From Clostridium beijerinckii (GTDB lineage Bacteria; Bacillota; Clostridia; Clostridiales; Clostridiaceae): DNA of 64,000 nt. Within the stretch, counting starts at the first letter, position 1. Every line of letters begins with the position of its first letter. Location of the stretch: positions 2,681,001-2,745,000 of the forward strand of contig NZ_CP144906.1 in the NCBI RefSeq assembly GCF_036699995.1. The letters are read 5' to 3'. Shown here piece after piece: positions 1 to 64,000 of this stretch. The notes beneath the pieces were generated by a model, which searched no databases, was not told the DNA's origin, and saw only the letters and a list, made by a program, of their open reading frames with translations. The position numbers and the translations under genes were made by a program.

Positions 1-1
1 A

Positions 2-94
2 TGTACTGCTTTAGGCTTAGGGGAAATAACTGGCTTAAGCATAGAATTTCTGATTAAAATAGTTAAAAGAAGTTATCTAAGAATAGGAAAATAA
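2..94 (+). CDS. C-terminal end of an upstream gene (partial)
   Basis: A reading frame open from the window edge to a TAA at 92-94 encodes about 30 residues with a hydrophobic stretch (ITGLSIEFLIKIV) and a basic tail ending RIGK. This looks like the end of a membrane protein whose body lies outside the window. The family cannot be named from so little sequence. The stop lies inside the loop of the terminator hairpin that follows, a common arrangement for a gene end in AT-rich clostridia. The frame could also be open by chance. Confidence 0.4.
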   Translation, partial: CTALGLGEITGLSIEFLIKIVKRSYLRIGK

Positions 95-142
95 TAATGG
101 ATGATTAACATTAATTTTTATTATTTTTAGATAACTTCTTTT
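65..142 (+). terminator. Terminator hairpin of the upstream gene
   Basis: AAAAGAAGTTATCTAA (65-80) pairs with TTAGATAACTTCTTTT (127-142) around an AT-rich loop. The right arm ends in T residues. Confidence 0.65.
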
Positions 143-202
143 GTATAGTTATAAGAAATTTGCAAAGATATTAAAAAAATAGTTATAATTTAAAAGAAAA
201 TG

Positions 203-231
203 TTTACAATAATAACGGATGAGATTATAAT
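203..231 (+). promoter_or_regulatory. Sigma-A-type promoter before uvsE
   Basis: TTTACA (203-208) and TATAAT (226-231) are separated by exactly 17 bp. This predicts a leader of about 145 nt before the uvsE start. Confidence 0.6.
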
Positions 232-323
232 AAGTAATAGAGTGTTTAAAAGTTTAAAGCATTAAATATTAATGTAACTTTTAACATAACCTCTAATACT
301 CATTAATCTCTTTACATATAATT

Positions 324-346
324 GGACTCCACTTTGGAGTTCTTTT
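324..346 (+). terminator. Hairpin with T-run in the uvsE leader
   Basis: GGACTCCA (324-331), a 3-nt loop and TGGAGTTC (335-342) form a compact hairpin followed by TTTT. It lies between the predicted promoter and uvsE, so it could attenuate uvsE or end a short transcript. No upstream antiterminator stem or known ligand motif was recognised. Confidence 0.5.
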
Positions 347-385
347 ATTATGTTCAAGAAATATTAAGTACATAGGAGAAGAATT

Positions 386-1348
386 ATGAGAATAAGGTTT
401 GGCTATGTAGCAATTTCAATGAGGTTGGGTAAAAAGATTTCTAGTTCTAGCACAGTTACATTTACAAATTATAATAAAATTATTTCTGAAATGAATAAAT
501 TAGATAAACTAAAGAGTATAACACTATCTAACTTAAATGATCTAGAGAAAATACTTAAGTATAATGTGGAGAATCAAATACACTTTTATAGAATAACATC
601 TGCTTTAATTCCTCTAGTTACCCATCCTGATGTTGGGTATTGGGGACATAGAGAGATTTTTAAAAAGGATTTTGAATTTATTGGTAGAATAATTAGGGAA
701 AATAATATGAGAGTCGATACACATCCAGATCAATTTAATGTTTTAAATAGTGCAAGTAATGAGATTGTTAAAAACTCTATCAGCAATTTAATGCGCCAAG
801 TAGAATGGTTTGAAGATCTTGGGTATTTACATGGAAAAATGGTTTTGCATGTGGGAGGAGCAACTGGTGGAAAAGAGTCAGGGATAAGCAGATTCATTGA
901 TAATTTTTCTCTAATCCCAGAAGAAATAGGATCTAAATTAATTCTTGAAAATGATGATAAAATATATACTGCAAAGGAAGTTTTAGATATATGCAGAACT
1001 TTAAATCTTCCGATGGTATTAGATGTTCATCATCACAATTGCAATAATAATGGTGAAAATATAGAGGACTTACTCGAGGAGATTTTTAATACATGGGATA
1101 ATGAATTTTTTCCGCCTAAAATACATTTTTCAACGCCTAAAGACCACGATAAAGATAGAAAACATGCTGATTATATAAATGCAGAGGATCTTGTTGAATT
1201 CTTAGAAAAAGCTAAGGTTTTAGATAGGGATTTTGATATAATGCTAGAATGTAAGCAGAAAGATGAGGCACTGTATAAATTAGTAAAAGATATAAAAGTC
1301 ATAAGACCACAATATAAATGGATTGATAACAGCACTTTTGAATTATAA
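386..1348 (+). CDS. uvsE: UV DNA damage endonuclease UvsE
   Basis: This 320-residue protein matches the UvsE/UVDE family of TIM-barrel, metal-dependent endonucleases that nick DNA 5' of UV photoproducts and start an alternative excision repair path. It begins with the family-type RFGYVAISM segment. It has the conserved blocks DTHPDQFNVLNS, VLHVGGATGGKE, LILENDDK and DVHHHNC, whose His, Glu and Asp residues form the metal site in known members, and a late KIHFS segment. Length is normal for the family. ATG 386 follows an AGGAG site at about 374-378. The gene appears monocistronic, with a hairpin in its leader and a terminator at 1357-1395. No LexA-type box was seen upstream. UvsE is common in spore formers, fitting a role in repair of spore or UV damage. 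Confidence 0.93.
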   Translation: MRIRFGYVAISMRLGKKISSSSTVTFTNYNKIISEMNKLDKLKSITLSNLNDLEKILKYNVENQIHFYRITSALIPLVTHPDVGYWGHREIFKKDFEFIGRIIRENNMRVDTHPDQFNVLNSASNEIVKNSISNLMRQVEWFEDLGYLHGKMVLHVGGATGGKESGISRFIDNFSLIPEEIGSKLILENDDKIYTAKEVLDICRTLNLPMVLDVHHHNCNNNGENIEDLLEEIFNTWDNEFFPPKIHFSTPKDHDKDRKHADYINAEDLVEFLEKAKVLDRDFDIMLECKQKDEALYKLVKDIKVIRPQYKWIDNSTFEL

Positions 1349-1356
1349 AATAGTCT

Positions 1357-1395
1357 TAACTACCTAGAAATTTTAATATTTTAGGTAGTTATTTT
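1357..1395 (+). terminator. Terminator after uvsE
   Basis: TAACTACCTA pairs with TTAGGTAGTTA across a short AT loop and is followed by TTTTTA. Confidence 0.75.
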
Positions 1396-1575
1396 TATGA
1401 ATATATATTTGAATTTAGCATCATTAATAATATTCTGATATAATAGATATATATGTTTTTGGAGGTAAATAATAATCTGGGAAGGAGGAAAGTACTGAAT
1501 TGTGCTGCTTTATAACATAATTTTAACAAAAATTTATTCCAATGGGATTCATATGAAGAAAGAAGGGATTTATTG

Positions 1576-2601
1576 ATGAGAAACATTATTAGAAATCTAT
1601 TACTTGGATTAATAATAATATCAGCAATAATGGGACAACCTGTTTTTGCAGCAGATAATGATTTAAACTCATATGTATATAACCATTTAGAAAACTGGGA
1701 CACAGAGTTTCAAATTGATTATTATAAATCTGATGTATTAGAAGTAGTACAAAATATTGCAAAAGACGATGATTACTTAATGAGATCACTAGAGAAAATG
1801 GTCTATGAAAGAGTTGGAGATAAAGCAACATTAAAGGTTACTTATAGAACAACTAAAGATCAAGAGTTATATATTAATCAAGAGCTAACTAAAATAGTTA
1901 ATTCTATAACTACCAATGGAATGAGCGATTTTGATAAGGTCAAGGCAATAAATGAATATTTAATAAATAGATTTGAATATGATGATAGTCTTGTATCTAA
2001 TAATGCCTATTCTGCATTGACAACTGGAAAAACTACATGTCAAGGTTATGCCATGACTGCTTATAAAATGCTTAAATTAGCAGGTGTAGAGAATAAAATT
2101 ATTATTGGAAATTTAGATGGCGTTCCTCATGGATGGAACTTAGTTAAATTAAATAATAAGTGGTATCATTTAGATGTCACAAATAATGATGCATTAGGAA
2201 ATAATAAATATTTTCTAAGACAAGATAAGGTTCTAAAAAATGATGGATTTACATGGAAAGAAAGTGATTATCCAGAATGCTCTGAGGATTATAATTATGA
2301 GAATAATAAGGCAAGCAGTTATACTGGATTATTATCTGAGCTTAAGTCAAATAAAGATGGTAAGTGGAATTTAGTTAATTCTGCGTGGTATTTTTTAGAA
2401 AATACAGGACGTTATGCAACTGGATGGAATGTAATAGATAATAATTGGTATTACTTAGGCAATGATGGCATAATGAAAACCGGATGGATATACTCTAATG
2501 GAAAATGGTATTATTGCTATCCTGGAAGTGGGGCTATGGCTCTTAATTCTGTTATTGATGGAAAATATAGAGTTGATTCAAATGGAGCATGGATATCATA
2601 G
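1576..2601 (+). CDS. Secreted transglutaminase-like protein with wall-binding repeats
   Basis: A Sec signal peptide (residues 1 to about 26, ending VFAAD) precedes a transglutaminase-core domain (about 90-220). The triad-type residues are visible: Cys in GKTTCQGYAM, His in VPHGWNLV and Asp in YHLDVTNND. The C-terminal third contains choline-binding/CW_binding_1-type repeats of aromatic-rich form such as WYYLGNDGIMKTGWI. The protein is therefore exported and probably held on the cell wall through teichoic-acid choline or a similar ligand. Such domains may act as peptidases or cross-linking enzymes; the substrate is unknown. I chose ATG 1576 over the TTG one codon earlier because AGAAGGGA lies 7 nt upstream. 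The C-terminal repeats resemble those of the protein at 9678-10247. Confidence 0.85.
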   Translation: MRNIIRNLLLGLIIISAIMGQPVFAADNDLNSYVYNHLENWDTEFQIDYYKSDVLEVVQNIAKDDDYLMRSLEKMVYERVGDKATLKVTYRTTKDQELYINQELTKIVNSITTNGMSDFDKVKAINEYLINRFEYDDSLVSNNAYSALTTGKTTCQGYAMTAYKMLKLAGVENKIIIGNLDGVPHGWNLVKLNNKWYHLDVTNNDALGNNKYFLRQDKVLKNDGFTWKESDYPECSEDYNYENNKASSYTGLLSELKSNKDGKWNLVNSAWYFLENTGRYATGWNVIDNNWYYLGNDGIMKTGWIYSNGKWYYCYPGSGAMALNSVIDGKYRVDSNGAWIS

Positions 2602-2629
2602 CTGTAGCAAATAAACAATAAAGTTTATA

Positions 2630-2658
2630 TTGACAAAAGCTTAAGTTTTTTGTACAAT
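2630..2658 (+). promoter_or_regulatory. Promoter of the tyrS T-box leader
   Basis: TTGACA (2630-2635) and TACAAT (2653-2658) have a 17-bp spacer. Transcription would start near 2665, leaving a leader of about 415 nt before tyrS. Confidence 0.75.
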
Positions 2659-2729
2659 TTAAACAATTTAATATATCGCATAATAAAGAAAGTAATTTAT
2701 TATATTTCTTTATTCTAGATTTTCAATAA

Positions 2730-3015
2730 AAGCAATGAAAAGAATAAGTAGAAATTAGTGATGCCATACAGAAAGTTACCGGTTGATGAGAGGTGCATGG
2801 AAGCTGGTTTTGAATACATCTTAGAGCTTCAAGCTGAAAAAAAATTTCTTTTGAGTAGGTGATGACGGAACCCTGCACCCGTTATAGTGCTAAAGTATAA
2901 CCAAAATTTTGGCGTACTTGAAGAGGTTAATCGTGTGAGCGATTAATGAATTAAGGTGGTAACACGAGAGCTAGACTCTTGTCCTTTATATTTTAAAGGA
3001 CAAGAGTTTTTTTGT
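2730..3015 (+). promoter_or_regulatory. T-box leader, tyrosine-specific
   Basis: The region has the order of a T-box riboswitch. A Stem I contains the GATGAGA-type motif and a specifier loop with TAC at 2815-2817, a tyrosine codon. The T-box AAGGTGGTAACACGAGAG lies at 2953-2970; its TGGT pairs with the ACCA end of uncharged tRNA-Tyr. A terminator (ACTCTTGTCCTTT with AAAGGACAAGAGT, then seven T's, 2975-3015) follows. Uncharged tRNA-Tyr would stabilise the antiterminator and allow tyrS transcription. The tyrosine specifier agrees with the downstream gene. Confidence 0.93.
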
Positions 3016-3080
3016 TGTAAATATTGAATCTTGTAACGCTTACTTATATTAAAAATAAGAAATATTTAGGAGTTAAGAAG

Positions 3081-4292
3081 ATGAAAAAGAATGCTGAAGA
3101 ACAAATTAAAATTATAAGGAAAGGAGCTACAGACATAATTAGCATTGATGATTTGGAGAAAAAAATTATTAAATCGGCAAAAGAAGATAAACCTTTAATA
3201 ATTAAGTTAGGGTTAGATCCAACTGCGCCAGACATCCATTTAGGTCATGCGGTTGTATTAAGAAAGATTAAGCAAATGCAAGATTTAGGGCATCGAGCAG
3301 TTATAATAATTGGGGATTTTACGGGTAAAATAGGGGATCCAACCGGAAAATCTAAAACTAGGAAGCCACTGACCAAAGAAGAAGTAGTAGAAAATGCATT
3401 AACGTATCAAAAGCAAATTTTCAAAATTTTAGATAGAGATAAAACAGAAATTAAATTTAATAGTGAATGGTTATCTAAACTATCATTTGAAGAAGTTTTA
3501 AAACTGGCTGCGACTACAACAGTTGCAAGAATGCTAGAAAGAGAAGATTTTAAAAAGAGATATAATTCTAACACGGCTATTGGAATCCATGAATTTTTTT
3601 ATCCTCTAATGCAAGGTTATGATTCTATAGCATTAGAGGCTGATATAGAATTAGGAGGAACTGATCAGACATTTAATATTCTTATGGGGAGGACATTGCA
3701 AAAAAATGCTGGAATGGAGCAGCAAATAGCGATATTTATGCCTATATTAGAAGGTCTGGATGGGAAGGAAAAAATGAGTAAGAGCTTAGGAAATTATATA
3801 GGAATACAAGAACCAGCAGAAATAATGTTTAAGAAAGTAATGGAGGTTCCTGATAATCTAATTATAAAATATTACGAACTTGCTACGGATGAGCATCCAG
3901 ATAAAATTAGAGAAATTAAGGAAGAGTTGGATAATGGCAAAAATCCAAGAGATGTAAAATTTGAACTTGCAAAAATTATAACAAAATTATATCACACAGA
4001 AGAAGAAAGTAAATTCGCACTTGAATATTTTGAAAATGTATTTAAAAATAAAAGTATGCCTGATGAAGTGCCTGAGATAAATATATCTCCTGAATGTAGC
4101 TTATTAGACGATGTTGGAAAAGTTCTTGTTAAAAGTAACTTAGTAAAATCGTATAACGAATTTAAAAGACTTGTAAGTCAGGGTGGAGTGTATATAAATA
4201 TGCAAAAAGTAACTGATTTTAATAATACAACAATTAAAAATGGAGATATAATAAAGTTAGGTAAGAAGAAGTTTTATAAAATAGTAAAGTAG
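3081..4292 (+). CDS. tyrS: Tyrosyl-tRNA synthetase (TyrZ type)
   Basis: This 403-residue class I aminoacyl-tRNA synthetase joins tyrosine to tRNA-Tyr in the cytoplasm. It carries the HIGH-type signature as HLGH (residues 53-56) and KMSKS at 231-235, then an S4 RNA-binding domain at the C terminus ([20 protein letters not shown]). HLGH with KMSKS is the TyrZ-like subtype; TyrS proper usually has HVGH and KFGKT. ATG 3081 is preferred over the upstream start at 3024 because AGGAG lies 8 nt before it and the extra residues are not family-like. Expression is controlled by the tyrosine T-box leader immediately upstream. It ends before a bidirectional terminator at 4340-4370. Confidence 0.95.
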
Positions 4293-4339
4293 CTAAAAGT
4301 GTATTAAAAAGAATTAAGTGAAAGAATATATACTATATT

Positions 4340-4370
4340 AAAAGAGGCAGTCAATTGAACTGCCTCTTTT
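4340..4370. terminator. Bidirectional terminator between tyrS and the convergent gene
   Basis: AAAAGAGGCAG (4340-4350) and CTGCCTCTTTT (4360-4370) form a perfect stem with T-runs on both strands, serving two convergent genes. Confidence 0.85.
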
Positions 4371-4391
4371 AATAAATTAATTCATAAAGAA

Positions 4392-5573
4392 TTATGACTG
4401 CTTTTGCTTTTCTATGTAATTTTCGTACCAATTATTAAATAGAACTTTACATGAAGCAGCAACTGGTACTGCAAGGAGCATGCCTAATAACCCGCCTACA
4501 TTTCCCCCGATTAGTATAGCCATCATTGTAAATACCGCATGCAAACCTACGCTATTTCCAACAATTTTAGGGGCTAGAAGATTATTATCAATTTGTTGTA
4601 CAACTAGCATAGCAACTATGGAGTAAAGTATTTTTATAGGAGTACCACTTAAAAGTCCCATAATGGCAGCAAGAATAGTACCAATAATTGGGCCTACATA
4701 TGGAATCATATTGCTTATTCCTGCGATTATACCAATTACAAAAGCGTAATCTATTCCAACAATTGAAAGTGCTATCGCTGATAATACCCCAACGAAAAAA
4801 GCTTCCAGCAATTGACCGCGCAGGTACTTAGCAAAGACTTCATGAACAACTCTAAAAACGTAAATAATTTTATTGCCTAAAATACTTTTACCAAATACTA
4901 AATAATAAAGCTTATTCCATAGTCCTATAAAATATTCAGAATCCTTTAGAAGGTATATACTGATTACAAGTGCAATAAAAAATGTTGCAACACCACTTCC
5001 AATTGACATTATATATGAGGTCATATTTCCTAAGTTGCTTTCAACATATCTTTGTAAATATATAATTCCGCTAATAATATAAGGTTTTATATTATCTATA
5101 AAAGAATTATCCAGCTTATCTAAAGTTCCTTTTATTGATTCGGTTGAAAAGGAATTGCTCTTTAAGTATAGGGAAATATGTTGAGTAATATTTATAATAG
5201 TAGTATTATTTGATATCTGACCGCCTATCATAAAATAGATTCCTAAGATTAATCCTGAAAATATACCAATAATTAAGATATATGTAATCATAATTGCTAT
5301 AATTCTTCGAGTAGATGCCTTCTCTAATTTATATAATTTGTTCTGCTTTAGAAAAGTTTCAAGGCCTCTAGTTATAGGATATAAAAGATATGCTATTATG
5401 ATACCGAAAAGCAGTGGCTTAATTAAATTAGTTAAATATCCTAGAAAGTCAAATGCAGATCTAAATAATAATCCCATATTTAAAATAATTAAAAATGCTA
5501 TATATAGTATAACGGCTGTAATAACTATATATATGGAATACTTGAATAATTTTTTATCAAATTCAATTTTCAT
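4392..5573 (-). CDS. AI-2E/PerM-family membrane protein
   Basis: This 393-residue protein has the layout of the AI-2E family transporter group (UPF0118/PerM). Two N-terminal membrane segments and a third near residue 95-120 are followed by a soluble insert (about 125-190), then at least four more hydrophobic segments. The conserved block GIDYAFVIGIIAGISNMIPYVG contains the family Pro-Tyr-hGP motif. Members export autoinducer-2, drive sodium/proton exchange or have unknown cargo, so substrate cannot be assigned. It ends against the terminator shared with tyrS. The upstream gap to ppx (101 bp) is AT-rich and could hold its own promoter. Confidence 0.85.
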   Translation of the reverse strand: MKIEFDKKLFKYSIYIVITAVILYIAFLIILNMGLLFRSAFDFLGYLTNLIKPLLFGIIIAYLLYPITRGLETFLKQNKLYKLEKASTRRIIAIMITYILIIGIFSGLILGIYFMIGGQISNNTTIINITQHISLYLKSNSFSTESIKGTLDKLDNSFIDNIKPYIISGIIYLQRYVESNLGNMTSYIMSIGSGVATFFIALVISIYLLKDSEYFIGLWNKLYYLVFGKSILGNKIIYVFRVVHEVFAKYLRGQLLEAFFVGVLSAIALSIVGIDYAFVIGIIAGISNMIPYVGPIIGTILAAIMGLLSGTPIKILYSIVAMLVVQQIDNNLLAPKIVGNSVGLHAVFTMMAILIGGNVGGLLGMLLAVPVAASCKVLFNNWYENYIEKQKQS

Positions 5574-5674
5574 ATAACGGTATTATCTCCTTATTTTACT
5601 TTATCTTAATTTACTATTATATGAATTATATCATATTTTAAAGCAAATATATCACATAAATATTTAAGCAAAAC

Positions 5675-7183
5675 TTATAATGGGATAATGGATAACTTTT
5701 TATTGAAACATTTCTTAAAGCTTTCATCCATTTCTACAGGTAAACTATCTTGCATGTATTTAACACTACTCTTAGGAAGTGTTAATTTAAAAGTATCTTT
5801 CTGATTAATAATTGTGACTTCGGATAAGCTATTATAAAAATACTTATCAATTTTATGAGCAAGACATAATATTATTGAAATTTTTTTGCATATTAGAATT
5901 TCCTCTTTTTTAAGGATATTTTTATATTCATCTGATAATTTGTAATCAAATTTACCGCTTAGTGCTATGGCGTAACCAAGCATTAATATTTGTTTATGTG
6001 TAAGTCCTGAAATTAAGGAGTTAATTATGATATATAAGCTATGTTTATAAGCATGTTTTATAGAAATACTTACCCCTAAATCATGCAATTTAGCTGCTGC
6101 ACCAAGAAGTTTATATTCTAATTCTAAAAATTCATAATTTGGTTTTTCAAGGTATTTAAAAAATACAAGAGATAAATCACGTATTTTCTCAGCATGTGAA
6201 ATATTTAAGTCATTATTTGTTAAGATATTGTTTAATGAGTAATCTAAAATATCAATATTATCAAGATCTTTATTCAATAGTTTTTCGTATAAAACACCTT
6301 CACGGATTCCATATTGACTAATTTTTAAAGCAGGACAATTGCAATAGTTCATAAGCATTACAAGTGCCGAGAAAGGTGCGGTAAATATGTCAGATCTTTC
6401 TCTAGGTAATCCCTTTAATTTTGCCTTTTGGTTCATATTAAGATTGAGAACATATTCATGAATTATTTTAACTTCATCAAAGAGCATAGTATAATTATGG
6501 AGCAGGTCAAGTGGATATTTAATAAATTTCTTATGAATTTTACCAATCGAACGAGCTGTTCCACCAATTCCAATTAAAGGCAAATTTTGAGCGAGCTTTA
6601 GCCAAGGTAACTTATCAAATTCATTGAATATAAATTTCTTAAATGCTGAAATAGTATTTTTATCTGCTGGCACATCAAAAGGAAATAGCTTAGTTAGTGG
6701 TATGGATCCAAGAGGTAAGCTTACCCCATTAAGTATTTTTTTATCTTTCATTAAAGTGATTTCCATGCTTGAACCACCAATATCAATAAGTAAGGCATCT
6801 TTTATATCCATGGTAGCTTTGATTGTTATATATCCATAAGCTGATTCTTCAATTCCACTAAGAACTCTAATGTCTAAGTTAGTCTTCTCCTTTACCAAAG
6901 ATAAAATATGATCTCTATTTTTTGCACGTCTGATTGCCTCAGTAGCGACTACAATTATTTCGACTACATCATTTTTCTCGCATAAAATCTTGAAGAATTC
7001 TAAAGTAATTAATAATTTGCCTATTCCTTCATTTGACAAATTGTCATTTTCATCAATAAACTGACCAAGTCTTGTCATTCTTTTTTCTTCATCAATTATT
7101 TTAAATGAATTATTCTCATATATCTCATATACTAGAACTCTCATTGAATTGGAACCTATATCAATAACTGCGATATTTTTCAT
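5675..7183 (-). CDS. ppx: Exopolyphosphatase (Ppx/GppA family)
   Basis: This 502-residue protein belongs to the ASKHA-fold Ppx/GppA phosphatases that release phosphate from polyphosphate ends or from pppGpp. Signature segments are VIDIGSNSMRVLVYE at the N terminus, VATEAIRRAKN, LLIDIGGSSMEIT and LIGIGGTARSIGK. The C-terminal half contains an HD-like helical domain (AAAKLHDLG and following), as in longer family members. The start follows a GAGGAG-type site. It is divergent from ppk across a 204-bp gap holding Pho-box-like repeats, so synthesis and breakdown of polyphosphate are genetically paired here. Ppx versus GppA activity cannot be separated from sequence alone, but the ppk neighbour favours Ppx. 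Confidence 0.9.
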   Translation of the reverse strand: MKNIAVIDIGSNSMRVLVYEIYENNSFKIIDEEKRMTRLGQFIDENDNLSNEGIGKLLITLEFFKILCEKNDVVEIIVVATEAIRRAKNRDHILSLVKEKTNLDIRVLSGIEESAYGYITIKATMDIKDALLIDIGGSSMEITLMKDKKILNGVSLPLGSIPLTKLFPFDVPADKNTISAFKKFIFNEFDKLPWLKLAQNLPLIGIGGTARSIGKIHKKFIKYPLDLLHNYTMLFDEVKIIHEYVLNLNMNQKAKLKGLPRERSDIFTAPFSALVMLMNYCNCPALKISQYGIREGVLYEKLLNKDLDNIDILDYSLNNILTNNDLNISHAEKIRDLSLVFFKYLEKPNYEFLELEYKLLGAAAKLHDLGVSISIKHAYKHSLYIIINSLISGLTHKQILMLGYAIALSGKFDYKLSDEYKNILKKEEILICKKISIILCLAHKIDKYFYNSLSEVTIINQKDTFKLTLPKSSVKYMQDSLPVEMDESFKKCFNKKLSIIPL

Positions 7184-7221
7184 TGTGCACTCCTCCTCTA
7201 TATAAATAATGTGATAAAAAG

Positions 7222-7260
7222 TTAACTTGCATATAATAACATTTTAACTTAAAGTTAACA
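7222..7260 (+). promoter_or_regulatory. Pho-box-like hexamer array between ppx and ppk
   Basis: TTAACT (7222-7227), TTAACT (7244-7249) and TTAACA (7255-7260) lie in 11-bp register, with a poorer ATAATA at 7233-7238. PhoP of Firmicutes binds TT(A/T/C)ACA-like hexamers at this 11-bp period. The last hexamer could also be the -35 of a ppk promoter (17 bp to TAGTAT at 7278-7283). PhoP binding is inferred. Confidence 0.5.
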
Positions 7261-7387
7261 AAAATATTAGATTATATTAGTATACATTTTAATATATTAC
7301 ATTATTCAATGTGTATTTAAAATACTATATTTACAAATAATTAAATTAAGTTGAAAATGATTAGTTTATAGGATGAGGAGAATAATT

Positions 7388-9445
7388 ATGGATGAAAATT
7401 ATACATATGATAATTACGAAAATTTTTTTAATCGTGAACTTAGCTGGCTGGAATTTAACCAACGAGTTTTAGATGAAGCTAAGGATAATACAAACCCCTT
7501 ATTGGAACGATTAAAATTTTTATCCATATCGAGTTCCAATCTCGACGAATTTTTTATGGTTAGAATTGGATCATTATATAGTCAAATTCAAGCAGGATTT
7601 GAGGAAAGAGAAGTTTCTGGATTAACACCAAGTGAACAAATTAGCAAAATACTTTATAGAGTTAGGGAGATGGTTAAGGACCAATATCATACATATGAGC
7701 ATTTATATGACCACTTAGGTTCTAAAAATATAAGAATTTTCACGTATGATATGTTAAATGAAGAATAATTAGAATTTATAAATGACTATTATAAAAATAT
7801 ATTATATCCAGTTTTAACACCTATGGTAATTGATTCAGGCAGACCATTTCCTTTGTTGTTAAATAAAACACTAAATATAGGGGTTATATTAAAAGAAAGC
7901 AAGAGTGAACAAGAACTATTTGCTACAATTCAAGTACCATCAGTTTTAGGAAGACTAGTTCCTATACCAGGGAGTGTAGGTGAAAACTTTGTATTATTGG
8001 AAGATGTCATAAAAAAACATATAAAGGAATTGTTTGGATTTAAAGTATTAACAACAGCGTGCTATAGAATAACTAAAAATGCAGATTTGAGTTTAAATGA
8101 AGAAGGCGCAGAAGATTTGCTTGAAACAATAGAAGAATCTCTTAAACAGAGAAGGTGGGGGCTTGCCGTAAGATTAGAAATCGAAGAGACAAATGATAGT
8201 AGGATTATAAATAAATTAGAACAAGAATTTGAAATTTCGGAGGATCAAATATTCTCTATAAAAGGGCCAATAGATTTAACATTTATAAATAAATTATATA
8301 GTATTAAGGGATATAGTGAACTTAAGTTTGAACAAATAAAGAGTCTGCAAGTCAAGGAATTACAAGAAGACGATATATTTCAAGAAATAAGCAAGAAGGA
8401 TATTTTTCTACACCACCCATATGAAAGTTTTTCATTAGTAGTAAAATTAGTAGAAACTGCTGCTCAGGACGAAAAAGTACTAGCTATAAAGCAAACCCTA
8501 TACAGAGTAAGTGGAAATTCGCCTATAATAGCTGCACTTTCAAAAGCGGCGGAAAATGGAAAGCAGGTAACAGTATTAGTTGAACTTAAAGCTAGGTTTG
8601 ACGAAGAAAATAACATTCATTGGGCAAGGCAGCTTGAAAAAGCAGGATGTCATGTTATATATGGAGTGATTGGGTTAAAAACTCATAGTAAAATATTATT
8701 GATTGTTCGAAAAGAAAAAAAGGGTATTAAAAGATATGTTCATTTAGGAACTGGAAATTATAATGATGTAACGGCTAAATTCTATACAGATATTGGGATA
8801 ATAACATCAAAGTCTGAATATGGCGAAGATGCATCAGTTATATTTAATATGCTTTCAGGATATTTTAAACCTGAAAATATGAGCAAAATAACTATTGCAC
8901 CGTACGGATTACGAAAAAAGTTGGAGCATCTAGTTGAAAGAGAAACTGAGCATGCTAAAAATGGAAAGAAAGCAAAAATAATTGCAAAAATGAATTCGTT
9001 AGTTGATAGAAAACTTATGATAGCTTTATATAAGGCATCACAAGCTGGAGTTAAAGTAGAACTTATAGTTAGAGGAATTTGCTCATTAAGACCTGGAGTT
9101 AAAGGCTTAAGTGAAAATATAACAGTGAGAAGCATTGTAGGAAGATATTTGGAACACAGCAGAATATATTACTTTTATAATAATGGAAAAGAAGACATAT
9201 ATATATCAAGCGCTGATTGGATGTATAGGAATTTAGACAAAAGAGTTGAAACAATGACAGTAATAGAAGATCATCTTATAAAAAAGGAACTTAAAGAAAT
9301 GCTCGAATTATATATAAAAGATAATGTTAAAAGTAGGATATTGCTAGAAGACGGTTCTTATACAAAAATTAAAAGTGAAGGTAAAATAGTTAATGCACAG
9401 AAGGATATGATAGAGATTTGTAAAAAGTTTAATCAGAAAAGTTAG
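7388..9445 (+). pseudogene. ppk: Polyphosphate kinase 1, interrupted by an in-frame TAA
   Basis: The two open segments (to 7768 and from 7823) are in the same frame and together encode a PPK1 of normal length, about 685 residues, that makes polyphosphate from ATP. The N-terminal domain ([18 protein letters not shown]) lies before the stop. The rest has GRPFPLLLNKT, the phosphohistidine region GLKTHSKILL, GTGNYND and YLEHSRIYYF. A TAA at 7766-7768 sits between LNEE and LEFINDYY, codons that otherwise read smoothly. One C-to-T change from CAA (Gln) would explain it. The downstream ATG at 7823 has no ribosome binding site, so rescue by re-initiation is unlikely. ATG 7388 is chosen for its AGGAG. 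This is a true nonsense mutation, a sequencing error or a readthrough site. Confidence 0.85.
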
Positions 9446-9677
9446 ATAAGTATATGATTTAAAGAAATATGTCATATGTTGAGCAGAAGTGATATAGGCA
9501 AATAAAATTCGGTAGAATTTAATTATTAGGATTCTTGAAAATGGAAATTAGCTTAAGTAGTGTTAAATAGAGATAAAAAAGGCTAAAGTGTTAATAGCTA
9601 TAATCGATAATTAATTATAAGAATATAATTGAGACATAAATATTAAATTACATTAAATATTCTAGGAGATGAGCAAA

Positions 9678-10247
9678 ATGAAGAATAACAAATTAAGAAT
9701 TTTATCTTTAGCCTTATTAGCATTCCTGGCTCAAGGATCTTGTACTTATGCAGCAAGTTCAGATAAGAGTGATTATACTAAAGATGAATTAAACAATTTA
9801 ACTCCGGGATGGGATGCAAAAGACATAGACAAAAGTAACTATAAAGTTGATTCCTATAAAAACTCATTTTCAAGTACGCAGACACCAGATACAAAGGATG
9901 ATGATACTAGCGATACAAAAAGCAAAGATAATACTTCGAGTACAACAACTGCTGTAGACACAAGTGTAGGAAATGCTATCGTAAGCAGTTCACCGAGCAC
10001 AGGAAACAGAGGAGATTTTTGGGGAAAGACTTCAGATGGAAAATGGATATTGATTGAACAAGGTGTTCCGGTAAGTGGTTGGAAAATGGTAAGAGGACAA
10101 TGGTATTACATGGATTCTAATGGAGTAATGCAGACTGGATGGATAAACGATGGGAACAACTGGTATTATTTAAATTCAGATGGATCTATGGCATATAATA
10201 CGTATGTAGGCGGCTATTATCTTGATTGGAACGGTGTTATGCAATAG
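9678..10247 (+). CDS. Small secreted choline-binding-type wall protein
   Basis: This 189-residue protein has a signal peptide (about 1-25, ending TYAAS). A low-complexity Ser/Thr/Asp linker (about 55-105, rich in DTKD and TSST) follows. The C terminus has three to four CW_binding_1-type repeats, for example GQWYYMDSNGVMQTGWI and WYYLNSDGSM. There is no catalytic domain, so it is probably a wall-attached structural or adhesion protein. ATG 9678 is chosen because TAGGAG lies 9-10 nt upstream, while the ATG at 9669 overlaps that site. It is followed by a strong terminator. Confidence 0.8.
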   Translation: MKNNKLRILSLALLAFLAQGSCTYAASSDKSDYTKDELNNLTPGWDAKDIDKSNYKVDSYKNSFSSTQTPDTKDDDTSDTKSKDNTSSTTTAVDTSVGNAIVSSSPSTGNRGDFWGKTSDGKWILIEQGVPVSGWKMVRGQWYYMDSNGVMQTGWINDGNNWYYLNSDGSMAYNTYVGGYYLDWNGVMQ

Positions 10248-10282
10248 TCTATTGAAAAATAGATTGTTATAAGTAATTTTTA

Positions 10283-10340
10283 GGCAAAACTTATGTTTGA
10301 TTTAATCAATCAAGCTATGAGTTTTGTCTTTTTTATTTTG
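10283..10340 (+). terminator. Terminator after the wall-binding protein
   Basis: GGCAAAACTTATG and TATGAGTTTTGTC pair, with an inner TTGATT/AATCAA helix, followed by TTTTTT. Confidence 0.85.
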
Positions 10341-10571
10341 AATAGAAAGGGATTGATCTTCATATTTAACAAGCAAGGTATAATAATTTATCTTAAATGG
10401 AAAAATGAAAGATGATAAAATTATTATTTATAAGATGATAAAAGATAATGATATTTAAAATTTTAAACATAATAAGTATCGTTAAGTTCAATAGTAAATT
10501 GTTTAATGATGAATTTACCCTTTCAAACAAGAAATTAACTTTTCATTTTAGAAAACATAATAAATATATGC

Positions 10572-10602
10572 TTGACATAAAGTTAACTCTAAGGTGTAAA
10601 AT
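10572..10602 (+). promoter_or_regulatory. MerR-type promoter before the alcohol dehydrogenase
   Basis: TTGACA (10572-10577) and TAAAAT (10597-10602) are separated by 19 bp rather than 17. The spacer carries an imperfect dyad centred on AGTTAACT. A 19-bp spacer with a dyad is the hallmark of MerR-family activated promoters. The dyad resembles the CTTAAAGTTAACTTTAAG type bound by aldehyde- or thiol-stress regulators such as AdhR. No merR gene lies in the window, so the regulator would act in trans. A weak 75-codon frame overlapping this site is not considered a gene. Confidence 0.6.
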
Positions 10603-10758
10603 TTATAGGAAAGGTTCATATTCATGGATTTATTACCTTATATTCTTATATTATGAAATTAAAAAAATAATATAGATTGAGGAGTTAGAAACAAGATTCA
10701 TGGATTACTGTTTTTAATAATTATAGATTAAATTATATATTATAAGGAGAGAGTGTTT

Positions 10759-11922
10759 ATGGAAAATTTTAATTATTCAATACCTACTAAAGTTTATTTT
10801 GGAAAAGGTCAAATTAAAAATCTTGCTGCCATAATTAAAGAATATGGTAATAAAATACTTATAGCATATGGTGGAGGAAGTATTAAGAAAATTGGGTTAT
10901 ACGATGAAATGATTAAAATATTAAATGATAATTCAATATCATATGTTGAGCTTTCAGGAATAGAGCCAAATCCAAGAATTGAAACAGTAAGAAAAGGAAT
11001 TAAAATTTGTAAGGAAAATAATGTTGAAGTAGTTCTTGCTGTAGGAGGCGGAAGTACAATAGATTGTGCGAAAGTTATTGCAGCAGGAGTAAAATATGAA
11101 GGAGATCCTTGGGATTTAGTAACTACTCCACAAAAAATTAATGAAGTATTGCCTATAGTAACAATATTAACACTATCAGCGACTGGTTCTGAGATGGATC
11201 CACATGCTGTGATTTCTGATATGACAACTAATCAAAAATTAGGTACAGGTCATGAAAATATGAAACCAAAAGCTTCAATTTTAGATCCTGAGTACACTTA
11301 TTCAGTTCCTAAAAATCAAACTGCGGCTGGAACTGCTGATATTATGAGTCATATATTTGAAACTTATTTTAACCATACAAAGGGTGTGGATATCCAAGAT
11401 AGTACAGCCGAAGGATTGCTCAGAGCTTGTATAAAATATGGTAAGATTGCAATAGAGAATCCAAAGGATTACGATGCAAGAGCAAACTTGATGTGGGCTT
11501 CAAGCTGGGCTATTAATGGCTTGATTTCATATGGAACAAATTCACCTTGGGTGGTACATCCAATGGAACATGAATTAAGTGCTTTTTATGATATAACACA
11601 TGGGGTTGGTTTGGCTATATTAACACCTCATTGGATGAAATATTCTTTAGACGATACTACTGTCTTTAAGTTTGCTCAATATGGAATAAATGTTTGGGGA
11701 ATAGATAAAAACTTAGATAAGTTTGAAATAGCAAATAAAGCAATAGAAAAGACATCTGAATTCTTTAAGGAATTGGGTATACCAAGCACTTTAAGAGAAG
11801 TTGGTATTGAAGAAGATAAGTTAGAACTAATGGCAAAAAAGGCTATGAATCCATATTTTAAGTACGCTTTTAAGCCATTAGATGAAAATGATATATTAAA
11901 TATTTTTAAAGCAGCACTTTAG
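10759..11922 (+). CDS. bdhA: Iron-containing alcohol dehydrogenase (butanol dehydrogenase-like)
   Basis: This 387-residue group III (Fe-dependent) alcohol dehydrogenase is of the YugJ/BdhA type and reduces aldehydes to alcohols with NAD(P)H. It has the nucleotide-binding segments IAYGGGSIKKIG and AVGGGSTIDCAK, the LTLSATGSEMDPHAVI block, and metal-binding positions around DIMSHIFE, HPMEHELSA and DITHGVGLAILTPHWMKY. Length is typical. ATG 10759 is preferred over GTG 10753 because AGGAGA ends 8 nt before it. It stands alone behind a predicted MerR-type promoter, suggesting induction by an aldehyde or electrophile rather than only by the solventogenic switch. Alcohol chain-length preference is not predictable here. 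Confidence 0.92.
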   Translation: MENFNYSIPTKVYFGKGQIKNLAAIIKEYGNKILIAYGGGSIKKIGLYDEMIKILNDNSISYVELSGIEPNPRIETVRKGIKICKENNVEVVLAVGGGSTIDCAKVIAAGVKYEGDPWDLVTTPQKINEVLPIVTILTLSATGSEMDPHAVISDMTTNQKLGTGHENMKPKASILDPEYTYSVPKNQTAAGTADIMSHIFETYFNHTKGVDIQDSTAEGLLRACIKYGKIAIENPKDYDARANLMWASSWAINGLISYGTNSPWVVHPMEHELSAFYDITHGVGLAILTPHWMKYSLDDTTVFKFAQYGINVWGIDKNLDKFEIANKAIEKTSEFFKELGIPSTLREVGIEEDKLELMAKKAMNPYFKYAFKPLDENDILNIFKAAL

Positions 11923-12013
11923 CAGATACCAGAGTGTACGCTTGTATAAGAAAAGTCTAAATATACTAGAAAAATAGCGTACAAATTTTATTAAAATTAT
12001 ATACTAAAATATT

Positions 12014-12040
12014 GACGGCAGTACATTTACTGCCGTTAAT
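12014..12040 (+). terminator. Hairpin after the alcohol dehydrogenase
   Basis: GACGGCAGT (12014-12022) and ACTGCCGTT (12030-12038) form a GC-rich stem. The T-run after it is poor, so termination may be partial. Confidence 0.6.
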
Positions 12041-12070
12041 ACTATATAAATTTAGAGGGAGATAATATTT

Positions 12071-12928
12071 ATGAAGTTATTTAGTAAGGGTGATAAAGTA
12101 GGAATTGTTGCTTGTTCAAATGGCTTAGATAAAAGTAATGAATTAAAGATGAACGAGTTAAGAGAAACATTAGAAGAATTAGGACTTATACCTGTATTTA
12201 GCGATAATTTATATAAAAATTATTCTGTATTTAATGGAAGTAATAAAGAAAAAGCTGAAATATTAATGAATTTTTTTATAGATAATGATATTAAGGGGAT
12301 TTTTGATGTATCTGGTGGTGACTTGGCTAATGGTATTTTAGATTATTTAAATTTTGAAACGATAAAAAATAATGTTAAACCATTTTTTGGATATAGTGAT
12401 TTGTCCGTAGTTATTAATGCCATATATTCTCAAACGAATATGCAGACTTATTTATATCAAATAAGGAATTTAATTGATGCTAGAAGAGAAGTTCAAGTGG
12501 AAGAATTTAAAAATACATTTATGGATAATGGAAGTAAACTTTTAACATTTAATTATGAATGGGTGCAAGGAAGTTCTATGGAAGGAATTGTGGTAGGCGG
12601 AAATCTCAGATGTTTATTAAAACTGGCAGGTACAAAATATATGCCGAGTTTTAAAGATAAAATTATTTTCTTAGAAAGTTTAGGTGGTGACGTTCCAAAA
12701 ATGTTCACGTATTTGACACAATATAAACAACTGGGAGTATTTGAGCAAGTTAAAGGAATAATTCTTGGTGAATTTAGTGAAATGGAAAGAGAAAAACAAT
12801 TTCCAAATATTTTGGAAATTACTAAAGAAATAGTAGGGAATTCTAATATTCCAATTGTAAAAACTAGTGAAATTGGTCATAACAAAAGTTCAAAATGCAT
12901 AATAATTGGAGGGAAAATAAAATTATAG
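12071..12928 (+). CDS. S66-family peptidase (LD-carboxypeptidase/MccF-like)
   Basis: This 285-residue protein fits the serine peptidase family S66, which includes LD-carboxypeptidases that trim muropeptides and MccF-type enzymes that inactivate microcin C-like compounds. The nucleophile region is FFGYSDLSV (Ser near residue 116). The Glu is in KIIFLESLGG and the His in SEIGHNKSS near the end, completing a Ser-Glu-His triad. Residues 1-60 contain the typical start GDKVGIVACS and a NxxKAE-like segment. It lacks a signal peptide and is cytoplasmic, which suits wall recycling or self-immunity. It is flanked by hairpins on both sides and appears monocistronic. Confidence 0.85.
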   Translation: MKLFSKGDKVGIVACSNGLDKSNELKMNELRETLEELGLIPVFSDNLYKNYSVFNGSNKEKAEILMNFFIDNDIKGIFDVSGGDLANGILDYLNFETIKNNVKPFFGYSDLSVVINAIYSQTNMQTYLYQIRNLIDARREVQVEEFKNTFMDNGSKLLTFNYEWVQGSSMEGIVVGGNLRCLLKLAGTKYMPSFKDKIIFLESLGGDVPKMFTYLTQYKQLGVFEQVKGIILGEFSEMEREKQFPNILEITKEIVGNSNIPIVKTSEIGHNKSSKCIIIGGKIKL

Positions 12929-12936
12929 TTTATATG

Positions 12937-12986
12937 AAAAACCATGTGTGAGTATAAGTGATTCTTTTATATACATGGTTTTTTCT
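12937..12986 (+). terminator. Terminator after the S66 peptidase gene
   Basis: AAAACCATGT and ACATGGTTTTTT pair across an AT-rich loop. The right arm itself ends in the T-run. Confidence 0.8.
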
Positions 12987-13064
12987 ATTATTTTATGGAA
13001 TTTATATGAATTTTAACCTATAATTATATAGTACATAATGAATATATTATAATGGGAGGAGAAA

Positions 13065-14534
13065 ATGTTAAAAAACTTTAGGAGATTATCTATAACAATA
13101 GTTATGTTATTAATAAATTCTATTGCTTTTACCGGATGTAAAATTGATACAAGAGACAATTATGGTCTGGATAAGGACAATCCTGTTGCAGTAGAAGTAT
13201 GGCATTATTATAATGGAATACAAAAAATAGAGTTTGATAAAATGGTAGAGGAATTTAATAAAAGCGTAGGTAAAGACAAAGGAATAATTGTTGAAGCATT
13301 TAATCAAGGAAGCGTAAGTGAACTTACGGATAAGGTTATTGATATCACAAAGAAAAAAGTTGGAGCAGAAAAAATGCCAGATGCTTTTATGGCATATCCG
13401 GATACAGCTTATGAGATAGAGAAGTTAGGACTTTTATCAGACTTTGGCAAATATATGTCAGAGAATGAAATAAATAAATATATAGACAGTTACATGAATG
13501 AAGGAAAATTGGATAGTGAAGACAAGCTAACTATATTTCCATTAGCTAAATCTACAGAAATTTTAATGGTAAACAAAACAGATTGGGAAACGTTTTCTGA
13601 GGAGACAAATGCAGATATAAGTGAGTTTAATACTTGGGAAGGAATAGCAAATTTAGCTAAAAAATACTATGATTGGACTGATAGAAAAACAGAAGCTAAA
13701 GATGACGGGAAAACTTTTTTCGGCAGAGATGCTATGGCAAATTACATGATAATTGGAAGTAAAGAATTAGGTGAGGAGATATTTAAGGTTACTAATGGCA
13801 AGCTAGAGGTTAATATTAATGAAAAGGTTATGAGAAAGCTATGGGATAATTTTTATGTGCCATATATAAATGGATATTACGGAGCATATGGCAGATTTCG
13901 TTCTGATGATGCAAAGGTAGGAAATATAATCGCATTAGTAGGATCTACGTCTGGAGCAGGATACTTTCCAGATTCAGTTATAACAAATGACGATCAAAAC
14001 TATAAAATTGAATCGATGATTTTACCGCTTCCTAAGTTTAAAGATTCAAAAGTTGCGTATATGCCACAACAAGGTGCAGGTATGGTCATGATTAAATCTG
14101 ACTCTAGACATGAATATGCAGTTACAGAATTTTTAAAGTGGTTTACAGATTCTGATAGAAATGCTAAGTTTTCAATAGCAGCTGGATATTTACCTGTTAA
14201 GAAAGAAGCAAATCATAGTGAATTTATTGAGGGGAAAATTAATAATAACGATGTTTTGGATGCCCCAAAAAATTCACAAGAAGCTGTTTTACAAGCTATA
14301 GATCAGGAAAGAACATATAAGTTTTATACAAGTAAAGCTTTTAATGGCGCAGATGAAGCAAGAGATATTTTAGAAAAATCTATGCTGGAAAAAGCAAAAA
14401 TAGATAGAGAAAAGGTAAAAGCTTTATTGAAAAAGGGAATTTCTAGAGGACAAGCTATAAAGAGTTTTAATACAGATGATAATTTTAATAATTGGCTTGA
14501 AGATTTAAGGAAAAGCATTAATGCAGTTACTTAA
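13065..14534 (+). CDS. Extracellular solute-binding lipoprotein
   Basis: This 489-residue protein has a lipoprotein signal (lipobox AFTGC, Cys at about 25), so it is anchored outside the membrane. The rest resembles family 1 ABC-type solute-binding proteins: VEVWHYYNGI at the start of the first lobe, DAFMAYPDTAYEI, and a late PQQGAGMVMIKSD segment followed by AVTEFLKWFTD. No permease or ATPase gene accompanies it. The next genes, close downstream on the same strand, encode a membrane GGDEF-EAL protein and a FapA-like protein. I infer that it senses a solute and passes the signal to the membrane protein rather than serving uptake. ATG 13065 follows GGGAGGAG. Confidence 0.85.
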   Translation: MLKNFRRLSITIVMLLINSIAFTGCKIDTRDNYGLDKDNPVAVEVWHYYNGIQKIEFDKMVEEFNKSVGKDKGIIVEAFNQGSVSELTDKVIDITKKKVGAEKMPDAFMAYPDTAYEIEKLGLLSDFGKYMSENEINKYIDSYMNEGKLDSEDKLTIFPLAKSTEILMVNKTDWETFSEETNADISEFNTWEGIANLAKKYYDWTDRKTEAKDDGKTFFGRDAMANYMIIGSKELGEEIFKVTNGKLEVNINEKVMRKLWDNFYVPYINGYYGAYGRFRSDDAKVGNIIALVGSTSGAGYFPDSVITNDDQNYKIESMILPLPKFKDSKVAYMPQQGAGMVMIKSDSRHEYAVTEFLKWFTDSDRNAKFSIAAGYLPVKKEANHSEFIEGKINNNDVLDAPKNSQEAVLQAIDQERTYKFYTSKAFNGADEARDILEKSMLEKAKIDREKVKALLKKGISRGQAIKSFNTDDNFNNWLEDLRKSINAVT

Positions 14535-14593
14535 TTTTATTTGTAATCAATAAAATTAAAATGGTTCAAAGTCACTGCGAGCGGGGTGAAATA

Positions 14594-17563
14594 ATGTTCT
14601 TAATAAAAAATAAGAACTCTATAATTAGAAAGTTACTTATTCCAATGGTAATTGTTGTATTAGCACAGGTAGTGCTTTTTGTAAGTGTGGTTTTATTAAG
14701 TGGAATTGTTGGGATTCTTAAAAATAATTCATTTAATTTGTTAAACCAGAAAATTCAATCAAGAGGTAGTTACGTTCAAAACGAGATGATTCAACATTGG
14801 AGTAATGTTAGTGAATCTGAAAGCTTGATTAATGCTAATATTTTGCACAAGCTTCATAGTAAGGGTATTACGGTAAAGGATTTGGACAACAACACACAAT
14901 TCACTAAGGAGTTGTTAGAAGATGTTTCGAGTAATTTGATATTTATGCTTAGAAAGAATTATGTAACAGGAGCATTTTTAATACTTGATAATGATTCTGA
15001 AGAAAAAGTAGGATTATATTTTAGAGATTTAGACCCTAATTCAAATCCAAGTGATAATTCAGATTTATTGATGGAAAGAGGTCCTGCTTCTATTGCACAA
15101 AATTTGGGGATTCCTTTAGATACATGGTGGAATAATAGGTTTATATTTAGTCAAAATAAGAATTCATCTCCAGAAGACTTTTTCTCAAAGCCTATTAATG
15201 CAGCTGCAGATAATAAAGGATTATCTTATAAGGATTTAGGATATTGGAGTAAACCATTTTCATTAAATGATAAAGATATACAGATTGTTACTTATTCTGT
15301 TCCATTGTTAGACGAAAATGGCAAACCATATGGAGTTCTTGGAATTGCTATTTCATTGAATTACCTAAATTCATTACTTTCATATGATGAAATAGATTCT
15401 AATGGTAAAGGTGTTTATCTAGTAGGCGTTGACGATAACAAGAATATGAACTTTGAAAAGATTACAACGACAGGACCATTAGCAGGAAAAATACTTGGAG
15501 AAGAAAAAAACATTCAGTTTAATAAAAAAGAAATATATGATTCAATATATAAGATAAAAGAACCAGATTCAAAAAATATAGCCTATGCATCAACAAAATA
15601 TATTAATTTATACAATACAAATACACCATTTGAAAAAGATACTTGGGCAATTATTGGAATAATAGAAAAGGATAATCTTCTATATTATTCAGAGAGATTT
15701 GAAAGGCTTCTAGTGGTATCATTAATTATTTCGACTCTGGGTGGAATAATAGTAATTGTTATTGTAGGTCAAAGGGTTACGAAGCCAATAAGAAATTTAG
15801 CTCAGGATGTTAGAGAAAGTAATCCTAGTAAACCAATAGAACTTGGGAAAATAAGTATCTCAGAAATCGATGAGTTGTCATCAGCAATAATGACTTTAAG
15901 TTCTAACGTAGCAGACTCCGCTTCGAAAATGTCTCAAATTATAAAATTATTTAATATGCCAATAGGGGCTTTTGAATATAAAATAGGACATGAAGTGGTG
16001 CTATGTACCGACACATTTTTCGATGTAATAGGAATTGAAAAATCAAAGCGATTTGATTCATATGTAGATAAAAGATATTTCAGTAAAATTATAAAGAAGA
16101 TAACAGAGGAGAAAGAAAGTTTTCAAGAAGAAACTTATAGGATTAAAGGAGCGAATAAAGAAACTAAGTGGATTAAATTAAAAATTTTAGAGGAAGAGTC
16201 TAGAACATTAGGAGTAGTAAGTGATATTACACAAGAAATTTTAGAAAAGCAAAAAATAGAGTATGAGAGAGACTATGATATACTTACTAATATGTTAAAT
16301 AGAAGAGCATTTCACAATACAGTAAAAGAAATATTAGAAAGCGATGATCTTAAAGTTGGAGCATTTATAATGTGGGATTTAGATAACTTAAAATATGTAA
16401 ATGATACTTATGGACATGATTATGGAGATGAATACATAAGAAAAGCATCCGAAATATTAAAGGAATTTGAGAAATATGGAGGAATTGTTGGAAGAAGATC
16501 AGGAGATGAATTCTATACATTTTTATACGGATATGAAGATAAGTACGAAATTAGGAAAATTGTAAAAAGTATTCACTCTGGTATAGAGAATTCAGTACTT
16601 AAGCTACCTAATAACAGAGAGCTGAAAATAAGAATATCAACAGGTATAGCATGGTATCCGTATGATGCTGTAACTTTTAATGATTTAGCTAAGTATTCAG
16701 ATTTCGCAATGTATAAAATTAAGAAAACAGTAAAAGGAAATATAAGTGAGTTTAACAAAGAAGAATATACTGAGGATTCTTTCCTGTTTAGCAGTCAAGA
16801 AGATTTAAATAAATTACTTGATGAAAAACTTATTAAGTATGCATTTCAGCCAATAATAGATGCAAGAACAGGAAAAGTATTTGCGTATGAAGCTCTTATG
16901 CGGTCACAGTTAGAGTCCCTTAGAAATCCTCTTCATATAATAAAGCTTGCAACAGCCGATTCACGATTATACGAAATAGAAAAAATTACATTTTTTAAAG
17001 CTCTTGAGAGTTTTGTAAGGAATAAAGAGGAATTCAAGGATGCTAAACTTTTTATAAATTCTTTGCCGAACTATGTCTTATCATATGAAGATACAAAGCG
17101 GTTTGAAGAATTGTATGGAGAACATCTTGATAGATTAGTAATAGAACTACTTGAAAATGAACGCTCTAATGGAGATAACATTTCTATAAAAAGAAAAGTA
17201 ATTGAAAAGTGGAACGCCAAACTTGCTATTGATGATTTTGGTTCAGGATATAATAATGAAGCAGTATTGTTAGCAATTACACCGGATTATGTTAAAATAG
17301 ATATGGAAATTGTAAGAGGAATTGATAAAGATTTAAATAGGCAGCAGATTTCAAAAAACCTCATATCTTATGCTAAACAAAGAAAAATTAAAGTTGTAGC
17401 TGAAGGGGTTGAAACAAGAGAAGAATTAACGAAACTTATAGAGTTTGGAGTTGACTATCTCCAAGGATATTATTTTAGCAAACCAGAATTTACTCCACCT
17501 GAGATAAGTAAAGACTTAGTTATGGATATTCTGGAAATCAATAAAGAATTTAACACAAAATAA
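14594..17563 (+). CDS. Membrane Cache-HAMP-PAS-GGDEF-EAL c-di-GMP protein
   Basis: About 989 residues. In order: membrane segment (13-37), large extracellular Cache-like region (about 45-370), second membrane segment (about 378-400), HAMP (about 400-450, VTKPIRNLA), PAS-like domain (about 460-560), GGDEF domain, EAL domain. The GGDEF signature reads SGDEF (residues 636-640) and no RxxD inhibitory site precedes it, so cyclase activity is possible but uncertain. The EAL domain keeps its catalytic set: YEALMR, ELLENE, IDDFGSGYN, VKIDM, AEGVET and LQGYYFSKP, so c-di-GMP hydrolysis is likely. ATG 14594 is chosen for GGGGTGAA; the ATG at 14561 adds 11 unlikely residues. It follows the solute-binding gene by 59 bp. 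Confidence 0.9.
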   Translation: MFLIKNKNSIIRKLLIPMVIVVLAQVVLFVSVVLLSGIVGILKNNSFNLLNQKIQSRGSYVQNEMIQHWSNVSESESLINANILHKLHSKGITVKDLDNNTQFTKELLEDVSSNLIFMLRKNYVTGAFLILDNDSEEKVGLYFRDLDPNSNPSDNSDLLMERGPASIAQNLGIPLDTWWNNRFIFSQNKNSSPEDFFSKPINAAADNKGLSYKDLGYWSKPFSLNDKDIQIVTYSVPLLDENGKPYGVLGIAISLNYLNSLLSYDEIDSNGKGVYLVGVDDNKNMNFEKITTTGPLAGKILGEEKNIQFNKKEIYDSIYKIKEPDSKNIAYASTKYINLYNTNTPFEKDTWAIIGIIEKDNLLYYSERFERLLVVSLIISTLGGIIVIVIVGQRVTKPIRNLAQDVRESNPSKPIELGKISISEIDELSSAIMTLSSNVADSASKMSQIIKLFNMPIGAFEYKIGHEVVLCTDTFFDVIGIEKSKRFDSYVDKRYFSKIIKKITEEKESFQEETYRIKGANKETKWIKLKILEEESRTLGVVSDITQEILEKQKIEYERDYDILTNMLNRRAFHNTVKEILESDDLKVGAFIMWDLDNLKYVNDTYGHDYGDEYIRKASEILKEFEKYGGIVGRRSGDEFYTFLYGYEDKYEIRKIVKSIHSGIENSVLKLPNNRELKIRISTGIAWYPYDAVTFNDLAKYSDFAMYKIKKTVKGNISEFNKEEYTEDSFLFSSQEDLNKLLDEKLIKYAFQPIIDARTGKVFAYEALMRSQLESLRNPLHIIKLATADSRLYEIEKITFFKALESFVRNKEEFKDAKLFINSLPNYVLSYEDTKRFEELYGEHLDRLVIELLENERSNGDNISIKRKVIEKWNAKLAIDDFGSGYNNEAVLLAITPDYVKIDMEIVRGIDKDLNRQQISKNLISYAKQRKIKVVAEGVETREELTKLIEFGVDYLQGYYFSKPEFTPPEISKDLVMDILEINKEFNTK

Positions 17564-17594
17564 AACCAAGTCATATTTTGGGGGATAGATACGA

Positions 17595-19328
17595 ATGGAA
17601 AAAGAAGTAGGCGCTAAAGTTGTTAACGGGAAAATAATAATAGCTGATGGGATAAATGGGGAAATTATAACTATAAAAGCTAAAGAAAATGTAAATTTAT
17701 TTATTAATGATGTAGAATGTGAAAGGTTTAAACCATATGAAGTAAGTTCGAAAGATAAGATTACTTATAATTGTGAGGCAACTCCTGCAAAGAGAGAAGT
17801 AAATATAACTATATCTGAAGATAAAATGAAAGCTTATATGACAGTAGAGTATACACCTAAGACTGAATATAAAATAAAAGACAGAGAATTTTACATAAAT
17901 TTAGCTGTATCTACTGAAGTTCTGTCGGCAGAAGAACCTGAATACTTTACTGTTCAAGAGTTATATAAAAAACTAAAAGAAAAAGGAATAGTTTTTGGAA
18001 TCAAAGAAGAATCTTTAGAGTTGATCTTAAAAGGGTGTTCTAGTGAAGTTTTAGTCGCAGAAGGATTGGAGCCAGTTAAGGATACACCAAGCGAGGTGAA
18101 GTTGTTTTTTACACCAACTCAAATGGTTTTTCCGGAACCAGATTCTAATGAGAAAGTAGACTTTAAAAATTTATTTAGAATTTCCAATGTTAATGCTGGA
18201 GATAAAATCGCAGAAATAATCCCTGAGGTTCTAGGAAAAAATGGAATGAATATTTTTGGTAAAGTTATAGAGCGCGAATATATTCGAAGCTTACCAATTG
18301 ATGCATCAAAAGGATGTAAGATTGAGAATAATGATATTATAGCGCTTATTGATGGAAAAGCACATATTGCTAATAGAAGCGTTAGCGTAAATCCTATTTA
18401 CACCGTAGAATCAGTAAATATGGAAACTTGCAATATTAAATTTTATGGAGATGTAGAGGTTTATGATAGTGTACAGGATAATATGTTTGTTAGTGCTGGA
18501 GGATCATTAGATGTAAGCCAAAATGTTAATATGGCGAATGTTGTGACAGGTGGAGAAATAACAATCTTAGGGAACACAATTAATTCAAAGATATTATCAG
18601 GACAAGTAGATATAAGAAAAAAAGAATACTCGGATGTGCTTACTGAATTTAAAAATATTTTAGTTAGTATGATAGAGTATATTAACGGATTGAATCTACA
18701 AAATTTTGAAAGAAAAGACTTTGTAAAGACATTGACTGAAAAGAATTTTGGGAGTTTTCAAAAAGTAGCATTAAATATAATTTCTTTAAATATAAAAAAT
18801 AAAACAAAACGCAGTAAACTTGTAGATTTTATAAAAGGAAAGATATTAGGACTTAATATATTGGAAATAAAATCAATCTTTGATCTAAAAACATTACTTA
18901 ATATATTAGACAATGAAATAGATTATTATGATAAGAATATAATAGTCCCGCTAGATATTAGGATAGGTTATTGCCAAGAGTGCGAGATAAAATCTACAGG
19001 AAATATTATCATAGGCGGTAAAGGTGAATATACTTCAAAGTTAACTGCAATGAAGGATATAATTTTTACAAGATCTGATTCGGTGGCCAGAGGCGGTGTC
19101 TTATCTGCCGGGCAAAATATAAGTTTAGGAGTAGTAGGAAGCAGAGCATATATACCTACAACGCTAATGGTACCACAGTATGGAAGAATAACTGCTGCTA
19201 AAGCATATGCAAACACAGTATTTTGCTTTGGTAGGACAAAGGTTACATTGGATGAAGATTTGAAAAATATTAATGTATATTTTAATAGTGAGAAAAGGGC
19301 AATTGAATTTGGTAAAACGGCACTGTAA
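17595..19328 (+). CDS. FapA-family (DUF342) protein
   Basis: This 577-residue protein resembles the FapA/DUF342 family. An N-terminal domain (about 1-80) is followed by a mixed region with FRISNVNAGDKIAEIIPEVLG and GMNIFGKVI, then a right-handed beta-helix-like part. That part contains DVEVYDSVQDNMFVSAGGSLDVS, GEITILGNTIN and later IIIGGKGEYTSK and GGVLSAGQNISLG. A helical insert lies at about 340-450. Family members bind membranes or associate with flagellar, polar or regulatory functions; the biochemical role is not established. The 31-bp gap after the GGDEF-EAL gene implies co-transcription, so it may be an output partner of that c-di-GMP module. Confidence 0.8.
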   Translation: MEKEVGAKVVNGKIIIADGINGEIITIKAKENVNLFINDVECERFKPYEVSSKDKITYNCEATPAKREVNITISEDKMKAYMTVEYTPKTEYKIKDREFYINLAVSTEVLSAEEPEYFTVQELYKKLKEKGIVFGIKEESLELILKGCSSEVLVAEGLEPVKDTPSEVKLFFTPTQMVFPEPDSNEKVDFKNLFRISNVNAGDKIAEIIPEVLGKNGMNIFGKVIEREYIRSLPIDASKGCKIENNDIIALIDGKAHIANRSVSVNPIYTVESVNMETCNIKFYGDVEVYDSVQDNMFVSAGGSLDVSQNVNMANVVTGGEITILGNTINSKILSGQVDIRKKEYSDVLTEFKNILVSMIEYINGLNLQNFERKDFVKTLTEKNFGSFQKVALNIISLNIKNKTKRSKLVDFIKGKILGLNILEIKSIFDLKTLLNILDNEIDYYDKNIIVPLDIRIGYCQECEIKSTGNIIIGGKGEYTSKLTAMKDIIFTRSDSVARGGVLSAGQNISLGVVGSRAYIPTTLMVPQYGRITAAKAYANTVFCFGRTKVTLDEDLKNINVYFNSEKRAIEFGKTAL

Positions 19329-19442
19329 AACTAATGACTCTAAAAATGTAAAAAGATACAGAGCATGGTAAGTTAAAAAAATGCTTGTTTTAAAAGAATT
19401 TTTGGAGAAAATTAAAGAATTATAAAAATAATAAGTAAGTAT

Positions 19443-19471
19443 TTGTCTAAAAAATATATATGTGATATAAT
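19443..19471 (+). promoter_or_regulatory. Promoter of the guanine riboswitch transcript
   Basis: TTGTCT (19443-19448) and TATAAT (19466-19471) have a 17-bp spacer, placed just before the aptamer. Confidence 0.65.
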
Positions 19472-19493
19472 AAGTCAACAGTTCATACAAAAG

Positions 19494-19562
19494 ACTCGTA
19501 TATTTCCGATATTATGGTTGGAAAGTCTCTACCTGCTATCCGTAAATTAGCAGACTACGAGG
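19494..19562 (+). promoter_or_regulatory. Guanine-class purine riboswitch aptamer
   Basis: P1 is formed by CTCGTA (19495-19500) and TACGAG (19556-19561). Conserved junction and loop sequences are present: TATGGTTGG, GTCTCTACC, CCGTAAA and GACTACGA. The base just before the 3' strand of P1 (19555, position 74 in xpt numbering) is C, which pairs with guanine or xanthine; adenine aptamers have U. Ligand binding should favour the downstream terminator and shut off the permease and xpt genes. Confidence 0.95.
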
Positions 19563-19600
19563 TAGTGTTTTAGTGCTAAGTATTATTATATTCGCATATA

Positions 19601-19645
19601 AATACAACACCTCAACTTTAAGATGGGGTGTTGTATTTTTTTGAA
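19601..19645 (+). terminator. Riboswitch expression-platform terminator
   Basis: ATACAACACC and GGGGTGTTGTAT pair and are followed by seven T's. The hairpin lies between the aptamer and the permease start. Confidence 0.85.
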
Positions 19646-19721
19646 AACTTTTCTGAATATATGTATAAAGAATTTGCGTGTCTATGTATGATTAAATTTT
19701 ACATAGGGAGATTGAAAGAAA

Positions 19722-21074
19722 ATGGAATTAAGTAACAAAGAGATTTTAATCGAAGATTTGGACTGTAAAAATGAAGAAATTAGCGAACTTCTATATGGAG
19801 TTGAAGACAAGCCTAATTTATCTACACAAATTTTGCTAGGATTTCAGCATATATTTGCTGCGTTTGGAGGAATTATAGTAGTTCCATTAGTTATTTCAAG
19901 TGCATTGGGATTTGATATAGTTACGTCAACAGCACTTATGAGTGCAACTATATTGTCAGCCGGGATAGCAACTTTTATTCAATCTAGGGGTATTGGTCCT
20001 GTTGGTGCAAGAGTTGCATGTATAATGGGGACAGATTTTACATTTGTAGCTCCATCAATTGCAATTGGTAGTATTTACGGACTTCCAGGCATATTAGGTG
20101 GAACAATACTTGGGTCATTAGTTGGAATAGGTTTAAGCTTTGTAATACGACCTATGATGAAATTATTTCCACCGCTTGTTACAGGAACAGTGATAACATT
20201 GATAGGACTAACTCTATTACCTGTATCTATGGATTGGGCTGCTGGTGGTAGTGGTTCGCCTAATTATGGAAACTTAACTAATATTTCAATTGCTATGATT
20301 GTAATGATTATAACTTTATTGTTAAACAGATATGGAAAGGGATTAGTAAGTAGCGCCTCAATATTAATTGGAATGGCAATTGGATACATTGTTTGTATTC
20401 CTCTTGGAATGGTTGATTTTTCATCAGTAAGTTCAGCAAGTTTTGTATCATTTCCAAAGATATTTGAGCATGGAGTTAACTTTGATCCTAAATTAGTACT
20501 TCCATTCATTCCTGCTTATTTTGTTACAACAATTGGAACAGTAGGATGTTTAAAAGCTATCGGAGAAGTTTCAAAGGTTGAAATGGGCGATAAGAGAATT
20601 GGAGCAGGAGTATTATCTGATGGACTTGGAAGCATGCTTGCAGGTATTCTTGGAACTTTCCCTAATACATGTTTTAGCCAAAATGTAGGTTTAATTCCGT
20701 TAACAAAAGTGGCAAGTAAATATGTCGCTATGATGGCTGGGATAATATTAGTAATATTAGGGTTTTTACCAAAGTTTGCAGCACTAATAAATATAATGCC
20801 TCAACCAGTTTTGGGTGGAGTAGGTATTGTAATGTTTGGTACAGTTGCGGCATCTGGAATTAAGACCTTGAGCAGAGTTGAATTGAATAATCGTAATTTA
20901 TTAATAATAGCAACAGCAATTGGACTTGGTGTTGGGATTACATTCCGTCCTGATTTTATAAGTCAATTACCAGAAGGTCTTAAAATGATTTTCTCATCAG
21001 GTATTTCGACTGGAACCATTGCAGCGCTAATATTAAATTTATTATTAAAACAAGAAAAGAGTGGAGTAGAATAG
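19722..21074 (+). CDS. pbuX: NCS2-family purine permease (xanthine/guanine type)
   Basis: This 450-residue polytopic membrane protein is of the nucleobase-cation symporter 2 family. It has the first-helix motif [17 protein letters not shown], a segment ending in [23 protein letters not shown] near residues 305-330, and about 12-14 hydrophobic stretches. The QN pair in CFSQNVG sits in the family signature. Uracil and xanthine carriers look alike, but the guanine riboswitch upstream and xpt one base downstream indicate a purine, most likely xanthine or guanine. ATG follows a GGGAG site. The gene ends at 21074 and xpt starts at 21076, showing tight translational linkage. Confidence 0.9.
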
Positions 21075-21075
21075 A

Positions 21076-21648
21076 ATGGAAAGCTTACATAAAAGAATTT
21101 TAGAAGAAGGACAAGCATTATCAGAAAATGTACTGAAAGTTGATTCGTTTTTAAATCATCAAGTGGATCCGGAATTAATGTACGAAATGGGTACATACTT
21201 TAAAAATTACTTTGAGAATCATAAAATAACAAAGGTGTTTACAATTGAAAGTTCTGGTATAGCACCTGCTGTGATGACTGCAATGCAAATGAATTTGCCT
21301 ATGGTTACTCTAAAAAAGCAAAACTCAAAAATACTGAATGGTGATGTTTATCAAACAACTGTACATTCATTTACTAAAAGCTTAGATTATGAGTTGACAT
21401 TATCTAAAAAATATATAAATGATGAAGATAATATATTAGTTATAGATGATTTTTTAGCAAATGGCGAAGCGGCACTTGGAGCTGCACGTTTGATAGAGGA
21501 AGCTGGAGCAAAAGTTGCTGGAATAGGAATAGTAATAGAAAAGTCATTCCAAAAAGGTGCTCAAATGCTTAAGGATAAAGGATATGATGTATACTCTTTG
21601 GCAAGAATAGCGAAACTATCAAAAGGCATAATAGAATTTGTTAAATAA
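21076..21648 (+). CDS. xpt: Xanthine phosphoribosyltransferase
   Basis: This 190-residue enzyme of the Xpt family converts xanthine and PRPP to XMP in purine salvage. The PRPP-binding loop is [14 protein letters not shown] (about residues 124-137). The N-terminal segment [23 protein letters not shown] and the [14 protein letters not shown] and MVTLKKQN blocks match the family, as does the length. It directly follows the permease gene in a two-gene unit under the guanine riboswitch. This is the classical xpt-pbuX pairing in reversed order. Its 3' end almost touches a palindromic repeat element. Confidence 0.95.
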
Positions 21649-21650
21649 AG

Positions 21651-21992
21651 TATAGATAACCCAACTATAATCTATACTTATGCGTATATCTCACCGAAAT
21701 GAATAATATACTTTTATTCCAGTTTCTAGGTAATTATGATGGGTGATTCTAAGGCTATAAAGTTGTACTCAAAGTGCTAGCCTCAAAGAACAAGCGCTCA
21801 CAGAGAAAGTTCGAAGAACGAAATATAAAATTTCGATTCTCACTTTTTGAACTAGCACATTTGGAACAACTTATAGCCAAAGAATCACATCCATCAAAAT
21901 TACCAATGAAACATTCCACAAAAGTATATTACTCATTTCTAGTTGGAAGATATTTCATAGTTTAAGTATAGTTTATGATTGTGATATCTATA
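21651..21992 (+). repeat. Quasi-palindromic dispersed element, copy 1
   Basis: About 342 bp bounded by TATAGATAACCC and the inverse GATATCTATA. The two halves pair along most of their length. Helices include GATTCT with AGAATC, AAGTTGT with ACAACTT and GTGCTAG with CTAGCAC. The tip carries an extra hairpin (GAACGAAAT.. region, 21810-21840) absent from copy 2. Shared unpaired motifs are ACTTATG, CACCGAAATGA and AATGAAACATT. A 63-codon frame inside is not considered coding. Related copies are at 28274-28619 and, inverted, at 44350-44715. Confidence 0.75.
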
Positions 21993-22067
21993 TTTTCATT
22001 ACAAAGTAAAAATTAAATTATTCTTATTAGCATTTTAAAGAGTGTTTAATAAAGGTCTTATAAATTG

Positions 22068-22114
22068 AGTTGTTCAATTTTGCATAATACAAGCAAAGTT
22101 GAACAACTTTTAAT
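22068..22114 (+). terminator. Hairpin terminator between repeat copy 1 and pepT
   Basis: AGTTGTTCAA and TTGAACAACT pair, with an inner TTTGC/GCAAA helix, followed by TTTTAATATTTT. It may end the xpt transcript or a transcript of the repeat element. The remaining 270 bp to pepT are AT-rich and hold a possible TTTACA -35. Confidence 0.7.
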
Positions 22115-22387
22115 ATTTTATAGAGTATTTAATTTATCTATTAGTTATTAAAAAGCTATAAAAAAATTATTTTTTAAGTAACTTTTTTACAATAGAATTC
22201 ATTTTTTTGTGTTTAATATACACGAGATATAAAATAAAATACTTTATTAGGATAAAGGGAGTATAATACTTTCTTAAATCAATTATTGATTTATGTCATT
22301 CTAAAAAGTAAAATAGATATATAATTAATTTCCAATATATGAAATTCTTTATTGGAAAGCTATATAAAATAAGAAGGAGACAAAAAT

Positions 22388-23605
22388 ATGAAAGCTTATG
22401 AACGTTTATTAAAATACGTTAAGGTATATACTACCTCAGATGAATCTTCAGAAACACATCCAACAACTAAAAGACAATTTGATCTAGCTAATATATTAGT
22501 TGAAGAAATGAAGGAAATTGGACTTCAAGATTGTAAAGTTGATGAACATTGTTATGTATATGGAGTTATCCCTGCAACAAAAGGATATGAAAATAAAGCA
22601 AGTATAGGGCTTATAGCTCATATGGATACAGCACCAGCGGCTAATGGAAAAAATGTAAAACCACAAATCATAGAAAATTACGATGGCGGCGATATTGTTT
22701 TAAAAGGAAATAATAGCATTTTGTCACCTAAAAAATTTCCACATTTAAAAAACTTAAAAGGTAAGACTATAATTACTACAGATGGAACATCGTTGCTTGG
22801 AGCTGATGATAAAGCAGGTATTGCAGAAATACTTACTGCATGTGAAACTATAATAAATGAAAATATTCCTCATGGGAAAATATGTGTGGGATTTACTCCA
22901 GATGAAGAAGTTGGACTTGGAGCGCATTTATTTGATGTAAAAAATTTCGGGGCAGATTTTGCATACACAATTGATGGAGGCGAGGAAGGTGAAATTTCAT
23001 ATGAAAATTTCAATGCTGCAGCAGCTGAAGTTAATATTCATGGGGTATCAGTTCATCCAGGGTCTGCGAAGAATACAATGATTAATGCAACAAATGTAGC
23101 TATTGAATTTAATTCTATGCTGCCATCATGTGAAAGACCTGAGCATACAGAAGGATATGAAGGTTTTTATTATTTAGATAGTTTTAATGGAAATACTGAA
23201 CATGCATCGCTAAAGTATATCTTGAGAGATCATAATAAGGAAAAGTTTGAAAATAGAAAATCAACAATGCAATTAATAGAAAAATTATTGAATGAAAAAT
23301 ATGGTGAAGGAACAGTTAGGGTTACATTAAAGGATCAATATAAAAATATGGTTGAACTTATAAAACCTTGTATGCATTTAATAGATAACGCTACAGATGC
23401 TATGAAAGGTTTAGGTGTTACCCCAATAATAGAGCCTATTAGGGGCGGTACTGATGGTGCTACTTTAAGTTATATGGGACTTCCATGCCCTAACCTTGGA
23501 ACAGGAGGCCATGCTTTCCATGGCGAATTCGAACATATTGCAGTTGAGAGTATGGACATCTGTACTGAAATTATAATAGAAATTCTAAAGAGATATGCAA
23601 ATTAA
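22388..23605 (+). CDS. pepT: Peptidase T (tripeptide aminopeptidase)
   Basis: This 405-residue M20-family zinc aminopeptidase releases the N-terminal residue of tripeptides in the cytoplasm. Metal ligands and the catalytic pair are visible: His in LIAHMDTAP, Asp in LLGADDKAG, the Glu pair in FTPDEEVGLG, Asp in TIDGGEEGEIS, and a late His in GTGGHAFHGEFEH. The dimerisation/lid domain lies between about 205 and 320. Length and motifs agree fully with PepT. It has AAGGAGA before the start and its own terminator at 23697-23740, so it is likely monocistronic. Confidence 0.95.
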   Translation: MKAYERLLKYVKVYTTSDESSETHPTTKRQFDLANILVEEMKEIGLQDCKVDEHCYVYGVIPATKGYENKASIGLIAHMDTAPAANGKNVKPQIIENYDGGDIVLKGNNSILSPKKFPHLKNLKGKTIITTDGTSLLGADDKAGIAEILTACETIINENIPHGKICVGFTPDEEVGLGAHLFDVKNFGADFAYTIDGGEEGEISYENFNAAAAEVNIHGVSVHPGSAKNTMINATNVAIEFNSMLPSCERPEHTEGYEGFYYLDSFNGNTEHASLKYILRDHNKEKFENRKSTMQLIEKLLNEKYGEGTVRVTLKDQYKNMVELIKPCMHLIDNATDAMKGLGVTPIIEPIRGGTDGATLSYMGLPCPNLGTGGHAFHGEFEHIAVESMDICTEIIIEILKRYAN

Positions 23606-23696
23606 TAAATGGGATATTAATTTGAAAAAATTATTTTAGATTATATTATAAGCAAAAATATGAGATCATAAAAAATGAATTATTAAATTAAATATG

Positions 23697-23740
23697 ATAC
23701 CTCAGGTTTTTAATTACATTAAGAGCCTGAGGTATTATTA
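23697..23740 (+). terminator. Terminator after pepT
   Basis: ATACCTCAGG and CCTGAGGTAT pair across a 19-nt loop, followed by TATTAT. Confidence 0.75.
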
Positions 23741-23870
23741 TATTATTTTATAAAATGCAGAAAATATATAAGTTCTTACCAATAAATACTTTTTTAATGG
23801 AAGATGTATTTAAATGAAACTTTTTAAAAAGTTAAAAATTAAAGAATTTAAGAATTTAAGAATAAATAAA

Positions 23871-25824
23871 TCTCATATTCCGCCTAACTAATTTTTCCTA
23901 TTTAACCTCAACTATTCACTATATTATTTGACTAAAAATTATTATGATTACGGTATGCAAATAATATTTAATGGGGGGATTGGAATGGATAAAGAGTTGT
24001 TATTGGAAAATATTGAAATGGAAGCATATAGCCATGGAAAAGCGACGCTTGTAGCAGGTATGTGTAAGAAACTAGGAGTTATCAACATCTTTGATCAATA
24101 TTTGACTAAACAAAATGGGAGAAAGCCTGATATAGCTTATGGGATAATGGCTCAAATGATGTTAGCAAATCTTTGTCATTCAAGACGACCATTATATCTT
24201 ATGGATGAGTATTTTGAACATATTGATATTGAAGGGACATTTAACAGCGATGCGAAGCCTCATAATCTTACAGATGATAGATTTGGCTGTTTTCTTGATA
24301 ATTTTCATGAAGCTGGTCCAAGAAAAATTTTTTCTGAAATAAGTATGACTGCTTTCGCTACGTATGGATTGAGTATAAAGAATATTAATTACGATACTAC
24401 CTCAAAGGTAATGTGGGGCCAGTATGAAACAGAAGAAGGTAAAATAGATGAAATATCAATTGATTATGGATATAGTAAAGATAAAAGAAATGATAAGAAA
24501 CAAATAAAAATTGGAATTGGAACAGCTAACGGTATAGTTGTAGACGCAAAAGTTCTTTCGGGTAATACAGATGATAAAACTTATAATAATGACGCTATAG
24601 ATGATGTTGATGAAATTTTAAAAAAATCCAAAACTAGTAAAGATTCATTCTACTATGTTGCAGATAGTGCATTTTTTACAGAAGAAAATATTAATAAAGC
24701 AAATGGTAGAGATATAAAATTTATAACAAGAGCTCCTGAAACAACAAATATGTCTAAAATCTATATTGGTAAATTTTTTAGTGAAAGACAGTTAACAAAA
24801 GATGTTATTTTTGAAAATGCCCAAGGTAAAAAAGTTAAATATCAAGTATTAGATTATAAATCAGAATATAAGGGGATTCCAGTTAAACTGGCAGTCTGTT
24901 ATTCCTTCACTCTTGAAGAAACCAAAAGGAAAACTATTTCTAGGCATGCAGAAAAAGAATATGCCGAATTAGAGAAAAAAATCAAAGTATTTTCCAAGCG
25001 TAGCTTCGCGTGCGAAGCAGATTCACAAAAAGAAATAGAAGAGTTTTTAAAGACTAAAGGGAAAAAATTAAAATACCATTCTGTTAATTTGAATATTGAA
25101 ATGAATGAAAAACGTAAGCGTAAAAAAGCTGATAATAAGGATTCACAAAAGGAATATGAATATACTATTAATTTAGAAATTAACCGTGAAGATTCAAAAA
25201 TTGAAGCAGCAATTGAAAGAGAGTGTACTTTCATCTTAGCAAGTAATGATTCTGATATTTCATGTGAAGAAATGCTGAAAGAATACAAAACTCAAAGCAG
25301 CGTAGAGAAAAAGTTTCAGCAGCTAAAAGCACCAGAGTTTATAGATGACCTTTTTGTAAAAACTCCCAAAAGAGTTGAAGCCTTAACATACATGATACTT
25401 ATTGGTTTAATGATTTTATCAGTAATGGAACATGTAGTCAGACGTGAGATGAAGAAAGATAATACGATTATACTTGGACCTGGAAAAATAAAAATGTCCA
25501 AGCCGAGTTTAAAAGCTATAATGGGTATCTTTGAGTATGTGCCTATACAAGTAATTAAAGTTAATAACAATTGTATAAGAAAGTTTCAAAAACCACTAAA
25601 AGATAATCAACGGCAGATATTGAATTATTTAGGTTTGGATGAAAGTATTTTTGTTGGACATGCTATTTAACAAGTATATATTTCAAAAAATTTAATAATG
25701 ATTCCATTAGGGATAGTTTAGAAATTTACTATGGAATAATTCACATATAGATATATATTATTCCAAACTTTAAATAAAGAAAAGATATTTCACTGAAATG
25801 CATAGCATTCAGCGAAATATGAGA
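23871..25824 (+). mobile_element. IS1634-like insertion sequence
   Basis: The transposase gene is bracketed by imperfect inverted ends. The left end is TCTCATATTCCGC from 23871. The right end, GCGAAATATGAGA, finishes at 25824; its complement TCTCATATTTCGC differs at one position. The element is about 1.95 kb. The right end overlaps a hairpin (ATATTTC..CTGAA with TTCAG..GAAATAT, 25785-25820). No clean target duplication is visible; IS1634 members are known for long and variable ones. Exact ends need comparison with an empty site. Confidence 0.7.
23985..25670 (+). CDS. IS1634-family transposase
   Basis: About 561 residues, a DDE-type transposase of the IS4/IS1634 group that cuts and joins the element ends. 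The N-terminal domain (MEAYSHGKATLVAGMCKKLG) resembles IS1634 proteins. Catalytic-type acidic residues are likely Asp in NINYDTTS, Asp in YYVADSAFF, and Glu in the C-terminal YKTQSSVEKKF motif, the YREK-like signature. A charged helical region (KKRKRKKADNKDSQKEYE, about 385-405) lies within the insert. The frame is intact, so the element may be active. ATG 23985 follows a GGGGGG run; the longer frame start at 23928 lacks a site. No other copy is seen in the window. Confidence 0.88.
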   Translation: MDKELLLENIEMEAYSHGKATLVAGMCKKLGVINIFDQYLTKQNGRKPDIAYGIMAQMMLANLCHSRRPLYLMDEYFEHIDIEGTFNSDAKPHNLTDDRFGCFLDNFHEAGPRKIFSEISMTAFATYGLSIKNINYDTTSKVMWGQYETEEGKIDEISIDYGYSKDKRNDKKQIKIGIGTANGIVVDAKVLSGNTDDKTYNNDAIDDVDEILKKSKTSKDSFYYVADSAFFTEENINKANGRDIKFITRAPETTNMSKIYIGKFFSERQLTKDVIFENAQGKKVKYQVLDYKSEYKGIPVKLAVCYSFTLEETKRKTISRHAEKEYAELEKKIKVFSKRSFACEADSQKEIEEFLKTKGKKLKYHSVNLNIEMNEKRKRKKADNKDSQKEYEYTINLEINREDSKIEAAIERECTFILASNDSDISCEEMLKEYKTQSSVEKKFQQLKAPEFIDDLFVKTPKRVEALTYMILIGLMILSVMEHVVRREMKKDNTIILGPGKIKMSKPSLKAIMGIFEYVPIQVIKVNNNCIRKFQKPLKDNQRQILNYLGLDESIFVGHAI

Positions 25825-25990
25825 TAAATATAAGAATTTAAATTTTTAACAATAAAAAAACTTAAAAAGTTAATAATTTATAGGAAACAGCAGGGTTTGT
25901 AGAATATACAGAAATTACTATAAATAATAGATTTAAGTTATTATTCTTATAATCTTATAAAAATTACTAATACAGTTTGTTCGAGCTATT

Positions 25991-26248
25991 CTATTTATTT
26001 CTATTAGATAGGTAGTTCTTGTGAATAGCATTAAAGAAAAAATCGGTAATTTCTTCATTAATTTTATCATTAGAATTATTATGAACTTGATTATTTTTCT
26101 TTTTTAAACAAGGAGTATGTTCATTTGTTTTTTGTTTTTTAGCTGAATCGAATTTTATTATTTTTGAATTGCTCATTATAATATCATCTCCGTTCTTTAT
26201 TATAGAATGTCTTTCGCCATTTATATATTTTACATACATTAATTCCAT
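25991..26248 (-). CDS. Small hypothetical protein
   Basis: This 85-residue frame is preceded on its strand by AAGGCGGTG seven bases before ATG, a credible ribosome binding site, so I keep it. The protein is hydrophilic and Lys/Asn-rich, with two Met-Ser/Met-Tyr clusters near the start (MELMYVKY, IIMSNSK) and a basic middle (CLKKKNN). No signal peptide, membrane segment or known domain is evident. It lies between the IS element and the helicase gene, on the opposite strand, without an obvious operon partner. It could be a genuine clostridial orphan or a chance frame. Confidence 0.45.
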   Translation of the reverse strand: MELMYVKYINGERHSIIKNGDDIIMSNSKIIKFDSAKKQKTNEHTPCLKKKNNQVHNNSNDKINEEITDFFFNAIHKNYLSNRNK

Positions 26249-26494
26249 GAACGCACCGCCTTATACTTATTAATTAAAATAAAAGTATTAAATAAATTTA
26301 CTGATAACTAAGTATATGAGTCTAGCTTATGAAATATTACATAATAATATTAAAGTAATTTTTCTCAGCGATATGAGTTATGGTATAATTTTCATATAAT
26401 CTTATAAAGGAATAAATATATTTAATCATAGTTATATTATTAATAGAAAATATTTTTGCAGTTAAATATTATATTAGTATATGGAGTGGGATAA

Positions 26495-28252
26495 ATGAAA
26501 AATAATGCAGCACAAAGAGAATTTAAAAAGTATAAGGGTCAGATAAATCAAATAGAAGAAATAGTTGAGCATTCAAAGCCAGGAGCATTATTAGAGCATG
26601 AGAGCTCAATAAGAAAGAAACTTAGACATCTTAAGGAATTAGAAAATCAGAGTTTAAGAGATTTTAATGAGGTTTATGAGAGATATGAAGAGCTATTAGA
26701 AACTGTTTCAAAGAAAATGCTTGACTACTATAATAAAAGTAATAATACAAGTTTTGATTTTTATGAAGTAGTGCGTGGAAATTATAATAGTTTTTTAAAT
26801 CAAGGATTAATGACAATATTAACCAAACAACATATTCCTAAATTAGTTGCAAAAGAATTTGAAGAAAATTTCCCAAGTAATCCTAAAGATGAGTATCGTC
26901 AAGCACGAAGCATGAAAAGAAAGTTCTACATACATTTAGGAGATACAAATACAGGTAAAACGTATAATGCTTTAGAACGTCTTAAAAGTGCAAAAAAAGG
27001 TGTTTATTTATCGCCACTTAGAATTCTAGCCTTAGAAAATTTTGAAAAGTTAAATAGAGAAGGAGTAATTTGTGATCTTTTAACTGGTGAAGAGGAAATA
27101 ATAAATGTGGGATCTACTCACACATCATGTACAATAGAAAAAGTTAATTTAAAAGAACATTATGATATAGCTGTAATTGATGAGATTCAGATGATAAGTG
27201 ATCCTTTTCGTGGAATGGCATGGAGCAAAGCTCTACTAGGGCTCCAATGTGATGAAATACATATATGTGGAGCTGCAAATGCTAAATATATATTAGAAAC
27301 AATTATAAGTGATTGTAAAGATGAATATGAAATAAGAGAATATACAAGAGCTATACCATTAGAAGTTGAATATAAGAATTTTAGTTATAATGATGTTCAG
27401 GAAGGTGATGCTATTGTAGTCTTTTCTAAAAAAAGAGTATTAGAAATAGCAGAGGAATATTCAAGTAGAAACATTAAGGCAAGTATAATTTACGGTGATT
27501 TACCACCTGAAGTTAGGAAAATGCAATACGAACAGTTCATTAATAAAGAAACAAAAATTCTTGTGACTACTGATGCGATAGGGATGGGAGTTAATTTGCC
27601 TATCAGAAGAATTATATTTATGAGTATAAGGAAATTTGATGGAGAAGAAGTAAGAGAGTTAACTTCGCAGGAAATAAAACAAGTAGGAGGGCGTGCTGGT
27701 AGACTTGGTATTTATGATGTTGGTTATATTGCCAGTGTTGGCGGCAATGCAGATATAATTAAATCTAAATTAGAAACAGAAGACGAGGTTATAAAACAAG
27801 CTGTTATAGGGCCATCAGAAGCAATACTTAAGATTAGAAGTCTGCCTTTAAATGAAAAATTAGCTCTTTGGAGCACAAGAACAGAAAAATTAGATTATTA
27901 TACTAAGATGGATGTAAGTGAATATATTTTGATCTTGGATAGACTAAGGAAATACAAGCTTAATGAGGAAATTCAATGGGATTTATTGAAAGTTCCATTT
28001 GATGTGTCTAGAGATGAACTTATGGATGCATTTTTAAATTATGTAGATGAACTATTTGTGAATAAACAGAAAGAGTTATTTAAACCCCAAAACTTTAATG
28101 GTGGTTTGGATGATTTAGAAATTTATTATCAGAAGATAAATATGTATTACTCATTTTCTAAAATATTTAATTTAAAACTAGACGTTCAATGGGTTTATGA
28201 TGAAAGATTAAAAGTAAGTGAAGAAATAAATGATATATTATTAAGACTTTAA
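26495..28252 (+). CDS. SUV3-like superfamily 2 RNA helicase
   Basis: This 585-residue protein has an N-terminal helical, charged region (1-140) and then a helicase core. Walker A is GDTNTGKT at residues 149-156 and motif II is DEIQM at 229-233. Motif Ia is YLSPLRILALE, motif III-like is HICGAAN, and the C-terminal RecA motifs are TDAIGMGVNLP and QVGGRAGRLG. The DEIQ box, the HTSCTIEK segment and the GRAGR motif resemble SUV3/SUPV3L1-type helicases better than DEAD-box proteins. In mitochondria SUV3 unwinds RNA for degradation by the degradosome; a role in RNA turnover is inferred here. The C-terminal 100 residues are helical. The gene ends next to repeat copy 2. Confidence 0.85.
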   Translation: MKNNAAQREFKKYKGQINQIEEIVEHSKPGALLEHESSIRKKLRHLKELENQSLRDFNEVYERYEELLETVSKKMLDYYNKSNNTSFDFYEVVRGNYNSFLNQGLMTILTKQHIPKLVAKEFEENFPSNPKDEYRQARSMKRKFYIHLGDTNTGKTYNALERLKSAKKGVYLSPLRILALENFEKLNREGVICDLLTGEEEIINVGSTHTSCTIEKVNLKEHYDIAVIDEIQMISDPFRGMAWSKALLGLQCDEIHICGAANAKYILETIISDCKDEYEIREYTRAIPLEVEYKNFSYNDVQEGDAIVVFSKKRVLEIAEEYSSRNIKASIIYGDLPPEVRKMQYEQFINKETKILVTTDAIGMGVNLPIRRIIFMSIRKFDGEEVRELTSQEIKQVGGRAGRLGIYDVGYIASVGGNADIIKSKLETEDEVIKQAVIGPSEAILKIRSLPLNEKLALWSTRTEKLDYYTKMDVSEYILILDRLRKYKLNEEIQWDLLKVPFDVSRDELMDAFLNYVDELFVNKQKELFKPQNFNGGLDDLEIYYQKINMYYSFSKIFNLKLDVQWVYDERLKVSEEINDILLRL

Positions 28253-28273
28253 TAATATCAATAATTAATAATG

Positions 28274-28619
28274 TAATAGGTAATAATAAATTAAGTATTA
28301 TATAGATAAACCAACTAAGACCTAGACTTATGCATATATCTCGCCGAAATGAGAATTATGCTGTTGTTCCAGTTTCTAAGGAAATTATGATGGATGATTC
28401 TAAGCTCACAAGTTGCACCCAAGATGCTAGCCTCAAAGGCAAGCTTTGAACTAGCATACTTGGAACAACTTTTAATCTAAGAATCAAAGCCATCAAATTC
28501 CTAATGAAACATTTCACAAAAGCATAATTCTTATTTCTAGTTGGGATATATTTCATAGTATAAATCTAACTTAAAGTTGGGTTATCTATAAGCTTACTTA
28601 AATTTGTTATTACCTATTA
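28274..28619 (+). repeat. Quasi-palindromic dispersed element, copy 2
   Basis: About 346 bp. Outer arms TAATAGGTAATAA and TTATTACCTATTA pair, then TATAGATAAACCAACT with AGTTGGGTTATCTATA, and further in GATTCT with AGAATC, AAGTTG with CAACTT and ATGCTAG with CTAGCAT. The tip is a short loop around CCTCAAAGGCAAGC. Motif order matches copy 1: CTAGACTTATG, CGCCGAAATGAG, TTCTAAG, TTGGAACAACTT, AATGAAACATT, TTATTTCTAGTTGG. A 66-codon frame on the minus strand is a by-product of the palindrome. Confidence 0.78.
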
Positions 28620-28714
28620 TCTCGTAAAACATATTTCAAAATAAGAATTATAAAATTAGCAGTGCAAGTAAGTTTCAAAATTAATAACAAATTATTATAT
28701 ACTTGCTTAATTAG

Positions 28715-28807
28715 CTGTCAAGAAGAGAAAAACAAAGAGTTGTAATTGCTCATGCATTAGTAAATGATTCTGATATTATCAAACTATTTATTTTCATTGA
28801 ATATTAA
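28715..28807 (+). pseudogene. Remnant of an ABC transporter ATPase
   Basis: In one frame the DNA reads LSRREKQRVVIAHALVNDSDII and then runs to a stop. This closely matches the ABC signature-to-Walker-B stretch of ATPases (LSGGEKQRVAIARALVNDPDII in typical members), with the glycines lost. No Walker A, D-loop or His-switch is found on either side. It is therefore a decayed scrap of an ATPase gene, left between repeat copy 2 and prs. The rest of the 280 bp up to prs shows no coding signal. Confidence 0.65.
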
Positions 28808-29093
28808 TCAATATTATATCATTGAAATAGTATAGCACATTTATGAAATGTTGTTTACAAATATCAATAACATTGTTAAAGTAATCTACGAATTTGAAAA
28901 TTTATCTCAATGATTATATTAAAATGGAATTTTATAAGGAATTGAAAAGGTTAACTTTAAAATTATCATAAAATTTTCTTGAAAATTGTAATAATATATT
29001 TATATATATCCAATTTTGAGGTATACTTTAATTGTTTGAGTTTTTTTATAATAATAAGCCGATTTACAAAATAATTAAAAAAGGGGAACGCAA

Positions 29094-30185
29094 ATGAGTG
29101 AATTAAATCATGAACTTGGAATTATAGCATTAGAAAGTTGTTCAGAGTTAGGTAATGCTATAGACAAGTATATCCAAAAAAACAGAAATTGTACTGAGTC
29201 ATTCTTAGTGCCACTTGATGAAATACGATTTTCTAATGGTGAAGGAAAAGTTAAAATTTCTGAATCTATCAGAGGAAAGGATATTTATATTTTATGCGAT
29301 GTTGGAAACTATAGCTGTACATATAAGATGTTCGGGATTGAAAATCACAAAGGTCCTGATGAACATTTTCAAGATATAAAGAGAACTGTTGCAGCAATTA
29401 GAGGTAAGGCAGCGAGAATAACTGTAATTATGCCTCTTTTATATGAATCAAGACAACATAGGCGTAAAGGCAGAGAGTCTTTGGATTGTGCTTTAGCACT
29501 TCAAGAACTTGAAAGATTAGGTGTTGATGAAATTATCACTTTTGATGTACATGACCCTAATATTCAAAATGCTATTCCTTTACTATCTTTTGAAAATGTG
29601 TATCCAACATATGATATTGTAAAAGGAATCCTATCAAATGAGGAATCACTAGAATTAGATAAAGAAAAGCTACTTGTAATAAGTCCTGATACTGGAGCGA
29701 TGGATAGGGCTATATATTACTCAAGTGCTTTAGGAGTAGATGTTGGCTTATTCTACAAGAGAAGAGATCATTCTACAATTGTTAATGGAAAAAACCCTAT
29801 TGTTCAGCATGAATATATGGGAAGAGCTGTTGAAGATAAAGATGTTTTAATAGTTGATGATATGATAGCATCAGGAGAATCTGTTCTTGATATAGCTAAA
29901 GAATTAAAGAAAAGAAATGTTAAGAATATATATGTTGCAGCAACTTTTGCTTTCTTTACAGAAGGATTTGAAAAGTTTAATAAGGCTCATGAGGAAGGTT
30001 TATTGACAAGAATATATTCTACTAATTTAACATACATACCAGAAGAGTTAAAAGACTCAGCTTGGTTTAAGAGCGTTGATATGTCAGAGCTTTGTGCTAG
30101 AATTATCAATAGATTAAATTATGGAAGATCAATTGCTAAATACATGGATGCAACAAGAATAATACATAGCTTATTAAATAAGTAA
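29094..30185 (+). CDS. prs: Ribose-phosphate pyrophosphokinase, long variant
   Basis: This 363-residue member of the Prs family makes PRPP from ribose-5-phosphate and ATP, feeding purine, pyrimidine, His and Trp synthesis. The PRPP loop is VLIVDDMIASGESVLD. The segment PLLYESRQHRRKGRESLDCALALQELE holds catalytic-region residues, and ITFDVHDPNIQNAIP matches the flexible-loop domain. It is about 45 residues longer than standard Prs (about 315), with an extended N terminus and a C-terminal tail (YGRSIAKYMDATRIIHSLLN). It may be a clostridial paralogue with changed regulation rather than the only Prs. The start follows AAGGGG. Confidence 0.88.
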   Translation: MSELNHELGIIALESCSELGNAIDKYIQKNRNCTESFLVPLDEIRFSNGEGKVKISESIRGKDIYILCDVGNYSCTYKMFGIENHKGPDEHFQDIKRTVAAIRGKAARITVIMPLLYESRQHRRKGRESLDCALALQELERLGVDEIITFDVHDPNIQNAIPLLSFENVYPTYDIVKGILSNEESLELDKEKLLVISPDTGAMDRAIYYSSALGVDVGLFYKRRDHSTIVNGKNPIVQHEYMGRAVEDKDVLIVDDMIASGESVLDIAKELKKRNVKNIYVAATFAFFTEGFEKFNKAHEEGLLTRIYSTNLTYIPEELKDSAWFKSVDMSELCARIINRLNYGRSIAKYMDATRIIHSLLNK

Positions 30186-30212
30186 TTATTTATATTTATT
30201 TTATGAGAAAAG

Positions 30213-30271
30213 AGCTACTTAGGTTTTTAAGTGAAATAACAATTTCATTTAAGTACTTAAGTAGCTTTTTT
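30213..30271 (+). terminator. Terminator after prs
   Basis: AGCTACTTA and TTAAGTAGCT pair with an inner TAAGTGAAAT/ATTTCATTTA helix, followed by TTTTTT. Confidence 0.85.
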
Positions 30272-30335
30272 GATAGTTATAGTAGTGAAAGTAAATTTAT
30301 ATAATAAAGCAGTGTACATACTACAATAATGTTAA

Positions 30336-30605
30336 TTATAAAAATGTTCTTCTTGATGCTATTAATCTAAGCTCAGTAGCATCTGTTATATCATAATTAT
30401 ACTCACTACCTCTAGAATATGCTGAATTTTTATTATAAATATATTCTGAATTACTGAAAAGTGAATTTAAAACAGATTTACATAGTTTAAATGCATAAGT
30501 TAGAATTTTAGATATACCTTTTGAAACTTTATTAAGGGAAATATTTTTATTAGTTGTATAGGTTACCAATTTCAAATTAGATTTATTAATAGCTTTACCA
30601 TTCAT
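30336..30605 (-). CDS. Small hypothetical protein
   Basis: This 89-residue frame has a strong site GGAGGG nine bases before ATG, which supports translation. The protein is basic, Ser/Asn/Lys-rich, with a central amphipathic stretch (ISKILTYAFKLCKSVLNSLF) and a Tyr-rich part (SEYIYNKNSAYSRGSEYNY). There is no signal peptide or recognised domain. It is convergent with prs and has no partner gene. A small sporulation or surface protein is possible but nothing in the sequence proves it. Confidence 0.5.
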   Translation of the reverse strand: MNGKAINKSNLKLVTYTTNKNISLNKVSKGISKILTYAFKLCKSVLNSLFSNSEYIYNKNSAYSRGSEYNYDITDATELRLIASRRTFL

Positions 30606-30965
30606 AATAATCCCTCCAGTTTAAAAAAATAATTTGTATTCTTTTAATGATATTTAATTTTTAATTACTTCTATACTAATAATATAAATCATTTATATTA
30701 AAACTGCATCCTCATATAAATTCCCATTTGGTAAAATAGCAGGCAATTTTCTGAAGATATTTATAAAAATAAATTTAATATTATCTTTATATTAATAAAG
30801 GTTTGTCAAATGTTAATAATTAATAAATTTAATACAAATTTCTTCTAAAATGGATCAAAAAATTAATATATTTTAGTAACAATATCAGTAATAAAAGTTA
30901 TGAATAGTTAATATATATAATGTGAAAGAGAATTAAGTAAAATAATTGTTTATATAACTACATAA

Positions 30966-31096
30966 TATCAAGTGAAACTTGATTCAAGTGGGGTCTTATC
31001 CTCAGTTAAATCTTAGTCTAACTTATCTATGGTCCAGCCACTGTTATCAGACGCTTAAAAAAGTGAGTGACAAATGTGACTAGACATCAGATAAAT
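30966..31096 (+). other. Possible structured leader before the NlpC/P60 gene
   Basis: The 584-bp gap 30606-31189 has no gene. Its 3' part contains ATCAAG/CTTGAT as a local hairpin (30968-30984) and complementary TTATCT (about 31023) and AGATAA (about 31091) that could close a domain. TTAGTC (31015) and GACTAG (31078) would cross it as a pseudoknot. No known riboswitch signature (c-di-AMP, cobalamin, lysine, TPP) is matched. This is weak evidence for a regulatory RNA. Confidence 0.25.
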
Positions 31097-31189
31097 TATG
31101 TTGTTATTTTAGTAGAGAAGACTCATATATTAGGATTTTGTTTTTAGAATGTTGAGATTTATATTTAGTAGATGCCAGGGGAGGATAAG

Positions 31190-32185
31190 ATGAAAATTAG
31201 GTGTAAATTTGCATTAATAGTAACCTTACTATTTTTTATGACAATGATGAGTAATGAATTGCCAGCTTTTGCAGAACCTGAACTATCACTCGAACAAGCT
31301 ATACAGAACATTCAAGAATGTGATAGCAAAATTGATAATAATATAGACAAGCTAAATAAGATTAAAGAGGAAGTTTTTCAAAAGGAAAAGCAAATAAAGG
31401 ATAATGAAGAACAATTAAAGATAGCTAAGGAGGATGTAGAAGAGAAAGATAAGAAATTAGCTGATAGATTAAAAGGTATACAGTTAAGTGGAGGTGTTGA
31501 ATCAACAACACTTCAATACTTAGATGCTTTAATTTCTTCGGGCAATGTTTTAGAAGCAATGAATAAGGCATCATTAATATATAAAATATGTGAAAATGAT
31601 AAAAATATGATTTTACAAGCAAAAGAGTCAGAAAAAAGAATCGTAGAAGTAAATGAAGAGATAGAAAAAGGAAAAGCTGATTTGCAAAAAAATGAAAACG
31701 ATATTAGAAATCAAGTTGTAGAATTAGAGGATCAAAAAGATAAATTATTAAAATATATTAAAGAAAATAATATATTATTGAGCACCAATACAGGCATAAC
31801 TGTTCCGGTTACATTATCATCTGATATTACTGGTCAGAAAAGGTCTCTAATAGAAGAAGCTGAAAAATATTTGAAAGTTCCTTATTTATGGGGAGGAGAG
31901 TCACCAGCAGGCTTTGATTGCTCGGGTTTGATTCAATATGTATTTAAGTCGCAAGGGATATATATACCTAGAATATCACAAGATCAGCAGCGTTTTGCAA
32001 AAGCAATTAGTATATCTGAAATTAAACCAGGAGATTTGGTATTTAATAAACCCTCAGAATCTACACACGTAGGGATGTATATAGGGGATGATATGTATAT
32101 TCAAGCACCTCGTACTGGAGATGTAGTTAAAATAAGCAGATTAAGCAGGTCTAATATGAAGTATGTAGGGAGAGTTTTAGATTAG
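31190..32185 (+). CDS. Secreted NlpC/P60 peptidoglycan hydrolase
   Basis: This 331-residue protein has a signal peptide (1 to about 29, ending AFAEP), then a long coiled-coil region (about 35-195). The coiled coil is rich in Glu/Lys heptads, of the PcsB/CwlO type. A C-terminal NlpC/P60 domain (about 215-331) follows. The catalytic Cys is in AGFDCSGLIQ, the His in STHVGMYIGD, and the third polar position is near YIQAPRTGD. Such enzymes cut D-Glu to diamino-acid bonds in wall stem peptides during growth or daughter-cell separation; coiled coils often receive FtsEX control. ATG 31190 follows GGGGAGG; the ATG at 31172 lies before that site. A possible structured leader precedes it. Confidence 0.9.
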   Translation: MKIRCKFALIVTLLFFMTMMSNELPAFAEPELSLEQAIQNIQECDSKIDNNIDKLNKIKEEVFQKEKQIKDNEEQLKIAKEDVEEKDKKLADRLKGIQLSGGVESTTLQYLDALISSGNVLEAMNKASLIYKICENDKNMILQAKESEKRIVEVNEEIEKGKADLQKNENDIRNQVVELEDQKDKLLKYIKENNILLSTNTGITVPVTLSSDITGQKRSLIEEAEKYLKVPYLWGGESPAGFDCSGLIQYVFKSQGIYIPRISQDQQRFAKAISISEIKPGDLVFNKPSESTHVGMYIGDDMYIQAPRTGDVVKISRLSRSNMKYVGRVLD

Positions 32186-32202
32186 AGTCATATTAAAAAT
32201 TA

Positions 32203-32247
32203 CAGTGCATAAGGCATTTCAAATTTTAATATATGCCTTATGTACTG
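32203..32247. terminator. Bidirectional terminator between convergent genes
   Basis: CAGTGCATAAGGCAT and ATGCCTTATGTACTG form a long stem between the hydrolase and kinase genes. Confidence 0.75.
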
Positions 32248-32260
32248 ATGTTAAAAATGT

Positions 32261-34138
32261 TTAATCATATATGTCAGAAAATTCTATTTTTATTCTTTGA
32301 ATATTACTTTCTTTTGCTAAATCCTCATCTGAAGTAATATTTTCGCTTTCTGGCAAAACTTTAACGGGAAGCTCTATTATGAACTCACTGCCTTTGCCAT
32401 ATTCACTATTGATTTTAATTGTACCATTGTGAAGTTCAATAAGAGATTTTACGAGAGAAAGCCCGATGCCACTGCCTTCTCTTTTTCGCGAAAGAGATTT
32501 ATCTACTTGAACAAATCTCTTGAAAATAGATAATTGTTTATCTTTAGGGATACCAACACCAGTATCTTTTACTGAGACCATAATGCTTGAATCTTTATCT
32601 AATATATTTACAAATATACTTCCTCCAGAGGAAGTAAACTTTATGGCATTTGAAAGAAGATTAAGCATTATTCTTTCGATTTTATCTGCATCACAAGCCA
32701 TTGTCTTTTCTTCAACGTTTGTATCAAAAATAATATCTAAACCTTTGTTTTTAGCATAATCAGTTACAGATAAAGTTATATCTTCTATAGTGGATATGAT
32801 ATTTTCATTTTTTAAGTTGAGTTTAAAGTACTCAGCATCAATTTTAGTAATATCTATTAAATTATTTACCAGCCTCAACAACCTATAGCAGTTTTGCTTC
32901 ATAATATTATAGTATTTGCTTATTTTGTCTTTGCTATCTGTATTAGTTTTGTTTGCTCCGATTAAATTTAGAAGCTGAAGAGTGCTAAGCATTACGTTAA
33001 GTGGAGTTCTAAATTCATGAGACAAATTTGCAAAAAATTCTGTTTTAAGTTTATCATATTCTGCTGCTTTATCTAATAATCTGCTTTGCTCTTGGATTTT
33101 TAATTTAAGATTTTCAGATTTTTTGTGTTCAGAAATATCTCGAATAACACTTAGTATACATGGATTGCCTTCATATTCAATAGCTCCAGAGTATATATTT
33201 ACTGGAATAATATTTCCATCGAATTGAACCATTTTTTCTTCGATTATAGGTACTGATATATTATGCTTAAGCACTTTTTCAAATCTATTAAGTATAATAT
33301 CTCGATAATCCTTATGAACGATGCCAATTTCAAATAAGTCTCTACCTAGAACACTTTTAAAATTGTTAATGTTTAGTAATTTTTCCACGCCTTTATTCAC
33401 AAAAAGTATTTTATAATTTGTGTCTAAAATAAAGACTCCCTCATAAATACTGTCTAATATGTATAAGAGTTGCCCCTTTTTCTTTTCAATTAATTTATAA
33501 GTATCTTTTAGTTTTTTATATTTCTCTTCTCTGAGAAATTTTATATTGCTAATTTTTTTCTTATTTTTTAATTCGAGCTTCCAATCAAGTATAATCTTTT
33601 CAATAAACATATGGAAAAAATCTAAACCGACAAAAAAAGAATCGTAAGGTAAGTTTAAGTTGTTAGCTAGCATTTGAATTTCTTTTATACTGTCCTCATA
33701 AATTCCTGTGTCTAATAGGAGAAGCTTATTGGGTTTCCTATCTAATATAACTGAAGTATTATCTTTATCCATGTTTTTAAGCCAGCCTGATGTTATAACA
33801 TATGAATTTGTATTTAAAAGATTATTAACTACATCTTTATTAATAAATAAGTTAAGGCAGTGTTCCATTTTATAGAGTGTGCATTTTTCTTTGTTATTAA
33901 TAAGATCTTCCAAGTTAGAGCAGCAACAATTATCCTCAATAATAATAAAAGTTTTATTACATCTTTCTTCACATAAATTAATAGCTTCTATTAAACATTG
34001 ATTTTTTTTGTTTGTTGCTTTTGAACATGTAGATGCAAATGGTATAATCATAACATTTTTTATATTATAAGTCTTTACTGCAAATTCAATCTCTTCAATA
34101 AAATTTTCACAAATTACTATACCCAAATTAGTTTTCAT
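32261..34138 (-). CDS. PAS-containing sensor histidine kinase with Cys-rich N-terminal domain
   Basis: This 625-residue cytoplasmic-looking kinase has no clear membrane segment. Residues 1-200 form a domain I cannot assign with confidence; Cys residues cluster at EDNCCCSN, EKCTLYKMEHC and elsewhere. The HCLNLFINK...YVITSGWL layout recalls DUF1638-like proteins, suggesting metal or redox sensing. A PAS domain (about 225-345, IYEGVFILDTNYKILFVNKG) follows. The kinase core has the H-box FFANLSHEFRTPLN, the N-box NLLSNAIKFTSSGG, G1 VKDTGVGIP and G2 GSGIGLSLVKS. All catalytic motifs are intact. No response regulator gene is adjacent, so it is an orphan kinase. GGGAGGA precedes the start. Confidence 0.88.
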   Translation of the reverse strand: MKTNLGIVICENFIEEIEFAVKTYNIKNVMIIPFASTCSKATNKKNQCLIEAINLCEERCNKTFIIIEDNCCCSNLEDLINNKEKCTLYKMEHCLNLFINKDVVNNLLNTNSYVITSGWLKNMDKDNTSVILDRKPNKLLLLDTGIYEDSIKEIQMLANNLNLPYDSFFVGLDFFHMFIEKIILDWKLELKNKKKISNIKFLREEKYKKLKDTYKLIEKKKGQLLYILDSIYEGVFILDTNYKILFVNKGVEKLLNINNFKSVLGRDLFEIGIVHKDYRDIILNRFEKVLKHNISVPIIEEKMVQFDGNIIPVNIYSGAIEYEGNPCILSVIRDISEHKKSENLKLKIQEQSRLLDKAAEYDKLKTEFFANLSHEFRTPLNVMLSTLQLLNLIGANKTNTDSKDKISKYYNIMKQNCYRLLRLVNNLIDITKIDAEYFKLNLKNENIISTIEDITLSVTDYAKNKGLDIIFDTNVEEKTMACDADKIERIMLNLLSNAIKFTSSGGSIFVNILDKDSSIMVSVKDTGVGIPKDKQLSIFKRFVQVDKSLSRKREGSGIGLSLVKSLIELHNGTIKINSEYGKGSEFIIELPVKVLPESENITSDEDLAKESNIQRIKIEFSDIYD

Positions 34139-34592
34139 GTTATCCTCCCATTTTAGCTAAAAGATTAATTTACCTAATAGCTGATTTTTACTAATAGACC
34201 GTTTATTATTCAATAGTGATTTTGTAAGTAAAAGTGACTATTCCATATGTTTAAATAATTAGCTATGTATATAGGCTTTGCTAAATATATATTAAATTTA
34301 TAATTTATCAGAAATTTGTTTTAGCATCAAAAGTTGATTAAACAAATGCATTAATATTATACCCCTTTTTTTTCTAAAATTCTATAAAATTACCCATTTT
34401 TACAGTTTATTTGATATTATAAAATGTAGATAGTATGCAATATTAAGAGCAAGCTAAATTAAAAATGAGGGGACAAGATAATAGAAACTGATACAGATAT
34501 AATTTTTCATATTATAAAGTTACTGTTTTGCATATACTATGTTTAACTTAAAAGCAAGATATAAAATAAGCTAATAAATTTTGGAGGTAATA
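34139..34592. other. Intergenic region, no feature recognised
   Basis: This 454-bp AT-rich gap separates the divergent histidine kinase and yhaM genes. Apart from probable promoters, I see no hairpin with a T-run, repeat, RNA motif or decayed coding frame. Confidence 0.4.
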
Positions 34593-35495
34593 ATGAATAC
34601 AAAAGAGAATTTTTTAAGCAACGTGAAAAGTGGTGAAAACATAAAGATATCATTAATGGTCATGAGAATATTATTTAGGGATCCTGCAAAAATAGTATGT
34701 ATATTGGCTGATAAAAGTGGCGAAATAAAGGCAAATCTTCCAAACAAAAAGGATGATATTGCTGAAGGAAGAGTAGTAGAAATTGAAGGAATTAAAGATG
34801 GGATTCTAGATGTAAAAACATATGAAATTATTACAAACTACAACATTTCAGATTATCTTCCAACAGTAAATAGGCCTGTTGGGGATATTATGCAGGAAAT
34901 AGAGCTTTATACAAGTAAATATATAATTTCAAAAGAGGCCAAAGCTTTGAACGATTATTTCTTTAAAGACGAAGAGTTTCTAGATAAATTTAAAAGAGGT
35001 ATAGGCGGAGTATCGATGCATCATAATTACATAGGAGGACTTGCAGAACATACATTAAATGTTATGCATTTAACTTTAATGCTTTGCGAAAGATATGGTT
35101 GTAGAAGAACAGAAATTGCCATACTTGCTGCAAAATTACATGATATAGGGAAGATTTATGAGTTATCTTATGACGGTCCATTTAAATATACACTTAGGGG
35201 TGAAATGGAAGGGCATATTGTTATTGGTGTAGAAATGATAGATAAGGCAATTATGAAAAATCCTTCATATTATAGTGAGGATTTTATCATGAGAATAAAA
35301 GGCTGCGTAATTCAACATCATGGAAAACTTGAATATGGTTCGCCTAGAGAAATGAGAATGGAAGAATCTTTTATAATAAATTATGCAGATTCAATAGATG
35401 CGACAATGAATAAAATTTCTCAAATAAAAGATAAAACAGAGCCAGGAAATTGGTCAGAATACGATAGAAGAATTGAAACTAAATTATATTTATAG
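34593..35495 (+). CDS. yhaM: 3'-5' exoribonuclease YhaM family
   Basis: This 300-residue protein pairs an N-terminal OB-fold nucleic-acid-binding part (about 10-85, IKISLMVMRILFRD) with an HD phosphohydrolase domain. The HD domain (about 155-290) shows HHNYIGGLAEHTLNV, the HD pair in LAAKLHDIGKIYEL, a His in EMEGHIVIG, and a late Asp in NYADSIDATMNK. These match YhaM/CbfA-like 3'-to-5' exonucleases that shorten RNA and single-stranded DNA with divalent metals. ATG 34593 is chosen because GGAGG lies 7 bp upstream; the alternative TTG at 34581 overlaps that site. DUF503 follows 27 bp downstream and is probably co-transcribed. Confidence 0.9.
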   Translation: MNTKENFLSNVKSGENIKISLMVMRILFRDPAKIVCILADKSGEIKANLPNKKDDIAEGRVVEIEGIKDGILDVKTYEIITNYNISDYLPTVNRPVGDIMQEIELYTSKYIISKEAKALNDYFFKDEEFLDKFKRGIGGVSMHHNYIGGLAEHTLNVMHLTLMLCERYGCRRTEIAILAAKLHDIGKIYELSYDGPFKYTLRGEMEGHIVIGVEMIDKAIMKNPSYYSEDFIMRIKGCVIQHHGKLEYGSPREMRMEESFIINYADSIDATMNKISQIKDKTEPGNWSEYDRRIETKLYL

Positions 35496-35522
35496 TTAAA
35501 GAAAAGGGATGCGATTAATTAT

Positions 35523-35810
35523 ATGAATATTTTATTTATGAAAGTAACACTAAGAGCATCGTGGGTTCACTCATTAAAAGAGAAAAGAATGATTGTAAAA
35601 AGTATAATACAAAAATTAAAAAATAAGTTTAATATATCTGTATCTGAGGCTTATGAACAGGATGTTCATAAAACAATAGTTATAGGTATTGCAGGAATGT
35701 GTTCGAATTCAGCTCAAGCTGATTCTACTATGGAGAACATTATAACCTTTATAGAAAATAATACAGATGCAGAAATAATAGATATACAAAGAGAGGATAT
35801 TAGAGTGTAA
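35523..35810 (+). CDS. DUF503 family protein
   Basis: This 95-residue protein belongs to DUF503 (YlxP-like). It has the usual RASWVHSLKEKRMIVKSIIQKLKNKFNISVSE start and a C-terminal beta strand (EIIDIQREDIRV). Family members are small cytoplasmic proteins of ferredoxin-like fold. The Bacillus relative lies in the nusA-infB region, but the function is unsettled. It follows yhaM closely on the same strand, ahead of a bidirectional terminator. A role in RNA metabolism is suggested only by the neighbour. Confidence 0.85.
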   Translation: MNILFMKVTLRASWVHSLKEKRMIVKSIIQKLKNKFNISVSEAYEQDVHKTIVIGIAGMCSNSAQADSTMENIITFIENNTDAEIIDIQREDIRV

Positions 35811-35938
35811 AGATAGAGACACATAAATATAAGTGTTTGAGGGATGTGTCATAGAGCAATAATTTTAGATTCTATATATAAAAATACAAATTTAAATCCG
35901 ATACTTTTTAATAAATTGTGTAAGTAGTGCTAAAGGAT

Positions 35939-35982
35939 ACCAAGTCAATACGATAAATTTTTCATACTGACTTGGTTATTTA
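35939..35982. terminator. Bidirectional terminator between DUF503 and DAHP synthase genes
   Basis: ACCAAGTCA (35940 region) and TGACTTGGT form a stem with an inner ATACG/CATAC-like extension and T-rich flanks on both strands. Confidence 0.8.
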
Positions 35983-35996
35983 ATTAATATATTTTA

Positions 35997-37025
35997 TTAA
36001 ACTTGTTCTGCAATATAGTAAAGCAATTGCTCAGTAGCATCCCAACCTAAGCAAGGATCAGTAATTGATTTTCCATAAATGTGTTCATCAATTTTTTGAC
36101 ATCCTTCTTCTATGTAACTTTCTATCATAACACCTTTAACTAATTTTTTTAAATCATTGTTATATCCTCTGCTGTAGAGTATTTCTTTAACTATGCGGGG
36201 TTGCTCAGCAAATTTCTTCATAGAGTTAGCATGATTTGCATCGACAATTACTGCTGGATATGGAAAGTTACATTCTCCATATAGTTCAGAAACTCTCATT
36301 AAATCTTCGTAGTGATAATTAGGAATATTATTACCATGCTTATTAACTGAACCACGCATAATTGCATGCGCATAAGGATTACCAGTAGTATTTACTTCAT
36401 TATGCCTATATAAAAAGTTATGTTTTGCATGAGCTGCTTGGATTGAGTTAAACATTACTGATAAGTCTCCACTTGTTGGATTTTTCATACCAACAGGGAC
36501 ATCAATCCCACTAGCTGTAAGTCTATGCTGTTGATTTTCAACACTTCTTGCTCCAATAGCCACGTAAGTAAGTAAATCATCGCAGTACATATAATTCGAA
36601 GGATAAAGCATTTCATCTGCAGGAGTTAAACCAGATTCTTCTATAGCACGAATAAACATTTTTCTGATTGAAATCAATCCTTCAAGAATATTAGGTGATT
36701 TTTCAGGATCTGGTTGATGAAACATTCCTTTATATCCTTCGCCAGTAGTTCTAGGCTTATTTGTATAAATTCTAGGAACAATAAAAAGCTTATCCTTAAC
36801 TTTTTCATTTACTTTTGCAAGTCTGCTAACATAGTCGCAAACAGAATTTTCATCATCTGCCGAGCAAGGTCCTATTATGACTACAAACTTATCACTATTG
36901 CCTGAAAATATTTTCTTAATTTCTTCATCTCTTTCTGCTTTAATCCTTTTTAGATTGTCAGCTAGAGGAGTAATTTCTTTTATTTCCTCTGGAGATGGTA
37001 TTTTTCTTACATTTACAAAACTCAT
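35997..37025 (-). CDS. aroF: 3-deoxy-7-phosphoheptulonate synthase (AroF/G/H type)
   Basis: This 342-residue type I-alpha DAHP synthase condenses PEP with erythrose-4-phosphate, the first step of the shikimate pathway. Typical blocks are VIIGPCSADDENSV, RIYTNKPRTTGEGYKGMFHQPD, GARSVENQQHRLTASGIDVPVGMKN (given here only as a region near 150-180), VIVDANHANS and the final DPCLGWDATEQLL. Metal and substrate residues (Cys of GPCS, His of QQHR, Asp of DANH) are present. The start follows AAGGGGG. It is a lone gene without other aro genes nearby. No T-box or attenuator was seen upstream, so feedback control is probably at the enzyme level. Confidence 0.94.
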   Translation of the reverse strand: MSFVNVRKIPSPEEIKEITPLADNLKRIKAERDEEIKKIFSGNSDKFVVIIGPCSADDENSVCDYVSRLAKVNEKVKDKLFIVPRIYTNKPRTTGEGYKGMFHQPDPEKSPNILEGLISIRKMFIRAIEESGLTPADEMLYPSNYMYCDDLLTYVAIGARSVENQQHRLTASGIDVPVGMKNPTSGDLSVMFNSIQAAHAKHNFLYRHNEVNTTGNPYAHAIMRGSVNKHGNNIPNYHYEDLMRVSELYGECNFPYPAVIVDANHANSMKKFAEQPRIVKEILYSRGYNNDLKKLVKGVMIESYIEEGCQKIDEHIYGKSITDPCLGWDATEQLLYYIAEQV

Positions 37026-37411
37026 TGTAAAGCCCCCTTGTATAAAATTATATATATCTAAAAATGAATTAAATATGTTGTATACTATAAATAATATAAT
37101 GCTATATTATTTTAAAAATAAGTATATATCATTTGTAAAAAATTCAAATTTAGTATATCCATATTACTATATAATTGCTGAAAAATCTAGTAAAGTTTAG
37201 AATTTAGCAAAAATATTTTGATTTTTTTATGGATATATTAAGAAAATTTACGAAATAGTAATCAAAGTAGATAATATAATCGTTTGGTTTATGAACGAAA
37301 AAGAGATAAATAAATGGAACATTTTTATTATTTACAATCTAAGTACTTTTTAGGAATTTATTTCAAGGAAACAGCATATATTTTATAGGTAAAAATATTT
37401 GAGAGGTATTT
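37026..37411. other. Divergent promoter region, no specific feature
   Basis: This 386-bp AT-rich gap lies between the divergent DAHP synthase and cytochrome-b5-like genes. Several TATAAT-like hexamers occur, but I cannot choose promoters. No hairpin, repeat or coding remnant was recognised. Confidence 0.4.
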
Positions 37412-38449
37412 ATGTCTATTTATTTTGATTTAAAAACTATTAATGAACTTACAGGAAGCAATTCGTATAGGCAGCCTAAAGAACTTACATTAGATGATTT
37501 ATCACAATATGATGGAAGAGGAGGAAAACCTGCGTATGTAGCTATAGAAGGTGTCGTTTATGATGTAAGCAATGAATCAAATTGGAGCGGAGGGACACAC
37601 TATGGTCTTAATGCAGGTCAAGATTTAACAGACCAATTTAATTCTTGTCATGGAATGATGCAAATTCTTAATAATGCACCTAAAGTTGGCATATTAGTAG
37701 ATGATAATAACATGAGTAACATGAATTTTGATATCAATGAAAATATGAAGAGGCAAGTTAAGCAAAATACATCGAATTTTAGACCAGATGATTGGATTAG
37801 ATATGTTGAGCCAATAGTGAGTTATTCTTTGAGTGACAATAATCAGGGAACTGGATTGCAAGGTGCTGGAGCACGACGCTCATATCAAAAAGCTATTTTA
37901 CTAGGAGTGCTTGTTGGCTTAGGAAGAACTCCTCAGGAAGCAATTACACAAGTTCAACAGTGGCAGAATACAGGAGCAACTACTTTATTAGGAGGACCAA
38001 GTACCGGAGGAACAACAAGCGGTGGCACAGGAACTGGAGGAACAACAGGCGGTGGCATGGGAACTGGAGGAACAACAGGCGGTGGCATGGGAACTGGAGG
38101 AACAACAGGCGGTGGCATGGGAACCGGAGGAACAACAGGCGGTGGCATGGGAACTGGAGGAACAACAGGCGGCGGCATGGGAACTGGAGGAACAACAGGC
38201 GGCGGCATGGGAACTGGAGGAACAACAGGCGGCGGCATGGGAACTGGAGGAACAACAGGCGGCGGCATGGGAACTGGAGGAACAACAGGCGGCGGCATCG
38301 GAACTGGAGGAACAACAGGCGGTGGCATGGGAACTGGAGGAACAACAGGCGGTGGCATGGGAACCGGAGGAACAACAGGCGGTGGCGCAGGAACTGGAGG
38401 CACCACTAGAGGTGAATCAATAGTAAGAAATAGACTTTTTTTTGATTAG
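37412..38449 (+). CDS. Cytochrome b5-like domain protein with Gly/Thr decapeptide repeats
   Basis: This 345-residue protein starts with a cytochrome-b5-like heme/steroid-binding domain (about 22-100: KELTLDDLSQYDGR, PAYVAIEGVVYDVSN, HYGLNAGQDLTDQF). The usual axial His positions are not obvious; the region HYGLNAG holds the only likely one. A helical middle part (about 120-185) follows, then 12 uninterrupted copies of the decapeptide GTGGTTGGG(M/I/A), flanked by two worn copies. The protein ends with a short charged tail. There is no signal peptide, so the repeat is cytoplasmic unless an unusual route is used. Proteins with this N-terminal domain occur singly in clostridia; function is unknown. 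The repeat DNA is much richer in GC than the surroundings. Confidence 0.8.
   Translation: MSIYFDLKTINELTGSNSYRQPKELTLDDLSQYDGRGGKPAYVAIEGVVYDVSNESNWSGGTHYGLNAGQDLTDQFNSCHGMMQILNNAPKVGILVDDNNMSNMNFDINENMKRQVKQNTSNFRPDDWIRYVEPIVSYSLSDNNQGTGLQGAGARRSYQKAILLGVLVGLGRTPQEAITQVQQWQNTGATTLLGGPSTGGTTSGGTGTGGTTGGGMGTGGTTGGGMGTGGTTGGGMGTGGTTGGGMGTGGTTGGGMGTGGTTGGGMGTGGTTGGGMGTGGTTGGGMGTGGTTGGGIGTGGTTGGGMGTGGTTGGGMGTGGTTGGGAGTGGTTRGESIVRNRLFFD
37996..38405 (+). repeat. 30-bp in-frame tandem repeat
   Basis: Twelve perfect-length 30-bp units fill 38041-38400, with degenerate units on both sides. One unit counts 18 G/C of 30. Units 5-9 use GGC and the outer units GGT at one Gly codon, and an ACC variant occurs in unit 4 and again near the end, a pattern of block duplication. 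The array leaves all three forward and at least two reverse frames open, which creates false long frames here. Confidence 0.95.
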
Positions 38450-38467
38450 ATTAAATATTAAAAGCAT

Positions 38468-38499
38468 AAAGGATGTGATATTATTCATATCCTTTTTGA
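38468..38499 (+). terminator. Terminator after the b5-like gene
   Basis: AAAGGATGTGA and TCATATCCTTTTT pair with a short loop and a T-run. Confidence 0.8.
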
Positions 38500-38554
38500 G
38501 CATAAAGATAAGTTTGTTTAGTATATTAATTTACAATATAGATTTTACTTATGA

Positions 38555-39100
38555 TTAAACTAACATTCTTTCAATTTTGTTGATTAATTCCATAGGTAAA
38601 TCACCTCTTAATGATCTTTCTAGCAAATTTGGATTTTTTATGTCATTTGTTAATAGAAATTTTTCTATTAGCGCTGCTTCTTTTTTTCTGTTAGGATCTA
38701 ATTGATAGAGTACATACCAATCTTCCAAGGACATTAAAGGAATATCTATCCCATTAATTTTCGTTGATTCTGAGATTGAATCAGAATGAAAAATATATTT
38801 GAACGTACCATCTCTATGATTAATCTTTAATCCAGCTATTATGTTAATCTCAGAGCCTTCTATAATAGATCTATAAAAATATTTTGGTGAATATAATTTG
38901 CTTTCTTTGTTTGGTTTTTCATTGTTTATACCTTTAAGCATTTCATCAATTTTTTCAATATCGTTTATATCAATAAAAATATATATATCATTTAGGCTAT
39001 CTAAAAGTCCAAAGTTACTTAGTAAGACTGATCCTCCTACACCCCAAACGATATTTAAATTATTAAGCTTATTTCCTATATAACTCAATGCTTTAAGCAT
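38555..39100 (-). CDS. Nucleotidyltransferase-superfamily-like protein
   Basis: This 181-residue protein resembles small predicted nucleotidyltransferases. The fold signature is VWGVGGSVLLSNFGLLDSLNDIYIFID, where GGS and the spaced acidic pair would bind metal and NTP. The first acidic position is Asn-Asp-Ile-Tyr rather than Asp-Ile-Asp, so activity is doubtful. A later DIPLMSLEDWYVLYQLD segment is like the MJ1435/AbiEii helper region. Substrate is unknown. ATG 39100 is preferred over GTG 39109, because AGAGGTG sits 6-7 bp before it. It has no obvious operon partner. Confidence 0.6.
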   Translation of the reverse strand: MLKALSYIGNKLNNLNIVWGVGGSVLLSNFGLLDSLNDIYIFIDINDIEKIDEMLKGINNEKPNKESKLYSPKYFYRSIIEGSEINIIAGLKINHRDGTFKYIFHSDSISESTKINGIDIPLMSLEDWYVLYQLDPNRKKEAALIEKFLLTNDIKNPNLLERSLRGDLPMELINKIERMLV

Positions 39101-39196
39101 TTTTTTCACCTCTTGAATTTATATTAATATAGATTATTGATGTTAATAATATTATTAATATTTAAAAAAAATTTATTCATTAGAGCACAAAATATA

Positions 39197-39231
39197 AATA
39201 ATGACCTATTTAGGGGAATAAGTCATTATTT
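39197..39231. other. Hairpin in the intergenic region before the Nudix gene
   Basis: AAATAATGAC and GTCATTATTT pair around a 15-nt loop. The rest of 39101-39450 has no recognised signal. It may end transcription entering from either side. Confidence 0.5.
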
Positions 39232-39450
39232 ACACCTTTGTTAGCATTTATATAATTATTAATTATGGGGAGAAATAATAATAATTAAATTACTATCTCA
39301 AATATAATATATATCATTATTGTGTCAATAGTATGTCAAATATGAAATAATACCCAGTTTTGAAACCTACTAAGTATTAACTTGAAACACTTCAAATATA
39401 TGGTATAGTAGTTTATAGAATATATAAAATTAGTGAGAGTGAGATAAATT

Positions 39451-40008
39451 ATGGAGTGGATTGATGCAGTAAAGGATTATAATCCTTGTAATGAGCAGGA
39501 AATGAAGGATAAGGAAATTATATTAAAGTATTCTAGCATATTTGATGATATTTTAACTAGAGATAATGAAATTATACATATGACAAGTTCAGCATTTGTG
39601 ATTAATAAAGCTAGAAGCAAGGTTTTAATGGTTCATCATAATATATATAATTCATGGGCATGGACTGGTGGCCATGCTGATGGAGAGAAAGATTTATTGT
39701 CTGTTGCTATTAAAGAAGCAGGAGAGGAGACGGGGGTAAAAAATTTAATACCTGTTAATAATGAAATAGCCTCAATAGATATTTTACCTGTCTTTGGACA
39801 TGTAAAAAAAGGAATATTTGTTTCTCCGCATTTACATGCTTCTCTAGCATATATTATTGAAGCTGATGAAACTGAGAAGCTTATTGTTAAGCCAGATGAA
39901 AATAGTGCTGTTAAATGGATACCTATTGATGAAATAAATTTATTTTCTAATGAACAACACATGAAAAAAGTTTATGATAAAATAGTTTTTAAGATAAAGA
40001 ATTTATAG
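39451..40008 (+). CDS. Nudix hydrolase
   Basis: This 185-residue protein contains a Nudix box in GGHADGEKDLLSVAIKEAGE followed by ETGV (about residues 71-94). Compared with GX5EX7REUXEEXGU, the core REUXEEXGU reads KEAGEETGV, keeping the metal-binding Glu residues, while the first Glu and the Arg are replaced by Lys. This GGHADGE form is common in a Firmicutes subgroup. It hydrolyses a nucleoside diphosphate linked to another group; the substrate is not predictable. It is separated from the 2H phosphoesterase gene downstream by 173 bp, so the link is loose. Confidence 0.88.
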   Translation: MEWIDAVKDYNPCNEQEMKDKEIILKYSSIFDDILTRDNEIIHMTSSAFVINKARSKVLMVHHNIYNSWAWTGGHADGEKDLLSVAIKEAGEETGVKNLIPVNNEIASIDILPVFGHVKKGIFVSPHLHASLAYIIEADETEKLIVKPDENSAVKWIPIDEINLFSNEQHMKKVYDKIVFKIKNL

Positions 40009-40181
40009 TTATTGAGATATGCATGGAAATGCCTTCGGCACATAAATTTGATAGGATAATAATAACGATAAATATTTACATAATATTTTATTGTAATGAA
40101 AAAATAGAATTGTGAATGAGAATTTGATTATAAGCTATAAACTTAATTACAGTAAGTTTGATTATGTAAGGAGAAATAGAT

Positions 40182-40709
40182 ATGAGATATGTAATAGTTT
40201 CTGTAGTACACGGTGAAGCAGGAGATTTTAATAATAATTTAAGAAAAGAACTTTTTAGAAATTTTAAAGCAAAATCATCTAAACTTCCTGCACATTTTAC
40301 AATTAAGGCACCTTTTGAATATGATGATGGAATTGCAGATTTAAATAATGCTCTCGATGAATTTATTAAAGTGGAAAAAGCAGAGCCATTTACAATTGAT
40401 GGATATGATCATTTTAATGATAGGGTAATTTTTATGAAGGTAAATATGTCTAAGGAGGCAAAAGAAGTTCATGATAGACTAATCGATAAAATGAATGAGA
40501 TACCATATATTAAATTTGATAAAAAAGATGGCAAAAATAAAACTTTCCATGTGACCTTGGCATCAAAGAATTTAAAATTTATTTATGATAAAGTTTGGGA
40601 TTACATTCATCGATATAATTGCGAGTTTAAGTGTAGCTTCGATAATATAACTATTTATAAATGGGAAGAAGGAACTTGGAAATTATATAAGGAATTTAGA
40701 TTAAGTTAA
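40182..40709 (+). CDS. 2H phosphoesterase (2'-5' RNA ligase family)
   Basis: This 175-residue protein has the two His-x-Thr motifs of the 2H superfamily: HFTIKAPFEY (about residue 47) and HVTLASKN (about residue 128). They face each other in a duplicated fold and act on 2'-5' or cyclic phosphodiester bonds. Bacterial members of this group are often annotated as LigT/2'-5' RNA ligase or YjcG-like; the biological substrate is unknown. The ribosome binding site is AAGGAG. It ends before a strong bidirectional terminator. Confidence 0.85.
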   Translation: MRYVIVSVVHGEAGDFNNNLRKELFRNFKAKSSKLPAHFTIKAPFEYDDGIADLNNALDEFIKVEKAEPFTIDGYDHFNDRVIFMKVNMSKEAKEVHDRLIDKMNEIPYIKFDKKDGKNKTFHVTLASKNLKFIYDKVWDYIHRYNCEFKCSFDNITIYKWEEGTWKLYKEFRLS

Positions 40710-40737
40710 TTTAACTACAATTGAAGGATATAGAGAT

Positions 40738-40800
40738 AAAAAACTATTTTGTTGTTTAACTATTTAAAAGGATAGATAGACAACAAAATAGTTTTTTATT
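40738..40800. terminator. Bidirectional terminator between the 2H gene and yibF
   Basis: AAAAAACTATTTTGTTGT and ACAACAAAATAGTTTTTT form an 18-bp perfect stem ending in A/T runs on both sides. Confidence 0.9.
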
Positions 40801-40814
40801 TTTTAAAATAATAT

Positions 40815-41591
40815 TTATACGGTCATATTTTTCGTTGAGTGCATGTTTAAAACTAAAAGTCTTGAAGATATTAATGCAGTGATAGGAATGATAAGAATAA
40901 TACCTATGCCACAGCTTAAAACTTGAAATACTTCAGAGCAAAAAACTTTTTCATTTATAATAGTAGAGATAGGGTAATTAAGTTCATTAAAATATATTAT
41001 TAATGTCATAAATCCGCTTATGTATGCAAAGAGAAGGGTATTAGTCATAGTTCCTAAGATATCTTTGCCAATATTCATTCCAGATTTAAATAAGCTATTC
41101 TTACTTGACATAGGATCATTCTTATAAATTTCATTCATTGATGATGATATTGATATAGATACATCTATAATTGCTCCCAATAATCCAATTAGAATTTCAC
41201 ATATTACAATCTTTGAAAAGTTCAATTGAACATATAGAGATAGGAAGGCAACAGTTTCAGCCTGTTCATTGCTAAAACCCTGTATTTGGGCATTCATACT
41301 CATATTATATGTTATAAACATAACTAGGAAAATAACTATTATAACAGATAATAAAGAAGATAATGTTTTTTTATTAAATCCGTTAATAAAAAATAAGCTA
41401 AAAAAGCTAATGAAAATTGCACAAACAAAAGTAACTTTAATAGGATCAATTTTTGCACCAATTAGAATAAGCATAAAGAAAAAAGTAAAGAAATTTAAGA
41501 TTAAAGTAAAAAATGATTTAATTCCTCTTGTGCCTCCAACAATTGTCATAAGGATAAATAAAATAATTAATAATATTAGTATTATATTCAT
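40815..41591 (-). CDS. YibE/F family membrane protein (second gene)
   Basis: About 258 residues with six to seven hydrophobic segments. Signature stretches are LGAIIDVSISISSSMNEIY, KSGMNIGKDILGTMTNTLLFAYISG and the C-terminal GIGIILIIPITALIS, all typical of the YibE/F family. The family is of unknown transport function. The ATG at 41591 is preferred over the TTG at 41609, since GGAG precedes it by about 12 nt and the extra codons include that site. It starts 4 nt after the end of the broken yibE, the usual tandem arrangement of two paralogues. Confidence 0.82.
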   Translation of the reverse strand: MNIILILLIILFILMTIVGGTRGIKSFFTLILNFFTFFFMLILIGAKIDPIKVTFVCAIFISFFSLFFINGFNKKTLSSLLSVIIVIFLVMFITYNMSMNAQIQGFSNEQAETVAFLSLYVQLNFSKIVICEILIGLLGAIIDVSISISSSMNEIYKNDPMSSKNSLFKSGMNIGKDILGTMTNTLLFAYISGFMTLIIYFNELNYPISTIINEKVFCSEVFQVLSCGIGIILIIPITALISSRLLVLNMHSTKNMTV

Positions 41592-41595
41592 GATC

Positions 41596-42756
41596 TTAAA
41601 CTTCTCCAATCTTATGTTTTTTTAGAATAGCAATAGATGTAAAAATTGTTATCGGAATACTTAAAACTATTCCTATACTTCCAATAAGCGCTCTCATAAA
41701 TTCTAGAGAAAGATTTATATTTATAATATAAGTTATAGGTAACCCGTTTCTAAGCAGAAGTAATATTATTGGCATACTACCACTTAGATAAGCAAAAACT
41801 AGTGTATTTGACATTGTTCCCATAATATCTTGTCCAATTTCTCGAGCAGATTTAATTATGGACTTACTATCAATATTGGGATTTTTATCATAAAGCTCAT
41901 CTATGGCAGAAGATATAGAAATTGCAATATCCATTATTCCACCTAGTGTACCTATAATAAGTTCAATGAAAAATATCTTTTCTGGAGGATGAGTTAGAAA
42001 CTCCATTTCTTCAAAGTGAATTCCACTCCAATTATTTAACTTAATCACAATACCAGCTATTAGCATGGAGGTTAAAGTACCTACTAAAGTTCAAATTATG
42101 GCTGAAGCTGTTTTTTTATTTTTTCCTGATACTATAAATAAAGAAGCAATTATAAAAAGTATACTTCCTATTATAGAAAGTATAGCTAAGTCATAACCTT
42201 TGGAAAATAGACCAATTATTGAAAATACAATTAAAATATTAACAACAACACTTACTAAAGATTTAAAACCTTTTATTCCTCCAACGAGCAATATCAGAGC
42301 TATAAAAATGTTTATCATATAAATAACATATTTGTCCCTCTTTAGATCTAGAATTTTTGCAGAAGTTATTTCATTATTATCGTTACTTTGCAGAGATATA
42401 AAAATTTCATCATTTACTTTTAAATCTAAGTCGTTAACTTGAGAAAATGATGTTGTATTATTAAGTTCAATGGAATTTCCTTTAAACGTACCATTCATAA
42501 TAATAGCTTCAATTTTTTGATTTTTCATAGGTTCTATTTTTCCAGTAGAATTTTCTTCTTTGGATTCATTTTCGGTTATTGATGTTATTTTAGCTATTGG
42601 ATTTCCATATAAATTTTCATTAGTAGAAATAAAAAACAAACTAGCTAAAGATACAACAATTAAAATTAATATAATTAAAACAGTCTTTTTATTAGGTTGT
42701 TTACCTATATTTGCATCTAATTTAAATAAGTACTTATTTAATAAATTCTTAGTCAT
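41596..42756 (-). pseudogene. YibE/F family membrane protein, interrupted by an in-frame TGA
   Basis: Two open segments (42756-42091 and 42066-41596) lie in the same frame. Read through, they give one YibE/F protein of about 386 residues: an N-terminal membrane anchor, an extracytoplasmic OB-like region (about 65-125), and the multi-helix core with LGGIMDIAISISSAIDELYD and SAREIGQDIMGTMSNTLVFAYLSG. The stop is TGA at 42093-42091, between TASAII and TLVGTLTSML. GGA (Gly) would fit the small-residue helix and differs by one base. No ribosome binding site precedes the internal ATG at 42066. It is followed by intact yibF. Confidence 0.85.
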
Positions 42757-43053
42757 ACACCTGTAGCTCCCTTAAAATACATAATTATAACAAATTGTAA
42801 ATTTACATTCTAAAAAATTATACTCTTATAAAGTTGTGTAATCAATCATATTATGATCAAAAAATATAAAGTTACTAATTATTTGATTTTACATAATAAG
42901 ATAAGTAATTATGGAATTTTTTTATTCTTGTAACATTTTTGACTAAATTCTGTGACAAAACTGTAAAAATTATCTTATATAATTTAAGAAAACATAAGTT
43001 AATACAAAAATAATTGGACTATAGAATAACATATTTGAAAGGATGTAATTTAA

Positions 43054-44076
43054 ATGAAAAATAAAAGTATTAAGAGTAAAGTTATGACAGGCGTTATTTT
43101 AGCGAGTATGGTAATATCTGCAAGTACAGGAGTATTTGCAGCAGATTCTTTAAATGTTTCAAACAATAAGTCAGCAGTTCAACATCAAGGTAGAGAGAAT
43201 GGTTTCCAAACAAAATTAGATTCTTTAGTAGCAGCAGGATCTATAACTTCAGATCAAGAAACTGCTATAAAAGAAGCACTAATGCCACAAGGTGGATTTA
43301 AAAATGGAGTATATAAGGATTTCTTTAAAACTAAATTATCAGATTTAGTGACAGCTGGAACAATAACAGCAGATGAACAGACAGCGATAGAAACAGCACT
43401 TGAAAATACTAAGGGAAACTTTAAAACAGTTTTAGATAATCTAGTAACAAATGGCACACTAACTTCAGACAAAGAGACAGCAATAGAAAATGCATTAAAG
43501 CCAGAAGCTAGAAATGGAGGACATAAAGATTTCTTTAAGACTAAGCTATCAGATTTAGTGACAGCTGGAACAATAACAGCAGATGAACAGGCGGCGATAG
43601 AAACAGCGCTTGAAAATACTAAAGGAAACTTTAAAACAGTTTTAAATAATCTAGTAACAAATGGCACACTAACTTCAGACAAAGAAACAGCAATAGAAAA
43701 TGCATTAAAGCCAGAAGCTAAAAATGCAGGACATAAAGATTTCTTTAATACTAAACTATCAGATCTGGTAACATCTGGAGTGATAACAGCAGATGATCAG
43801 ACAGCAATAGAAACAGCATTTAAAGATGCAAAAGGAAATTTCAAAACAGTTTTAGATAATTTGGTAACAGCTGGAACATTAACTTCAGACAAAGAAACAG
43901 CAATAGAGAATGCGTTAAAACCACAAGAAAAGCAATTAGGAGAAAAAGATAAATCTAAAGGAATTGAAAAATATAAAGAGATGATAAACACTAAATTAGA
44001 TGGATTAGTAACAGCAGGAACAATAACAACTGATCAAGAAACAACTATAATAGAAGCTCTTACACCTTCTAAATAA
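43054..44076 (+). CDS. Secreted helical-repeat protein
   Basis: This 340-residue protein has a signal peptide (1 to about 30, ending VFAADS). The mature part has three near-identical 70-residue units (residues 87-156, 157-226 and 227-296; DNA 43312-43521, 43522-43731, 43732-43941). Each unit is two half-repeats of the form F.T.L..LV..G.IT.DQ.TAI..AL, and single half-repeats flank the array, giving about eight in all. The pattern predicts helix pairs. Acidic residues in the TSDQET/TADEQT turn could bind calcium, as an inference. DNA identity between units implies recent duplication. No anchoring motif is visible, so it is probably released or held by other proteins. Confidence 0.8.
   Translation: MKNKSIKSKVMTGVILASMVISASTGVFAADSLNVSNNKSAVQHQGRENGFQTKLDSLVAAGSITSDQETAIKEALMPQGGFKNGVYKDFFKTKLSDLVTAGTITADEQTAIETALENTKGNFKTVLDNLVTNGTLTSDKETAIENALKPEARNGGHKDFFKTKLSDLVTAGTITADEQAAIETALENTKGNFKTVLNNLVTNGTLTSDKETAIENALKPEAKNAGHKDFFNTKLSDLVTSGVITADDQTAIETAFKDAKGNFKTVLDNLVTAGTLTSDKETAIENALKPQEKQLGEKDKSKGIEKYKEMINTKLDGLVTAGTITTDQETTIIEALTPSK
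43312..43941 (+). repeat. Three 210-bp in-frame tandem repeats
   Basis: Units begin at 43312, 43522 and 43732 with exact 210-bp spacing. Units 1 and 2 are nearly identical; unit 3 is more diverged. Confidence 0.85.
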
Positions 44077-44151
44077 AGTTGAATTAATATTAATATGTTA
44101 TAATATTTAACAAATATCGTATACGGTTATAAAAAATAATAATTAAAGAAG

Positions 44152-44199
44152 GGAGTATCGCAAAATGGTTATATTTTAATCATGAACGATGCTCCTTTT
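44152..44199 (+). terminator. Terminator after the secreted repeat protein
   Basis: GGAGTATCG and CGATGCTCC pair with one G-T pair around a long loop, then TTTT. Confidence 0.65.
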
Positions 44200-44279
44200 C
44201 GTTCACGACTTGACTTGTTAGAATCCTAAATGAAAAAGTGTTATTTAAATATGGAGTATAAATAAATAGTATTAAAATA

Positions 44280-44314
44280 TTGAATAATAATACTATTTAT
44301 TGTATAATTATTCA
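44280..44314 (+). promoter_or_regulatory. argF promoter overlapped by two ARG-box-like sites
   Basis: TTGAAT (44280-44285) and TATAAT (44303-44308) have a 17-bp spacer. TGAATAATAATACT (44281-44294) and TGTATAATTATTCA (44301-44314) each resemble the 14-bp core of ArgR/AhrC operators, with starts 20 bp apart, near the usual 21-bp spacing. Repressor binding would cover both promoter elements. The gene served is probably argF, 465 bp downstream, with repeat copy 3 in between. Confidence 0.55.
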
Positions 44315-44349
44315 TATAATAAAAAATATATGGATTAAATAAAAAATTA

Positions 44350-44715
44350 TTACGTAAATTTAAGTTATATATTGTTTATAAATAGATAAACAATTTAAGA
44401 ATTAGACTTATTAGATGAACATATTTACAAAGTTGCTAAAACTTTAAGCTCATATCTTCACAAGAAATCATAAATATATTTGTGAAGAAAACATTTGAAA
44501 ATGAGCTGTTAAAGGTTCTTAGCTGTAGGTTGTTCCATTTTAGCTTGTCAAACTGAAAGTTGGAGCATGCTAAAGTGGATACAACCTGCTGCTTAGAACC
44601 TTCAGCGATATTTTCATAGCTTTTCGGAATCAAAATATTTATGATTTCGGTAAGTTATCACATAAGTCTAGTTTTAAAGTTGGACATCTATATTATGTAT
44701 AAACTTATTTACAGT
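44350..44715 (-). repeat. Quasi-palindromic dispersed element, copy 3 (inverted)
   Basis: About 366 bp, recognised on the minus strand by the motif order of copies 1 and 2: CTAGACTTATG, TACCGAAAT, GGTTCTAAG, TGGAACAACCT, CTAAGAACC, TTCACAAA. Outer arms also pair (GTAAAT/ATTTAC and ATAGAT/ATCTAT zones). The inner helices are GGTTCT/AGAACC and AGGTTGT/ACAACCT, where copies 1 and 2 have GATTCT/AGAATC and AGTTG/CAACT, so both partners changed together. It fills most of the leader of argF. Confidence 0.72.
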
Positions 44716-44778
44716 ATATATACTAAATAAAATAGATTTTTTATTTATAAAAATATTATAAATAGAAGGAGAATGAGC

Positions 44779-45774
44779 ATGGCAGTAAATTTAAGGGGAA
44801 GAAGTTTTTTGAAGTTATTGGATTTTAAACCAGAAGAGATTAGATATTTATTAGATTTGTCTAAGGAATTAAAAATGTTAAAAAGAACTGGAATTTTACA
44901 TGATAAGTTGAAAGGTAAGAACATAGTACTATTATTTGAGAAGACATCTACAAGAACAAGATGTTCATTTGAAGTGGCTGGAAGAGATTTAGGGATGGGG
45001 GTTACATACCTAGATTCAGCAGGATCTCAAATGGGGAAAAAAGAAAGTATTGCAGATACAGCAAGAGTTCTTGGGAGAATGTATGATGGAATAGAGTATA
45101 GAGGTTTTAGTCAGGAAATAGTTGAAGAATTGGCTAAGTATGCAGGAGTTCCAGTATGGAATGGATTAACTGATGAATTTCATCCAACTCAAATGATTGC
45201 AGACCTTCTAACAATAGAAGAAAAACTTGGAAGATTAAAAGGCGTTAATTTTGTATATATGGGTGATGCAAGAAATAATATGGGAAACTCTCTCATGGTA
45301 GCTTGTGCAAAGATGGGCTTAAATTTCACTGCTTGTGCACCTAAAGAGTTATTTCCATCAGAAAAGTTAGTGGAAAAATGCAAGGAAATAGCTCAGGAAG
45401 TTGGAGGTACGATAACTTTAACAGAAGATGTTAATAAAGGAACTAAAAATGCAGATGTGATCTATACTGATGTATGGGTATCAATGGGTGAACCAGATGA
45501 AGTTTGGGAGAGCAGACTAAAATTGTTGAGCCCATATCAAGTAAACAAAGATGTTATGAATAATGCAAATGAAAACGCAATATTTATGCATTGTTTACCA
45601 GCTTACCATGATCTAAAAACTAAGGTAGGAAAAGATGTAGGAGAAAAATTTGGCATGACTGCATTGGAAGTTACTGATGAAGTATTCGAAGGAAAACAAT
45701 CTGTGGTATTTGACGAAGCAGAAAATAGAATGCATTCTATAAAAGCGATAATGTTAGCAACAATTGGTGCATAA
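44779..45774 (+). CDS. argF: Ornithine carbamoyltransferase
   Basis: This 331-residue enzyme makes citrulline from ornithine and carbamoyl phosphate. The carbamoyl-phosphate motif is [14 protein letters not shown] (STRTR near residues 53-57), with [12 protein letters not shown], the ornithine-side region [15 protein letters not shown] ([13 protein letters not shown]) and [10 protein letters not shown], whose Cys is catalytic-region. Length is standard. ATG 44779 is chosen over ATG 44773 because AGGAG lies 7 bp upstream. No other arg or arc gene adjoins. ARG-box-like sites at the predicted promoter favour the anabolic role. Confidence 0.95.
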
Positions 45775-45802
45775 ATTAACCAAAGTTAATGAGAAGTAGA
45801 AG

Positions 45803-45860
45803 ACCTTTTTCATAAGAAAAATGATAATGTATTATTTTTCTTATGGATAAGGTTTTTTGT
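45803..45860 (+). terminator. Terminator after argF
   Basis: ACCTTTTTCATAAGAAAAAT pairs with ATTTTTCTTATGGATAAGGT with a small bulge, followed by TTTTTG. Confidence 0.9.
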
Positions 45861-46002
45861 TTTTTATCGTATTAAAAGTTATGATTAAATTTGGTAAAAA
45901 TCACAAAGAATGATGTAATATCTTTTTTTCATATTAGAATATGAGATAATAGATAAATGGAATAATTAATGTAATTAATTGACGTAAGGGGGAAATGGCA
46001 AA

Positions 46003-47373
46003 ATGGGTTGTAAGATAAAAGATATGACAGAAGGAAAACCTTCAAAGCTTATTTTTATTTTTGCATTACCATTAATATTTGGTAATATATTTCAGCAACT
46101 ATATACAATCGTGGACACTATAGTTATAGGTAAGTTTATAGGTGTTGAAGCCTTAGCGGCTGTAGGTTCAGGCGCGTGGCTTAATTGGATGGTAATAGAT
46201 ATGATAATTGGTTTTACACAGGGCTTTTCTATACTGATTTCACAATATTTTGGGGAAAATAACATAAAAAAATTACGTAAAACTGTTACAATGGCCATAA
46301 TACTTGCAATTATTCTAGGAATTCTTATGACAACAATATCATTACTTGCTGTTAGACCTATATTGATAATGCTAAATACTCCAGAAAATATTATTAACGA
46401 TTCACTTTCTTTTCTACTAGTTGCTTTTTGTGGAATACCTGCAATTTTAGCATATAATACGTGTTCAGCCATATTAAGAGCTTTAGGAAACAGTCGTACG
46501 CCACTTATTGCTATGGTTATAGCATCAGCAATTAATGTATTATTAGATATTTTGTTTGTAGTTGTATTCAAGTGGGGAATTAAGGGACCTGCTATAGCAA
46601 CTGTAATAGCACAAATATTTTCGGTTTTATATTGTGTAAATAGTGTGCGGAAGTTATCAATACTAAAAATTACTGCTGAAGAATTTAAAATCGATATGTT
46701 TATGATAAGAAAATTAATTTTTTTAGGTACTCCAATATCATTTCAAAATGGAATTATAGGATTTGGTGGTCTTGTTGTTCAATACGTTATAAACGGTTTT
46801 GGATTTATATTTGTAGCAGGATTTACAGCGACAAATAAACTTTATGGAATACTGGAATTAGTAGCAGTTGCATTAGGCTATGCAATGTCCACATTCACAG
46901 GTCAAAATTTAGGAGCAAAAAAATATGACCGTATACGTAAAGGAATGAATTCAGCTTTAAAAATGACTGTTGGAACGTCCATTGCTCTTTCTCTAATTAT
47001 ATTTTTCTTTGGACGTTATTTTGTAATGATGTTTATATCTGGAAGTCCAGCAGAAGTTGAGTCAGTAACAGATGTGGCACATAAATATTTGAAGGTCATG
47101 AGTAGTATGTTATTTATATTATATATGCTTCATATTTATAGAAATGCATTGCAAGGGATGGGCGACACTATTATACCAATGATTTCTGGAATCGTTGAAC
47201 TCTGCATGCGCATTTCAGTAGCACTCTTTTTGCCATTATTAATAGGAGAAACAGGGATCTATTTTGCAGAAGTGGCTGCTTGGCTTGGAGCTGAATTGAT
47301 TTTGATGATTGCATATTATATAAGAGTAAAAAAACTCGGCGGTGAAGATTTGGAAAAAAACTTAGAATGTTAA
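46003..47373 (+). CDS. MATE-family efflux transporter
   Basis: This 456-residue polytopic protein has 12 hydrophobic segments arranged as two similar halves. The N-terminal half starts MTEGKPSKLIFIFALPLIFGNIFQQLYTIVDTIVIG (described by its LIFGNIFQQLY core). The second half repeats the pattern at GTPISFQNGIIGFGG. MATE proteins export drugs or metabolites using sodium or protons. This DinF/NorM-like subgroup is abundant in clostridia and substrates are rarely known. The RBS is GGGGGAAA. It is monocistronic, with a convergent terminator at 47411-47450. Confidence 0.92.
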   Translation: MGCKIKDMTEGKPSKLIFIFALPLIFGNIFQQLYTIVDTIVIGKFIGVEALAAVGSGAWLNWMVIDMIIGFTQGFSILISQYFGENNIKKLRKTVTMAIILAIILGILMTTISLLAVRPILIMLNTPENIINDSLSFLLVAFCGIPAILAYNTCSAILRALGNSRTPLIAMVIASAINVLLDILFVVVFKWGIKGPAIATVIAQIFSVLYCVNSVRKLSILKITAEEFKIDMFMIRKLIFLGTPISFQNGIIGFGGLVVQYVINGFGFIFVAGFTATNKLYGILELVAVALGYAMSTFTGQNLGAKKYDRIRKGMNSALKMTVGTSIALSLIIFFFGRYFVMMFISGSPAEVESVTDVAHKYLKVMSSMLFILYMLHIYRNALQGMGDTIIPMISGIVELCMRISVALFLPLLIGETGIYFAEVAAWLGAELILMIAYYIRVKKLGGEDLEKNLEC

Positions 47374-47410
47374 GAAACATACAACTTAATTATACAAAAA
47401 TTATGCACCA

Positions 47411-47450
47411 AATTAGAGAGAGTTTTCTATAGCAACTCTCTCTAATTAAT
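47411..47450. terminator. Bidirectional terminator between MATE and GNAT genes
   Basis: AATTAGAGAGAGTT and AACTCTCTCTAATT form a perfect 14-bp stem. Confidence 0.88.
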
Positions 47451-47498
47451 TTTTATCTATTTCTAAATAAGCAAAGATACTCATGAAAAGTTAAAATT

Positions 47499-47777
47499 TT
47501 ATTTGAACCAAACATCTTCATATTCTTTATGCGAAACAAACTCCTCTTCTGCAAACCAACATTGTGGTATTATCTTTTTGTTATGTTGTCTAGCAAAATC
47601 CACGACCATTTTAACAAGTTGCTGACCGATATTTTTCCCTCTAAGTTCTGGTGATACAAAAGTATGATCAAGTATAATATTATTTTCTCCACTATCTATA
47701 TATGTTACTACAGCTTTTATATTATCTTCGTTATCCCCGATGTAAAATTTATGATTACCTTCCTTAATCTCAACCAA
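47499..47777 (-). CDS. Small GNAT-like N-acetyltransferase
   Basis: This 92-residue protein matches the short acetyltransferase group (YjdJ/GNAT_CG type). It has IILDHTFVSPELRGKNIGQQLVKMV, where RGKNIGQQL is the acetyl-CoA pyrophosphate-binding loop. The conserved end IIPQCWFAEEEF follows. Targets are unknown. The start codon is TTG at 47777, preceded by AAAGGAG. It is convergent with the MATE gene and alone in its unit. Confidence 0.85.
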   Translation of the reverse strand: MVEIKEGNHKFYIGDNEDNIKAVVTYIDSGENNIILDHTFVSPELRGKNIGQQLVKMVVDFARQHNKKIIPQCWFAEEEFVSHKEYEDVWFK

Positions 47778-48090
47778 AATAATTCTCCTTTCTACTTCTA
47801 AGTAAAGTTCAAATTTATTTATTAAAACTATTATACTTTAATAGTTTATCCAAAAGCTAAAAATAATCCACAAAATTTAAACATTAAAGATTTTATTTAT
47901 CATCTATATGTCAACTCAATTAACTAATAGAGAAACTCAGAATACATATTTCAAATTAAAGAGCGAGTTTTATTATTTAGTAAAAGATCTATTAAATGTT
48001 AAACTATGTTAAAAAAATATCAATCATATGCCTAAAATTTAATAAAGACATTGAAGTTAAATGAGTATTTCTTACACAGTAAAGATAGTC

Positions 48091-48142
48091 AATTGCTAAT
48101 TAATGTTTAAGTAATAACTTATTTAAACATTAATCAGCAATT
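48091..48142. other. 52-bp palindrome in the region before the rnf cluster
   Basis: AATTGCTAATTAATGTTTAA and TTTAAACATTAATCAGCAATT pair over about 20 bp with a short loop. No T-run follows, so this is not a standard terminator. The remaining 47778-48401 is AT-rich. It contains a possible eight-codon frame (ATG at 48319, peptide MLYFLTG) with a GAGGTGA site. Confidence 0.55.
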
Positions 48143-48401
48143 TGAATGTTAAAGAATTAACGGCTTAAAAATGTTAATTTAAAAACTATTCTTTAAATTA
48201 AAAATATAAAGGTTTATAATAAAACAAATACCAAATAATTCATTAATTAATAAGGTATTACATTTTATGTATTATATTGAATGTTATGAAAACGTATATT
48301 TGTGAGGTGATCTATTTATGCTATATTTTTTAACTGGATGAAAGTTAATAGAAACGTATTCGTGTAATAAGTTATAAGCAATTTTAAGGAGTTTGATAAC
48401 G

Positions 48402-48812
48402 ATGAAAACAGAACAAGGCCTAGTAATTGAGGTGGTTGGAAATTCCGCAAGAATTAAAGTTGGCAGACATAGTGATTGCAAAAACTGTGGTGCTTGCCCG
48501 GGAAGCGAAAGCCTAATCTTAGAAGCGAATAATAAAATAGGAGCAAAGCCAGGGCAAAGAGTGATTCTTGAAATAAAAGAAACCAATGTTCTGAGAGCAG
48601 CTTTTATTGTATTTATTCTGCCGTTAATTGCTTTATTTATTGGTGTGATGTTAGGAGGTTTTATAGGTCAATATATAGGAGTTAATAAATTTATGTTCCA
48701 AGTGATTGGTGGGGTAGTTATATTTGCTTTATCTATTGTTATTGTAAAACATTTCGATAAGGCAAGTGCTGCAAATGAAAAGTCCAAGCCAGTAATTATT
48801 CGCATTTTATGA
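48402..48812 (+). CDS. RseC/MucC-like membrane protein
   Basis: This 136-residue protein has a Cys-rich head, SDCKNCGACPGSES (about residues 26-39), that could hold an Fe-S cluster or bind redox partners. Two membrane helices follow (about 65-90 and 97-118). This is the SoxR-reducing/RseC family layout. Such genes often precede rnf clusters in clostridia, and the position 180 bp before rnfC fits a part in assembly or electron flow of the Rnf complex; that role is inferred. ATG 48402 follows AAGGAG; the TTG at 48393 is rejected because it lies on that site. Confidence 0.85.
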   Translation: MKTEQGLVIEVVGNSARIKVGRHSDCKNCGACPGSESLILEANNKIGAKPGQRVILEIKETNVLRAAFIVFILPLIALFIGVMLGGFIGQYIGVNKFMFQVIGGVVIFALSIVIVKHFDKASAANEKSKPVIIRIL

Positions 48813-48873
48813 TAGATTTATTTCTCGATATTTAAATAAAAAATTGATGAACTATTATTTATTCAAGTATATA

Positions 48874-48917
48874 TTACTTATATTGTAAATATTATTTACT
48901 TGTATTCTAAATATTAT
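48874..48917 (+). repeat. 22-bp tandem repeat before rnfC
   Basis: TTACTTATATTGTAAATATTA and TTACTTGTATTCTAAATATTA follow each other at 22-bp spacing, with two differences. They lie about 75 bp before rnfC. Binding by a regulator is possible but no known operator is matched. Confidence 0.6.
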
Positions 48918-48991
48918 CTTACGAATTATTGTAGTTATGTAAATTTAATTGTAAATAATTTATTCTTAAGAGGTTTGTGAGGCGATTATTA

Positions 48992-50305
48992 ATGTTAAAA
49001 AGTTTTCTCGGAGGAATTCATCCGAAGGACAGTAAAAAGTATACTTCTTATAAAGCCATTGAGTTACCACCATTACCTGAAACAGTAACTATTCCTATGA
49101 GCCAACATATTGGAGCACCATGTACACCTATAGTTAAAGTTGGAGATATAGTAAAAAAAGGACAGGTCATAGCAACTAGTGAAGCATTTATGCATAGTCC
49201 AATACATGCATCAATATCAGGAAAAGTTACAAGTATTGCAGAAATGCCACATACATCGTTAGTAAAATGCTTATCAGTTGTTATTAAAAGTGATGGATTA
49301 GACGAATGGGCCGATGGAATACCATTAGAACGTGATTGGGAAAAGCTTGAGAAGAAAGAAGTTCTTGACATTATAAAAAATGCTGGAATAGTTGGAATGG
49401 GTGGTGCTACATTCCCTACACACGTTAAACTTTCTCCAAACAAGGAAGTTGATACATTTATCGTAAATGCTGCTGAATGTGAACCATATCTGACAGCAGA
49501 CTATAGAATGATGATTGAATATGCTGACCGTATAGTAACTGGAGTTAAGATAGTTATGAAAACACTAGGGGTTAGCAAAGGAATTATAGGAATAGAAGAT
49601 AATAAACCAGAAGCAGTAAAAGTTATGAAAGAAGCCTTTAAGGGTACGTCAGTTGACATTGTAGCTCTTCCTACAAAGTATCCTCAGGGTGCAGAAAAGA
49701 TGCTTATAAAAGTACTTACAAGTCGAGAAGTTCCATCGGGTGGATTGCCTATGGATGTTGGAGTTGTGGTACAAAATGTTGGTACAGTTATAGCTATTTA
49801 TGATGCAGTAGTAAATGGAATTCCAATAATTCAAAGAGTAACTACTGTTTCAGGAGATGCAATTAAGGAACCTAAAAATCTATTACTAAGAATAGGAACA
49901 AGTTTTAAAGAAGCCATAAGTTATTGTGGTGGATTTAGCAAAACTCCAGAAAAGTTAATTATGGGAGGGCCTATGATGGGAATGGCTCAATTTTCATTAG
50001 ATGTTCCTGTAATTAAAGGTGTATCTGGAATTCTAGCATTAAGTAAAGATGCAATAAATTCTGGTGAGGAGTCCCCTTGTATAAGATGTGGAAGATGTGT
50101 TGAGGCGTGTCCTATGGGTCTAATCCCAAGTATGCTAAGCATATTAGGTGAACGTCATAAATTTAAAGAGGCCAAAGAGGAATATAATTTGCTAAATTGT
50201 ATTGAATGCGGAAGTTGTGTTTATACATGTCCTGCAAAACGTAACATAGTTCAGTATATAAAATATTCAAAATCACAAAATTTAGCAATGGCACAAAAAA
50301 AGTAA
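48992..50305 (+). CDS. rnfC: Rnf complex subunit RnfC
   Basis: This 437-residue soluble subunit binds NADH and FMN and carries two [4Fe-4S] clusters in the Rnf ferredoxin:NAD+ oxidoreductase. The N terminus starts LKSFLGGIHPKDSKKYT. The flavin/NADH region includes GIVGMGGATFPTHVKL, FIVNAAECEPYLTADYRMM and GGPMMGMA. The cluster motifs are CIRCGRCVEACPMGL and CIECGSCVYTCPAKRNIV. ATG 48992 is used because GTGAGGCG lies 7 bp before it; the GTG at 48977 overlaps that site. It is the first gene of rnfCDGEAB, in which reduced ferredoxin drives ion export coupled to NAD+ reduction. Confidence 0.96.
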   Translation: MLKSFLGGIHPKDSKKYTSYKAIELPPLPETVTIPMSQHIGAPCTPIVKVGDIVKKGQVIATSEAFMHSPIHASISGKVTSIAEMPHTSLVKCLSVVIKSDGLDEWADGIPLERDWEKLEKKEVLDIIKNAGIVGMGGATFPTHVKLSPNKEVDTFIVNAAECEPYLTADYRMMIEYADRIVTGVKIVMKTLGVSKGIIGIEDNKPEAVKVMKEAFKGTSVDIVALPTKYPQGAEKMLIKVLTSREVPSGGLPMDVGVVVQNVGTVIAIYDAVVNGIPIIQRVTTVSGDAIKEPKNLLLRIGTSFKEAISYCGGFSKTPEKLIMGGPMMGMAQFSLDVPVIKGVSGILALSKDAINSGEESPCIRCGRCVEACPMGLIPSMLSILGERHKFKEAKEEYNLLNCIECGSCVYTCPAKRNIVQYIKYSKSQNLAMAQKK

Positions 50306-50321
50306 AGGAAGAAGGGGTAAA

Positions 50322-51359
50322 ATGAGTTCCGAAATTGGAGTACAAGAAAGTAAAATGCAAGGAATTAAAGCAAAAGAAGCTGACACACAGGAAAATAGTT
50401 TTACTGTATCAGCATCTCCACATATTCGTTGTGATGAATCAATCTCAAAGATAATGTGGAATGTAAACATAGCATTAGCACCAGCTGCTATTTTTTCTAT
50501 ATATTATTTTGGTATTCCTGCATTAATAAACTTAGTTGTTGGTGCAGCTTCAGCAGTTGCTTTTGAATATTTGGTTCAAAAATTCCGCAAAAAGAAGATC
50601 ACAGCATTTGATGGAAGTGCATTTTTAACTGGCTTATTGCTAGCTATGTGTGTGTCTCCAACGTTACCTGTTTATATGATAATAGCGGGTTCGTTTGTAG
50701 CCATTGTAATAGCCAAACATTCTATGGGTGGGCTTGGATATAATATTTTTAATCCGGCTCATATTGGAAGAGCAGCATTAATGGTATCTTGGCCAGTTGC
50801 AATGACAACATGGACAAAGATGACAACTTCAGTAGATGTTGTTAGCTCTGCTACACCATTGAACATATTAAAACAACAAGGATATTCTAAATTGATTGAA
50901 ACTTTTGGTGGCAATACAGAATTGTATAAAGCTATGTTTATTGGAACAAGAAATGGAAGTGCAGGAGAAACTTCAACAATACTTCTTATAATTGGAGGTA
51001 TTTATCTTATATATAAGGGATATATAAAGTGGCAAGTTCCTGTATGCATGATAGGAACAGTAGGAATAATAACTTGGATTTTTGGACCTTCAGGTTTATT
51101 TAGTGGTGATCCTATTTTCCATATGATGGCTGGAGGATTAATTATAGGTGCATTTTTTATGGCAACAGATATGGTTACAGCACCTATAACTTTAAAAGGG
51201 CAAATAATTTTTGCTGTAGGAGCTGGAGTAATAACGTCATTAATTAGATTAATAGGTGGTTATCCAGAAGGCGTTTGCTATTCGCTTTTACTTATGAATG
51301 CTGTAACACCACTAATAGATCGTTTTGTAAAGCCAAAACAATTTGGAGCAAGGGGGTAG
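50322..51359 (+). CDS. rnfD: Rnf complex subunit RnfD
   Basis: This 345-residue integral membrane subunit has about nine to ten hydrophobic segments (from WNVNIALAPAAIFSIYYFG onward). A covalent-FMN site is likely in SSATPLNIL (about residue 180), where Thr would be flavinylated by ApbE, as known for RnfD. GFAMATDMVTAP-like text (FFMATDMVTAPIT) and GVCYSLLLMNAVTPLIDRF mark the C-terminal half. The N-terminal 30 residues are a soluble, charged extension before HIRCDESIS. It begins 16 nt after rnfC and ends 4 nt before rnfG. Confidence 0.95.
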   Translation: MSSEIGVQESKMQGIKAKEADTQENSFTVSASPHIRCDESISKIMWNVNIALAPAAIFSIYYFGIPALINLVVGAASAVAFEYLVQKFRKKKITAFDGSAFLTGLLLAMCVSPTLPVYMIIAGSFVAIVIAKHSMGGLGYNIFNPAHIGRAALMVSWPVAMTTWTKMTTSVDVVSSATPLNILKQQGYSKLIETFGGNTELYKAMFIGTRNGSAGETSTILLIIGGIYLIYKGYIKWQVPVCMIGTVGIITWIFGPSGLFSGDPIFHMMAGGLIIGAFFMATDMVTAPITLKGQIIFAVGAGVITSLIRLIGGYPEGVCYSLLLMNAVTPLIDRFVKPKQFGARG

Positions 51360-51363
51360 TAAA

Positions 51364-51930
51364 ATGTCCAATGAACATGCTATTAATAAGGAGTATTCTA
51401 TTTTTCAGATAGCAATAAATTTAATAATAACTTGCTTGGCATCTGGTTTAATAATAGGACTAGTATATTATGTTACGGCACCAATTGCATCTGAAAAGAG
51501 AGAAATATCAAAACAAGAATCTATGAGAGCATTAGTTAGTGATGCCGATAGCTTCAAGGCTGTCCCAGATAAGGCTGATTGGTTTACAGCCGAAAAAGGC
51601 GGTAAAGTAATTGCATATGTAGTTCCAGGAGAAAGCAGAGGATATGGTGGAGAAATTAAAATGCTTGTAGCTATTACACCAGCTGGAGAAGTAATAGATT
51701 ATAAGATACTAGCACATAATGAAACTCCAGGTCTAGGAGATAATGCTTCAAAAGAACCTTTTAGAAGTCAATTTAAAGGAAAAAAAGAAGCAAATTTAAC
51801 AGTTACAAAAGATGCTTCTGATAAAGATGATATTCAAGCTATGACAGGCGCAACTATTTCATCTAGAGCTGTAACATTAGCTGTCAAAAATGCTGTGCAT
51901 GAAGTAACAGAGTTTGCAGGAGGTAAATAA
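51364..51930 (+). CDS. rnfG: Rnf complex subunit RnfG
   Basis: This 188-residue protein has one N-terminal membrane helix (about 13-37) and an extracytoplasmic FMN-binding domain. The flavinylation motif is MTGATISSRAV near the C terminus, with the acceptor Thr in the (S/T)GAT signature. HNETPGLGDNASKEPFRSQF is the usual conserved stretch before it (described by ETPGLGDN). ATG 51364 follows AAGGGGG; the longer frame start at 51343 is rejected. The gene overlaps nothing and leads straight to rnfE. Confidence 0.95.
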   Translation: MSNEHAINKEYSIFQIAINLIITCLASGLIIGLVYYVTAPIASEKREISKQESMRALVSDADSFKAVPDKADWFTAEKGGKVIAYVVPGESRGYGGEIKMLVAITPAGEVIDYKILAHNETPGLGDNASKEPFRSQFKGKKEANLTVTKDASDKDDIQAMTGATISSRAVTLAVKNAVHEVTEFAGGK

Positions 51931-51931
51931 T

Positions 51932-52555
51932 ATGAAGGAAAAGTGGAAAATTTTTAGTAAGGGTTTGTACGATGAAAATCCAATATTTATGTTATGCTTA
52001 AGTCTTTGTCCTGCATTAGCTGTTACATCATCAGTGATCAATGGGTTAACTATGGGCTTATGTGTAACCTTTGTTATTACAAGCAATAATGTAGTTGTAT
52101 CGCTTACAAGAAAATTTGTAAACCCAAAGGTTAGAGTACCGGTTTATATTACATTTATAGCTACTATAGTTACTGTTGTAGAACTTGCATTGCAGGCAAT
52201 ATCACCTGAATTATATAGTGCTCTTGGTATTTATTTAGACTTAGTAGTTGTTTTTGCTATAATACTTGCAAGAGCAGAGGTATTCGCATCAAAAAATAAA
52301 GTGTTTCCATCATTCTTAGATGGATTTGGAATGGGATGTGGTTTTACATTAGCTATGCTTTCAATATCTGTAATAAGAGAGCTTTTAGGAAGTGGATCAA
52401 TTCTTGGGTTTAAAATACTAGGCTCATGGTACAACGCGCCTTTAATTATGATACTACCAGCTGGTGCATTTATACTAATAGGTTACATGATAGGAGCAAT
52501 AAAGCTCCACAATGCACATAAAGAAGCTAAAAAAATAGAAGGAAGTGAAGCATAA
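51932..52555 (+). CDS. rnfE: Rnf complex subunit RnfE
   Basis: This 207-residue membrane subunit of the RnfE/NqrD family has six hydrophobic segments. They include the pseudo-symmetric helix motifs around NPIFMLCLSLCPALAVT and, in the second half, GFGMGCGFTLAMLS, where Cys residues ligate the intramembrane Fe-S centre shared with RnfA. ATG 51932 follows AGGAGG; the earlier TTG frame start is rejected. Its stop TAA overlaps the rnfA start (TAATG), implying translational coupling. Confidence 0.95.
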   Translation: MKEKWKIFSKGLYDENPIFMLCLSLCPALAVTSSVINGLTMGLCVTFVITSNNVVVSLTRKFVNPKVRVPVYITFIATIVTVVELALQAISPELYSALGIYLDLVVVFAIILARAEVFASKNKVFPSFLDGFGMGCGFTLAMLSISVIRELLGSGSILGFKILGSWYNAPLIMILPAGAFILIGYMIGAIKLHNAHKEAKKIEGSEA

Positions 52556-53130
52556 TGAGAGAGTATTTTACATTGTTTATAGGTGCGTTACTTGTAAATA
52601 ATTTTGTTTTAACAAAATTTGTTGGGCTTTGTATATTTTTTGGAGTTTCTAAAAGTTTAGATGCATCAATAGGTATGGGAATGGCGGTTACCTCTGTTAT
52701 AACTCTAAGTTCAATGTTAGCATGGGTTGTATATAATTTTGTACTTTTGCCATATCATTTGACATTCTTAACAACTATTGTTTTCGTAATACTTATAGCA
52801 AGTTTTGTGCAATTATTAGAATTAATTATAAAGAAACAAGCACCTACATTATACAGCATGTGGGGAATATATCTTCTTTTAATAGCAACAAACTGTATTG
52901 TATTATCAGTTCCATTATTAAGTGTTGAATCAAACTACTCGTTTGTAAAAAGTGTAGTGTTCTCAATTGGATCAGGAATGGGATTTGCACTGGCCTTAGT
53001 ACTTATGGCAAGTTTAAGAGAAAAGCTGGTTTATGCAGATGTGCCAAAACCACTAGAAGGAACAGGAGTTGCTTTTATATTAGCAGGTATGTTGGCATTG
53101 GCATTCTTGGGATTTTCAGGAATGATATAA
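52555..53130 (+). CDS. rnfA: Rnf complex subunit RnfA
   Basis: This 191-residue membrane subunit of the RnfA/NqrE family has six helices. The marker stretches are NNFVLTKFVGLCIFFGVSK near the N terminus and LLIATNCIVLSVPLL in the middle, with the membrane-embedded Cys residues (GLC, TNC) that hold an Fe-S cluster with RnfE. It starts inside the rnfE stop codon and is followed by rnfB after 18 bp. Confidence 0.95.
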   Translation: MREYFTLFIGALLVNNFVLTKFVGLCIFFGVSKSLDASIGMGMAVTSVITLSSMLAWVVYNFVLLPYHLTFLTTIVFVILIASFVQLLELIIKKQAPTLYSMWGIYLLLIATNCIVLSVPLLSVESNYSFVKSVVFSIGSGMGFALALVLMASLREKLVYADVPKPLEGTGVAFILAGMLALAFLGFSGMI

Positions 53131-53148
53131 AGGAGATGAGTAAAGATT

Positions 53149-54000
53149 ATGTTTACTGTTATAATGGTTTTAGTGGTCCTTGGAGGAATAGGTGCAGTTT
53201 TTGGTTTTATCTTAGCATTTGCAAATAGAAAATTTGCTATGGAGGTGAATCCACTAATTCATGAAGTAGAAGATATTCTTCCTAAAGGACAATGTGGTGC
53301 ATGCGGCTATGCAGGATGTGCAGCATATGCAGAAGCAGTAGTTATGAAAGATGATGTTCCTCCTAATTTATGCGTTCCAGGAAAGGATGCTGTAGCAAAA
53401 CTTGTAGCAGAAATTACAGGTAAAAAAGCAGAAGAAGTGGAACCAAGAATAGCGCATGTTAGATGCAAAGGAACAAGTGAAAAAGCAGCATTAAGTTATA
53501 AATACAAAGGAGTTCATGATTGTAAGGCAGCAAGCCTAATACAAGGAGGACCAAAAGGATGTAAGCATGGATGCATTGGATTTGGGACTTGCGTAAGCAG
53601 TTGTCCTTTTGGAGCCATGACAATGGGAGAAAATGGACTTCCAGTTGTGAATAGAAAAAAATGTACTGGTTGTGGTAAGTGTGAAGAATCATGTCCTAAA
53701 AATGTCATTCAAATGATATCAATGAATGCTAGAGTAAAAGTTGATTGTAATTCAAAAGATAAGGGAGCTATTGCTAGAAAGTTATGTAGTGCTGCTTGTA
53801 TAGGCTGTGGACTTTGTGCAAAGAATTGTAGCTATGGAGCTATTCAAGTTCAAAATAATCTCGCAGTGGTGGATCAGAAAATATGTGCTGAAAAATGTAG
53901 TGAAGCAACATGTTTGGCAAAATGTCCAACAGGAGCAATAAAAGTTGCGAATGAATTAATTGCTAATAAAAATTCAGACACAGTAAAAGTGACAATTTAA
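53149..54000 (+). CDS. rnfB: Rnf complex subunit RnfB
   Basis: This 283-residue ferredoxin-accepting subunit has an N-terminal membrane helix (1-25) and a Fe-S domain with CGACGYAGCAAYAEAV and LCVPG. Several ferredoxin-type clusters follow: CIGFGTCVSSCPFGAM, CTGCGKCEESCPKNVI, CIGCGLCAKNC and CAEKCSEATCLAKCP. This cluster number is typical of clostridial RnfB. It takes electrons from reduced ferredoxin into the complex. It is the last gene of the operon, followed by a very strong terminator. Confidence 0.95.
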   Translation: MFTVIMVLVVLGGIGAVFGFILAFANRKFAMEVNPLIHEVEDILPKGQCGACGYAGCAAYAEAVVMKDDVPPNLCVPGKDAVAKLVAEITGKKAEEVEPRIAHVRCKGTSEKAALSYKYKGVHDCKAASLIQGGPKGCKHGCIGFGTCVSSCPFGAMTMGENGLPVVNRKKCTGCGKCEESCPKNVIQMISMNARVKVDCNSKDKGAIARKLCSAACIGCGLCAKNCSYGAIQVQNNLAVVDQKICAEKCSEATCLAKCPTGAIKVANELIANKNSDTVKVTI

Positions 54001-54050
54001 AATTTACAGTATTTTATATTAAATTAAGATTTAATATAAAATATTTATTA

Positions 54051-54104
54051 AATGTATAGCCAGTAGAAATAAAAAAATGCATATTTCTGCTGGCTATACA
54101 TTTT
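54051..54104 (+). terminator. Terminator of the rnf operon
   Basis: AATGTATAGCCAG..AGAAAT and ATTTCTGCTGGCTATACATT form a stem of about 20 bp with a T-run. Confidence 0.92.
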
Positions 54105-54169
54105 GTAATTAGTGGGGCATTGTAGTAAACGTATGAGGAAATTTTTATTATTAATGAAAGTGATAAAAT

Positions 54170-54700
54170 TCATTGACTAATATTTAAATCATTAAAGAAA
54201 GGAAGCTTGGACATATGTTTGACTATAAAATTAGAAGTTATACCAATAAAAATACCTGTACCAATTCCGGCTATAGATAAAATTGGTAAATAAAGTGTAA
54301 CTGCAATATTTTGAACTATAGTTGCAGCTACAATTAATTGTCCTACGTTGTGGAAAAATGCTCCAGCAGCACTTACACCTATTATACTAACTTTATCTTT
54401 CCCAATATTTTTTACGAAAATCATTGCATAATAACTAAGCAAGGCTCCAACTGCACCATACATAAGTGTAGAAAGATTTCCACCAAACATAGTTGAAAGA
54501 AGAAGCCTTAATATTATGATTAAAAAAACATCTTTTTTATTATTCAATATGTATAAAGCTATAACAGTAATTAAATTAGTTAAACCAAGTTTTGCACCAG
54601 GTGCAATAAATGGAACAGGAATCATACTTTCAATTGTATACAAAGCCAAAGCTTGTGATACTAGAATACCTATAAATACTATACGAAAAGTTTTATTCAT
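54170..54700 (-). CDS. Gx-transporter family membrane protein (HepT component I-like)
   Basis: This 176-residue protein has five to six hydrophobic segments and the conserved start IESMIPVPFIAPGAKLGLTNLITV. This is the COG4769 / Gx_transporter family, often annotated as heptaprenyl diphosphate synthase component I. These proteins resemble ECF-type S components. In clostridia they are often linked to NusG_II, ApbE and Rnf genes, so a part in flavin or redox-cofactor handling is plausible. Its start overlaps the end of the NusG_II gene by 8 bp. Together they converge on rnfB. Confidence 0.85.
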   Translation of the reverse strand: MNKTFRIVFIGILVSQALALYTIESMIPVPFIAPGAKLGLTNLITVIALYILNNKKDVFLIIILRLLLSTMFGGNLSTLMYGAVGALLSYYAMIFVKNIGKDKVSIIGVSAAGAFFHNVGQLIVAATIVQNIAVTLYLPILSIAGIGTGIFIGITSNFIVKHMSKLPFFNDLNISQ

Positions 54701-55082
54701 TTAAACACCTCAAACTGTTTGCCATTATATCACTGCTTTTTATTTCAATCATAAGTTTATGTGGAAGGCAAACTATAATCTGGCCTGGCTCTGATATAAA
54801 GCCAGATCTAACGCATATTTTATCCTTGCAATCTGCATCTATTACTTTAATAGATTTATCTTTGACGTCTATTATATTATCACCGTATGAAGTTTTAATA
54901 TCTATTTGGTCCTCACCTCTATGCTCAGATAAGTTGATTTTCTTATAAAATTTACCATCTATAGTTATCTCAGCATATGTTCCATTGTAATGTTTGCCCA
55001 TTATTACCCCAAAAACAAGTTCAGGAATAAGTGATATACATAGTAGAATAACTATTATAATTATATCCCATTTTTTAAACAT
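54693..55082 (-). CDS. NusG domain II-containing membrane-anchored protein
   Basis: This 129-residue protein has one N-terminal membrane helix (about 5-27) and a small exported beta domain of the NusG_II type. The domain has VIDADCKDKICVRSGFISEPGQIIVCLPHKLMIEI as its hallmark region; the C..C..C pattern and CLPHK are visible. The family is common next to Gx-transporter and ApbE/Rnf genes. Its function is unknown, and electron or flavin-related roles have been proposed from context. AAGGAAAT precedes ATG 55082. No apbE gene is in the window. Confidence 0.88.
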   Translation of the reverse strand: MFKKWDIIIIVILLCISLIPELVFGVIMGKHYNGTYAEITIDGKFYKKINLSEHRGEDQIDIKTSYGDNIIDVKDKSIKVIDADCKDKICVRSGFISEPGQIIVCLPHKLMIEIKSSDIMANSLRCLNE

Positions 55083-55290
55083 ATTATTTCCTTCTTTAAT
55101 CTATAAATTTATTATACATTTTTGCCAAAAATTCTAAAATATATTATGGTTAATATTGTATATTAAGTTAATTTTTAAATCAAGAAGTTAATCATATAAG
55201 TTTTAAACAATATAACGTATCCTTATATTAAAAATATTCACAAAGCTTGTAATTTACTAATTACTGCTATAAAATAATAAACAAGATTGT

Positions 55291-55304
55291 GAACACGTGT
55301 GTAA
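55291..55304 (+). promoter_or_regulatory. LacI-type operator before the regulator gene
   Basis: GAACACGTGTGT (55292-55303) is a palindrome with a central CG, as LacI-family proteins bind. It shares its core with two copies before kduI and suggests autoregulation. A TATAAA lies 20 bp upstream. Confidence 0.6.
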
Positions 55305-55378
55305 TTATTGAGAGTAAAAGAAATTATTTATAACATCTAGCTAGATTTGCGTACTAAAAAGTAATTCTTTGCTTAGAG

Positions 55379-55393
55379 ATAAAAGCGCTTTAT
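55379..55393 (+). promoter_or_regulatory. cre-like site (CcpA) before the regulator gene
   Basis: ATAAAAGCGCTTTAT is a near-perfect palindrome close to the catabolite-responsive element pattern, 25 bp before the start codon. Position downstream of the promoter would allow glucose repression by roadblock. Confidence 0.5.
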
Positions 55394-55417
55394 TTATTAA
55401 GATTTTGGAGGATTAAT

Positions 55418-56416
55418 ATGGCTACTACGATTAAAGATATAGCAAAAGCACTAGGAATATCACATTCAACTGTTTCAAGGGTACTGACTGGATCTAAATC
55501 TGTAAATGAAAAGACCAAAGAGGCGGTACTCAATGCAGTTAAGGAGCTAAACTATATTCCTAATATGAGTGCGAGGAGTTTAAAGATAGATAAAGCTTAT
55601 AATATTGGTGTATTTTTTTCAACTATAAGTAATGGAACCTCACCATTTGTATTTCAAACTGTTATAAATAATGTGTACAAGAATATAGACAAAAAGTATA
55701 ATGTCATTGTTAAAGGAATAGATATGTATGAAGAAAATACTATAAATCCTAAGAATTATGATGGAATACTAGTAGTAAGTCAAAAAATAGATGATGATGA
55801 TTTTATTAAAGAAATATTAGAGAAAGAGATACCTACTGTAGTCATAAATAGAAAGGTAGATCATGATGTTATAAATGTATATACAGATGAGAGTGTTGGG
55901 GTGTATAAAGGAGTAGAGGAATTGATAAAAAATGGTCATAAGGATATTGCAATAATAGAAGGAGCAATGAATTTCGATTCAACTAAAATGAGGCGAGATG
56001 GATACTTAAAAGCTTTTAATAACTATAATATTAAATTAAACAAAAATCTAGTGTTAAATGGAAACTTTACTGTAAAAAGTGGATATGAAAAAGCTAATGA
56101 ATTAATAGAAATGAATGAACAGTTTTCAGCCATATTTGCTTTTAATGATGAAATGGCAACCGGGGCAATTAAAGCTATTACAGAGCATGGATTAAAGGTC
56201 CCAGAAGATATTTCAATACTAGGATTTGATGGGAATGAAATTGGCAGATTTATTACTCCAAGTATTACCACAATTAAAAGGCCTATAGGAGAAATAGCAA
56301 GAATTGCTACTGATCTACTTTTAAGATTGCTAAATAATGAACAAGATATAACAACTAAGAAAATATATATAGAATCAGAATTGGAACTAGGTAATTCAAT
56401 TAAAGATTTAAATTAG
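55418..56416 (+). CDS. kdgR: LacI-family regulator, probably KdgR
   Basis: This 332-residue repressor has an N-terminal helix-turn-helix (TIKDIAKALGISHSTVSRVL, residues 3-22) with the LacI hinge SARSLKI. A periplasmic-binding-like effector domain follows (from IGVFFST; FAFNDEMATGAIKAI and ILGFDGNEIGRFITPSITTIKRP late). Its neighbours kduI and kdgT are genes of pectin/uronate breakdown, so the effector is likely 2-keto-3-deoxygluconate or a related uronate. Palindromic operators with the same core lie before this gene and twice before kduI. The gene ends in a strong terminator. Confidence 0.85.
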   Translation: MATTIKDIAKALGISHSTVSRVLTGSKSVNEKTKEAVLNAVKELNYIPNMSARSLKIDKAYNIGVFFSTISNGTSPFVFQTVINNVYKNIDKKYNVIVKGIDMYEENTINPKNYDGILVVSQKIDDDDFIKEILEKEIPTVVINRKVDHDVINVYTDESVGVYKGVEELIKNGHKDIAIIEGAMNFDSTKMRRDGYLKAFNNYNIKLNKNLVLNGNFTVKSGYEKANELIEMNEQFSAIFAFNDEMATGAIKAITEHGLKVPEDISILGFDGNEIGRFITPSITTIKRPIGEIARIATDLLLRLLNNEQDITTKKIYIESELELGNSIKDLN

Positions 56417-56428
56417 AATAAATTATAT

Positions 56429-56471
56429 AAAGCTATAGTGAAGCAAAAGTTTTCTTCGCTATAGCTTTTAA
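56429..56471 (+). terminator. Terminator after the LacI-family gene
   Basis: AAAGCTATAG.GAAG pairs with CTTC.CTATAGCTTT, followed by TTTTAAATTT. Confidence 0.85.
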
Positions 56472-56540
56472 ATTTAATTCAAAATGAGAACAAAAAACTA
56501 TTGCAAATATTTACATAAGCGTATATACTTGTATTAAGAA

Positions 56541-56560
56541 ATGAGGAACACGTGTGCCTA
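56541..56560 (+). promoter_or_regulatory. Operator copy 1 before kduI
   Basis: ATGAGGAACACGTGTGCCTA, centred on the palindrome GAACACGTGTGC. It lies just downstream of a candidate promoter (TTTACA, 16 bp, TATTAA). Confidence 0.65.
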
Positions 56561-56646
56561 AAAGATTATATAATATTAAGGCTAGGAATTTTAGTAAAAC
56601 CTTCTTGATAAAGTGTATATATAAACTTTGAATATTTTTTTACTCA

Positions 56647-56666
56647 ATGAGGAACACGTGTGCCTA
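56647..56666 (+). promoter_or_regulatory. Operator copy 2 before kduI
   Basis: The same 20 bases as copy 1 recur 106 bp downstream, about ten helical turns, which suits looping by a tetrameric or bridged LacI-family repressor. It ends 22 bp before the kduI start. Confidence 0.65.
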
Positions 56667-56688
56667 GAAATTGTAAGGAGAGATTATT

Positions 56689-57525
56689 ATGCAAATGGAA
56701 ATTAGATACTCAAATCATCCAGAAGACTCTAAGCACTATGATACAGAAACTTTAAGAAGACATTATTTAGTTGAAAAAGTATTTGTAAATGGAGAAGTAA
56801 ATTTAGTTTATAGCCATAATGATAGAATCATATTTGGTGGAGTTACACCTATAAAAGAAACATTAAAGCTTGGAGCATCTAAAGAATTAGGAACAGATTA
56901 CTTTTTAGAAAGAAGAGAACTTGGAGTTATTAATGTAGGTGGGGAAGGAACAGTTATAGCAGATGGAGTAGAATATAATCTAAATTATAGAGATGGATTA
57001 TATGTTGGACAAGGCACTAAAAATATAGAATTTAAATCATCTGATGGAAAAAATCCAGCTAAGTTTTATATAAATTCTGCACCAGCGCTTAAATCATATC
57101 CAACAGTAAAAATAGATTTAGAAAAAGCTAATAAGATAAAATGTGGCGATGAAATAAACATGAATAAAAGAACAATAAACCAATATATTCATCCTGCAGT
57201 ATGTGAAAGCTGTCAATTAGTAATGGGATTAACAATACTTGAGCCAGGAAGTGGATGGAATACAATGCCATGTCATACTCATGAAAGACGTATGGAAGTA
57301 TATTTATATCTTGATGTACCTGAAGATCAAGCAGTAATTCATTTTATGGGTGAAGGACAAGAAACAAGGCATATAGTAATGAAGAATGAGCAGGCAGTAA
57401 TTTCACCAAGCTGGTCAATTCATTCAGGCATTGGAACTCAGAATTATTCATTTATATGGGGAATGTGTGGGGAAAATATAACATTCGATGATATGGATAC
57501 CATAAGAATACAAGACTTAAAATAA
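56689..57525 (+). CDS. kduI: 5-keto-4-deoxyuronate isomerase
   Basis: This 278-residue cupin-type isomerase converts 5-keto-4-deoxyuronate to 2,5-diketo-3-deoxygluconate in pectin breakdown. The metal site is in NTMPCHTHERRMEVYLYL, where the His and Glu residues ligate zinc, with a fourth His in SPSWSIHSGIGT. IRYSNHPEDSKHYDTETLRR is the conserved start (in part). Length is typical. AAGGAGA lies 7 bp before ATG. It is controlled by the two identical operators upstream. The next enzymes (KduD, KdgK, KdgA) are not in the window. Confidence 0.95.
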   Translation: MQMEIRYSNHPEDSKHYDTETLRRHYLVEKVFVNGEVNLVYSHNDRIIFGGVTPIKETLKLGASKELGTDYFLERRELGVINVGGEGTVIADGVEYNLNYRDGLYVGQGTKNIEFKSSDGKNPAKFYINSAPALKSYPTVKIDLEKANKIKCGDEINMNKRTINQYIHPAVCESCQLVMGLTILEPGSGWNTMPCHTHERRMEVYLYLDVPEDQAVIHFMGEGQETRHIVMKNEQAVISPSWSIHSGIGTQNYSFIWGMCGENITFDDMDTIRIQDLK

Positions 57526-57535
57526 TCAAAAGAAT

Positions 57536-57638
57536 AAGTTTCTGCATACTAATTTCTAACTTATATTGATAATCATATAGTTTCAAAATGATAAGACATA
57601 GTTCTGATTAATATGGTAAGAGCTTAATGCAGAAACTT
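57536..57638 (+). other. Long-range hairpin after kduI
   Basis: AAGTTTCTGCAT (57536-57547) and ATGCAGAAACTT (57627-57638) pair exactly over 12 bp with about 80 nt between, which can fold further. TTATTATA follows, so it may terminate kduI, but the large loop is unusual. Confidence 0.6.
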
Positions 57639-57649
57639 TATTATAGAAG

Positions 57650-57701
57650 GATAGTTTTAAGAAAAATACCATAGTACATGTATGATTACCTTAAAACTAT
57701 C
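57650..57701 (+). other. Second hairpin in the kduI-kdgT gap
   Basis: GATAGTTTTAAG (57650-57661) and CTTAAAACTATC (57690-57701) pair exactly over 12 bp. GTACATGTATGAT in the loop recurs as GTACATACGATAAT just after. The remaining stretch to kdgT holds TGAAAACGTTATGA (57837 region), a weak cre-like site. Confidence 0.6.
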
Positions 57702-57987
57702 GTACATACGATAATATAAAAATTTAAATACAAATGATAGGTTGGCATTTTTAATGTAGAAATAAGTTTAAAATACAGTAAGTTAAAGGAGGAATGAAAA
57801 TATAGAAATTTATAAGTAATTACTTATATAGCCATTGAAAACGTTATGATAAGTTAAATCTAATGGGAATTTACTTTGGTAGTTTTTTGCAAAAAATATT
57901 AGTATGAACAATGTTGTGTTATGAGTATATCAATACAAATGTAAACAGTTATGAGAGTTAAACTATAGTATTTAAGGAGTTGTTATT

Positions 57988-59010
57988 ATGAAAATTAAAC
58001 AAAATATTGAGAAAGTTCCTGGAGGTTTAATGATAGTGCCTTTATTTCTTGGAACATTACTAAAAACGCTTTCACCAGATGTTAATAAGTTTTTTGGAGG
58101 ATTTACGGGGAATTTTTTAACTGGAACATCTGTAATTCTATTTATATTTTTTTTCTGCATAGGAACAACTATTGATCTACGTACATCAGGTTATATTGCA
58201 AAGAAAGGCATTTCATTATTGATAGGAAAAGTTTTATTTGCTTCATTATTAGGAGTCCTAATGTCACACATACTTCCAGCTAATGGAATACAAACAGGAA
58301 TTTTATCTGGACTTTCGGTTTTAGCAGTTATTGCTGCATTTAATGAGACAAATGGTGGACTTTATCTAGCATTAATGACGACTCTTGGTAGAAAAGAAGA
58401 TGCCGCTGGATTTCCGTTTATAAGTATAGAATCTGGACCTTTCATGACAATGGTAGCTATGGGCATTGCAGGAATTGCCTCATTTCCTTGGCAAACATTA
58501 GTTTCTACATTAATTCCATTTGCATTGGGTATTGCTCTCGGAACTTTAGATCATGATTTTCGTAAAATGTTTGCTCCAGTTGTTCCAGCTTTGATTCCAT
58601 TTTTTGCATTTACTTTAGGATTTAGTTTGGATTTTGGAATGATTATTCAATCAGGATTTATGGGAATTATAATGGGTGTTGCAGTGGTAGCACTTTCAGG
58701 TGGACTATTATCTCTTATTGATAGATATTTAACTGGATCTGATGGTGTTGCAGGTTGGGCAGCATCATCAACTGCTGGTGCTGCTGTTGCGGTTCCTTAT
58801 GCTATAGCGCAAGCAAATGCACAATTTGAACCAGTTGCAGCTTCAGCTACAGCAATTATAGCTACAAGTGTATTAGTGACATCAATATTAACTCCTATTG
58901 TAACTATGTGGTTTGAAAAAAGAGCACGGGCTAAGGGACTACCAATTAAGCCATCTAAGTATAATAAAAACATAAAAGCTGAGAGTAGTTTAAGTGAAAT
59001 TTCTGTATAA
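57988..59010 (+). CDS. kdgT: 2-keto-3-deoxygluconate permease
   Basis: This 340-residue membrane transporter of the KdgT family takes up 2-keto-3-deoxygluconate with protons. It has about ten hydrophobic segments, starting with VPGGLMIVPLFLGTLLKTLSP, plus AAFNETNGGLYLALM, LGTLDHDFRKMFAPVVP-like text, and GWAASSTAGAAVAVPYAIA as late markers. AAGGAG precedes ATG. It shares the uronate theme with kduI and the LacI regulator, but a 462-bp gap with hairpins suggests a separate promoter. Confidence 0.93.
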   Translation: MKIKQNIEKVPGGLMIVPLFLGTLLKTLSPDVNKFFGGFTGNFLTGTSVILFIFFFCIGTTIDLRTSGYIAKKGISLLIGKVLFASLLGVLMSHILPANGIQTGILSGLSVLAVIAAFNETNGGLYLALMTTLGRKEDAAGFPFISIESGPFMTMVAMGIAGIASFPWQTLVSTLIPFALGIALGTLDHDFRKMFAPVVPALIPFFAFTLGFSLDFGMIIQSGFMGIIMGVAVVALSGGLLSLIDRYLTGSDGVAGWAASSTAGAAVAVPYAIAQANAQFEPVAASATAIIATSVLVTSILTPIVTMWFEKRARAKGLPIKPSKYNKNIKAESSLSEISV

Positions 59011-59030
59011 AATATGTTAAATAAATTTAT

Positions 59031-59068
59031 AAAAAGCTGTAGGCATATATTTGGCCTGCAGCTTTTTA
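59031..59068 (+). terminator. Terminator after kdgT
   Basis: AAAAAGCTGTAGGC and GCCTGCAGCTTTTT pair with one G-T or mismatch. The 300 bp that follow (59069-59368) contain a further AATGGTA/TACCATT hairpin near 59260-59300 and otherwise nothing recognised. Confidence 0.88.
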
Positions 59069-59368
59069 TAATGCATTTTAAAGTATTTAACCCAGAAAAA
59101 TTACATATATTGTAATAATAAACTTGAATTTAAAATTTTAGTGAGATAAATGCTCATTAAGAGAAAACATAGAAGTTTTTTGCAGCATATATATTTCAAT
59201 TAAGTAACCTATAATTTATCAGGGTGAAGATAGGCAGCTAAAGAATTGAAATGATTCAGTATAAATGGTAAAATATATATTAATATCATTATCTACCATT
59301 GATTTTTATATTAGTGAAAAGGTCCTAAATTAAAAAATATACAAATTAAATAATCAAGGAGCATTGCT

Positions 59369-62314
59369 ATGAAGCTTACTTTTAGATTAAAATTATTCTT
59401 TTATTTTGTAGGAATTATATTGTCTATATCTATTCCGATTGCACTAATAACTTATAATTATATGTATAAATCCCTTAAAGAGCATCTATTTTCAAGCGCT
59501 AAAGCCCAAATGGTGCAGGTTGATAACAACTTTTCTAACATGTTAGGGCAAATAAAGTACAATGCTAAGTTTCTTGCAACTTATTCAGATGCAAAAAAAG
59601 CAGACCAATCTATTTCAGCTCTATTTAATATTCCTGATATTTTAATAAATAAAAAATACTCAAAACAAATACCTGGGATAGAGGGTACTATATATAATGT
59701 GCTCGAGGCTTATGGAACATCTCATCCAGAAACAACTTATGTGTACATTGGTACTAAATGGGGAGGTTATATTCAATGGCCTGATGGATTAAGTACTAAT
59801 ACATTTGATCCAAGGACAAGACCATGGTATTCTTTAGCATTATCAAATCCCGATGAAGTGGTAATTTCAGATCCCTACGTTTCGGCAGTTGATAATTCCA
59901 AAAATGTAATTATAAGTGCGTCAACAACAGTAAAAAATGAAGATGGAAGCATTGTCGGAGCTATGGGCATAGATTTAAGTTTGGAAAAGTTATCTGAAAT
60001 AATAAGAAATATTAAGATTGGAGATACAGGTTATGTTTTTCTTTATTTAAAAGATGGAACGATGTTAGCTCACCCAGATATAGATTTAAAATTTAAAAAT
60101 ATATTACATTTAAATCAGTTAGGTTATACATATTCTCAAACAAATGAAGCTTCAAAATTTTCATTTGATAACTATGATAAATTTATAGATTTGGATAATG
60201 GAAGTTTTGAAACTTATATAAATGGAAATCCTGTTTTAGTTAATATTTATACATGTAAGGATACTGGTTGGAAGATGGCTTCAGTTATACCAAAAAGTGA
60301 ATTGGAAAGCAAAGCTAGTAAGATGGGATATTTAATAATTATGATAACAGTGGGTGTTTTATTTCTTGCTATTTTCGTTACTCTCATTGTTACTAAGAAG
60401 GTAACAAAACCTATTACAGAATTAGTTCCTTTAATGCAAGCGGCTGGAAATGGAGATTTATCAGTAAAAGCTAGTATTAATTCAAATGACGAGTTTGGAA
60501 AGTTAGGAAGATCTTTCAACTTGATGATTGGTAAGTTATGTTCAAGCTATGAGGAATTATCATCAGTTTATGAGGAATTGCTAGCGACAGAAGAAGAATT
60601 AAGAGTACAATATAAGGAACTACAACAAAATGAGGAAGCACTTAGAGTGAGTGAAGAAAAATACAAACTTGCACTAGAATGTGCAAATGACTCGATTTGG
60701 GAATGGAATTTAGTTACAGATACATTCTTTGCTTCTGATAAATTAATTGATATTACTGGATACAAGTTGGATGAGATAAATAATTTGAGAAACTTTGTGT
60801 ATGAGAATGTTCATTTAGATGATCTTGATAAAGTGAAAAAAGATTTCAAAGATCATATTAATCAGCTTACAGATGTTTATAGCTCTGAATTTAGAATAAG
60901 AACTAAGAGCAGTTCGTACGTTTGGATTCTCTCTTGTGGTAAAGCGTTAAGAGATTCTGAAGGAAAAGCTATAAAAATAACTGGTTCTATTAGAGATATT
61001 TCTGAAAGAAAGATTTCGGAGGATAGAATAAAATTCATGGCGTTTTATGATTCTTTAACAAAACTTCCTAATAGAACATTGTTTATGAATAGGCTAAATG
61101 AACAATTAAAATTATCTAATTACGCAAATAAACAAGGAATTGTATTTTTTATAGATCTAGATAATTTTAAGAATATAAATGATACTATGGGACACGAGTA
61201 TGGAGATAAATTGCTAATAAGTTTAGCAAAACAGTTTGAAAATTTAATTGAAGAAAAAGATACAATATCTAGACTTGGTGGAGATGAATTTATATTGCTT
61301 CATCCTGATTCAAAAGAAGATGAAATACAAACTTATGCAAACAAGCTATTAGGTTTGTTCGATAAAGTATTCAAAATTGATAACAAGCATATGTATATAA
61401 CCGCCAGTGTTGGAATAGCTTTGTATCCTAAAGATGGAAGGGATAGTAGTACAATTTTAAGAAATGCAGATGCTGCTATGTACAGGGCAAAGGAATTAGG
61501 TAAAAATAGATTTTCCCTTTTCGATCCAGAAATGTATCTAAGCCTTGAACGAAAGACTAACATAGAAAGAATATTAAGAACAGTAGTTGATAATAATGAA
61601 CTTATCATTAACTATCAACCTCAGTATGATTTACAGGCAAATAAAATATTTGGTTTTGAAGCATTACTTAGATTAAATAGTAGGGAACTTGGTTTTATAT
61701 CTCCTGCAGAGTTTATTCCAATAGCAGAGGAATCTGGATATATCACACAATTAACTTTATGGGTGCTTAAGGAATCTTGCAAACAAAGTGCTAAGTGGTT
61801 TGAAGCAGGCTATAAATTTAATAGCATAAGCGTTAACATCTCATCAGTTGATTTACAAGAGATAAATTTCTTAGATAATGTTAAAGAAATTATTGAAAGT
61901 TCATCTGTTAATCCGAATATGATTGAACTTGAGATTACTGAAACTGTTCTTATGAAATCCTTTGATTCTAGTATTGAAATATTAAAGAAATTAATGGACA
62001 TGGGAATTAGAATTGCGCTTGATGACTTTGGCACGGGATATTCATCATTAAGCTATCTTAGAAGAATTCCTATAACTACATTAAAGATCGATAAATCATT
62101 TATAGACAATATTTCCTCAAATAAGAAAGAAGAAGCGATTATCAAAAATATTATTCAAATGGCACATAGTATGGAATTAAAAGTTATAGCTGAAGGAGTT
62201 GAGACTGAAGATCAGCTTTCGATACTTAAAAGAATGGAATGTGATTATATTCAAGGGTATTATTTTAGCAAACCTCTTCCTGCTAATCAACTTGAAGAGT
62301 TACTGGAAAGATAG
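59369..62314 (+). CDS. Membrane Cache-HAMP-PAS-GGDEF-EAL c-di-GMP protein
   Basis: About 981 residues. Membrane segments near 8-30 and 318-340 enclose a dCache-like sensor (about 40-310, with WGGYIQWPDG, DPRTRPWYSLA and GAMGIDLSLEKLS), a form often binding small organic ligands. HAMP (about 340-395, VTKPITELV), a coiled coil, PAS (about 430-545), GGDEF and EAL follow. LGGDEF is intact (GGDEF from residue 637), but the Arg of the RxxD inhibition site is absent (EEKD). The EAL set is complete: FEALLR, ELEITE, LDDFGTGYSSL, LKIDKSF, AEGVET and IQGYYFSKP. Both synthesis and breakdown of c-di-GMP are possible. It stands alone. Confidence 0.93.
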   Translation: MKLTFRLKLFFYFVGIILSISIPIALITYNYMYKSLKEHLFSSAKAQMVQVDNNFSNMLGQIKYNAKFLATYSDAKKADQSISALFNIPDILINKKYSKQIPGIEGTIYNVLEAYGTSHPETTYVYIGTKWGGYIQWPDGLSTNTFDPRTRPWYSLALSNPDEVVISDPYVSAVDNSKNVIISASTTVKNEDGSIVGAMGIDLSLEKLSEIIRNIKIGDTGYVFLYLKDGTMLAHPDIDLKFKNILHLNQLGYTYSQTNEASKFSFDNYDKFIDLDNGSFETYINGNPVLVNIYTCKDTGWKMASVIPKSELESKASKMGYLIIMITVGVLFLAIFVTLIVTKKVTKPITELVPLMQAAGNGDLSVKASINSNDEFGKLGRSFNLMIGKLCSSYEELSSVYEELLATEEELRVQYKELQQNEEALRVSEEKYKLALECANDSIWEWNLVTDTFFASDKLIDITGYKLDEINNLRNFVYENVHLDDLDKVKKDFKDHINQLTDVYSSEFRIRTKSSSYVWILSCGKALRDSEGKAIKITGSIRDISERKISEDRIKFMAFYDSLTKLPNRTLFMNRLNEQLKLSNYANKQGIVFFIDLDNFKNINDTMGHEYGDKLLISLAKQFENLIEEKDTISRLGGDEFILLHPDSKEDEIQTYANKLLGLFDKVFKIDNKHMYITASVGIALYPKDGRDSSTILRNADAAMYRAKELGKNRFSLFDPEMYLSLERKTNIERILRTVVDNNELIINYQPQYDLQANKIFGFEALLRLNSRELGFISPAEFIPIAEESGYITQLTLWVLKESCKQSAKWFEAGYKFNSISVNISSVDLQEINFLDNVKEIIESSSVNPNMIELEITETVLMKSFDSSIEILKKLMDMGIRIALDDFGTGYSSLSYLRRIPITTLKIDKSFIDNISSNKKEEAIIKNIIQMAHSMELKVIAEGVETEDQLSILKRMECDYIQGYYFSKPLPANQLEELLER

Positions 62315-62467
62315 AAAATTAAGTATGCTTGGATTTAAGGTGTTAAAATATAAGGGTCACATATAGGTGTAAGATTACTATAAATGAATTAGTGTTATTC
62401 ATTTGTCACATAATATTAATAAGTATACAGAAATAAATAATTTCAAAAGAGAACAGGGAGGAAACAA

Positions 62468-62917
62468 ATGAGTCAAAAGTATGTAAAAAAATCCAATGAA
62501 GAATTAAAGAGGAGTCTGACAGATGAACAATATAGAATTACACAAGAAAATGGTACAGAAGCTCCATTTTCTAATAAATATGATAATCTGTTTGAAAAAG
62601 GGATTTATGTAGATATAACTTCAGGTGAGCCATTGTTTGTATCAACCGATAAATTCAACTCTGGGTGTGGCTGGCCTGCATTTTCCAAGCCAATAGATAG
62701 AAAGGTAATAAAAGAAAAAATAGATAAAAGCCATGGCATGGTAAGAACGGAGGTCCGAAGCAGTACTGGTGATGCACATCTAGGGCATGTATTTACTGAT
62801 GGACCTGAAGATATGGGAGGATTAAGATACTGTATAAACTCAGCAGCACTTAAGTTTATCCCAAAAGAAAAGATGAAAGAAGAAGGTTATGAAGAATATT
62901 TAGATAAGATACTATAA
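62468..62917 (+). CDS. msrB: Peptide methionine (R)-S-oxide reductase
   Basis: This 149-residue MsrB reduces methionine-R-sulfoxide in oxidised proteins. Signature parts are [42 protein letters not shown] and [11 protein letters not shown], whose Cys is the catalytic residue. The CxxC pairs that bind zinc in other MsrB proteins are missing, so this is the zinc-free form. GGGAGGAAAC precedes ATG. No msrA gene is adjacent. A terminator at 62984-63015 serves this gene and the convergent one. Confidence 0.95.
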
Positions 62918-62983
62918 TAGTAGCATTATTATCATGATATTAATTATAAGTAACTTTAAGAGAATAAATAAAGCTAATATTTC

Positions 62984-63015
62984 TTAACGGCGGTAAAGAT
63001 ATCGCCGTTAAAATT
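62984..63015. terminator. Terminator between convergent msrB and DUF523/DUF1722 genes
   Basis: TTAACGGCG (62984-62992) and CGCCGTTAA (63003-63011) form a perfect 9-bp stem followed by an A/T run. Confidence 0.8.
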
Positions 63016-63030
63016 TAATCAAAAATCGAA

Positions 63031-63996
63031 TTATATTTCTATCTTTTCTGAATCTTCTAATATAATCAAATCTTCTGGGTAAGGATTAAAATAAGTTTGT
63101 TCTAAAAGGTACTCAATATTAAATCTTAATATATACGATTTAACTAAGAGCATAGGAGACATTATTGTAAGTTTTTTCATTTTGTATTTTTCTAAGGAAT
63201 CCATTAATAATTGTGTTTCTTCATTAGTTATGTATTTTGAAAAATATCCCATGGCATGCATTAGAACATTTATATTATTTGTATACTTAGGAAGTTTTTC
63301 AAATGCCAGATTCAAATTCTTCTCATATTCAGATATAATACTTTTTATATCATTATTTTCACCATTTGCTGCGATTCTACCTAAGATTTTAGTATACTTT
63401 TGGCTATTTGCCATGAGTAGTAATTTATTTCTGCGTTGAAAATGTATTAATTCATTAAGTGAATTAAATTCCTTGACTTTTCTAAAATCTGCATTAATAA
63501 AAATTCTTGTAAGAAAATTATCTCGAATTCTATAATTATGTAATCTGCCTTCATCTTCTATTGGTGCATAAGGAAATTTCTCTTTAATCTTATTTCCAAA
63601 TATTCCAGCACCTCTTGTGCTTCCTGTAACCTTAGCTGTGCCAGTATAAATTTTTACATTTTTATGTCCACAGGAAGGTGAACCGCTTTTTAAGAGAAAA
63701 CCGTCTATATTATTTAAATCTTTCAAATATGACTCTGAAAACTCAACCATTTCTTTTGTGAATTCTTTTCCTTCTTTTGGCTCATATAATTTTAATTCAT
63801 TATTTTCAGAGACAACTCTAATTGTTGGTCTTGGAACTTTAAGTCCTATAGAAGTTTCTGGACAAACATTTATAATATTAACAAAAGGTTTCAATTTTTC
63901 AACGAATGCATCAGTTATCATTTGGCCATTGTAACGACAGGCTTCGAAACCTAAACATTTACTAAAAAAGACATTTGGCTTTAAAAAATCACCCAT
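63031..63996 (-). CDS. DUF523 and DUF1722 domain protein
   Basis: This 321-residue protein has an N-terminal DUF523 domain with Cys motifs FSKCLGFEACRYNGQMI, VCPETSIGL and SGSPSCGHKNVKIY, and a C-terminal DUF1722 (YbgA-like) domain from about residue 180 (LIHFQRRNKLLLMANS). Fused proteins of this kind are widespread; DUF523 may bind an Fe-S cluster or participate in thiolation, but the role is not firmly known. The start at 63996 is at the very edge of the window, so its ribosome binding site and any upstream extension cannot be seen. Confidence 0.85.
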   Translation of the reverse strand: MGDFLKPNVFFSKCLGFEACRYNGQMITDAFVEKLKPFVNIINVCPETSIGLKVPRPTIRVVSENNELKLYEPKEGKEFTKEMVEFSESYLKDLNNIDGFLLKSGSPSCGHKNVKIYTGTAKVTGSTRGAGIFGNKIKEKFPYAPIEDEGRLHNYRIRDNFLTRIFINADFRKVKEFNSLNELIHFQRRNKLLLMANSQKYTKILGRIAANGENNDIKSIISEYEKNLNLAFEKLPKYTNNINVLMHAMGYFSKYITNEETQLLMDSLEKYKMKKLTIMSPMLLVKSYILRFNIEYLLEQTYFNPYPEDLIILEDSEKIEI

Positions 63997-64000
63997 GAAA

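Follow-up and report, generated by a model that had tools for sequence, protein, structure and literature searches.

The long palindromic repeats in a 64,000-nucleotide stretch of Clostridium beijerinckii DNA (the window) are almost certainly MITEs of the IS630/Tc1-mariner type. This identification is based on their shared terminal repeats, on the duplication of a TA at an empty site, on an IS with matching ends in a relative, and on the spread of the family across a clade of one genus. The original prediction had proposed either selection on RNA structure or a hairpin-type mobile element, and it is the latter that was found, namely a MITE of the IS630 type that duplicates its TA target. We regard it as an evenly balanced possibility that, in addition, the core of the MITE has been kept for a role in the sense orientation at the 3' end of messages. 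Among the open-access papers listed, none had a title or abstract opening that described a Clostridium MITE of such kind.

The family, its target sites and a related IS

Each of the three window copies (Table 1), when used as query, recovered dozens of relatives in the own genome of 5.55 Mb. What had been described as a three-member family thereby grew to 85 copies reaching both model ends (within 15 positions), a number that refers to the regions examined, with 40 candidates scored per genome search. Terminal octamers with at most one mismatch are present at both ends of 70 of the 85, at one end of 12 and at neither end of 3, and chained matches in the examined regions yielded 150 elements or fragments. 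Window copies 1 and 2 belong to an A type, usually 291-292 bp long, and copy 3 to a B type, usually 310-314 bp; longer length classes lie near 342, at 380-392 and at 411-413 bp, and a few copies were chained across inserts (448-759 bp). The core of each full-length copy is an imperfect inverted repeat of ~200 bp, most of which is missing from 12 short forms of 97-180 bp in the own genome. Two adjacent identical B copies, 542 bp apart and with the same flanks (L043:2236-3605), arose by tandem duplication and not by separate insertion. Elements with B bodies and A-like left ends occur at own-genome positions 3633774, 3437428 and 3571666, suggesting recombination between subfamilies.

Table 1. 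Positions in the window of the three copies, their parts and the adjoining genes
Feature	Position	Strand	Remarks
Copy 1, A type	21651..21992	+	342 bp including both TA; 2 bp past the xanthine phosphoribosyltransferase stop codon, sense
Apical hairpin module in copy 1	21794..21846	+	Explains 342 vs 291 bp; 21805-21846 recurs at 0-1 mismatch in further copies and species
Copy 2, A type	28301..28590	+	TIR positions; 48 bp past the stop of a 585-aa helicase-like ORF, sense
Conserved core of copy 2	28344..28542	+	Query 71-269; the part that several relatives match, as do copies whose ends have decayed
Host palindrome, left arm	28274..28299		Outside the element; recognisable at the HUN142 empty site
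Host palindrome, right arm	28592..28619		Outside the element; recognisable at the HUN142 empty site
Copy 3, B type	44381..44692	-	Upstream of the ornithine carbamoyltransferase gene and opposed to it; left end 81 bp from the gene start
Xanthine phosphoribosyltransferase gene, upstream of copy 1	21076..21648	+	NCBIfam TIGR01744, over cut-off
ORF with helicase C-terminal similarity, upstream of copy 2	26495..28252	+	NCBIfam matches all below cut-offs
Ornithine carbamoyltransferase gene, adjoining copy 3	44773..45774	+	NCBIfam TIGR00658, over cut-off

A search of Clostridium genomes for further copies was also positive: of the 68 genomes of the genus (own genome counted), 21 match copy 2 at E<=0.001 and 16 at E<=1e-10. 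No match came from the 15 genomes that represent other families of the order, nor from the plasmid and phage collections searched with copy 2. The three window copies contain no ORF of at least 80 aa and have no transposase of their own.

The ends of the element are sharp, with TATAGATA on the left and TATCTATA on the right. In C. beijerinckii HUN142 the syntenic region lacks all three window copies, with a neighbouring protein that is 99% identical. The site of copy 1 reads AAAG-TA-TTTA when empty in HUN142 and AAAG-TA-[TAGATA...TATCTA]-TA-TTTT when filled; a TA is duplicated at this insertion. Comparison of copy 2 with its empty site agrees with TA duplication, one TA being ambiguous, and at the site of copy 3 the matching flanks are separated by 67 bp in HUN142 as against 342 bp in the window (L384). 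Abutting elements are joined as TATCTATATAGATA, the junction expected if one element inserted into the terminal TA of its neighbour. Of the limits first drawn for the copies, those of copy 1 stood, and those of copies 2 and 3 have been replaced by the ones in Table 1. The two stretches that had been taken for the outer arms of copy 2 belong to a host palindrome, seen at the empty site in HUN142. A preference for hairpin targets was rejected as a rule (85 joined sites vs 972 control TA sites, p=0.15); copy 2 nevertheless inserted into a palindrome.

Several further features came to light in these comparisons. In genome G040, the place of window copy 3 (L383:2816-3134) appears to hold the B element in the opposite orientation together with further repeat sequence. 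Similar sequence around GGTTCC-CAAT-AGAGT-GAACT lies beside elements, in the right flanks of the own-genome copies at 3440673 and 3457756 and in L317, and looks like another repeat family. The stretch of the window that carries an IS1634-family transposase ORF (23928-25670) has no counterpart in HUN142, and the alignment to HUN142 has a 30-bp step at 37412-38449, where the coding sequence is internally repetitive and overlapping ORFs occupy several frames.

A search with PF13358 across 67 genomes of the genus gave 29 matches in 14 genomes. One of them lies in an IS630-family IS of genome G040 (L221:859-2060, 1202 bp). This IS has ends that match the repeats, its last 36 bp being 92% identical to the right end of copy 3, and repeat copies adjoin it on both sides. 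Its transposase is encoded by two overlapping ORFs beside a run of A, with HTH_33/HTH_29 domains in ORF A and DDE_3 in ORF B, and a frameshift may unite the two. Genome G041 has three partial copies of this IS at contig ends (about 80% identity at the amino acid level), and more diverged matches (46-67%) occur in G052, G053 and G043. Close matches were found only in G040 and G041, and several repeat-bearing genomes have no match. No IS630 element beyond a diverged remnant (5539815-5540241) was found in the own genome; this remnant was rejected as the partner, with about 30% amino acid identity, no matching pair of terminal repeats and no DNA match to the G040 IS. The copies were probably mobilised in trans by an IS of the G040 type, since lost from the own genome.

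Covariation between the arms

As predicted, the three copies are present and strongly folded, with z-scores against dinucleotide shuffles of -14.9 (28274-28619), -14.3 (21640-22000) and -9.9 (44350-44715, minus strand), and none of the 100 shuffles of each copy folded as well. The helix exchanges that had been quoted between copies were likewise found in the sequence. What had been said of the motifs had to be revised: TTATTTCT, thought to be constant in all copies, is exact in copy 2 only, the common part being ATTTCT, and the motifs described as unpaired are mostly paired in the consensus fold, where GAAAT pairs with ATTTC and just the central AA of TGGAACAAC is unpaired. The view that the repeat is not a known RNA class was borne out, in that a scan of the window at Rfam gathering scores gave nothing at the copies; a permissive scan of L001, L002 and L006 likewise gave nothing at the element, its two weak hits having E values of 0.11 and 0.81. 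Around copy 2 there is one promoter-like match, against a shuffle average of 3.5, and no terminator was found. Elsewhere, the window contains a T-box leader (2726-2989) and a purine riboswitch (19476-19577), the latter upstream of two genes that come before copy 1, those for the xanthine permease and the phosphoribosyltransferase.

Covariation is strong when more sequences are used, as had been anticipated. In an alignment of 40 copies, hand-picked from the 54 near-full A-type copies listed and forming 39 distinct rows, 96.3% of cells pair and double changes are seen in 30 of 59 pairs. Double changes account for 259 cells of the alignment (75.5 when shuffled, 13-41 when the structure is slid) and one-sided changes for 39; none of 500 shuffles reached any of five covariation measures, and the predicted structure is favoured over the slid versions because it came from the same 40 copies. 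Pairs with at least two Watson-Crick types in at least three copies each number 52 of 111 in the A type (102 copies) and 28 of 121 in the B type (60 copies).

Selection on the fold of a transcript is expected to leave more G-U than A-C on the strand concerned, and in a DNA palindrome free of such selection the two should be alike. On the element strand of 162 copies there are 480 G-U and 603 A-C cells, and on the presumed transcript, for the 97 copies whose upstream gene is clear, 328 and 346 (p=0.51), the cells being mutually dependent. Because G-U fails to exceed A-C on the element strand, we see no sign of selection on its fold there, and the proposed selection on RNA structure is unsupported by this strand-specific test. 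In the own genome the ratio of G-U to A-C is 28:53 in the A type (16 copies) and 59:68 in the B type (22 copies). Among 160 non-duplicate copies the outer arms hold 220 G-U and 192 A-C cells, and the core 254 and 408. By column, A-C is the higher and G-U the lower in 41 cases, with 40 the other way, in the A type; the corresponding numbers are 45:33 in the B type and 29:14 in B cores. With its A-C excess, the core departs from the symmetry that a pure DNA process would produce; a folded complementary strand would be compatible with such an excess.

The two arms vary in concert, and one-sided intermediates are few; this suggests that the arms are coupled at the level of DNA, either by hairpin-templated correction or by conversion between arms or between copies. 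The comparison of G-U with A-C also carries a caution for covariation searches: strong covariation can arise in a palindromic DNA element that lacks the wobble signature expected of transcript selection.

Orientation and persistence behind genes

The copies are strongly polar with respect to genes: most of them lie shortly after a stop codon, the left end turned towards the gene. With ORFs called mechanically (at least 80 aa by default), the median distance to the nearest ORF in the 85 own copies is 51 bp from the left end and 338 bp from the right end (Wilcoxon p=3.6e-6), and the left end is the closer one in 62 of them. The same was seen for isolated copies and ORFs of at least 150 aa (35 of 51, p=0.0013). 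A gene 3' end lies within 30 bp of the left end in 26 of the 85 and of the right end in 2. In the relatives, where copies were located by similarity to copy 2 and not by place, these numbers are 49 and 1 of 74 (48 and 1 of 73 after de-duplication), or 37 and 1 of 60 when the loci of two orthologous sites are left out. Just behind a gene, the 97 copies from all genomes comprise 90 in sense and 7 in antisense orientation, and within 150 bp behind a gene in the own genome there are 46 and 9. Near gene starts (within 150 bp) most copies have the opposite orientation (19 vs 7), meaning that here again it is the left end that points to the nearby gene, as in window copy 3. Replication orientation was rejected as the cause of this polarity, with 48 leading and 40 lagging copies if the terminus is assumed to lie mid-chromosome. 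So strong an orientation rule behind gene 3' ends speaks for a directional effect of some kind exerted by the core.

The core-deleted short forms bear on the same point. Their left end is closer to an ORF in 2 of 12 cases, compared with 56 of 69 full-length copies (Fisher p=2.8e-5). The difference is similar for isolated copies (1 of 6 vs 34 of 45, p=0.009) and for ORFs of at least 120 aa (3 of 12 vs 54 of 69, p=0.0006); it is smaller when both restrictions are applied (2 of 6 vs 33 of 45, p=0.07) and when left ends within 60 bp of a 3' end are counted (3 of 12 vs 31 of 69, p=0.23). The 12 short forms keep the ends and not the polarity, and so the rule would appear to require the core.

Some copies persist at orthologous gene ends. 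Behind an aminotransferase gene, whose best NCBIfam matches are to aspartate aminotransferase and below cut-offs, a sense element begins no more than about 20 bp from the stop codon in 10 genomes (G000, G040, G076, G057, G047, G043, G069, G042, G022 and G052). Of the remaining loci among the 30 examined at this site, that of G041 has a weak partial match, those of G051 and G059 have remnants recognised by eye only, and 17 have no element. A second such site, again with 30 loci examined, lies behind an ABC-transporter ATP-binding gene in G000, G040, G042 and G082, with a weaker element in G043 and a short and partial one in G076. Elements of the same type in orthologous pairs are 0.59-0.81 identical, apart from the G000-G040 pair, which is nearly identical throughout. 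The flanking 200 nt on the right are near the shuffled level except in G042-G022 (0.79) and G069-G022 (0.67), both with partial coverage. A- and B-type cores both occur at the aminotransferase site, which makes conversion between copies likely and thus weakens the argument for selection. In L082 and L086, an eroded core lies directly behind each of two paralogous fructose-6-phosphate aldolase genes (TIGR00875).

Readings of the core and its apical modules

That the family is nothing but a parasitic IS630 MITE, with a functionless core and a placement set by least harm or by a mechanical preference, is in our view rather unlikely. Such a parasite would have the ends, the TA duplication and the relative with a matching IS, it would fit that none of the 85 copies lies inside an ORF, and an insertion preference could give the polarity, which copies whose two ends are both intact already display (22:1 of 49, counted within 60 bp). 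However, the ends are near-symmetric and the polarity nevertheless strong, core-deleted forms that have these ends lack it, and copies persist at orthologous places, some of them with decayed ends. We consider it improbable that a structured RNA (a 3' element or a small RNA, on either strand) was captured by IS630 ends and that its fold is selected. Neither the element strand nor the presumed transcript has the excess of G-U over A-C, double changes outnumber one-sided ones in a manner unlike stepwise compensation in RNA, and Rfam has no match at the copies. In its favour stand the strong covariation, the motifs that are invariant across the 40 aligned copies, the sense placement behind genes, and the A-C excess of the core, which on the complementary strand becomes one of G-U over A-C. 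A hairpin element of the bcr1 or REP kind, moved by a different mechanism, would share the hairpin, the many copies and the intergenic location, but the clear terminal repeats, the TA duplication and the IS630-family IS with matching ends make it highly improbable.

The composite reading, an IS630/Tc1-mariner MITE with a core kept for a 3'-end role in the sense orientation, is given no more than its even balance because it joins the secure identity of the MITE to an inferred function, and because of the A-C excess in the core. According to this reading, an IS630-type IS would have moved the elements in trans and later been lost from the own genome, and a DNA-level process would hold the arms of the ~200-bp core complementary. 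The core would be transcribed as a 3' UTR, where the sense form may be harmless or useful, by forming or protecting the message end, and the antisense form harmful; wrongly placed copies would then be lost, and some sense copies retained after mobility ends. A directional 3'-end role of the core is what the placement of the copies leads us to infer. Only tentatively do we advance a picture in which a directional 3'-UTR module with IS630 ends was dispersed by transposition and kept mainly in sense behind stop codons, remaining at orthologous genes once it could no longer move, its arms complementary through a DNA-level process and not through selection on the fold of its transcript, and its hairpin growing at the apex. 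Should the core indeed influence the ends of messages, a single mobile element would have given dozens of unrelated genes in each of several species a common 3' module, and its hairpins would constitute a natural experiment on what such structures behind stop codons do to bacterial mRNA.

Small intergenic elements with some of these properties have been described in other bacteria. By mechanism the closest is the RUP element of pneumococcus, reported as 107 bp long, intergenic, and present in about 100 copies with terminal repeats like those of IS630-Spn1 and TA targets (PMC2229807, PMC3049150). Compared by these descriptions, the Clostridium family differs from the streptococcal RUP in size (about 290-410 bp), in its host range within one genus of Clostridia, in its apical modules, and in being strongly polar behind stop codons. 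ERIC/IRU of enterobacteria is likewise a small element (127 bp) with terminal repeats and TA at the termini; its effect on mRNA is reported to depend on orientation, and in Yersinia there is in vivo evidence that the upstream message is destabilised (PMC2229807). As described there, these mRNA effects offer a precedent for an orientation-dependent 3' role, the orientation in the Clostridium family being known from placement alone. The Correia/NEMIS elements of Neisseria (107 and 155 bp) are similar by description in their terminal repeats and hairpin, and RNase III cleavage of their transcripts has been proposed (PMC2229807). The bcr1 family of the Bacillus cereus group, by its description in one survey (167 bp, 31 copies in B. 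anthracis; PMC2267715), resembles ours as an interspersed stem-loop family.

Growth of the family's hairpins seems to take place at the apex, where small hairpin modules are inserted. The apical module of ~50 bp, present in many elements, has no exact match in either viral contigs or plasmids. It is found in window copy 1 and in L032, L036, L037, L054, L075, L331, L332, L336 and L340. From species to species the module differs by 0-1 mismatch, the elements that carry it being only about 60-75% alike. In the own-genome copy at 1231826 (L025) a second module is nested in the first, and in L340 (G082) the module occurs in a different context.
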